Shown here in pieces: positions 1 through 32,568 of a DNA stretch of 32,568 bases (position 1 is the stretch's first letter; the number at the start of each line of letters is the position of its first letter). Source of the DNA: Acidimicrobiia bacterium (lineage in GTDB: Bacteria; Actinomycetota; Acidimicrobiia; Acidimicrobiales; JANYDT01); assembly GCA_025359845.1 (NCBI GenBank), contig JANYDT010000156.1, positions 1-32,568 of the forward strand. Reading direction: 5' to 3'. The notes beneath the pieces are model-generated. The model searched no databases and was not told where the DNA came from. It was given only the letters and a program-made list of their open reading frames with translations. Both the position numbers and the translations under genes were made by a program.

Positions 1-384
1 TGCCGGTTCCCCGGCTGCGGACACATCCGGCGCACCCAGTTGCATCACGTCAGGCCATCCGCCGCGCACGGGCCCACGATCCTCGAAAACCTCATCACGC
101 TCTGCCTCTACCATCACAAACTGTTGCATGAAGGCGGATGGCAGATCACCGGCGCCCTATCCGGACCGATCAAGTTCATCAAACCCGACGGAACCGAATA
201 CATCGAAGACAAACCACCCCAATACAACCCGAACTCGCCAGCGCCTTGGCTGAGGCAATGGCCAACCAAGCAGCCCGCTGCACTCGCTAGCGATCCACGC
301 CGGGCCAACCGCCGATCCCCACCCCAATACAGCCCGACCGTCGCGGTCGGGCTACGGACGCGCCCACGCTCGCGGGTGGCTTAA
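1..384 (+). CDS. HNH endonuclease C-terminus (DUF222/13E12 type), 5' partial
   Basis: The reading frame is open from base 1, so the gene begins upstream of the window. The first ~50 residues carry the HNH core: a CxxPGC zinc-type turn, the LHHV motif (codons from about base 46), an ENLITLC segment and a YHHKLLHEGGW ending. This layout is typical of the DUF222/13E12 HNH proteins that occur in many copies in actinobacterial genomes and are often linked to mobile or repetitive DNA. The family is annotated as nucleases, but a cellular role is rarely known. The C-terminal ~60 residues are low in conservation, and the frame runs through a perfect hairpin at 331-353 before its stop, so the original stop may have been lost or replaced. 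The family call is firm; the exact C-terminus is not. Confidence 0.8.
   Translation, partial: CRFPGCGHIRRTQLHHVRPSAAHGPTILENLITLCLYHHKLLHEGGWQITGALSGPIKFIKPDGTEYIEDKPPQYNPNSPAPWLRQWPTKQPAALASDPRRANRRSPPQYSPTVAVGLRTRPRSRVA
331..353. repeat. Perfect 10-bp hairpin inside the end of the HNH frame
   Basis: AGCCCGACCG (331-340) is followed by a 3-nt loop and its exact reverse complement (344-353). There is no T-run after it, so it is not a classical intrinsic terminator. It could be a REP-like element or a T-less terminator hairpin. Confidence 0.5.
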
Positions 385-588
385 CCTGAATCCACCCGTG
401 GGACTGCGACCAACAACGGTGTAACTCCCTAGTCCGTGGTTACGGCTCCTGACCCCCGGGCGTGTCAGAGAGTGACTCCCGCAAGAGGAGTGGTTGACGT
501 AGACCCGCTCGAAACAATCGATCCCGCATATCGCTGAAAGTGCGTGGGCAACGAAAGCTCTACGGATCGGTGACACCAGGCAGTTCCG

Positions 589-1724
589 TCAGGAAACGTC
601 GAGGCCTTCGAGCGTGATCCCTTTGTTGAACACCGCCTTGGCGACTTGGTCGCGGAGGGTGGGTTCGGGGGCGTCACCGAAGCGCGACGCCATCTCGTCA
701 GAGACGGCGATCGCGTCGGCGGAACGATCCAGCGCGCCGAGTGTTATCCCTTTGTTGACCAGCGCCATGGCGACCAGTACAGGCGCGATATCCGGAAGGC
801 CGACGAGCGAGTCCCACGCCTTCAACGCCTTTACGTGTGCTCCGCTGAGGGGCGCCGCCACGCCAACCTGCCAGGTGTGTTCGAGTTGTCGAACGGGGTC
901 GCCAGTCGTCGCTGAGACGCGAAGCGCGTAGTCCCAGACGAGGTCGGGTACGGCCGCCCTTCGACAGTCGCGCATGGTTCGGTCGACGACGTAGTCGTGG
1001 GCCTCGTAACCCCCGGCAGTTCTTGTGACAATCGCCTGTTCATAAAGCTCCCTGCCGATTACCTTCTCCCACGCCCACGCAGACACCTTCGAGAACAGCG
1101 CATCTGGGTGATCGTTACCAAGCGCGAGAAGCCGTTGCTGCGCCGCGGCTGGGAGCGTCTCGAGCCAGAGCCACTTGGCCGCCGGCTGGTCACGGGGTTG
1201 GCTGAGACGGGTTAGATACCACGCGATGACGAGATCGGCGAACAGACCGTACATCCGTCGGGTCCGCGGCTGTCGCGCAGCTTCTTCATCAGTTGTGGCC
1301 CGGCGACGAGCCACTCCCCGAGCCCGACACCGTCGTTGAGCGCAGCGCGCAGCATCGGATCTCCGATTTCCGCCGTGGCTCGTCCGCATTCAGCGTCACT
1401 CAACGCGGCCTGAAGGTCTACGCGGTGAACTTGGTCATCGGATGTGAGGTACCGCCAAGCTGGGTCGGCTAGATCGCCACGCCGTGCTTCAAGTTGGGCC
1501 GCACGAATGGTCGCCACGACCACCACTTCCGGATCGGAAGTCAGTACGGCCCTAACGCCAGCCGAGACACCCGAGTCCAGCCACTGCTGGCACTCGACTT
1601 CGGCCCCAGTGCAGTTGCTGGATACCACCGAACCCTCGGGGTCAGACGGTACACCGCGAGCCCGGCCACGATTCGGTGATGAGGGTCCCGGTGTCGCCTG
1701 TTGTGTACGGTGGCCGGTGCTCAT
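589..1724 (-). pseudogene. Frameshifted, truncated TPR-type protein gene
   Basis: Two minus-strand frames join into one apparent protein. The upstream part (1724 down to about 1255, one frame) ends its plausible sequence near LMKKLRDSRGPDG. The downstream part (about 1255 down to 589, another frame) continues with RRMYGLFADLVIAWYLTRL. The switch lies around 1245-1260 and looks like a single-base indel. The C-terminal end has a TPR-like repeat (NKGITLGALDRSADAIAVSDE, then RFGDAPEPTLRDQVAKA) and starts a second copy (FNKGITLEGLD) that stops at once, so the repeat array is cut in mid-unit. Such arrays usually have several copies. An alternative is two overlapping genes, the second starting at the ATG near 1250. 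The N-terminal start at 1724 overlaps the divergent gene and is uncertain. Function unknown. Confidence 0.55.
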
Positions 1725-2700
1725 ACTGTCCTCGGCCCTTACGCAATCGCTGCTCGACCCCGACGCCTTGCGGCAGGCTCTCGCGTCCGCGATGGCGGAG
1801 CTCAGCGCCGGGCGTGCCTCGATGCCGCCACGGATCGCCGCCTACGTGAAGGAGCGAGGCGGGTTAGTGGCGGCGATGCCGGCATACCTGCCAGCAACCG
1901 GAATCGTTGCAGCCAAACTCGTCAGCCTCTATCCGGGAAACGCCGGCACCGCGTTGCCTACGCACCAGGCGATCGTGATCGTGTTCGACGCCGCGAACGG
2001 TCAGCCCATCGCGCTGCTCGATGGCACCGCGATCACCACCGCGCGAACGGCCGCTGGCTCGGCACTTGCGACCGAATTGCTCGGGCGGCTCGACGCGACT
2101 GTGCTTGCCATCGTCGGCACGGGTGTGCAGGCACGCGCCCACGCCCACGCCGTCGTCCGCGTTCGGCCATTTCGCGAGCTCCGGATCGCCGGCCGCGATC
2201 CCGGGCGCGTCGCAGCCCTTGCTGCGGAACTGCGCGGTGTCCTCGACGTCGAGATTGTCGTGGCCGCCAGTGCCGCGGCTGCGTGCGCCGGCGCCGACGT
2301 CGTGTGCCTGACGACCGGGTCCGCCGAGCCGGTCATCCGGCGGGCAGACCTCGCGCCTGGAACGCACGTGAACTCCGTCGGGTTCGAAGGCGCCGGAAGA
2401 GAGATCGATTCGGCGACGGTGGTCGACGCGCTGGTCGTGGTCGAATCGCGGGCGTCTGTGCTCGCTCCGCCGCCGGCCGGCTCGAACGACTTGCGGGTGC
2501 CCATCGACGAGGGTCTCTTCGATCCCGGCGATCTGGTCGAGATTGGTGAGCTCGTCGACGGCACGGCGGCCGGCCGTACGTCGGTGGAGCAATTGACGCT
2601 CTACAAGTCCGTCGGAGTCGCAGTCCAGGACGCGGCCGCAGCGGCGCTCGTCCTCGCCGGCGCACGCGAGGCCGGACTCGGCCTCGAGTTCGACATCTAG
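1717..2700 (+). CDS. Ornithine cyclodeaminase / mu-crystallin family dehydrogenase
   Basis: The 327-residue protein matches the usual family length when started at GTG 1717 (VLILSSALTQSLLD), since family members begin with a similar LILS/LLD strand-helix. The open frame continues upstream to 1444, but that part is not family-like and overlaps the minus-strand remnant. Visible features are the substrate-side KLVSLYPGN segment (about 67-75), the DGTAITTARTAA segment (about 102-113) and an NAD(P)-binding GTGVQARAHA motif (about 134-143). Members include ornithine cyclodeaminase, alanine dehydrogenase and ketimine reductases, so the substrate cannot be fixed from sequence. The likely role is NAD(P)-dependent amino-acid or imine chemistry in the cytosol. 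The gene stands alone between degraded neighbours. No strong ribosome binding site is seen before GTG 1717. Confidence 0.85.
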   Translation: MLILSSALTQSLLDPDALRQALASAMAELSAGRASMPPRIAAYVKERGGLVAAMPAYLPATGIVAAKLVSLYPGNAGTALPTHQAIVIVFDAANGQPIALLDGTAITTARTAAGSALATELLGRLDATVLAIVGTGVQARAHAHAVVRVRPFRELRIAGRDPGRVAALAAELRGVLDVEIVVAASAAAACAGADVVCLTTGSAEPVIRRADLAPGTHVNSVGFEGAGREIDSATVVDALVVVESRASVLAPPPAGSNDLRVPIDEGLFDPGDLVEIGELVDGTAAGRTSVEQLTLYKSVGVAVQDAAAAALVLAGAREAGLGLEFDI

Positions 2701-2818
2701 GCGACCCACTCGCAAGGCCTACCGCGGTTGCGGTCCCGGGTGCGTAAAGCGGGCGCGGCTGGGTGGTGAGAGATATGGGCCGGCCTCCAAGGTGTCGGCG
2801 ACGCGCGAGGCGACGGCG

Positions 2819-2968
2819 TCGGCGGTGACTGGCCGGGGGGCTAGACAACCTGAGATTGGGGCACGTCTTAGGGTCGACCAGTCAACGGTGAGCCCGCTAC
2901 TTGCTCGGCTTGCGGCCGCGGGCCAGGAGATGACCGCGGCTGGGTTTAGTGGGTCGAGGCCTGCTTAA
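2819..2968 (+). other. Possible helix-turn-helix gene remnant
   Basis: In the 245-base gap after the cyclodeaminase gene, one forward frame encodes RLRVDQSTVSPLLARLAAAG (about 2864-2923). It resembles the recognition-helix region of an Xre-type or similar HTH regulator, where VDQSTVSR is common. No start codon with a proper N-terminal domain precedes it, and it ends at TAA 2966-2968, overlapping the convergent neighbour. It may be a decayed fragment or chance. Nothing else was seen in 2701-2945. Confidence 0.2.
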
Positions 2969-3446
2969 CGACGGCGGCCGGCTTGGTGGTCGCGCTCGAT
3001 TTGGCTTTGTTGCGCACGCAGTCCTTGAAGCCGAAATCTGACAGGGCCAAGTTGGTCTGGTTGTAGGGATCCTTGTAGAGGGCGTCGTCAGGATGCTTCA
3101 CGAGGTTGGCCTGCTCTTGGTCAGCCAGGACTTTGATGTTGGCGATCGTGTCTTTGTCCTTTTTCGGCTGATCGAGGGCGAATATCGTCTTCCATTGCTT
3201 GGCCATGTTTGGAATCAGGACGGTATTCACGAACTTCAACTTGCCGGTATCGTCAGGGGCGACCTGGCCAGGGAACAGCTTCATCAAAGCGCCCGTCATC
3301 ACCTTGCTCGTGGCGACACAGACGGACTCGGCTTTGGCGATGAAGTCCTTGCGGGACGGCGCCTTGGCGCTGGCCGACAGAGTGAACGCCGGAAATATGT
3401 TCAGGCCGACGAGGAGGGTCGCGAGCGTGCGGGGAAGCGTGCGCAT
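2946..3446 (-). CDS. Secreted protein of unknown function
   Basis: This 166-residue protein starts with a clear signal peptide: a basic MRTLPR n-region, a hydrophobic core to about residue 24, and a likely cleavage after ASA (about 26). The mature part has two cysteines (about 43 and 143) that could form a disulfide and a Lys/Thr/Ala-rich C-terminal tail. The SRKDFIAKAESVC segment just after the signal resembles an actinobacterial class of small exported proteins with a conserved KAxxxC near the mature N-terminus, none with known function that I can name. It lies only 9 bases downstream of the TetR gene on the same strand, so the two are probably co-transcribed and the regulator may control its export partner. 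No enzymatic motif is visible. Confidence 0.7.
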   Translation of the reverse strand: MRTLPRTLATLLVGLNIFPAFTLSASAKAPSRKDFIAKAESVCVATSKVMTGALMKLFPGQVAPDDTGKLKFVNTVLIPNMAKQWKTIFALDQPKKDKDTIANIKVLADQEQANLVKHPDDALYKDPYNQTNLALSDFGFKDCVRNKAKSSATTKPAAVVKQASTH

Positions 3447-3455
3447 ACGGCAAGG

Positions 3456-4088
3456 TTACTTTCGCCGGAGACCCTCGATGTTCGCGTGCACGAGGTGCTC
3501 GATGGCGGTCGTTTCGTCGGGCCAGTCGAAGCCCGGCTTGCTGATGCGCAACGACACGAATCCATGCCCAGCCGACCACAGATATGTGGCCGCCAGGTTT
3601 GCGTCATCGATCGCGAACTCGCCGGCGTCGATGCAGGCCTGGCAGCGCTGCGTGAGCCGTTCAAACCCAGCCACGCCCGAGAGTCGAAGGTCGGCCCACT
3701 GATCGGCGGTCAGGATGGGCTTGCCCATGAACAAAATGCGGTAGTGCTCTGGGTAACGAAGGCCGAAGCGTATGAACGCGCGGTGGCCGGCCGCCAGACG
3801 TTCTAGGGTGCCGGCGAGACCAGAGGTGGCTGCCGCGATGTCTTCGTCGAGGGCTCGAAACACCCGGCTGCAAACCTCGAACAGTAAGTCGGTCTTGTCG
3901 TCGAAATGCATGTAGATCGACGGTGCTGTGCACCCGACGCGCTCGGCGACGGCGCGCACCGAAACGGCCCCATCGTCGCCCAGTTCGAGCAGCAGTTGCT
4001 CGGTGGCGGTCAAGATCTCTTCTCGAAGTCGCTCCCCCTCACCCGATCGGGCACGGATCCGGCGCGACACCACGGTTGCCGAATTCAT
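3456..4088 (-). CDS. TetR/AcrR family transcriptional regulator
   Basis: A 210-residue cytosolic repressor-type protein. Residues about 20-68 form the TetR DNA-binding domain: the helix LREEILTATEQLLLELG, then SVRAVAERVGCTAPSIYMHF with the recognition helix about 53-62, followed by the typical KTDLLFEV. The remaining helical C-terminal domain (GHRAFIRFGLRYPEHYRILF) resembles the WHG/TetR_C_33-type ligand domains, in which the ligand is usually small and unknown. The secreted protein gene follows after 9 bases. A palindrome TCGTACGA lies 8-15 bases upstream of the start and is a candidate autoregulatory operator. The ATG at 4088 gives a short N-terminal arm as usual for the family. Family assignment is firm; the regulon is unknown. 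Confidence 0.92.
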   Translation of the reverse strand: MNSATVVSRRIRARSGEGERLREEILTATEQLLLELGDDGAVSVRAVAERVGCTAPSIYMHFDDKTDLLFEVCSRVFRALDEDIAAATSGLAGTLERLAAGHRAFIRFGLRYPEHYRILFMGKPILTADQWADLRLSGVAGFERLTQRCQACIDAGEFAIDDANLAATYLWSAGHGFVSLRISKPGFDWPDETTAIEHLVHANIEGLRRK

Positions 4089-4095
4089 TACCTCA

Positions 4096-4103
4096 TCGTA
4101 CGA
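4096..4103. promoter_or_regulatory. Candidate TetR operator core TCGTACGA
   Basis: A perfect 8-bp palindrome sits just upstream of the TetR start codon (minus strand). TetR proteins commonly bind short palindromes in their own promoter. The palindrome does not extend further, so this is only a suggestion. Confidence 0.25.
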
Positions 4104-4138
4104 GACCGGCTGTCGCTGCGTTCACCACCGCTCTTATC

Positions 4139-4182
4139 AGGATGGGCCTCGGCCGGTTTATGAGGATGGCCTCGGCCGGTTT
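4139..4182. repeat. Imperfect tandem repeat, AGGATGG(G)CCTCGGCCGGTTT
   Basis: Two copies, 4139-4159 and 4163-4182, differ by a single G and are spaced at a 24-base period. A third, degenerate copy (GGCCTCGCCGGGTTT) lies at about 4215-4229. They fill the space between the TetR start and the end of the downstream-facing reductase gene. Role unknown; possibly transcription-termination or chromosomal repeat sequence. Confidence 0.6.
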
Positions 4183-4239
4183 CTTGGACGCCTGCGCCGG
4201 GTCTTGCAGGGACCGGCCTCGCCGGGTTTCCGCGCCGAC

Positions 4240-5502
4240 CTACACGGCCTCCGGCAGCACCCCAGCAATGCGAGCTACGGCCCTGTAGACCGCCTCTGCC
4301 GGCCCCAACTCGTCGGGGCGCAACAAGTTGGCCATGATGCGCAGCACCCACTCCATCAATGTACGGCTGTGCATTCCGGTGGCCACGAGCGCCCGCATCA
4401 GCTCGGGCTTGCCGATCACATGAACGAACGCCCGAGCCACTCGGTAGTACAGCCCATACTCTGTTTGCAGTCGATCGCCATACCCCTGGAGCGCCATACC
4501 ATTGCCCGTCCGTAAGGCCTCGCCTACGGCCTCGGCCGCCATTCTGCCGGTTTCGTAGGCGTACGCAATGCCTTCGCCGTTGAACGGATTGATCGCGCCG
4601 CCGGCGTCGCCGACCACGACATGGGTGGGGCCCACATGCGGACCTACGGCGAGCGCCATGGGTAGCCGTCCGCCGGTGGCCGGTCCGCAGGCCGTCTCGG
4701 GAGAAATACCCCAATACGACGGAGCCGAATCGACGTAAGCGTTGAGGAGGTGGGTCGTGTTGACGTCTTTCCACTGGTTGAATGTCGACAACAGCCCAAT
4801 GCCGACGTTGACTCGACCGTCGCCCACAGGAAAGATCCACCCGTAGCCGGGTAGACTGTTGCCCTGCTTATCGCGGATGTCGAGGCAGCTTTCGATCCAC
4901 GGGTCGTCGTGCAGAGGCGAGGTGTAGTAGCCCCGAATGGCCATGCCCATCGGGCGGATTCGATCCCTCGACGTGCCGAGCGCCCGTCCGAACCGAGAGT
5001 TGGCGCCGTCGGCCACCACCACGTATCGGGCGTTGATCTCCCTCGTTGCGCCGCGGTCCTTGTCGGTCGCGACCAATCCGGTCATGAGACCTTGGCGCAG
5101 AATCGGGGTCGTGGCCTCGTGGCCTTCGAGCAGCGTGGCGCCCGACTTCACGGCTCGGGACGCGACCAGATGATCGAGATCGTGACGGGTGACCACGTAG
5201 CCGTAGTCCGGCATTCCGGCGACGGTCGGCCACTTCAACTCAAGCGTCTTGCCGAAGGCCAGCGACCGCAGGCCTTCATAGCGATGATGCTTTCGCAGAT
5301 CGTCCGACAAGCCCATGTCGTTCAATTGCTTTACCGACCGGGGCGTTAGCCCATCGCCACAGGTCTTGACCCTAGGAAAATGCTTTTTTTCGACGACCAC
5401 AACGTCGTGACCGGCCTCGGCCAGCCAGTAGGCACAGGCCGCGCCAGCCGGTCCGGCCCCGACGACGGCCACGTCATAACGCTTCGTTGGGGCGGCGATC
5501 AC
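4240..5502 (-). CDS. Geranylgeranyl reductase family FAD-dependent oxidoreductase (MenJ-like)
   Basis: The 420-residue flavoprotein begins with a Rossmann FAD motif VAVVGAGPAGAACAYWLAEAG (GxGxxG at 15-20), followed by VVVVEKKHFPRVKTCGDGL, a segment characteristic of the geranylgeranyl reductase family. The second FAD motif GDAGGAINPFNGEGIAYA starts near residue 298. Family members saturate isoprenoid double bonds; in mycobacteria MenJ partially saturates the menaquinone side chain, while others act on lipids or on chlorophyll precursors. A menaquinone role is inferred here from the location next to a cytochrome c gene and across from the bc/complex I genes. It lies 46 bases downstream of the cytochrome c gene on the same strand and could share its transcript. 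Length and both FAD motifs are complete. Confidence 0.85.
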   Translation of the reverse strand: MIAAPTKRYDVAVVGAGPAGAACAYWLAEAGHDVVVVEKKHFPRVKTCGDGLTPRSVKQLNDMGLSDDLRKHHRYEGLRSLAFGKTLELKWPTVAGMPDYGYVVTRHDLDHLVASRAVKSGATLLEGHEATTPILRQGLMTGLVATDKDRGATREINARYVVVADGANSRFGRALGTSRDRIRPMGMAIRGYYTSPLHDDPWIESCLDIRDKQGNSLPGYGWIFPVGDGRVNVGIGLLSTFNQWKDVNTTHLLNAYVDSAPSYWGISPETACGPATGGRLPMALAVGPHVGPTHVVVGDAGGAINPFNGEGIAYAYETGRMAAEAVGEALRTGNGMALQGYGDRLQTEYGLYYRVARAFVHVIGKPELMRALVATGMHSRTLMEWVLRIMANLLRPDELGPAEAVYRAVARIAGVLPEAV

Positions 5503-5548
5503 GACTCCATTCTGGCGGAGACGCGAGGCCTAAGTGATCGGGTGCCGG

Positions 5549-6271
5549 CTACTTCTTCGCAGGAGCGGGGCCCGGGGCAACCGTGTCGACGGGGAAGGGC
5601 TTGCCTTGCAAGACGGAACGCTCATACTGAATGACGGCCTTGATCTCGTCGTCGGTGAGCGCACCCTCCCACTTGGGCATGCCGCCCTTGGCCTGATGCT
5701 GGCCCCCTTCACGCTTGGGGTTGCCGTAAGGCGTTCCGACCGCATAGCTGCCGCGCTTGACGAAGGCGATTTGCTCTGCTTCGCTGACAAAGGTCTTCTC
5801 GACTTCTCCCTTCCAAAGGGGTCGGCCCACTCCTCCTGAATCGGACCCTGAGCCATCGGGTTGGTGACAACGCGAGCAGTTGACTGAATACACTGCGGTT
5901 CCGACGGCTTCCGGCCCTACCAGCTTCTCTTTTTGCGCGGCGAACACGCTTACGTACGAGATGGCCCATACGGGTAACAGCAGCAACATCGGAAGGGCGA
6001 ATCGGGGAATGGCCGGGCGGCGAGGCCGGTGCGGTCGAACGGCTTTGGGTGGAGTCGGGGGCGGAGGGGAGCCGCCGCCAGTAGCGAGCGCCGCTACGGC
6101 CGACGCCGGCGCAGGGGCGGCCGTAGCGGTTGTCACCACGGCCGGGACGGCGGCCACGGCATCGTCTCCGCCTAGTCCGAGCGCGGCGCGACGAGAGCGC
6201 GAACGTTCGAGTAAGTGCGGGGGTACTTCAGCCACGGCTCCTCCGGATTCGGCCTGTCGGGTGTGCGACAA
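5549..6271 (-). CDS. Membrane-anchored monohaem cytochrome c
   Basis: A 240-residue protein in three parts. Residues 1-90 are Ala/Pro-rich and presumably cytoplasmic, containing the VPPHLLERS motif at 16-24. One transmembrane segment follows (about 91-111, FALPMLLLLPVWAISYVSVF). Then comes a class I cytochrome c domain with CSRCH at 132-136 and a likely axial Met at about 198 (GGMPKW). The C-terminal LTDDEIKAVIQYERS helix closes the fold and closely resembles the end of the dihaem cytochrome encoded at 9984. It probably carries electrons from the bc module on the outside of the membrane. The gene is transcribed divergently from the respiratory supercluster and shares its 175-base intergenic region. 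The long cytoplasmic extension is unusual for a single-TM cytochrome c. Confidence 0.87.
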   Translation of the reverse strand: MSHTRQAESGGAVAEVPPHLLERSRSRRAALGLGGDDAVAAVPAVVTTATAAPAPASAVAALATGGGSPPPPTPPKAVRPHRPRRPAIPRFALPMLLLLPVWAISYVSVFAAQKEKLVGPEAVGTAVYSVNCSRCHQPDGSGSDSGGVGRPLWKGEVEKTFVSEAEQIAFVKRGSYAVGTPYGNPKREGGQHQAKGGMPKWEGALTDDEIKAVIQYERSVLQGKPFPVDTVAPGPAPAKK

Positions 6272-6320
6272 ACCGTAGCCGTCCTCCGTCGCTTAGCAAG
6301 AATCCGCTGGGCGGCCAATT

Positions 6321-6350
6321 GCGGTGTCGGTAAAACCGCCCGAATGCGGT
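6321..6350. promoter_or_regulatory. GCGGT / ACCGC / GCGGT half-site cluster in divergent promoter region
   Basis: GCGGT at 6321-6325, its inverse ACCGC at 6335-6339, and GCGGT again at 6346-6350. The two direct copies sit in a longer similar context (TGCGGTGTnGGnAAA) at a 25-base period. They may be binding sites for a regulator of the divergent genes. No regulator can be named. Confidence 0.35.
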
Positions 6351-6356
6351 GTAGGC

Positions 6357-6384
6357 AAATCGGTCGTGGTAGAAAATCGGTCGT
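6357..6384. repeat. Direct repeat AAATCGGTCGT x2 (17-base period)
   Basis: Exact 11-base copies at 6357-6367 and 6374-6384 in the divergent intergenic region. Spacing near 1.6 helical turns. Possibly regulatory. Confidence 0.4.
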
Positions 6385-6416
6385 CCTATGAACTCCATCT
6401 CGGGTTGCGCGTCTCC

Positions 6417-6434
6417 TTGTGAGAGAATTCACAA
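6417..6434. promoter_or_regulatory. CRP/GlxR-type operator TTGTGA-N6-TCACAA
   Basis: A perfect inverted repeat with 6-base arms and a 6-base spacer, containing the full TGTGA-N6-TCACA consensus known for the Crp/GlxR family, which in corynebacteria and mycobacteria controls respiratory genes. It ends 12 bases before the ATG at 6447, so it would overlap a very short leader. A bound protein there would more likely repress or set the start site than activate from a classical upstream position. Confidence 0.6.
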
Positions 6435-6446
6435 AGTGGTGACCGC

Positions 6447-6956
6447 ATGATTGCCTTCCTCGCGTCCAGCGCCCTCCTAGCCCTTCTCGTTGGAGGGGCA
6501 GTGCAGTATGGAAAACGCCGCACCGTCGGCACGCCTATGACATGGGCCGAGGCCATGATCGCGGCTTTGTTCGTGTTCGGCGTGTTCTTCCTCGCCTACG
6601 GAATCTTGCCTGACGCTTGGTTGCGCTGGGCCGATGGGGGGCTCCGCTGGCGCTCCGATGCCAAGGGCATCCCTATCGGGCCGCTGCGTCACCTCATGAA
6701 CAAGTCCTGGAACAACCATTGGTACTCCTACGAGAAGAACACGTTGTGGCCGACCGGCGTAACCTTCTTCGGGCGCGGTCGAGTCACGATCGTCAAGGAG
6801 CACGCTCGCGACTTTGTCGCCGCCAACATCTACATCGTGTTTCTCGCTATCCAGCTCAAGCTGTGGGGGGCGTGGCAAAAGCGGGGCAAGAAGCTTGCCT
6901 CCTCCGAGGTCGAGACGACGTCGGCGTTCGGCCGACCCCTGGTCCGCCAGGCCTAA
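6447..6956 (+). CDS. Unknown membrane protein at the head of the bc/nuo supercluster
   Basis: A 169-residue protein that I do not recognise. It has two clear N-terminal transmembrane segments (about 2-20 and 35-53), then a Trp/Lys-rich middle part (SWNNHWYSYEKNTLWPTG) and a third hydrophobic stretch (about 125-143). The tail is hydrophilic. It is the first gene after the divergent promoter region, 18 bases upstream of the ferredoxin gene, in the same direction as the cytochrome b and Rieske genes. It has no cofactor-binding motif. By position it may be an extra subunit or assembly factor of the quinol:cytochrome c reductase; this is inference. The ATG at 6447 is chosen as no in-frame upstream start exists within the leader; the ribosome binding site is weak. 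Confidence 0.75.
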   Translation: MIAFLASSALLALLVGGAVQYGKRRTVGTPMTWAEAMIAALFVFGVFFLAYGILPDAWLRWADGGLRWRSDAKGIPIGPLRHLMNKSWNNHWYSYEKNTLWPTGVTFFGRGRVTIVKEHARDFVAANIYIVFLAIQLKLWGAWQKRGKKLASSEVETTSAFGRPLVRQA

Positions 6957-6974
6957 GGACGATTCGAGACAGCC

Positions 6975-7388
6975 ATGGCCAAGACCGACGCCAATCCGCC
7001 GCTTCCCTACTTTCCCGGTGAGTACGTTCTCACTGAGATCACCGTCGACGACCTGAACAAGTCCGTGAAGCCGAAGCAGTTCCTTCACATCGACCAATCC
7101 GAGTGCATCATGTGCGAGGGTTGCGTCGACATCTGTCCGTGGAAATGCATTCACATGCTCTCAGCCGCCACGGTGGCTGACGCCGTCGACGTGGTGGCCC
7201 CGGGCACCGATCCTGATGACCACGTGGTCTTCGTAGTCGACGAAGACGTCTGTACCCGCTGCGGACTATGCGTTGATCGCTGTCCAACCGGTGTGATCAT
7301 CATGGGAAAAGCCGGTCTCGCACCGCGCGACGGCGACCCGCATAATCGAGACAGCAAGCACGGCTACTCCTACGGCATGCGCTTCTAG
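6975..7388 (+). CDS. 2[4Fe-4S] ferredoxin-type protein of the bc module
   Basis: The 137-residue protein carries two full CxxCxxCxxxC(P) clusters: Cys 44, 47, 50, 54 (CIMCEGCVDICP) and Cys 93, 96, 99, 103 (CTRCGLCVDRCP). The spacer between them, about 38 residues including an acidic VAPGTDPDDH loop, is longer than in simple bacterial ferredoxins, and there are extra N- and C-terminal segments that could dock to a complex. No membrane segment or signal is present, so it should act on the cytoplasmic side. It lies 18 bases after the membrane protein and 18 before cytochrome b. The position suggests an electron donor or acceptor at the cytoplasmic face of the cytochrome b subunit. An AAGGA ribosome site (about 6955-6959) precedes it at somewhat long spacing. 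Confidence 0.9.
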   Translation: MAKTDANPPLPYFPGEYVLTEITVDDLNKSVKPKQFLHIDQSECIMCEGCVDICPWKCIHMLSAATVADAVDVVAPGTDPDDHVVFVVDEDVCTRCGLCVDRCPTGVIIMGKAGLAPRDGDPHNRDSKHGYSYGMRF

Positions 7389-7406
7389 GGGCTGGAGAAC
7401 ACAAAC

Positions 7407-8174
7407 ATGGCAACCAAAATGACGCCGCAGCAGCGTATGACCGACATCGCCGACAAGACACAAGGGTCCCAAGCCTGGAACTCGATCTTTCGGCCTGGCT
7501 CGATCTTCCGCAAGGGCTATTCCGACAGTCCTCGTAACCGCAGCTATGTGATCATGAACTCGCTGCTGTATCACCTTCACCCGGTGAAGGTGAAACGCCA
7601 CGCGGTCAAGGTCAGCTATACGCTGTGTCTTGGAGGGCTCTCGTTCTTCTTGTTCATCTTGTTGACGATTACGGGCATCTTCTTGATGTTCTTCTACCGT
7701 CCAACCGAAGCGCAGGCCTGGAGCGACATCCGCAACCTCCAGACCGGGGTCGCGTTCGGCATGCTCGTGCGCAACATGCACAGATGGGGTGCGCACCTCA
7801 TGGTGCTAACCGTCTTCTTGCACATGGCCCGGGTCTTCTATCACGGGGCTTACAAGGCGCCCCGAGAGTTCAACTGGGTAATCGGCGTGATTTTGCTCAC
7901 GCTCACCCTGCTTCTTTCGTTCACCGGTTACTTGCTCCCCTGGGATCAACTCGCCCTGTGGGCGGTGACCGTAGGAACGAACATGATCGGCTATACGCCG
8001 GTCTTCGGTAGACAGACACGATTCGTCTTGCTCGGGAGCATCGAGATAGGCACCAACACGCTTCTTCGATGGTATGTGTTGCATGTCTTGTTGTTCCCGT
8101 TTGTAATCGTCATTTTCATGGCGATCCATTTCTGGCGAGTCCGCAAAGACGGCGGCATCTCCGGGCCGTTGTAG
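7407..8174 (+). CDS. qcrB: Cytochrome b N-terminal subunit, b6 type
   Basis: The 255-residue integral membrane protein is the four-helix haem-binding half of cytochrome b and holds two b haems in the quinol:cytochrome c reductase. Axial His residues are 125 and 139 (14 apart) in helix B and 226 and 241 (15 apart) in helix D; the 15 spacing is the b6f/Firmicutes pattern, whereas bc1 has 14. The TLCLGG segment places Cys74 where b6 has the Cys (FYCLGG) that binds the additional haem c(n)/c(i). The RPT, NMHRW, TGYLLPWDQ and C-terminal ISGPL segments also match cytochrome b6 closely. A hydrophilic N-terminal extension of about 55 residues precedes the first helix. The split organisation is completed by the next gene, 29 bases downstream. 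Confidence 0.93.
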   Translation: MATKMTPQQRMTDIADKTQGSQAWNSIFRPGSIFRKGYSDSPRNRSYVIMNSLLYHLHPVKVKRHAVKVSYTLCLGGLSFFLFILLTITGIFLMFFYRPTEAQAWSDIRNLQTGVAFGMLVRNMHRWGAHLMVLTVFLHMARVFYHGAYKAPREFNWVIGVILLTLTLLLSFTGYLLPWDQLALWAVTVGTNMIGYTPVFGRQTRFVLLGSIEIGTNTLLRWYVLHVLLFPFVIVIFMAIHFWRVRKDGGISGPL

Positions 8175-8203
8175 CAGGCGAGCGAGAGAGCTGAGGAGGA
8201 ACA

Positions 8204-9061
8204 ATGGCAGACATCCCCGAACATCTATTGAAGCGAGCCGAAGAGGCCAAGGCGAAAGCGGCGGCCAAGAAGGCCGCTGCGGCTGGAGGCGCGCCGGTCG
8301 GCGAGCCTGTAGCCGCGACGCCGAACGCCGACGCCGAAGCGGCCGCGAGCTTTGCCGAAGCCGAAGCTTCGGGCAAGATCCCCGCGCACCTGCTCGCTCG
8401 CAGCTCTGCGGCCAAGGCCGCAAAGGCCGGCGCCGGGGGAGGGGCTGGCGAAGAACCTGCGGCCGGCGGTGGAGTTGCCCTGCTTGAGCGCCCGGGTGCC
8501 GGCGCAGCGACGCCTTCGCCCGCAGGACTGGCCCAGACCGGTGGGCCCGCGTTGGTCGGTCCGGCCGGCCACACTCAACGACTGCTGACCGTCGTCAAGG
8601 CCGGCTCGATCCAGGACGTCAAGTCGACCCCTATCGACAAAGTGAGCACTTGGCCCCATCTCTTGGTCGGCGAGTTCGTTGCCTCGTTGCTGTGTACCGC
8701 ATTTCTGCTGGTGTTCTCCACTTTCGTGAGAGCACCGCTGCTGGCCCAAGCCAACTACAACCGGACCCCTAACCCGTCCAAGGCCCCGTGGTACTTCCTC
8801 GGGCTCCAAGAGCTGCTCACGATGTTCCACCCGATGGTGGCCGGCGTGACTATTCCTGGCATGGGCATCTTCATCTTGATCTTGGCTCCCTATACCGATC
8901 GCAACCCATCGAACAAACCCGAGGATCGCAAATTCGCGATCGGGCTGTTCACCATCTTCATGATGTTCTGGGCCGTTCTGGTCGTCATTGGCTCGTTCTT
9001 TCGAGGACCGGGCTTCAACTTCGTCATGCCCTGGAATAAGGGCATCTTCTTCGACTTCTAG
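8204..9061 (+). CDS. qcrC: Cytochrome b C-terminal subunit (subunit IV-like) with Ala-rich extension
   Basis: A 285-residue protein. Residues about 148-285 match subunit IV/the C-terminal half of cytochrome b, with three predicted transmembrane helices (about 155-175, 215-230, 245-266) and the Qo-site region NPSKAPWYFLGLQELL. The usual PEWY tetrad here reads APWY (194-197), so the catalytic Glu is absent at that position. The first ~145 residues are Ala/Gly-rich, probably disordered and cytoplasmic, and contain the motif IPEHLLKR (4-11) and again IPAHLLAR (59-66). A strong GAGGAGG ribosome site precedes ATG 8204. It forms the quinol-oxidising site together with the previous gene and the Rieske protein. 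The symbol follows the split-b usage of Firmicutes; in actinobacteria qcrC denotes the cytochrome c. Confidence 0.88.
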   Translation: MADIPEHLLKRAEEAKAKAAAKKAAAAGGAPVGEPVAATPNADAEAAASFAEAEASGKIPAHLLARSSAAKAAKAGAGGGAGEEPAAGGGVALLERPGAGAATPSPAGLAQTGGPALVGPAGHTQRLLTVVKAGSIQDVKSTPIDKVSTWPHLLVGEFVASLLCTAFLLVFSTFVRAPLLAQANYNRTPNPSKAPWYFLGLQELLTMFHPMVAGVTIPGMGIFILILAPYTDRNPSNKPEDRKFAIGLFTIFMMFWAVLVVIGSFFRGPGFNFVMPWNKGIFFDF

Positions 9062-9076
9062 TCACGGATACCTGAC

Positions 9077-9934
9077 ATGAGCACTGGAGCTATTCTCGCT
9101 GTAGCCGTCGTGGCGGTCGTCGTCCTCGCCGGTCTCTTCCTATTGACGACAGCCCGTCGCAGTGACCGCAACGCCGCCACCGGCTTGCTGGCCCGCGAGA
9201 CGATGAAGCGCGATCGTCAGGCTCGCAAAGCCCGTCGTATCGAAGCCGAAGCTCCGGTGTTTCCGGCCGCGGCCACCGGCAAAGACGTTGAACGGGCTGT
9301 CCGCAGCGCTTCAATTGCCACACCGGCACCCAAACTGCCCGTGCCGTGGACACCTATGGACGAAGAGCAGCTCGGCGTCACTCGCCGGCAGTTCTTCAAT
9401 CGTTCGATCACCGTGATGATGATCGCCGGTATCAGCGGGTTCGCGGCCTCGCTCATCGCCTTCCTCTGGCCTTCATTGAAGGGTGGCTTCGGCTCACGCG
9501 TGACGGTCGGCAAGATCGACGACATCCTCGCTCAGATCACCGCCGCCAACGGTCCGGTGTACGTAGCCGAAGCGCGTACGTATCTCCAGCCCTACCCCGC
9601 GTCTGCTCTGCCCAAAGCCAAGAAGGTGTACGCCGGCGCGGTGCTCGACGGTATGAATGCCGGAGTCGTGGCGCTGTACCAGAAGTGCGTGCATCTGGGT
9701 TGTCGCGTTCCGTGGTGCTCGACGTCGCAATGGTTTGAATGTCCTTGCCATGGCTCGCAGTACAACCGGGTGGGCGAGAAGAAGGGCGGCCCCGCGCCGC
9801 GTGGGCTCGACCGGTTCGCGGTAATTATCGGCGCCGGCGGTATCGTGACGGTCGACAGCTCTGCGGTGGCGGTGGGCCCGCCCATCGGCACCAACACCAC
9901 CGGCCAAGAAGCCGACGGACCGCATTGCGTCTGA
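9077..9934 (+). CDS. qcrA: Rieske [2Fe-2S] iron-sulfur protein
   Basis: The 285-residue high-potential iron-sulfur subunit takes the first electron from quinol. Box 1 is CVHLGC (204-209) and box 2 is CPCHGS (222-227): cluster ligands Cys204, His206, Cys222 and His225, with Cys209-Cys224 as the expected disulfide. There is a first transmembrane helix at the N-terminus (about 4-24), then a hydrophilic loop, a twin-arginine-like TRRQFFNRS (102-110) and a second membrane helix (about 111-131) before the soluble domain. The extra N-terminal helix is reminiscent of actinobacterial QcrA, which has three. The insert PWCSTSQWF between the boxes and an additional Cys at 214 are noted. It lies 15 bases after the cytochrome b C-terminal gene. 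Confidence 0.95.
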   Translation: MSTGAILAVAVVAVVVLAGLFLLTTARRSDRNAATGLLARETMKRDRQARKARRIEAEAPVFPAAATGKDVERAVRSASIATPAPKLPVPWTPMDEEQLGVTRRQFFNRSITVMMIAGISGFAASLIAFLWPSLKGGFGSRVTVGKIDDILAQITAANGPVYVAEARTYLQPYPASALPKAKKVYAGAVLDGMNAGVVALYQKCVHLGCRVPWCSTSQWFECPCHGSQYNRVGEKKGGPAPRGLDRFAVIIGAGGIVTVDSSAVAVGPPIGTNTTGQEADGPHCV

Positions 9935-9983
9935 TGACCGTCCTGACCCTCGTTTGTATTCCTCGTTCCCGGAGTGTTCGTTC

Positions 9984-11159
9984 GTGACCCTCGCCACGCT
10001 CATCAATACCCCGCCGCGCGCCATCGCCGTCGTGGTGGCCGTCGTGGCTATCCTCGGGTGGTTGGTCTTTGTCGTACTGGAGAACCGACGTACTCCTGCG
10101 GTTCTGACGGAGCAGTACCTCGATGCTCCCAACCGGGCCACCGCGCCTGACGATGATGTGTTCGAAGGGCCCCGACTCGATCGGTTCTTGGGTTGGGGTC
10201 TCATTCTGATGGCCATCGTGGCCATTGGTTTGCCCATCTATTGGCTGGCCGAAGTAGGTCGCCAGACAGGGTCCATCCGGGGCTTCGATAAGCGCAGTTG
10301 GCAGCGCGGCGAAGAGCTGTTCCTATCGACGGCGGCCAAGCCTCATCCGGGGTTCGGGTGCGCGGACTGCCATGGGTCGGTCGGCCAAGGTGGCGTGGCC
10401 AAATGGAACCTGGCGGTCTTCAACACCGACGGCACCAAGGTGCAGGAGAACGGCAAGGACAAGCTCGAGCCGGTGTCGTGGGCGGCGCCCGCGATCAATA
10501 CTGTCGCGCTGCGCTACAACGTCACGCAGATCAAGCAGGTGCTCATTTACGGTCGCGGCGGTAACAAGCCGATGCCGGCTTGGGGCGTAGCCGGCGGTGG
10601 CGCCATGAATGATCAGCAGATCGACGATCTCGCCAACTTCTTGCGCCATCTTGCCATTGAGTCATATGAGCCGGCGGTGCAGACCTACAACGACGAATGG
10701 AACCGCAACGGCCACGACGCCGACAAGGCCTACGCCAAGGCGCTCGTGGTCGCCGGGCAGGAGTACCGCAAGGCCAAGAGCAACCCTGCGGATCAGGCCA
10801 AAGAATATCTGGGCGTGAAAGCGAACGCAGGGCAGAGCGAGGGCCAAGCTCTGTTCAACCTGTTTTGTGCCCGCTGCCACACCAAGGGATGGAGTTATCA
10901 GACCCCCAACACCGACTACGCCAAGCCCGCAGTCGCGGGGGGCGGATGGTATGGGCCCAACCTTACGGGGCAGTCCGAAGTCCGCCAGTTCCCGACCGAG
11001 AAGGATCACATCGACTACGTGACCAACGGCGTCGATCAAGGCAAGGGCTACGGCGCTGGGGGCGTGCAGAAGTACGACGGTGGCGGCATGCCTTACTGGA
11101 GCAACATGCTGACGCCTGACCAGGTTAAGGCCATCGTCGAGTACGAGAGGAGCCTGTGA
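9984..11159 (+). CDS. Dihaem cytochrome c with two N-terminal membrane helices
   Basis: A 391-residue protein if started at GTG 9984, which has GGAG about 9 bases upstream; an ATG at 9954 would add ten residues unlike a signal. Two transmembrane helices (about 13-32 and 69-88) are followed by two class I cytochrome c domains with CADCH (126-130) and CARCH (295-299). Candidate axial Met residues are 197 (KPMPAW) and 369 (GGMPYW). It probably receives electrons from the Rieske protein, taking the role of cytochrome c1, and relays them to an oxidase; the two domains resemble the dihaem logic of actinobacterial QcrC, but the two-helix N-terminal anchor differs from the usual layout. Its C-terminus resembles the divergent monohaem cytochrome. 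It overlaps the next gene by 4 bases. Confidence 0.88.
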   Translation: MTLATLINTPPRAIAVVVAVVAILGWLVFVVLENRRTPAVLTEQYLDAPNRATAPDDDVFEGPRLDRFLGWGLILMAIVAIGLPIYWLAEVGRQTGSIRGFDKRSWQRGEELFLSTAAKPHPGFGCADCHGSVGQGGVAKWNLAVFNTDGTKVQENGKDKLEPVSWAAPAINTVALRYNVTQIKQVLIYGRGGNKPMPAWGVAGGGAMNDQQIDDLANFLRHLAIESYEPAVQTYNDEWNRNGHDADKAYAKALVVAGQEYRKAKSNPADQAKEYLGVKANAGQSEGQALFNLFCARCHTKGWSYQTPNTDYAKPAVAGGGWYGPNLTGQSEVRQFPTEKDHIDYVTNGVDQGKGYGAGGVQKYDGGGMPYWSNMLTPDQVKAIVEYERSL

Positions 11160-12025
11160 TGCTCGTCACCACCAACCACATCGCTGTCCAGCTCATAAGC
11201 GCCTTGTCCTGGAACCCGACAGTCCGCGGGTTCTTGTTCCCGCTCATTATGTTCTCGATCCTTGCCGGATCGTCGTGGTTGATCCTCTATACCAACGTCG
11301 GTAACCGGCTGGGATTCCTGATTGCCGCCTCGGCCTTTTTCGGCTGGATGACCATGATGTCGGGCGTGTGGATGATCTACGGCATCGGCTTGAAGGGAAC
11401 GCCTGCGCACTGGGTGGTGAAGGAACATATCGTCGGTCCGACAGCCAACGCCCAGTATGAGCCGGGGGCCAAGCTGACTGACGCGAAACTGTGGAAGTCG
11501 GTGCCCGACGGAACGCCCATCCGGGCCGATGCCCAAGCGTCGGTCGACACTTATCTGGCGCCTTCCGCAGACTCCGGCAAGCCGTTGCCCACGGCTCTGT
11601 ACAAGAGCAACACCGACTATCTCCCGGTCAACGCAGTCCAGCGCGGCGGCGACAACGAGCTGTTCCAGATCCACCCCTTCTGGGAGAAGAACCCGCGCAG
11701 TCATCACAAGTTCTTTTTGAAGCACAGCCCTCACTGGTTCGTGATGCAGGTGCAGGGAGTGAAGACACAGACGTACGCCGACCCCTACAATCCGGGCACG
11801 CCCAAGACCCGGAATGTGTTGGTGAACAAGAAGCCGGTTGTCGATCCCACCAAGCCGGTGGTAACCGTCTTCTTGCTGCGCAACTTGGGGTCGCAACGCC
11901 AGCCCCCAATGATGGTCTTCCTTTTCTCGGGCATCCTGTTGACAGTCTGCCTGGGTTCGTTGCATAAGCGCGACAAGGCCGTCATGGCCGAATTGAAGTC
12001 CAGTACGGCGTTGGCCCGGGCCTAA
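11156..12025 (+). CDS. Unknown membrane protein between cytochrome c and nuoA
   Basis: This 289-residue protein is not recognised. It has two N-terminal transmembrane helices (about 26-46 and 52-76), a large polar domain (about 80-240, rich in Pro, Lys and His, with HPFWEKNPRSHHKFFLKHS), and a C-terminal membrane helix (about 243-262). By the arrangement, the polar domain should lie on one face of the membrane between helices 2 and 3. There is no CxxCH or Fe-S motif. The start overlaps the stop of the dihaem cytochrome (GTG 11156, or ATG 11159), indicating translational coupling, and nuoA follows 13 bases later. It is a candidate accessory subunit of the bc complex or a link between it and complex I or an oxidase; this is inferred from position only. 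Confidence 0.75.
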   Translation: MMLVTTNHIAVQLISALSWNPTVRGFLFPLIMFSILAGSSWLILYTNVGNRLGFLIAASAFFGWMTMMSGVWMIYGIGLKGTPAHWVVKEHIVGPTANAQYEPGAKLTDAKLWKSVPDGTPIRADAQASVDTYLAPSADSGKPLPTALYKSNTDYLPVNAVQRGGDNELFQIHPFWEKNPRSHHKFFLKHSPHWFVMQVQGVKTQTYADPYNPGTPKTRNVLVNKKPVVDPTKPVVTVFLLRNLGSQRQPPMMVFLFSGILLTVCLGSLHKRDKAVMAELKSSTALARA

Positions 12026-12038
12026 GGCAGAGTGATTC

Positions 12039-12518
12039 GTGGCTGACTACTTGCCCATCGTGGCGCTCCTCGTCGTCGCCACCTTCTTCGTATTCGGTTC
12101 GTTCGTGGCGTCGGGGCTGCTCGGTCCGAAACGGAAAGAATCGGCCGCCAAAATCGGTCCGTACGAGTGCGGCATCGTGCCTGATAGCGAGCCGGCCGAA
12201 CGCTTTCCCGTCAAGTTCTATCTAGTGGCCATGATCTTCGTCATTTTTGATATCGAGATCATCTTCTTGTACCCGTGGGCGGTTCTAGGCAACCGACTAG
12301 GAACCTTCGGGGTCGTCGAAATGTTGCTCTTCTCCGTTGCCGTGGTGGTTTCGCTGGCTTATCTGCTTTCTAACGGGGCCATCGATTGGGCACCTGTATC
12401 CAAGCTCAAGCAGCTTGAAAGTCACGTAAGCGAGCGTACCGCCGCTTCCACTATCCGTCGCGTGGGCAGCCGTCCCGACGCCCCTGTCACGCTCGACGCT
12501 CCGGCCAAGGTCGCCTGA
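12039..12518 (+). CDS. nuoA: NADH-quinone oxidoreductase subunit A
   Basis: A 159-residue membrane subunit with three helices (about 6-28, 60-80, 92-112). The conserved loop [20 protein letters not shown] (42-61) lies next to the quinone channel, and [12 protein letters not shown] (70-81) is the membrane signature with the acidic residues used in complex I. About 40 C-terminal residues after the third helix exceed the usual ~120-residue length. The start is GTG 12039, with an AAGGCAG site just upstream at 12024-12030. It lies 13 bases after the unknown membrane protein and 1 base before nuoB, joining the bc module to the nuo operon without a terminator. Confidence 0.96.
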
Positions 12519-12519
12519 G

Positions 12520-13068
12520 ATGGGCCTCGAAGATCTCAATCACAATTTCCTCACGGGCAACATCGAGACCTTCGTCAAATGGTGTCGCACCCAGAGCTGT
12601 TGGCCGGCCAGTTTCGGTCTGGCCTGCTGTGCCATCGAAATGATGGCCACCGGGGCTTCTCGTTTCGACCTCGCCCGCTTTGGCATGGAAGTTTTTCGAG
12701 CGTCGCCGCGCCAAGCCGACCTGATGATCGTGGCCGGACGGGTCAGCCAGAAGATGGCGCCGGTCCTGCGCCAGGTGCACGACCAGATGATGGAACCCAA
12801 ATGGGTCATCTCGATGGGTGTGTGCGCCAGCTCCGGTGGCATGTTCAACAACTACGCCATCGTTCAAGGCGTCGACCAAATCGTCCCCGTCGATGTCTAT
12901 GCGCCCGGCTGTCCTCCCGGCCCCGAGACGCTCATTCATGCGATCTTGACCCTCCACGAAATGATCAGGACGGGCGAGATAACCCAGCGCCGCAACGCCA
13001 CCGGCGCCGGCGCTTCGGTCCAGCTCGACGTTGCGCCGAAGACCGTTTCCATCGGAACGCCCAAATGA
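12520..13068 (+). CDS. nuoB: NADH-quinone oxidoreductase subunit B
   Basis: A 182-residue peripheral subunit that holds the terminal [4Fe-4S] cluster N2 next to quinone. The ligands are visible: the tandem Cys36-Cys37 in GLACCAIEM, Cys102 in GVCASSGG, and Cys131 in [20 protein letters not shown] (62-73) is also conserved. The length is normal, with a slightly extended C-terminal tail. The ATG follows the nuoA stop by 1 base, and the gene overlaps nuoC by 4 bases. Confidence 0.97.
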
Positions 13069-13604
13069 GCGATAGCGCAGTGGCCGATAAAGCCATCACC
13101 GAGCCTACGGACCCCTCGATGGAGCCAGAGCGTCATGGCGGCGCGCTCGTTTCGCGCCGTTTCGAACAGGAGTGCCTTCACCCGTCGCGCACCGACTATT
13201 TGAAAGTCGTCGCTGCGCTCAAGGCCGAGGGTTACAACCAAGCGTCCGACCTCTGTGCCGTCGACTATCTAACGTATGAGGCGGGTCGCGATTTGCCGAC
13301 CGGTATTGAACCCGAGCGGTTCGAGGTCGTGGTAAACCTGCTGTCGCATTCGTTGAACCAACGCATCCGGATCCGCGTCCAAGTCGCCGCTGATAGTCCG
13401 ACCCTCGCTTCGCTATACGACTTATACCCCGGGGTCGAGGCGATGGAACGCGAGGCCTATGACCTCATGGGCATCATCTTCACCGGCCATCCCGACCTCA
13501 CCCGTATTTTGATGCCCGACGGCTGGGAGGGGCATCCGCTGCGTAAGGATTACGCCACTGGGCGCATACCGGTCCAATTCAAAGGAGCGCCGCAACCCCG
13601 ATGA
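13065..13604 (+). CDS. nuoC: NADH-quinone oxidoreductase subunit C
   Basis: 179 residues from ATG 13065, which overlaps the nuoB stop (ATGA) and is the start that gives a normal length; the open frame extends upstream within nuoB but is not NuoC-like. The 30-kDa subunit signature is in the C-terminal half: [29 protein letters not shown] and [10 protein letters not shown]. It is a structural subunit of the hydrophilic arm contacting NuoD. Separate nuoC and nuoD genes are present here, unlike the E. coli fusion. It overlaps nuoD by 4 bases. Confidence 0.96.
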
Positions 13605-14962
13605 CGGCCACCCTGAATACCGAAACCGATTCAACGACGCAGTCCGCCGCGGGCGAGATGGAATCGAAGCCCCAAGAGCTTCACCTCCGATCGGAAACGG
13701 CCGCCCCCGAGTTGGCGCGCGAGCGCGGCGCGGTGCTGCGCGGCGTGAGCGAACGCGACGCCGCCCTCGACCTCAATGACTACGACATCGAACTCGGCGA
13801 CGAGACGATGATCATCAACATGGGCCCACAACACCCCAGCACCCACGGCGTCTTACGGGTCATGATGGAGTTGCGCGGCGAGCAGGTGCTGCGCACCAAA
13901 CCGGTGATCGGTTACCTCCATACGGGCATGGAGAAGACGGCCGAAACCCTGACCTTCAACCAGGGTGGAACCAACGTTACGCGCATGGACTACCTGAGTC
14001 CTTTCTGCAACGAGCTCACCTTCAGCCTGGCCGTCGAGAAACTTCTGGCCGTGGAAATCCCCGAGCGGGCGACCTGGATTCGCATGCTAATGGCCGAACT
14101 GAACCGAATGGCCAGCCATCTCCTCTTTCAGGCCACGAACGGCATGGATCTGGGCGCCGTGGGCATGATGATCTATGGGTGGCGAGAGCGCGAAGAACTA
14201 TTGACTTTCTTTGAGAAGGTCACCGGCCTGCGGATGAACCACAACTACATCCGCCCCGGGGGCGTGGCCGTGGATCTGCCCGATGGTTGGCAACAGGATG
14301 TGTTGGACATATGTGATCTCGTTGAGCCCCGACTCGATCAGTACGATACGTTGCTGACCGGCCAACCGATTTATCGCGACCGCACCATGGGCGTAGGTGT
14401 GATCACCGCCGAAGAGGCGATCGCCCTTTCGGCGACAGGACCGATCCTGCGCGGCACCGGTGTGGCGTGGGATCTCCGCAAAGATCAGCCTTACCTGTTC
14501 TACGACCAGGTCGAGTTCGACGTCATTGTCGGCACTCAAGGCGACGCCTTCGACCGGTACGCCATTCGACTCAACGAGATTCGTGAATCGGCGCGCATTG
14601 TGCGCCAAATCGTCGACCTAATGCCGCCCGGTGACTATCGCTCACAAAACAAGAAGATCACGCCGCCGCCCCGTTCCCGTATTGACGAGTCGATGGAGGC
14701 GTTGATCCATCACTTCAAGTTGATGACCGAAGGCTTCCGGGTGCCGGCCGGCGAGGTCTATGTCGCCACCGAGTCGCCTCGAGGAGAACTTGGCTGTTAC
14801 CTGGTGAGCGATGGAGGCGCCAAGCCCTATCGCATGCACTGGCGGGGCCCGTCTTTCGTCAACTTGCAGTCGATGCCCACCATGATGCAAGGGGCCATGA
14901 TCGCCGATGCGATCGCGGTGATCTCGTCGGTCGACCCCGTGCTCGGTGAGGTCGATCGTTGA
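13601..14962 (+). CDS. nuoD: NADH-quinone oxidoreductase subunit D
   Basis: A 453-residue 49-kDa-type subunit that forms the quinone pocket with NuoB and NuoH. GPQHPSTHGVLR (75-86) includes the His of the quinone site, and GYLHTGMEK (104-112) includes the quinone-contacting Tyr. The C-terminus ends with the typical VDPVLGEVDR. The N-terminal ~60 residues before YDIELGDETM are acidic and variable, about 40 longer than short homologues. It overlaps nuoC by 4 bases; nuoE follows after 16. Confidence 0.97.
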   Translation: MTATLNTETDSTTQSAAGEMESKPQELHLRSETAAPELARERGAVLRGVSERDAALDLNDYDIELGDETMIINMGPQHPSTHGVLRVMMELRGEQVLRTKPVIGYLHTGMEKTAETLTFNQGGTNVTRMDYLSPFCNELTFSLAVEKLLAVEIPERATWIRMLMAELNRMASHLLFQATNGMDLGAVGMMIYGWREREELLTFFEKVTGLRMNHNYIRPGGVAVDLPDGWQQDVLDICDLVEPRLDQYDTLLTGQPIYRDRTMGVGVITAEEAIALSATGPILRGTGVAWDLRKDQPYLFYDQVEFDVIVGTQGDAFDRYAIRLNEIRESARIVRQIVDLMPPGDYRSQNKKITPPPRSRIDESMEALIHHFKLMTEGFRVPAGEVYVATESPRGELGCYLVSDGGAKPYRMHWRGPSFVNLQSMPTMMQGAMIADAIAVISSVDPVLGEVDR

Positions 14963-14978
14963 TGGGCGTGATTCGGTA

Positions 14979-15545
14979 ATGGCTCGTCTCAACGCGCTTA
15001 ACGTCGAGCGGGCCAAAGAGCTGATCGGTCACTATCCGAGGCCCAAGTCGGCCACGATTCCGCTGTGCCATCTCGCTCAGGAACAGGACGGGTTTGTCAC
15101 GCAAGAGGCCATGACCCATGTGGCTGAATTGGTGGGTTGCACACCGGCCGAGGTGTATGGCACGGCCAGCTTCTACGAAATGTTCAAGTTCCAGTCCGTA
15201 GGCAAGTACTTGGTCGGGGTTTGCACGAACATCTCCTGCATGATCTTGGGCGGCGACGAACTCTTGGAACACGCCGAGAAGAAGCTCGGTGTGCGCACCG
15301 GTTCAACGACTTCAGACGGTCTGTTCACGCTTGAGGAGATGGAGTGTCTCGCCGCGTGTACCGAGGCGCCGTGTCTCCAGGTGAACTACCGATACCGCGA
15401 GCGCGTCACCCACGACCAGTTCGATCAGCTCGTCGATGAACTGCGGGCCGGCAAACACACCAACGAGATACCCGCGCACGGCACGGTGGCGCGCGTACGC
15501 CAATCCATCCCGAGCGATCGTCGGGCCTCGAAGGACGTTTTTTAG
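14979..15545 (+). CDS. nuoE: NADH-quinone oxidoreductase subunit E
   Basis: 188 residues from ATG 14979; an in-frame ATG at 14946 lies inside nuoD and would add non-conserved residues. A thioredoxin-like fold subunit of the NADH dehydrogenase module, with the [2Fe-2S] (N1a) ligands Cys82 and Cys87 (CTNISC) and Cys123 and Cys127 (CLAAC). The helical N-terminal part with HLAQEQDGFVT is typical. The C-terminal ~30 residues are basic and extended. nuoF starts 2 bases later. Confidence 0.96.
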   Translation: MARLNALNVERAKELIGHYPRPKSATIPLCHLAQEQDGFVTQEAMTHVAELVGCTPAEVYGTASFYEMFKFQSVGKYLVGVCTNISCMILGGDELLEHAEKKLGVRTGSTTSDGLFTLEEMECLAACTEAPCLQVNYRYRERVTHDQFDQLVDELRAGKHTNEIPAHGTVARVRQSIPSDRRASKDVF

Positions 15546-15547
15546 AA

Positions 15548-16846
15548 ATGCCGCAGACCACGAAGATGATCACGTCGCGCTTTGATCAGCCCGACAGCTT
15601 CACCCTCTCGGGTTACGAACGCACGGGTGGCTACCGGGCGTTGCGTAAGGCGCTCGCCATGGAGCCGGCGGCCGTGATCGAAGAGGTGAAGGCGGCCACC
15701 CTGTTGGGACGGGGCGGGGCCGGCTTTCCGTGCGGCACAAAATGGGGCTTCCTGCCGCCCACGGTGTTTCCGCGATACCTCGTGGTAAACGGAGACGAAT
15801 CAGAGCCCGGCACCTACAAGGACCGATTGCTGATGGAACTCGATCCGCACCAGCTGATCGAGGGCGTGCTCATCTGCTCTTGGGCCATCAAGGCCAAGCA
15901 AGCGTTTCTCTACTGTCGCGGCGAGATGGCTCTGGCGCAGGAGCGATTGGCCCAGGCCCTAAACGACGCCTACGCCGCCGGATACATTGGTAAAAACATC
16001 ATGGGAACGGGCTGGGACCTCGACGTAGTGCTGCACTGGGGCGCCGGCGCCTACATCGTGGGAGAAGAGACGGCGCTTATCGAAAGCCTCGAGGGCAACC
16101 GCGGCATGCCGCGCCTGAAGCCGCCGTTCTTCCCGGCCAGCAAGGGGTTGTACATGCAGCCCACGGTCGTCAACAACGTAGAAACTTTGGCCAACCTCCC
16201 TTGGATCGTGAACAACGGGGCGAGCGCGTTTACCGCCATTGGCGATCCAAAAGCCCCTGGCACACGAATGTTTGCTTTGTCCGGGCACGTGAATCGGCCG
16301 GGTGTATATGAGGTTGATTTCGGCACCACGACGTTTCGAGAGATGTTCGAAGACCCGTCGCTGGGCGGTGGCATTCGCAACGGGGGCAAGGTCAAGGCGT
16401 TCATTCCCGGTGGTGCTTCGGCGCCCTGGTTCTTTGAAGAGCACCTCGATATGGCGCTGCATCCCGGTCCGGTGGGCGCGGCCGGTTCGATGCTCGGTTC
16501 TGGGGCCATCGTGGTTTTCGATGAGACGACCGACATGGTCAAGGCCGCTTGGCGTATCGTCAAGTTCTTCGCCAAAGAGAGCTGCGGCAAGTGCTCGCCC
16601 TGTCGTGAAGGCACGAATTGGCTTGAGAAGATCTATCGGCGCATCCTCGACGGCCATGGACGACCGGAAGACATCGATTTGCTAATGGACGTGGCCGACA
16701 ACATCAGCCCCGGCTTGGCTTGGCCGCCCCGCCAAACGACCATATGCCCGCTTGGTCCGTCGGCCGCGTCGCCCATCATGAGTTCGGTGCGCCGTTTCCG
16801 CCACGAGTACGAAGCCTACGTGAACAGGGGTGGGGGAGCGACATGA
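15548..16846 (+). CDS. nuoF: NADH-quinone oxidoreductase subunit F
   Basis: The 432-residue NADH- and FMN-binding subunit. GRGGAGFPCGTKW (54-66) is the FMN/NADH glycine-rich motif, and NGDESEPGTYKDR (81-93) follows as in homologues. Cluster N3 ligands are Cys346, Cys349 and Cys352 (CGKCSPC) plus Cys400 (TICPLG). It oxidises NADH and feeds electrons to NuoG. Its presence in this cluster, and its absence from the second one, is what separates the 14-subunit from the 11-subunit type. It overlaps nuoG by 4 bases. Confidence 0.97.
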   Translation: MPQTTKMITSRFDQPDSFTLSGYERTGGYRALRKALAMEPAAVIEEVKAATLLGRGGAGFPCGTKWGFLPPTVFPRYLVVNGDESEPGTYKDRLLMELDPHQLIEGVLICSWAIKAKQAFLYCRGEMALAQERLAQALNDAYAAGYIGKNIMGTGWDLDVVLHWGAGAYIVGEETALIESLEGNRGMPRLKPPFFPASKGLYMQPTVVNNVETLANLPWIVNNGASAFTAIGDPKAPGTRMFALSGHVNRPGVYEVDFGTTTFREMFEDPSLGGGIRNGGKVKAFIPGGASAPWFFEEHLDMALHPGPVGAAGSMLGSGAIVVFDETTDMVKAAWRIVKFFAKESCGKCSPCREGTNWLEKIYRRILDGHGRPEDIDLLMDVADNISPGLAWPPRQTTICPLGPSAASPIMSSVRRFRHEYEAYVNRGGGAT

Positions 16847-19389
16847 GCGGCGAGGCCGTCGGTGCCGAGGCGCCCAAGAAGACCACGCTCACCGTCACGG
16901 TTGACGGCCGGGCGTTCGAAGCCAACCCCGGTGAATTGTTGATTGCCGCGGCCGAACGCCAAGGCACCTACGTTCCTCGGTTCTGCTGGCATCCCCGCAT
17001 GCGCGAGGTCGGCATGTGTCGCATGTGCCTCATCGAGGTCGACGGCCCTCGAGGCCCGGCCCTGCTACCGGCCTGCATGCTCCCGGTCACCGAGGGCATG
17101 ATCGTTCACACCAAGAGCGATACGGTGAAAAAAGCCCAGGACGGTGTTCTGGAATTCTTGCTTATCAATCACCCGCTCGACTGCCCTGTTTGCGACAAGG
17201 GGGGCGAGTGCCCGTTGCAAGATCAGACGCTTACGTTCGGCCCGGGCGAGACCCGATTCGTGGAAGAAAAGCGCCACTACGAGAAGCCGATCGCCATCAG
17301 CGAGTTGGTGTACCTTGACCGTGAGCGCTGTATCTTGTGCGATCGTTGCACCCGTTTCTCGAAAGAAGTGGCCGGCGACCCGCTGATCAGCTTCGTGAGT
17401 CGCGGCAACCTGACCGAGGTCAATACCTTTCCCGAAGACCCATTCTCCTCGTACTTTTCGGGCAATGTGGTGCAGATCTGCCCGGTCGGAGCATTGACCG
17501 CGAAACCGTACCGTTTCGCCGCTCGCCCGTGGGACCTCGACCAAGTCGAATCGACGTGCACCACCTGCGCGGTTGGATGCCGAGTAGTGATGCAATCGAG
17601 CGGTGACCGCATCACCCGATATCAGGGCGTCGACTCCAGCGCCGTCAACTGGGGCTGGCTGTGCGACAAGGGCCGTTTCGATTTCGAAAGCACGTCGGCG
17701 CCTGATCGACTCACGCATCCGCAGATGCGTTCTGCTAAGGGCGCGGCTCTCGAAAAGGTCACGTGGTATGACGCCATGTCAGCCGCGGCCTCGGCGCTGC
17801 GAGGGGTGAGTCCGGAGCGGATCGGCGTTCTGGGAGGCAGCCGGCTGACCAACGAGGCTGCGTACGCCTGGGCCAAGCTGACCAAGGGTGTACTGAGAAC
17901 CGACAACGTCGACGCGCAAATGGCCGATGGACTCTCGGCCGAGGAGTGGCTCGGACTTCCGCCGGCCACGATCGACGACTTGGAGACGGCGAGCGCAGTG
18001 CTCGTGATGGCCCCCGATCTCAAGGAACAACTCCCCATTTTGTTCCTGCGCCTGCGCGACGCAGCCGTCAACCACAACGTCGCGGTGTTCGAATTAGGGC
18101 CCAAAGCCACCGGCATCAGCTCGATCGCCCGGCACGGCCTTTTCCACCGACCAGGAGAGGCGGCCGCGGCCATCCGAGCCCTTCTCGGGGCGGCCGCGGG
18201 TACGCCGTTGGCCGATCACAACATTGCCGGTATCGAAGCCGATGCGCTCACGGCCGCTGGGGCGGCGTTGAAGGCGGAGTTGGGCAAGGGCAACGGCAAG
18301 TTCGTCGTCATCTTTGGCCGGCCCAATCTGGCCGAGTCGGCGGCGGCCACCTCCGAAGCGCTGGCCGTGCTGGCGGCGCGACCCGAGACGACCTTCCTTC
18401 CGGCCCTGCGCCGCAGCAACCTGCGGGGCGCCCTCGAACTCGGCCTCGCTCCGGGAGTCATGCCAGGACGGGTGTCATTGGCCGATTCCCGCGCCTGGTT
18501 CGCCGGGCGCTGGCCGGCCATGCCGGAGGCCAAGGGCAAAGACACCAACGCCATTCTGCACGCGGCCGCCCACGGCGAGATCGACGTGGTAATTCTGCTC
18601 GGTTGTGATCCGGTGGCCGATGTTCCCGATCATCAGGTCAAGGAGGCGTTGGCCGCCATCAAGACGGTTATCGCGGTCGACACCCTCCCGAACGCGACGA
18701 CGCCATTCGCCGATATCGTGCTGCCCGCGGCCGGCTACGGAGAAGTGAACGGCACGACCACCAACCTCGAGGGTCGCGTCACCAGACTGGCTGCGAAGAT
18801 CAGTGCACCGGGCACGGCCCGCCCTGACTGGATGATTGCCGTGGAGTTGGCCTCCCACCTTGGTACTGAATTCGGCGTCGAGTCGGCCGACCAACTGACG
18901 GCCGAGATCGGACGGACGGCGCGGTCGTATTTGGGCTTGACCGTCGCCCTGGCCTCGGGCGATGGGGTCTTGATGCCGCTGACGCAGGGCGCCGACGACG
19001 ACTCCGCGCCGGCTCCTCCCGCTCTGCTGCGCCTGGTCCCGACGACGGTGACCACCGCCGCTCCTTCACCCGACGCGTACTCCTTGCGACTCGTCGTGAG
19101 TCATGTGATGTACGGTCACGCGACCATGGTGGCGGCCAGTGCGTCGCTGGCGAAGCTCATCGTCACGACCACGCTCCAACTGCATCCCGGTGAAGTCGAG
19201 CGCCACGCGCTGCGCGAAGGGGGCCTGGTAAAGATCGTCAACCAGGCCGGAGCGACAGTGACGCTTGCGCTCCGAGCCAATCCCTCGGTCCCGCGAGGTA
19301 CGGCGTTCATCGCGGCCGGACCCGAAGCGGCGCAACTCATCGAAAATGGCGCCGGCGTGACCAAGATTCGTCTGGAGGGCGCGCCATGA
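16843..19389 (+). CDS. nuoG: NADH-quinone oxidoreductase subunit G
   Basis: 848 residues from ATG 16843, overlapping the nuoF stop; the upstream open frame inside nuoF is not conserved. The N-terminal part carries the iron-sulfur relay: [2FeE-2S]-type N1b with Cys48, 59, 62 and 78; N5 with His110, Cys114, 117 and 123; N4 with Cys163, 166, 169 and 213; and the additional N7-type set Cys239, 242, 246 and 274, found only in some bacteria. The remainder is the molybdopterin-oxidoreductase-like domain, which in complex I carries no cofactor. It transfers electrons from NuoF to NuoI. It overlaps nuoH by 4 bases. Confidence 0.97.
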   Translation: MSGEAVGAEAPKKTTLTVTVDGRAFEANPGELLIAAAERQGTYVPRFCWHPRMREVGMCRMCLIEVDGPRGPALLPACMLPVTEGMIVHTKSDTVKKAQDGVLEFLLINHPLDCPVCDKGGECPLQDQTLTFGPGETRFVEEKRHYEKPIAISELVYLDRERCILCDRCTRFSKEVAGDPLISFVSRGNLTEVNTFPEDPFSSYFSGNVVQICPVGALTAKPYRFAARPWDLDQVESTCTTCAVGCRVVMQSSGDRITRYQGVDSSAVNWGWLCDKGRFDFESTSAPDRLTHPQMRSAKGAALEKVTWYDAMSAAASALRGVSPERIGVLGGSRLTNEAAYAWAKLTKGVLRTDNVDAQMADGLSAEEWLGLPPATIDDLETASAVLVMAPDLKEQLPILFLRLRDAAVNHNVAVFELGPKATGISSIARHGLFHRPGEAAAAIRALLGAAAGTPLADHNIAGIEADALTAAGAALKAELGKGNGKFVVIFGRPNLAESAAATSEALAVLAARPETTFLPALRRSNLRGALELGLAPGVMPGRVSLADSRAWFAGRWPAMPEAKGKDTNAILHAAAHGEIDVVILLGCDPVADVPDHQVKEALAAIKTVIAVDTLPNATTPFADIVLPAAGYGEVNGTTTNLEGRVTRLAAKISAPGTARPDWMIAVELASHLGTEFGVESADQLTAEIGRTARSYLGLTVALASGDGVLMPLTQGADDDSAPAPPALLRLVPTTVTTAAPSPDAYSLRLVVSHVMYGHATMVAASASLAKLIVTTTLQLHPGEVERHALREGGLVKIVNQAGATVTLALRANPSVPRGTAFIAAGPEAAQLIENGAGVTKIRLEGAP

Positions 19390-20657
19390 TGGCGCTCTTG
19401 GCCCAAGTTACCGATGCGGGTGATCCGCTGTTCGAAAAGGGTGTGAAGCTGTTTTCGACGGTCATGCTCATCGTGCTCATCAAGGCCGTACTGGCGTTTG
19501 TCATCTTGCTGGTGGCCGTGCTGCTCATGGTGTGGTTCGAACGCAAAGTCATTTCTGACATGCAGGACCGCATCGGTCCGAATCGTGCCGGTCCGTGGGG
19601 GCTCCTGCAGACGCTGGCTGACGGCACGAAGCTTTTCTTCAAAGAGACCCTTTTTCCCGAGCGGGCCGATAAGGCCGTCTTCCGTCTCGCGCCCTATCTT
19701 TCGGCCGTGCCGGCGTTTCTCACCTTCGCCGTTATTCCGGTGGGTGGGGTCGTGCATTGGTTCGGCCATACTTGGAACCTGCAGCTCGCCGATCCACCCA
19801 TCGGCGTGTTGTTCTCGCTGGCCATATCGAGTATCGCCGTCTATGGCATCATGCTGGCCGGCTGGTCGTCGGGTTCGAAGTATCCATTGATCGGGTCGGT
19901 TCGGGCCACTGCCCAAATGGTGAGCTACGAGGCGGCGATGGGGCTCGCCGTGGCAACGGTGGTATTGAAGTCGAGTTCGTTGCGTACAGGAACGATCGTG
20001 GCCCAACAGGTCGGTACCGCCCATATCGGGCGACTTTCGCTCGGCTGGATCTCGGGCTGGAACATCATCGCCCTGGGATTCGTGCCGGCCATCATCTTTG
20101 CCATTGCCGGGACGGCCGAACTGAACCGCCCACCCTTTGATCTGGTCGAAGCCGAGTCAGAACTCGTCGGTGGCTTCCACACCGAATACGCTTCGGCCCG
20201 CTTCGCGTTCTTCTACCTCGCCGAGTTCATGAACACCATCACCATGTCGGCGCTCATAATCACCCTTTTCTTGGGAGGACCGCTTGGCCCCGACACCGGT
20301 ATTTGGGGCCTCGGACGGTTGTCGCCAGTTTGGTTCCTGGCCAAGTTGTTGGTCCTGCTGTTTTGCTATGTCTGGATCCGCGGAACGCTGCCCCGGTTCC
20401 GCTACGACCAACTGATGGATCTTGGCTGGAAGAAGCTTATTCCGGCCGCTCTGTTCTGGCTCCTGGTCATCGCCACCATCCGTCTTGGCGGCTCCACGGG
20501 CGACAAACTTCTCCATTTCGCGGTAGCCATTCCGGTGGTTGCGATCGGCGTTTGGGTGCTGGTCACGGCCATGCGTCGGGGCCGCGAACGCACCGACGCC
20601 AAGAACGCGGCGATGGCCGCCAAGACGCTGACCACCGGTCGACCAGGGAGATTTTGA
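19386..20657 (+). CDS. nuoH: NADH-quinone oxidoreductase subunit H
   Basis: A 423-residue membrane subunit with about eight helices that lines the quinone channel. The canonical [20 protein letters not shown] (51-70) and [20 protein letters not shown] (244-263) are fully present, including the Glu-rich E-channel. A C-terminal extension of roughly 30 residues is basic. This is the reference against which the divergent NuoH2 at 31191 can be compared. It overlaps nuoG by 4 bases and nuoI by 1. Confidence 0.97.
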
Positions 20658-21355
20658 TGGGTTACCTCGGAGGATTTGCGGTCACCTTCCGCGAGATGTT
20701 CAAGGATCGGTTGACGTCGGAATATCCCGACGTGAAGCGGCCCAAGCCGGAGCGCTTCCATGGGCGCCACGTACTCAATCGCTACGAGGACGGAATGGAA
20801 AAGTGCATCGGCTGCGAATTGTGTGCCGCGGTGTGCCCGGCCAAGTGCATTTACGTGCGCGGCGCCGATAACGATCCTCAGAATCCCACGGCCCCGGGCG
20901 AACGGTTCGGTTTCGTGTATGAAATCAACTATTTGCGCTGCATCCATTGCGACTTGTGCGTTGAAGCGTGCCCCACCGAGGCCATCACCGAATCGAAACT
21001 CTTCGAGTTCAGTTTCACCAGTCGTCGCGATGCCATCTATACCAAAACGGAGTTGCTCGTCGGCGACGACGGACGACCGAAGCAGCAGCCGTGGGAAGAC
21101 TGGCGCGAAGGCGACGACAAGCACACCTCGGGTTGGATGCGGGCCACTTCGCCCGGCGGATTGGCGGCGACCGGCGGCACGGTGCAATGGTCAGGCGAGC
21201 TGGGCTATGGCGTTCGGGCGCCCGAGCCGGGACAAGGCGGTGAGGTAGAGTTTCGACTCGCCCGTATGGCTTTGGCCGCGAAGGCCGCCAAAGCGATGAC
21301 GTCAGCGACTTCTGACGGGCACGGCGCCGCCGACCCCCACGGAGGTGGTCACTGA
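20657..21355 (+). CDS. nuoI: NADH-quinone oxidoreductase subunit I
   Basis: 232 residues from ATG 20657, coupled to the nuoH stop (TGATG). Two [4Fe-4S] clusters (N6a/N6b): Cys50, 53, 56 and 60, and Cys95, 98, 101 and 105. It links NuoG to the N2 cluster on NuoB. The C-terminal ~70 residues after the ferredoxin core (rich in Gly, Ala and His, ending DPHGGGH) are longer than in most homologues. nuoJ overlaps by 1 base. Confidence 0.97.
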
Positions 21356-21885
21356 TGGTCGATTGGATCGTGTTCGTTGTGGGCGCCGTGATCGCCATCG
21401 CCGGCGCGTTGGGGGTGTTGGCGGCCAAGCAACCCGTGCATTCGGCCGTGCTGTTGGTAATGACTCTTTTTGGCGTAGCCGTGCTGTTCGTCAGCCAAGA
21501 GGCGCATTTCTTGGCGGCCGTGCAGGTGATCGTCTACGCCGGCGCCATCGTGGTGCTGTTCTTGTTCGTGATCATGTTGCTTGGAGTCGACCGGAGCGAA
21601 GACGTGCGGGTCGAAACACTGAAGGCTCAACGTCAGATCGCGGCGGTGCTCGGAGTGCTCGCGCTGGCCGAGTTGGTGGCGTTGTCGCGGTTCCACTTCG
21701 TGTTGGGCACGAAGTCGGTGGCGGGCGCGGCGAGCGAGCCGGGCGCCAACGTCGAGTTGATCGGCAAGTCGGTCTTCACCCGTTACCTGTACCCATTCGA
21801 GATCACCTCCGTTCTCTTGGTCATCGCCGTCATTGGCGCCGTCGTGCTCTCCCGTAGGATCCGAACGTCGGAGGACGTTCGATGA
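21355..21885 (+). CDS. nuoJ: NADH-quinone oxidoreductase subunit J
   Basis: A 176-residue membrane subunit with five predicted helices. [20 protein letters not shown] (about 57-76) is the conserved third-helix signature, the segment that undergoes the pi-bulge transition in complex I. It overlaps nuoI by 1 base and nuoK by 4. Confidence 0.95.
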
Positions 21886-22211
21886 ATCTGGTCGCGGCCA
21901 CCACCTCCGTGCCGGGGGCCTGGTATCTGGCCGTCGCCGCCGTGTTGTTCACGATTGGTGCGGTCGGGCTGCTGAGCCGACGCAACGTGCTGGTGATGTT
22001 CATGTGTGTCGAGCTGATGCTCAACGCCGTGAACCTCACGTTCGTGACATTCGCCCGCATGCTCGACGACATCGGTGGCCAAGTGCTGGTGTTCTTCACC
22101 TTGGTGGTGGCCGCCGCCGAGGTTGTCGTCGGCTTGGCCATCATCGTCTCGATCTTCCGCGGCCGTGTCGAAGGTGCCACGGCCGACAGCGCCAATATTC
22201 TCAAGGGCTGA
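21882..22211 (+). CDS. nuoK: NADH-quinone oxidoreductase subunit K
   Basis: A 109-residue small membrane subunit with three helices. The two conserved intramembrane glutamates of the proton path are at 44 ([12 protein letters not shown]) and 80 ([13 protein letters not shown]). Start ATG 21882 overlaps the nuoJ stop by 4 bases. Length is close to the usual 100. Confidence 0.95.
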
Positions 22212-22219
22212 CGACAACA

Positions 22220-24157
22220 ATGCTTGAACTGGTTTGGCTCATTCCCGCGCTACCGCTGCTCGGCTTCCTTATTCTCGTATTCGGTGGCAAGCGCATCGGC
22301 GAACCCAACGCCGGTCGTCTTGGCGCGGCGATGGTGGGGGCCAGCTTCCTGGTGACCGTCGGCGTCTTCTTCGATCTCCTTTCCCGGCACGGCGAGCAAC
22401 GCAGCTTCACCCGGGTGCTGTTCACCTGGCTACCGTCGGGCGGGCTGAAGGTCAACGCCGCCATACTGGCCGATCCATTGTCGATCACGATGGCCTTGTT
22501 CGTAACCGGCATCGGCACGCTGATCCACATCTATGCCATTGGCTACATGCATGGCGACGAACGGTTCGCCCGCTTCTTCGTGTACATGAACCTGTTTGTC
22601 TTCTCGATGCTGGCCCTCATACTCGGTGACAGCTTCTTGACGATGTTCTTGGGATGGGAAGGAGTGGGGGCGTGCTCGTATTTGCTCATCAGCTTCTGGT
22701 TCGAACGCGACTCGGCCGCCTCGGCCGGTAAGAAGGCGTTCGTCGTCAACCGGGTCGGCGACTTTGGGCTCATGATGGCGATGTTTCTGATCTTCTCGAA
22801 GGCGGGCTCGCTCACCTATGCGAACGTATTCGAGTTCGCCAAGGCCGGATCGTTCACGCGGACTGCGGCGACGGCGGCCTGCCTCTTGTTGTTCGTCGGG
22901 GCGATCGGCAAATCGGCGCAGCTCCCTTTGTACGTGTGGTTGCCCGATGCCATGGAAGGACCGACGCCGGTCTCGGCGCTCATTCACGCCGCCACGATGG
23001 TCACCGCCGGCGTATACCTCATGGTGCGAATCCACCCGCTCTTTCTGGTCGCCTCGCCCAACGCGCTGCACGTCGTAGCATGGGTTGGTGCGCTCACGGC
23101 TCTGTTCGCGGCCACGATCGCGTGCGCCCAAGACGACATCAAGAGGGTGCTCGCTTATTCCACGATGAGCCAACTCGGCTACATGTTTCTGGCCGTTGGC
23201 GTCGGGGCGAACACCGCCGCAATCTTTCACATGGTTACCCACGCCTTCTTCAAAGCCCTCATGTTTCTTGGTGCTGGCTCGGTGATTCACGGTATGCACG
23301 ACGAACAGAACATCAAGAAGATGGGCAACCTCCGCAAATGGATGCCCATCACCTTCATTACGTACCTCGTGGGCTGGTTGGCCATAGCCGGCATACCACC
23401 GTTCGCCGGGTTTTGGTCGAAAGACGACATCTTGCTGGCCGCCTATCGCGACAACAAGGTGCTCTGGCTCATGGCTCTTTTCACGGCGATTCTTACCGCG
23501 TATTACATGAGTCGTCAGTTCTTCCTTGTGTTCTTCGGAAAGGAACGGTTCTTGCACGACGCCCAGACAGTCGCAGCAATCGGGCCGAACGATGCGCACG
23601 TCCGTGACCATCCTCACGAGTCGCCGCCCACGATGTGGCTGCCGCTGGTTGCGTTGGCGGGCCTCGCGTTGGTAGGAGGGGCGATCAACTTGCCGTTCAA
23701 TGCGAAGACCGAATTCTTGGGAAAGTGGCTTGAAAGCGTGGATTTGGGCGGCCGACCCATCCTCGCCGGTGGCGCGCTCAAGTACGGGCTCGCGGCCGTG
23801 ACCGTCGTGCTCGGCCTCGTGGGCGTGGCGATCGCGTACAACTTCTGGCTACGAACCAACGACGCCAGGGCGCAAGCGGCCCTCGAGCCCGCGCTCCTCC
23901 AGCGGGCCTACGGCGTCGACGGTCTGTATTCGGCCGTGATCGAGACTCCGGGCCGCCTACTTTCGGCCTGGCTGGCGTTCGTGTTCGACCGCAAGATCAT
24001 CGACGGGGCGGTGAACGGACTGGGCTTGGTGGTGCGCTTCGCCGGCGGCAAGCTCCGCAAACTTCAGACCGGCTACGTGCGCAACTACGCCCTCGGCATT
24101 GCCGGCGGCATGGTGCTTTTGCTCGCCTATGCACTGGCCCGAGCGGGGATCCAGTGA
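22220..24157 (+). CDS. nuoL: NADH-quinone oxidoreductase subunit L
   Basis: 645 residues from ATG 22220; the open frame upstream lies across nuoJ/K and is not conserved. The distal antiporter-like proton pump subunit. The conserved Glu147 is in MFLGWEGVGACSYLLI, and the Lys-rich SAGKKAFVVNRVGDFG (168-183) and HAATMVTAGVYL segments are typical. The C-terminal region after about residue 490 contains the extended helix region characteristic of NuoL. Transcriptionally continuous with nuoK (8-base gap) and overlapping nuoM by 4. Confidence 0.97.
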   Translation: MLELVWLIPALPLLGFLILVFGGKRIGEPNAGRLGAAMVGASFLVTVGVFFDLLSRHGEQRSFTRVLFTWLPSGGLKVNAAILADPLSITMALFVTGIGTLIHIYAIGYMHGDERFARFFVYMNLFVFSMLALILGDSFLTMFLGWEGVGACSYLLISFWFERDSAASAGKKAFVVNRVGDFGLMMAMFLIFSKAGSLTYANVFEFAKAGSFTRTAATAACLLLFVGAIGKSAQLPLYVWLPDAMEGPTPVSALIHAATMVTAGVYLMVRIHPLFLVASPNALHVVAWVGALTALFAATIACAQDDIKRVLAYSTMSQLGYMFLAVGVGANTAAIFHMVTHAFFKALMFLGAGSVIHGMHDEQNIKKMGNLRKWMPITFITYLVGWLAIAGIPPFAGFWSKDDILLAAYRDNKVLWLMALFTAILTAYYMSRQFFLVFFGKERFLHDAQTVAAIGPNDAHVRDHPHESPPTMWLPLVALAGLALVGGAINLPFNAKTEFLGKWLESVDLGGRPILAGGALKYGLAAVTVVLGLVGVAIAYNFWLRTNDARAQAALEPALLQRAYGVDGLYSAVIETPGRLLSAWLAFVFDRKIIDGAVNGLGLVVRFAGGKLRKLQTGYVRNYALGIAGGMVLLLAYALARAGIQ

Positions 24158-25698
24158 TGCAACCGTCAGTGTCGTTTCCGATTCTCTCAGCCTTGGTTCT
24201 GGTACCCGTCATCGGTGCGATCGTGGTCGCGTTGCTGCCGAAGTCGCGCGCCGAAATTGTGAAGCTTGTCGGGCTCGGCTTCTCGTTGATCACTGCGGCA
24301 ATGGCCGGTTGGATGCTCGTCGCCTTTCATAAAGGCGAAGCGGGCTACCAATTCGTTTCCAAGCACGCGTGGATCAAGACCTGGGGTATTTCGTGGCATC
24401 TGGGCGTCGATGGCATCAGTCTGTTTCTCATCGTGCTGACCGGATTGCTCTTTCCGATTGCTATTTGGGGCCCCGACGAACGTCGAGACATCAAGGCTTA
24501 CATCGCCTGGATCCTCGTGCTCGAGGCCGGTGTCATGGGTGTGTTCCTGTCGCTTGACCTCTTCTTGTTCTTCGTGTTCTTCGAAATCGTGCTCGTCCCG
24601 ATGTACTTCCTCATAGGCGGATGGGGCCACGAAAACCGGGTATACGCCGCCCTGAAATTCTTTCTCTATACGATGGCCGGGTCGGCCGTCATGCTCGTGG
24701 CCATGCTCACCTTGGTGTTCCTCAACAAGAGCCATACCGGAGTGATGACGTTCGACCTGCTCGAGCTCAGCAAAGCCAACTTGGCCACCAGCACGGCCCG
24801 GTGGCTCTTCCTCGCCTTCGCCCTGGCCTTCGCCATCAAAGTGCCGGTCTTTCCGCTCCACACCTGGTTGCCCGACGCCCACACCGAAGCCCCGACCGCC
24901 GGTTCGGTCGTCTTGGCCGGCGTGATGCTGAAGATGGGCACCTATGGCCTCCTTCGGTTCGGTATGGGGCTGTTTCCCGAAGCCAGCACGTGGATAGCCC
25001 CGGCCATGCTCACCCTGGCCGTCATCGGCATAATCTACGGGGCGTTGGTCGCCACCGTACAGAGCGATTTGAAACGTCTCGTGGCGTATTCGTCGGTGGC
25101 CCACCTCGGTTTTATCATCATGGGCACCTACGCGTTCACGACCCCGAGCCTCACCGGCGGAGTGATCCAGATGGTCAATCACGGCCTTTCCACCGGCGCG
25201 CTGTTCCTCCTTGTCGGTTGGATCTACGAACGTCGCCATACCCGCCAGATCAGCGAACTCAAGGGGCTGTTCAAACTTGCCCCTGTGCTCGGCGGCGTCT
25301 TTCTGCTCGTGATGTTCTCGTCGATCGGGCTGCCTGGCCTGAACGGCTTCGTCGGCGAATTTCTGATTCTCATCGGCACGTTTGCCAGTCGCCGTTGGTG
25401 GGCCGTGGTGGCCGGGACCGGAGTGATACTCGCTGCGCTGTACATGTTGTGGGCGTTTCAGCGAACGTTCCATGGTGAACCCGATGAGGTGAACCGAGAC
25501 CACATGCACGATCTGACGTTGCGAGAACGCCTGTCGATCGCGCCGTTGCTGATGCTCATCGTGTTCCTCGGTGTGTATCCGAAACCGGTTCTAGAGCGGA
25601 TCGAACCTTCGGTGAAGGCCCTCCTTATCCATGTCGAAAACGGCAGCGGCACGGTCGAGTCAAGAGTCTCGTCTGGCGTTGTGGAGTCGGCCGAATAA
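24154..25698 (+). CDS. nuoM: NADH-quinone oxidoreductase subunit M
   Basis: A 514-residue antiporter-like membrane subunit. The essential Glu144 lies in VFFEIVLVPMYFLIGGWG, and FPLHTWLPDAHTEAPTAGSV is the family signature in the proton half-channel. The start is GTG 24154 or ATG 24157; the first overlaps the nuoL stop by 4 bases. Length agrees with the ~510-residue family. nuoN overlaps by 1 base. Confidence 0.97.
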   Translation: MMQPSVSFPILSALVLVPVIGAIVVALLPKSRAEIVKLVGLGFSLITAAMAGWMLVAFHKGEAGYQFVSKHAWIKTWGISWHLGVDGISLFLIVLTGLLFPIAIWGPDERRDIKAYIAWILVLEAGVMGVFLSLDLFLFFVFFEIVLVPMYFLIGGWGHENRVYAALKFFLYTMAGSAVMLVAMLTLVFLNKSHTGVMTFDLLELSKANLATSTARWLFLAFALAFAIKVPVFPLHTWLPDAHTEAPTAGSVVLAGVMLKMGTYGLLRFGMGLFPEASTWIAPAMLTLAVIGIIYGALVATVQSDLKRLVAYSSVAHLGFIIMGTYAFTTPSLTGGVIQMVNHGLSTGALFLLVGWIYERRHTRQISELKGLFKLAPVLGGVFLLVMFSSIGLPGLNGFVGEFLILIGTFASRRWWAVVAGTGVILAALYMLWAFQRTFHGEPDEVNRDHMHDLTLRERLSIAPLLMLIVFLGVYPKPVLERIEPSVKALLIHVENGSGTVESRVSSGVVESAE

Positions 25699-27224
25699 TG
25701 CTTGGCGCCCTTCTCACCCCATCGGCCTTCCTCGCTCAAACCGATGCCGTAACCGATCGCATCGTGACGCCCCACGTCGACTGGGTCGCCATCGCTCCGA
25801 CGATGATTCTTATCGGCGGAGCGTTGCTGCTCCTTCTGGCCTCGTCGTTGCTGCGAATCACCCGTCCCCCCAAGTATCTGTACGCCGGAAGTTCTGCCCT
25901 CATAGCCAGTGCCGCGGCCCTCGCGACCGAGAAGCACTGGGAGCGGGTTCGCCACGGCCGGGGTGGGGCGTTCATCGCCAACGCTGTCAAAGTTGACGGG
26001 TTCAGCGTGTTTCTCACGGTGGCCATCTGTGCCGCGATCGCGCTGGCCGCCCTGATCGCCGATGACTATCTTCGTCGCGAGAGGCTCGACGGGGTGGAGT
26101 TCTATGTTCTGGCCTTGCTGTCGGGTGGGGGCGGCGTGATCATGGTGTCGGCCAACGACTTGATCGTCTTGTTCCTCGGCCTCGAGGTGCTCTCGATCGC
26201 GCTCTACGTGCTCGCCGGGTCACACGTTCGTCGGGCCGAATCGCAGGAAGCGGCCGTTAAGTACTTCGTGCTCGGCGCCTTTTCGTCGGCCGTTTTTCTC
26301 TACGGAATCGCGCTCACGTACGGAGCGACCGGTTCGACCAACCTCGGCGAGATTACGAACTATCTCTCCACCCACGTCGTGTTTGGTAACGGACTCCTCG
26401 TCGCCGGAATGGCGTTGCTCCTCGTTGGTCTCGGATTCAAGATCGCCGCGGTCCCTTTCCATATGTGGGCGCCCGACGTCTACCAAGGGTCGCCGACGCC
26501 GGCCACCGGATTCATGGCGGCGGCGGCAAAAACGGCTGGATTCGCCGGTCTGCTGCGGGTATTCGTTTCCGCCATGGCCACTCAGCGCCTCGACTGGCAG
26601 CCCATCGTCTGGACCCTGGCTGTCCTCTCCATGGTGATCGGCTCGGTGCTGGCCGTTATGCAGACCGATATCAAACGCATGCTGGCGTACTCCTCGATCA
26701 GCCACGCCGGATTCATTCTCATAGGCGTGCAGGCGGCCACCCAAGACGGGGTGTCGGGCGCGTTGTTTTATCTCATGGCCTACACGTTCATCGTATTGGG
26801 CAGCTTCGCCGTCATAACAGTGGTCGCACGCCAAGGCGACGCCGCGCACACTCTCGACACGTACAAAGGGCTGGCTCGCCGGCAACCAATCCTTGCGCTC
26901 GTGTTCACATTGTTTCTGTTCGCGCAGGCCGGAGTACCGCTGACCTCAGGGTTCGTGGCCAAGTTCGGGGTGATCCAAGCCGCGGTTGACGCCCACTCTT
27001 ACGCCTTGGCCATCATCGCCATGCTGAGCGCAGTGGTCGCCGCGTTCTTCTACTTGCGCATCATCGTGTTGATGTACATGGCCGATCCTGAAGCCGACGC
27101 CCCTCCGCTCACGATTCCCTTGGGCGTTGGCATAGTGCTCGTGGTCACTGTCGCCTTTACGCTTTTCGCCGGAATCCTGCCGCAATCTCTCATCGACTTC
27201 GCCAAGAGCGCCGTCCTCAGCTAA
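25698..27224 (+). CDS. nuoN: NADH-quinone oxidoreductase subunit N
   Basis: A 508-residue antiporter-like membrane subunit, the last gene of the first cluster. Glu163 in LFLGLEVLSIALYVLAGS is the equivalent of the pump glutamate, and PFHMWAPDVYQGSPTPATGF is the signature loop. Start ATG 25698 overlaps the nuoM stop (TAATG). No convincing intrinsic terminator is seen in the 104 bases that follow. Confidence 0.97.
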   Translation: MLGALLTPSAFLAQTDAVTDRIVTPHVDWVAIAPTMILIGGALLLLLASSLLRITRPPKYLYAGSSALIASAAALATEKHWERVRHGRGGAFIANAVKVDGFSVFLTVAICAAIALAALIADDYLRRERLDGVEFYVLALLSGGGGVIMVSANDLIVLFLGLEVLSIALYVLAGSHVRRAESQEAAVKYFVLGAFSSAVFLYGIALTYGATGSTNLGEITNYLSTHVVFGNGLLVAGMALLLVGLGFKIAAVPFHMWAPDVYQGSPTPATGFMAAAAKTAGFAGLLRVFVSAMATQRLDWQPIVWTLAVLSMVIGSVLAVMQTDIKRMLAYSSISHAGFILIGVQAATQDGVSGALFYLMAYTFIVLGSFAVITVVARQGDAAHTLDTYKGLARRQPILALVFTLFLFAQAGVPLTSGFVAKFGVIQAAVDAHSYALAIIAMLSAVVAAFFYLRIIVLMYMADPEADAPPLTIPLGVGIVLVVTVAFTLFAGILPQSLIDFAKSAVLS

Positions 27225-27328
27225 TTCTTCCGGCTGGTCTACGGCCCACAAACCCACGCCACGCCCCTGAATCAACGATGACAAGACCCGGGCGAGGGTT
27301 CCGGGGGCAAGGCACTAAAGTCGGCTCC

Positions 27329-28246
27329 ATGCGCCTTCGTTCGGCCTTGGCCGCGCTGCTCGGACCAACGGTTCTGGTCGCAGCTGTCCTGCAAACGACC
27401 AGCCGCGCCGGCCTGGCCGCCACCGTCATCACGACGAACGCGGTTCGAGTGACGCTTGACCTTCGCGACCAAATTGACGGACTGACCGAGGTGGCGGTCG
27501 CCATCACCTGTGCGCCGGTCAACATCTTGCCGCCGACCGACACCGAGACAACCCGGCTCATTCCCGATGTACCGACCCAAGACTTGCGCTTCCCTGGGTT
27601 CACCGCGACGACGACGTGCAAGATCGACGTAACCGTGACCAGCGACCCGGCCGTGGGCGGGCTGGCGATCAACGTGAATGGCAGCGTGGTCGCGGGCCCG
27701 GTCGTGGCCCAACAGCTTTCCGTGAGCGGTGTCGTTCCCGGCCAAGCGCCGATCGTCAAAATTGTCCTTTCGCGATCGCCGCTGCCGACTACCTCTTCGT
27801 CGGTGGCTACGTCGACGACCACGACGACTGCGCCGACATCGAGTTCGGGCGCGGCCGCAACCACCACCACCGTAGCGACGACGACCACGACCACGATGGC
27901 GAACTCCTTTACCGCTCCGCCGGCCGATGCCTCGGCTCAAGGCTCCGTGGCGTCGAGCGCCCCGACAACGGTTCCGCCGACGGTGCTTACTACTACTCCC
28001 ACTACTTCCACCACCACGTCGGGCCCGGCTGCGACCGTGACGCCCGTCCTGGCCCGGGCGCTGGCCGTCCCGGTGGCAAGGTCGCTCGTGGCCGCCACGA
28101 CGACGTCCTTGGTCGCCAAGATCGCCAAGCCAACCACGACGATCAAGAAGCCGATCTTGAAGAAGGCGACCAAACCGGCCAAGAAATTGGTGACGAAGGC
28201 CAAGACTACGACGACCGTCCGGAAGAAATCGAGCGCCCCGCACTAA
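27329..28246 (+). CDS. Secreted Thr-rich protein of unknown function
   Basis: 305 residues from ATG 27329, which yields a regular signal peptide (MRLRSALAALLGPTVLVAAV, cleavage near AGLA, ~30); an ATG at 27278 would add 17 residues in front of it. Residues about 32-150 form a beta-rich domain with two cysteines (61 and 97). Residues about 150-260 are Thr/Ser/Pro/Ala-rich like a glycosylated stalk. The C-terminus (about 270-305) is Lys/Thr/Ala-rich, with no LPXTG or membrane anchor, and may bind cell-wall polymers. The gene is on the same strand between the two nuo clusters, but a respiratory role is not evident. The same DNA is open in other frames because of the repetitive ACG/ACC codons; those are shadows. 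Confidence 0.75.
   Translation: MRLRSALAALLGPTVLVAAVLQTTSRAGLAATVITTNAVRVTLDLRDQIDGLTEVAVAITCAPVNILPPTDTETTRLIPDVPTQDLRFPGFTATTTCKIDVTVTSDPAVGGLAINVNGSVVAGPVVAQQLSVSGVVPGQAPIVKIVLSRSPLPTTSSSVATSTTTTTAPTSSSGAAATTTTVATTTTTTMANSFTAPPADASAQGSVASSAPTTVPPTVLTTTPTTSTTTSGPAATVTPVLARALAVPVARSLVAATTTSLVAKIAKPTTTIKKPILKKATKPAKKLVTKAKTTTTVRKKSSAPH
27785..27900 (+). repeat. Thr-codon low-complexity tract
   Basis: Runs of ACC/ACG/ACT codons encoding poly-Thr segments of the secreted protein. Such tracts are prone to replication slippage and may vary in length between strains. Confidence 0.55.
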
Positions 28247-28302
28247 GTTTTGGTCCGGCGTGTTGGCCCTCGGCGGGGCACTCAGCTAGCGTGACGCACC
28301 GC

Positions 28303-28668
28303 ATGTCCGACTTCTTACGCTCCTATCTGAGCGTGGCCTTTCTTGCCGCCGCCGCCATGGCATTGGTCGGGGGTACCCTCGGCCTCAGCCGACTGATTCG
28401 TCCCAAGCGCCCAACGATCGAGAAGCTGACCGTCTACGAATCCGGGGTCGATCCGGTCGGTACCGGTTGGTCGCAGAGCCAGATCCGCTATTACATCTTC
28501 GCGCTGCTGTTCGTCATGTTCGACGTCGAGGCCGTCTTCTTGTTCCCTTGGGCGTTGCGACTGGAAGCGTTCGGGGCCTTCGGTCTGGTCGAAATGGGCG
28601 TATTCGTGGTGATCTTGTTGGTCGGGTTGTTCTATGCGTGGCGCAAAGGAGTGCTTCGGTGGGTCTAG
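28303..28668 (+). CDS. nuoA2: Complex I subunit A, second copy
   Basis: 121 residues from ATG 28303 (GTG 28291 would add four). A three-helix membrane subunit with the signature [12 protein letters not shown] (73-84). The quinone-loop motif reads [14 protein letters not shown] (45-58), so the Cys of the canonical YECG found in the first copy is Ser here. It opens the second nuo cluster, 56 bases after the secreted protein gene; no clear promoter is recognised. It overlaps nuoB2 by 10 bases. Confidence 0.93.
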
Positions 28669-29174
28669 TAGAGAACGGCCTGCTCAACAAGAAGGCGGCG
28701 AAGCCCCTCACCTTCTTGCTCAACTACGCCCGTAAGTATTCGTTGTGGTGCTACCAATGGGGCCTTGCGTGTTGCGCCATCGAGATGGGAGCGGCGTTTG
28801 CGTCGCCTCGCTATGACGTCATGCGACTGGGAGTGATTCCGTTCCCGGCGTCGCCGCGCCAAGCCGACCTGGTCGTGGTGTCGGGCACGGTAACCGACAA
28901 GATGGCTCCGGCCATCAAGCGGTTGTACGAGCAGATGCCCGAACCGAAGTACGTGATCTCGATGGGGAGCTGCGCCAATTGTGGGGGTCCCTACTGGGAC
29001 AGCTATTCGGTCACCAAGGGCGTCGATCAGATCATTCCGGTCGATGTGTATGTGCCGGGCTGTCCGCCCCGACCCGAGGCCCTTCTCGAAGGCATCGTCT
29101 TGCTGCAGGAGCGAATTCAGAACGAAGACATGGCTGAGCGTTGGCGCGGCGAGCCCATCGTGGTGAAGGGCTGA
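28659..29174 (+). CDS. nuoB2: Complex I subunit B, second copy
   Basis: 171 residues from GTG 28659, chosen because AAAGGAG lies about 7 bases upstream and the next in-frame options cut into the conserved domain. Cluster N2 ligands: Cys38 and Cys39 (GLACCAIEM), Cys105 (GSCANCGG) and Cys135 (PGCPPRPE). GSCANCGG differs from the first copy's GVCASSGG. nuoC2 follows 2 bases downstream. Confidence 0.95.
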
Positions 29175-29176
29175 GA

Positions 29177-29980
29177 ATGGCCGATCTCGCTACTACCGAG
29201 AACGCGCCCGACGCGGCTTGCGCCTCGCTGCTGGCCCTGTTCAGGGCCGAAATGGGGGCGGCTGTCGTGGGAGCCGAAATCCAACGCCACGAGATAATCG
29301 TCCGCGTGCATCGAGATGCTTGGGTCGAGGCCGCCACCGTCGCTAAGCGCAAGCTGGGCTTGACCTACTTCTGCTTCATTTCGGGAATGGACTGGCTCGA
29401 CAACCCAACTCAGACGAGCCGCTACGAAAACGTTTGGGGCAGCGTCGAGGAAGAAGTCGAAGGGACCGAGGATGGCGAGCCGACCGCCGAGGGGGAGCCC
29501 GAGGCGGCCGCGAAACTTGACCCCGCGCCGGCAGCTGCGCCTGAGGCCGAGGCGGCCGCGAACCCCGCCCCGGCCTCCGAAGCCGCGCCGGAGCCCGACC
29601 CCGCGTCCGAGCCGGTCGGCTTTCGCACGGGAGTGGCGGGCGGCGATTCAAGATTCCAGGTGATGATGCGGGTGGTCTCGCCCACCGCCCATCGGGGCCT
29701 GACGATCAAAGCCGACCTAGACGACACCGATCCGCGCGTCGCGACACTCTCAGGCGTGTACGCCGGCGCCGACTGGCATGAACGCGAAACCTGGGAGATG
29801 TTCGGGTTCTGGTTCGACGGCCATCCGAACTTGATTCACATCTATCTCCCCCACGGGTTCGAGGGTTACCCACTGCGCAAAGACTTCCCGCTACTTGCTC
29901 GCGAAGTGAAGCCCTGGCCCGGACTCACCAACGTAGAACCGATCTCCGGCCAAGCCGAAGAAGAGGTCGGCGCGACATGA
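29177..29980 (+). CDS. nuoC2: Complex I subunit C, second copy, with acidic insert
   Basis: 267 residues from ATG 29177. The NuoC core is present: FCFISGMDWLD (65-75) and the C-terminal WHERETWEMFGFWFDGHPNL, then GFEGYPLRKDFPL (228-240). Between them lies an insert of ~58 residues (about 91-148) made almost only of Glu, Ala, Pro, Asp and Gly, which the first NuoC lacks. It is likely a disordered surface loop. It overlaps nuoD2 by 4 bases. Confidence 0.93.
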   Translation: MADLATTENAPDAACASLLALFRAEMGAAVVGAEIQRHEIIVRVHRDAWVEAATVAKRKLGLTYFCFISGMDWLDNPTQTSRYENVWGSVEEEVEGTEDGEPTAEGEPEAAAKLDPAPAAAPEAEAAANPAPASEAAPEPDPASEPVGFRTGVAGGDSRFQVMMRVVSPTAHRGLTIKADLDDTDPRVATLSGVYAGADWHERETWEMFGFWFDGHPNLIHIYLPHGFEGYPLRKDFPLLAREVKPWPGLTNVEPISGQAEEEVGAT

Positions 29981-31194
29981 CCTCCATCCTTTCGCCCACC
30001 ACCACCGCGGCGCTGAACCCGGCCAACCCGACAGAGCTGCGCCAGGCCGCCTACATCGCGCAGCAGGCGGCTGACGTCAGGGTCAACGTCGAACTCGAAA
30101 CCGACTCGGGCATGACCATCAACCTGGGTCCGCAGCACCCGGCCACACACGGCACGTTGCGTATCATTGCCCGCCTCGACGGCGAACAAGTGATCAGTTG
30201 CGAACCGTCGATGGGCTACATGCATCGCGGCTACGAGAAGCTCACCGAGGTTCGTACCTACCCCCAGATAACGACGCTCGTAAACCGGATCGACTGGTTG
30301 TCGAGTTTCGCCAACGAGGTGCCTTTCATTCTCGCGGCCGAACAACTGATGGGTATCGAGGCGCCGCCCCGGGCCCAATGGCTGCGCACGTTGCTGTTCG
30401 AAATGGCCCGGATTGCCAACGTTGCCCTGTTTCTCGGCGACATGGGGGTGCAGCTGGGAGCGGTGACGCCGGTCTTCTACGCCTTCCGCGACCGCGAGCA
30501 TGTGCTCAACCAGATCGAATCGGCAACGGGGGGCCGTTTTCATCCCAACTATGACCGGATCGGCGGACTGAAGGAAGATCTTCCGAAGGGTTGGATCGCC
30601 GAGACGCGCACCGTCATCGAGAAGGTTGTGAACTTCTGCAATCAAATGGACGACCTGCTCGTGGGCAACGAAATTTTCGGTGCCCGCTGCCGTGGGGTGG
30701 GGGTTATTCCGGCCGAAAGAGCCCTCGATTACGGCCTATCCGGGGCCAACGCCAGGGCCAGCGGCATCGACTGGGATCTTCGTCGCGACAGTGAATCGCC
30801 GCTGGTGTGGAACAAGCTCGACTGGAAGGTCTGGACCCATCCCGATGGTGACAGTTTCGCCCGGTATTGGGTGCGCCTTCAGGAGGTGCGCGAGTCCTGC
30901 AAGATGATCACGCAATTGCTCGACGGGCTGCCGGCCGGGCCGATAATGGCCAAGGTGCCGCGCATCATCAAAGTTCCGGCCGGCGAGGCGTGGGTCTCGA
31001 CCGAGAACCCGCTCGGCGAGATGGGCTACTACGTCGTGAGCCAGGGCGGGCTAGGACCGTTTCGGGTCAAGATTCGCTCGGCCAGCTTCAATAATATTTC
31101 GATCGTGCCGTGGGTCACCAAGGGCGTGTTCGTGCCCGACATCATCACGATCCTGGCGTCGCTGTATTTTATTCTCGGAGACATCGACCGGTGA
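29977..31194 (+). CDS. nuoD2: Complex I subunit D, second copy
   Basis: A 405-residue 49-kDa-type subunit. GPQHPATHGTLR (51-62) and GYMHRGYEK (80-88) keep the quinone-site His and Tyr, and the protein ends in GDIDR. The sequence is clearly diverged from NuoD1. It overlaps the following nuoH2 by 4 bases: the NADH module genes nuoEFG, expected here in a 14-gene operon, are missing. Confidence 0.95.
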   Translation: MTSILSPTTTAALNPANPTELRQAAYIAQQAADVRVNVELETDSGMTINLGPQHPATHGTLRIIARLDGEQVISCEPSMGYMHRGYEKLTEVRTYPQITTLVNRIDWLSSFANEVPFILAAEQLMGIEAPPRAQWLRTLLFEMARIANVALFLGDMGVQLGAVTPVFYAFRDREHVLNQIESATGGRFHPNYDRIGGLKEDLPKGWIAETRTVIEKVVNFCNQMDDLLVGNEIFGARCRGVGVIPAERALDYGLSGANARASGIDWDLRRDSESPLVWNKLDWKVWTHPDGDSFARYWVRLQEVRESCKMITQLLDGLPAGPIMAKVPRIIKVPAGEAWVSTENPLGEMGYYVVSQGGLGPFRVKIRSASFNNISIVPWVTKGVFVPDIITILASLYFILGDIDR

Positions 31195-32246
31195 GCACCA
31201 TCTTGCATCCGATCATGGGTTTCGTGCTGGCGTATTGGCAACAACAAGTCATCAAGCTGGCCGCCATCTTGGTGGCCATTCCCGTCGGTGGTTTGTTGCT
31301 GGGCTACGTGTTTCTCATGAAGATGATGGCGCATATGCAAAGCCGTTTGGGCCCCATGGAGCCAGGCGGCTTTCACGGTTGGTTCCAAAATATCGGCGAC
31401 GCGGTGAAGTTCATACAAAAAGAAGACATCATCCCAGCCCAGGCCGATAAATGGGTCTTCTCGTTGGCGCCATACGTGGTCGTCATGTCGACCTTTTTGC
31501 TGTACCTGGTCATTCCAGTGGGGCCCGATTTGGTGGTGTCGAATTTGTCGGTGGGCGTTTTTTACGCCCTGGCCGTCGGCTCGATCGGGGTGCTGGGAGT
31601 GCTCATGGCCGGGTGGTCGAGCGCCAACAAGTACTCGCTCATGGGGTCATTGCGGGCGGCCGGGCAGCTCATCGCCTACGAACTACCGCTTGTGCTGGCC
31701 GTGATCGGGGTGGTTATCCAGTCTGGCACGATGAGCATGCAGGGCATCGTGACGGCTCAGCAGAAGTTCCATATCTTCGGGCTGAACCTCGGGGGAATGC
31801 CCTTTATCGTGACGCAGTTTCCGCTGTTCATCATCTTCATGATCGCGGCCCAAGCCGAACTCACGCAACCGCCGTTCGACATGCCGGTGGCAGAGTCCGA
31901 GCTCGTGACCGGCTACATGACCGAATACTCGGGGTTCCGGTTCCTCTCGTTCTTCTTGGGCGAGATGGGTTCGGCTTTTGCCCTCTCGGCCATCGCCGCT
32001 ACATTGTTTCTGGGCGGCTGGTACTTGCCGATGCCGCAATCGTGGATCAATAACAACTTCGCGGATTACATCGGCCCAGTAATCTTATTGACAAAAGTGA
32101 TGTTCATGGCGTTCCTGATCTTCTGGATTCGGTTTACGTACCCACGGTTCCGTGAGGATCAGCTGCAGGCCATCGCCTGGAAGTATCTCATTCCTATTTC
32201 GTTGCTCTGGATCATGGTCACGGCGATCTTGAAGGTGGCCTTCTAA
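31191..32246 (+). CDS. nuoH2: Complex I subunit H, second copy, divergent quinone-channel motif
   Basis: 351 residues from GTG 31191, overlapping the nuoD2 stop. About eight membrane helices. The loop [20 protein letters not shown] (222-241) retains the Glu-rich E-channel. The first conserved loop is altered: [20 protein letters not shown] (41-60) replaces the canonical FERKxxxxxQxRxGPNRxGP, so the Glu-Arg pair is absent and GPNR is GPME. It still lies in operon order before nuoI2, with a 1-base overlap. Confidence 0.92.
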
Positions 32247-32568
32247 TGCCTCTGCCCAAACCCCCCATACCGGGTCTTCTCAAGGGTCTCGGCGTGACGC
32301 TCAAAGAGCTGTTCCGGCCGGCAGTGACGGTTCAATACCCGCGACAACGCGAAGATCCACCCACTCGTGCTCGCGGCGTTATCACCCTGCGGGAGGAGAA
32401 CTGCACGGTATGCATGCTGTGTTCGCGCAGTTGCCCCGATTGGTGCATCTACATAGAGGGTCATAAAGACAAGGCTCCGCCTCGTCGCGAAGGCGGCAAG
32501 CCTCGCACCGTCCAGGCCGTCGACCGTTTCGATATCGACTTCGGACTCTGCATGTACTGCGGCATCTG
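32246..32568 (+). CDS. nuoI2: Complex I subunit I, second copy, 3' partial
   Basis: The first 107 residues are visible before the window ends. The first [4Fe-4S] motif is complete (Cys53, 56, 59 and 63 in [12 protein letters not shown]), and the second starts (Cys102 and Cys105 in CMYCGI, followed by TG, probably the third Cys). Start ATG 32246 overlaps the nuoH2 stop (TAATG). It should accept electrons from an external donor and pass them to NuoB2, as there is no NuoG in this cluster so far. Confidence 0.94.

Follow-up and report, generated by a model that had tools for sequence, protein, structure and literature searches.

Introduction

Docking peptides and other short linear motifs are carried in disordered protein tails, as in encapsulin cargo peptides and E2 peripheral-subunit-binding modules. 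To our knowledge, the known respiratory supercomplexes use complex-specific contacts. In the III2IV2 (bcc-aa3) supercomplex of Mycobacterium and Corynebacterium, an n-side loop of QcrB covers complex IV, which sets a precedent for contacts on the n side, and in Rhodobacter capsulatus a supercomplex is formed by complex III, cytochrome cy and the cbb3 oxidase (PMC8361435).

Here we describe a short peptide motif, [IV]PxHLLxR, in a divergent bc locus of an Acidimicrobiia bacterium, contained in a stretch of 32,568 nucleotides (the window). A first-pass annotation had placed the motif twice in the Ala-rich N-terminal tail of the cytochrome b C-terminal subunit (subunit IV) and once in a divergently transcribed monohaem cytochrome c; the three octapeptides exist as claimed (Table 1). 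The annotation called the two proteins unrelated, which is true of their folds, although a single divergent bc locus encodes them both. We find that [IV]PxHLLxR is a real, class-wide, uncatalogued short motif or module of respiratory proteins. Judged from sequences and structural models, it probably serves as a docking tag, not described before, by which respiratory proteins are gathered on the inner face of the membrane.

The divergent bc locus

Table 1. Genes, motif copies and predicted helices of the divergent bc locus (positions in the window), with the loci of the Nfu_N-like carrier
Feature	Position	Strand	Basis or remark
Monohaem cytochrome c, membrane-anchored: motif, Pro/Ala linker, TM helix, CxxCH	5549-6235	-	PF13442/PF00034, AF2, probable start codon
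Predicted helix 18-30 (TTG-start numbering) around copy 3	6182-6220	-	AF2, block pLDDT about 79-88
Motif copy 3, VPPHLLER	6203-6226	-	Monohaem cytochrome c; residues 4-11 if GTG start at 6235
Small conserved membrane protein	6447-6956	+	No Pfam match; C-terminal [YF]G[RK]P tail class-wide
Dicluster 4Fe-4S ferredoxin-like protein	6975-7388	+	Fer4; conserved across loci
Cytochrome b6-type N-terminal subunit, without motif	7407-8174	+	PF00033
Cytochrome b C-terminal subunit (b6f-type subunit IV), long Ala-rich N-terminal tail	8204-9061	+	PF00032, E 2.9e-9, residues 182-265
Motif copy 1, IPEHLLKR	8213-8236	+	Residues 4-11 of subunit IV
Predicted helix 6-26 around copy 1	8219-8281	+	AF2, block pLDDT about 75-91
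Motif copy 2, IPAHLLAR	8378-8401	+	Residues 59-66 of subunit IV
Predicted helix 61-77 around copy 2	8384-8434	+	AF2, block pLDDT about 70-81
Rieske protein	9077-9934	+	PF00355
Dihaem cytochrome c	9954-11159	+	Two PF00034 stretches; listed start uncertain
Nfu_N-like protein	L066-L071, L166, L287; own copy G000:C91:6848-7147

The cysteines and histidine of CxxCH and the distal methionine of the monohaem cytochrome c are invariant in 33 orthologues. Nearly all of the Acidimicrobiia bc operons read have the ferredoxin-like gene, an unusual operon member, between the gene at 6447 and that of cytochrome b6. The last 12 residues of the 6447-6956 protein (TSAFGRPLVRQA) contain a second class-wide tail motif, [YF]G[RK]P[LMIV], after which basic residues usually come; every listed orthologue has it, and it is possibly another docking tail of the same complex. 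Adjoining the cytochrome c gene and often kept in place is a geranylgeranyl-reductase-like FAD protein (4240-5502, minus strand; FAD_binding_3, weak GGR_cat), perhaps a menaquinone side-chain reductase.

Start of the cytochrome c. The first-pass annotation put the cytochrome c motif at residues 16-24, a numbering counted from a TTG start at 6271. A start codon occupies the position three codons before [IV]P in all 61 cytochromes c examined, 60 from relatives and one from the window (43 GTG, 17 TTG, 1 ATG), and in the window GGAGGA precedes the GTG at 6235-6233. This GTG is the probable start, with the motif at residues 4-11. Since start codons are in register throughout, subunit IV and cytochrome c very probably both begin M-A-[DE]-[IV]-P-x-H-L-L-x-R (MADIPEHLLKR and MAEVPPHLLER, respectively).

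Recurrence in the window and its genome. Searched as a degenerate DNA pattern, [IV]PxHLLxR matches three times in the window, where shuffles give an expectation of 0.02. Across the whole genome (4.69 Mb) the same pattern finds these three copies and one other, reading MPSHFFGR, which we take as chance or unproven. A 22-residue profile (A1) built from relatives gives E-values of 9.4e-9, 9.6e-8 and 7.8e-7 for the three copies, the next best match in the genome having 0.22. The wild-type sequence of the tag peptide is MTEIPEHLLKRSRERR. At the nucleotide level only 12-16 of 23 positions are identical between copies, with differing synonymous codons, which rules out a DNA-level repeat or gene conversion as their source; copies that differ as DNA and are alike as peptides indicate that selection acts on the peptide. 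Chance in a GC-rich genome is ruled out by the shuffles, by a backward-pattern control and by genomes lacking subunit IV. Profile searches found no tag in the oxidase subunits of this genome, nor in the dihaem cytochrome c, Rieske protein and cytochrome b6, the operon's other cofactor proteins.

Distribution across Acidimicrobiia

Subunit IV orthologues occur in 247 of 296 Acidimicrobiia genomes, and the 22-residue profile matches 235 of the 296. Loci that could be named through GTDB contigs fall in Acidimicrobiia (Ilumatobacteraceae, Microthrix, Acidimicrobiaceae and others). Among 80 named loci, subunit IV carries the motif in 78, with two copies in 65, and almost all of the divergent cytochromes c carry one; the two motif-less subunit IV loci (L250, L260) are interrupted by contig ends. 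Twenty of 20 tested relatives without subunit IV had no motif at E 1e-3 (best 0.03). In a 247-genome sample of the phylum no motif was found in Actinomycetota outside Acidimicrobiia, all 16 motif genomes being class members. The possibility that the motif occurs at chance frequency with no preference for respiratory proteins, raised in the first-pass annotation as what would refute its proposal, is thus not borne out: the motif greatly exceeds chance, extends through the class and is found almost exclusively on respiratory proteins.

In four genomes (G003, G107, G040 and G115) the tag is on subunit IV only; G003 is 99% complete in one contig. G040 has a single significant copy, while elsewhere genomes with the tag on subunit IV alone often have two. 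A pattern match in a transporter-like protein of G138 was taken as chance or unproven. A small KOW-like protein of G227 (L079 1749-2214) ends in IPAHLLERAKNRKKAEG with E 0.0017, a single case that could reflect chance or a further gain of the tag.

In one clade (L214, L215, L234, L239, L253) the subunit IV and cytochrome c motifs are near-identical over 18 residues (GIPEHLLKRAQEAREKAA and GIPEHLLKRAQEARDKAA) and have in common a G before IP, a sequence likeness that suggests exchange or co-evolution there. More widely, the cytochrome b and c motifs resemble each other within genomes (p 0.0008 for the flank, 57 dereplicated genomes). With the GIPEHLL clade and two others removed the likeness is weak (p 0.02 for the whole 18-residue stretch), and co-evolution was dropped as proof of a common partner.

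Conservation and predicted structure

In 96 motif instances the proline is invariant (96/96), and the histidine (93/96), leucine (94/96) and arginine (95/96, with a single Lys) are nearly so, followed by S/A/T. On a helical wheel drawn from these counts, the conserved residues share one side with the A/R and A/L positions further on, and the variable positions lie opposite. Across 34 Acidimicrobiia orthologues of subunit IV, majority-residue conservation averages 0.93 and 0.89 in the two copies and 0.87 in the enzyme core, falling to 0.26 and 0.32 in the linkers; in cytochrome c it is 0.85 for the motif versus 0.45 for the linker. AlphaFold2 predicts tail helices at the motifs only (Table 1), between linkers of pLDDT near 40-55; the subunit IV model is poor overall (pTM 0.26), so only its local helices were used. 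By conservation and structure prediction alike, the motif is a conserved island inside a non-conserved disordered region, and it recurs above chance in proteins of different fold, both of which we looked for in a docking tag.

The N-terminus of subunit IV lies on the n side in b6f complexes. From this topology, and from the basic stretch before the single TM helix of cytochrome c, we infer that the tails are cytoplasmic.

No significant match over the motif or module was found in Pfam or NCBIfam, including the peripheral-subunit-binding domain, and a PDB profile search over the module reached a best E of 1.9, at chance level. A literature search returned no paper on the [IV]PxHLLxR motif or on the tails of Acidimicrobiia complex III.

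A longer module and other carriers

In deeper families (f27, f32, f35, f38, f43, f46 and others) the motif lies within a longer module of 35-45 residues, GxPExLVxRSAxARAxAxGxxVExVLAxWxG, with single-genome E-values down to 1e-21; many copies have an additional N-terminal helix-like stretch (alignment A3). Intermediates such as VPEHLLRRSKERRKALGLPVEG (L109) connect the short and long forms, and the order to which the window belongs has only the first part. Outside Acidimicrobiia the long-module profile found nothing convincing; a match at 6e-4 in one genome of the phylum (G467) was treated as chance.

The module occurs in up to five copies on subunit IV (in one 517-residue frame), in one to three copies on monohaem cytochromes c, on a FixO-like oxidase subunit (PF02433) and on a multi-TM protein of ~420 residues. 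In G272 a divergent operon beside the bc operon encodes a COX1-like protein, FixO and cytochrome c, the latter two with the module, and in both G046 and G272 the multi-TM protein is near aa3-type genes (COX1, COX3, and COX2 or COX4). The multi-TM proteins at L167 2221-3477, L168 1919-3190 and L169 1521-2795 each have one N-terminal module copy; in L316 and L317 the protein is near aa3-oxidase genes and adjoins a conserved uncharacterised membrane protein (HGVGGRxDLPIP).

A soluble carrier was found in family f2, where a small protein resembling Nfu_N (PF08712; E about 1e-3, which does not reach the Pfam cut-off) has a C-terminal VPxHLLxRSxxARxRx. This protein is present in 93 of the 148 genomes of the order, including that of the window, and in the loci read outside f2 it is without the tag. 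The tag has therefore changed from N- to C-terminal positions and reached a soluble protein; such movement between termini and proteins is known of portable docking tags. A story of complexes III and IV alone does not predict this carrier, which counts against it.

Interpretation

The helix is portable, has invariant polar residues on a hydrophobic face and sits in disordered tethers of proteins that must meet; this combination is best read as a docking tag. We give a probability of roughly one half to the reading in which a shared cytoplasmic partner binds the motif as a short helical docking tag and so holds complex III, its cytochrome c and oxidases in a cluster. The tag would face the cytoplasm, both on a b6f-like complex III specific to Acidimicrobiia and on the membrane-anchored cytochrome c of that complex. 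Each copy would form a helix capped by proline, its conserved face (P, H, L, L, R, S/A, A) fitting into a groove of the partner and the unconserved Ala/Pro linkers serving as tethers. Having the same tag on subunit IV (usually in two copies), on cytochrome c and, in deep lineages, on oxidase subunits would keep complex III, the electron carrier and the oxidases clustered. The existence of the partner and clustering as the purpose are what we infer from these carriers. The ferredoxin-like protein and the 6447-6956 membrane protein can be named as speculative partners, purely by proximity in the operon.

The first-pass annotation had suggested a docking or targeting tag, perhaps for supercomplex assembly. 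Docking fits the predicted helices in disordered tails and a recurrence that beats chance; support for the supercomplex part is indirect. It comes from deep lineages, with the module on subunit IV, cytochrome c, FixO and a membrane protein beside aa3 genes, whereas the window's own genome has no tagged oxidase subunit. Genomes with the tag on subunit IV only indicate that it does not serve everywhere to link different proteins through identical tags; together with the untagged oxidases here, they lead us to prefer recognition by a common hub over a simple link from cytochrome b to cytochrome c.

The hub is also preferred over four other explanations. The helices or modules might bind each other without a separate receptor, so that tails bundle within complex III dimers or between complexes; the same module on all partners, its repetition up to five times per protein and the frequent second copy where subunit IV alone is tagged all speak for this. 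It is nevertheless unlikely, given genomes with one tagged protein, among them G040 with its single significant copy, and a conserved face whose invariant H and R resemble groove recognition more than coiled-coil packing. Somewhat lower we rank a signal used in maturation rather than in the finished complex, read by an assembly, haem-loading or Fe-S-loading factor or by a quality-control protease. The extreme N-terminal place in both proteins, the several c-type cytochromes among the carriers and the C-terminal copy on an Nfu_N-like protein in one family are in keeping with it, yet internal second copies in subunit IV and that same C-terminal copy misfit a simple N-terminal signal, and the dihaem cytochrome c, Rieske protein and b6 of the operon do without the tag.

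We consider it very unlikely that an amphipathic basic helix pins the tails to the inner leaflet: the helix is net positive, has a Leu/Ala face and occurs beside membrane proteins, but its hydrophobicity and moment are low (muH 0.04-0.34), invariance of His, and of Arg over Lys, is unexpected for lipid binding, and the soluble Nfu_N-like protein carries it too. Least credible is a relic, the leftover of an ancestral module that drift or gene conversion has preserved although it has no current function. That the window's order retains only the first part of the module would suit a relic; motif conservation equal to or above that of the enzyme core, beside freely varying linkers, would not, nor would the differing codons of the copies.

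A bolder form of the preferred docking reading, which we hold as tentative and rather doubtful, is that one portable cytoplasmic module wires the Acidimicrobiia respiratory chain, with a hub binding the helix on complex III, membrane cytochromes c, FixO-type and aa3-linked oxidase proteins and, in one family, an Nfu-like factor. If true, a portable module recognised by a hub would make this the first respiratory supercomplex based on a tag and not on an interface. A single conserved tag over different respiratory proteins would offer a simple handle on how bacterial complexes find each other; in a large environmental class, mutating one peptide or competing with it could show whether the chain comes apart. 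FixO, cytochrome c, the membrane protein beside aa3 genes and the Nfu_N-like protein, all of them carriers, form a ready list of likely partners, and carriage of the tag helps to annotate proteins without an assigned function.

Comparison with known systems

Like short linear motifs elsewhere, the Acidimicrobiia tag forms conserved short helix islands in variable linkers and is portable between unrelated proteins and between N- and C-termini; unlike the docking peptides named above, its family is absent from the libraries searched (Pfam, NCBIfam and PDB). The R. capsulatus supercomplex, for which we know of no common cytoplasmic tag, is similar in its membrane-anchored monohaem cytochrome c, and deep Acidimicrobiia also encode a FixO-type oxidase beside complex III. 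The locus resembles the III2IV2 supercomplex in having an Actinomycetota complex III, a cytochrome b polypeptide extended on the n side and a membrane-tethered cytochrome c instead of a soluble carrier. In III2IV2 a fused cytochrome b makes the contact through a single loop that is not repeated, whereas here cytochrome b is split into b6 and subunit IV, and what extends it is a disordered tail at the N-terminus bearing a repeated short motif common to other proteins.
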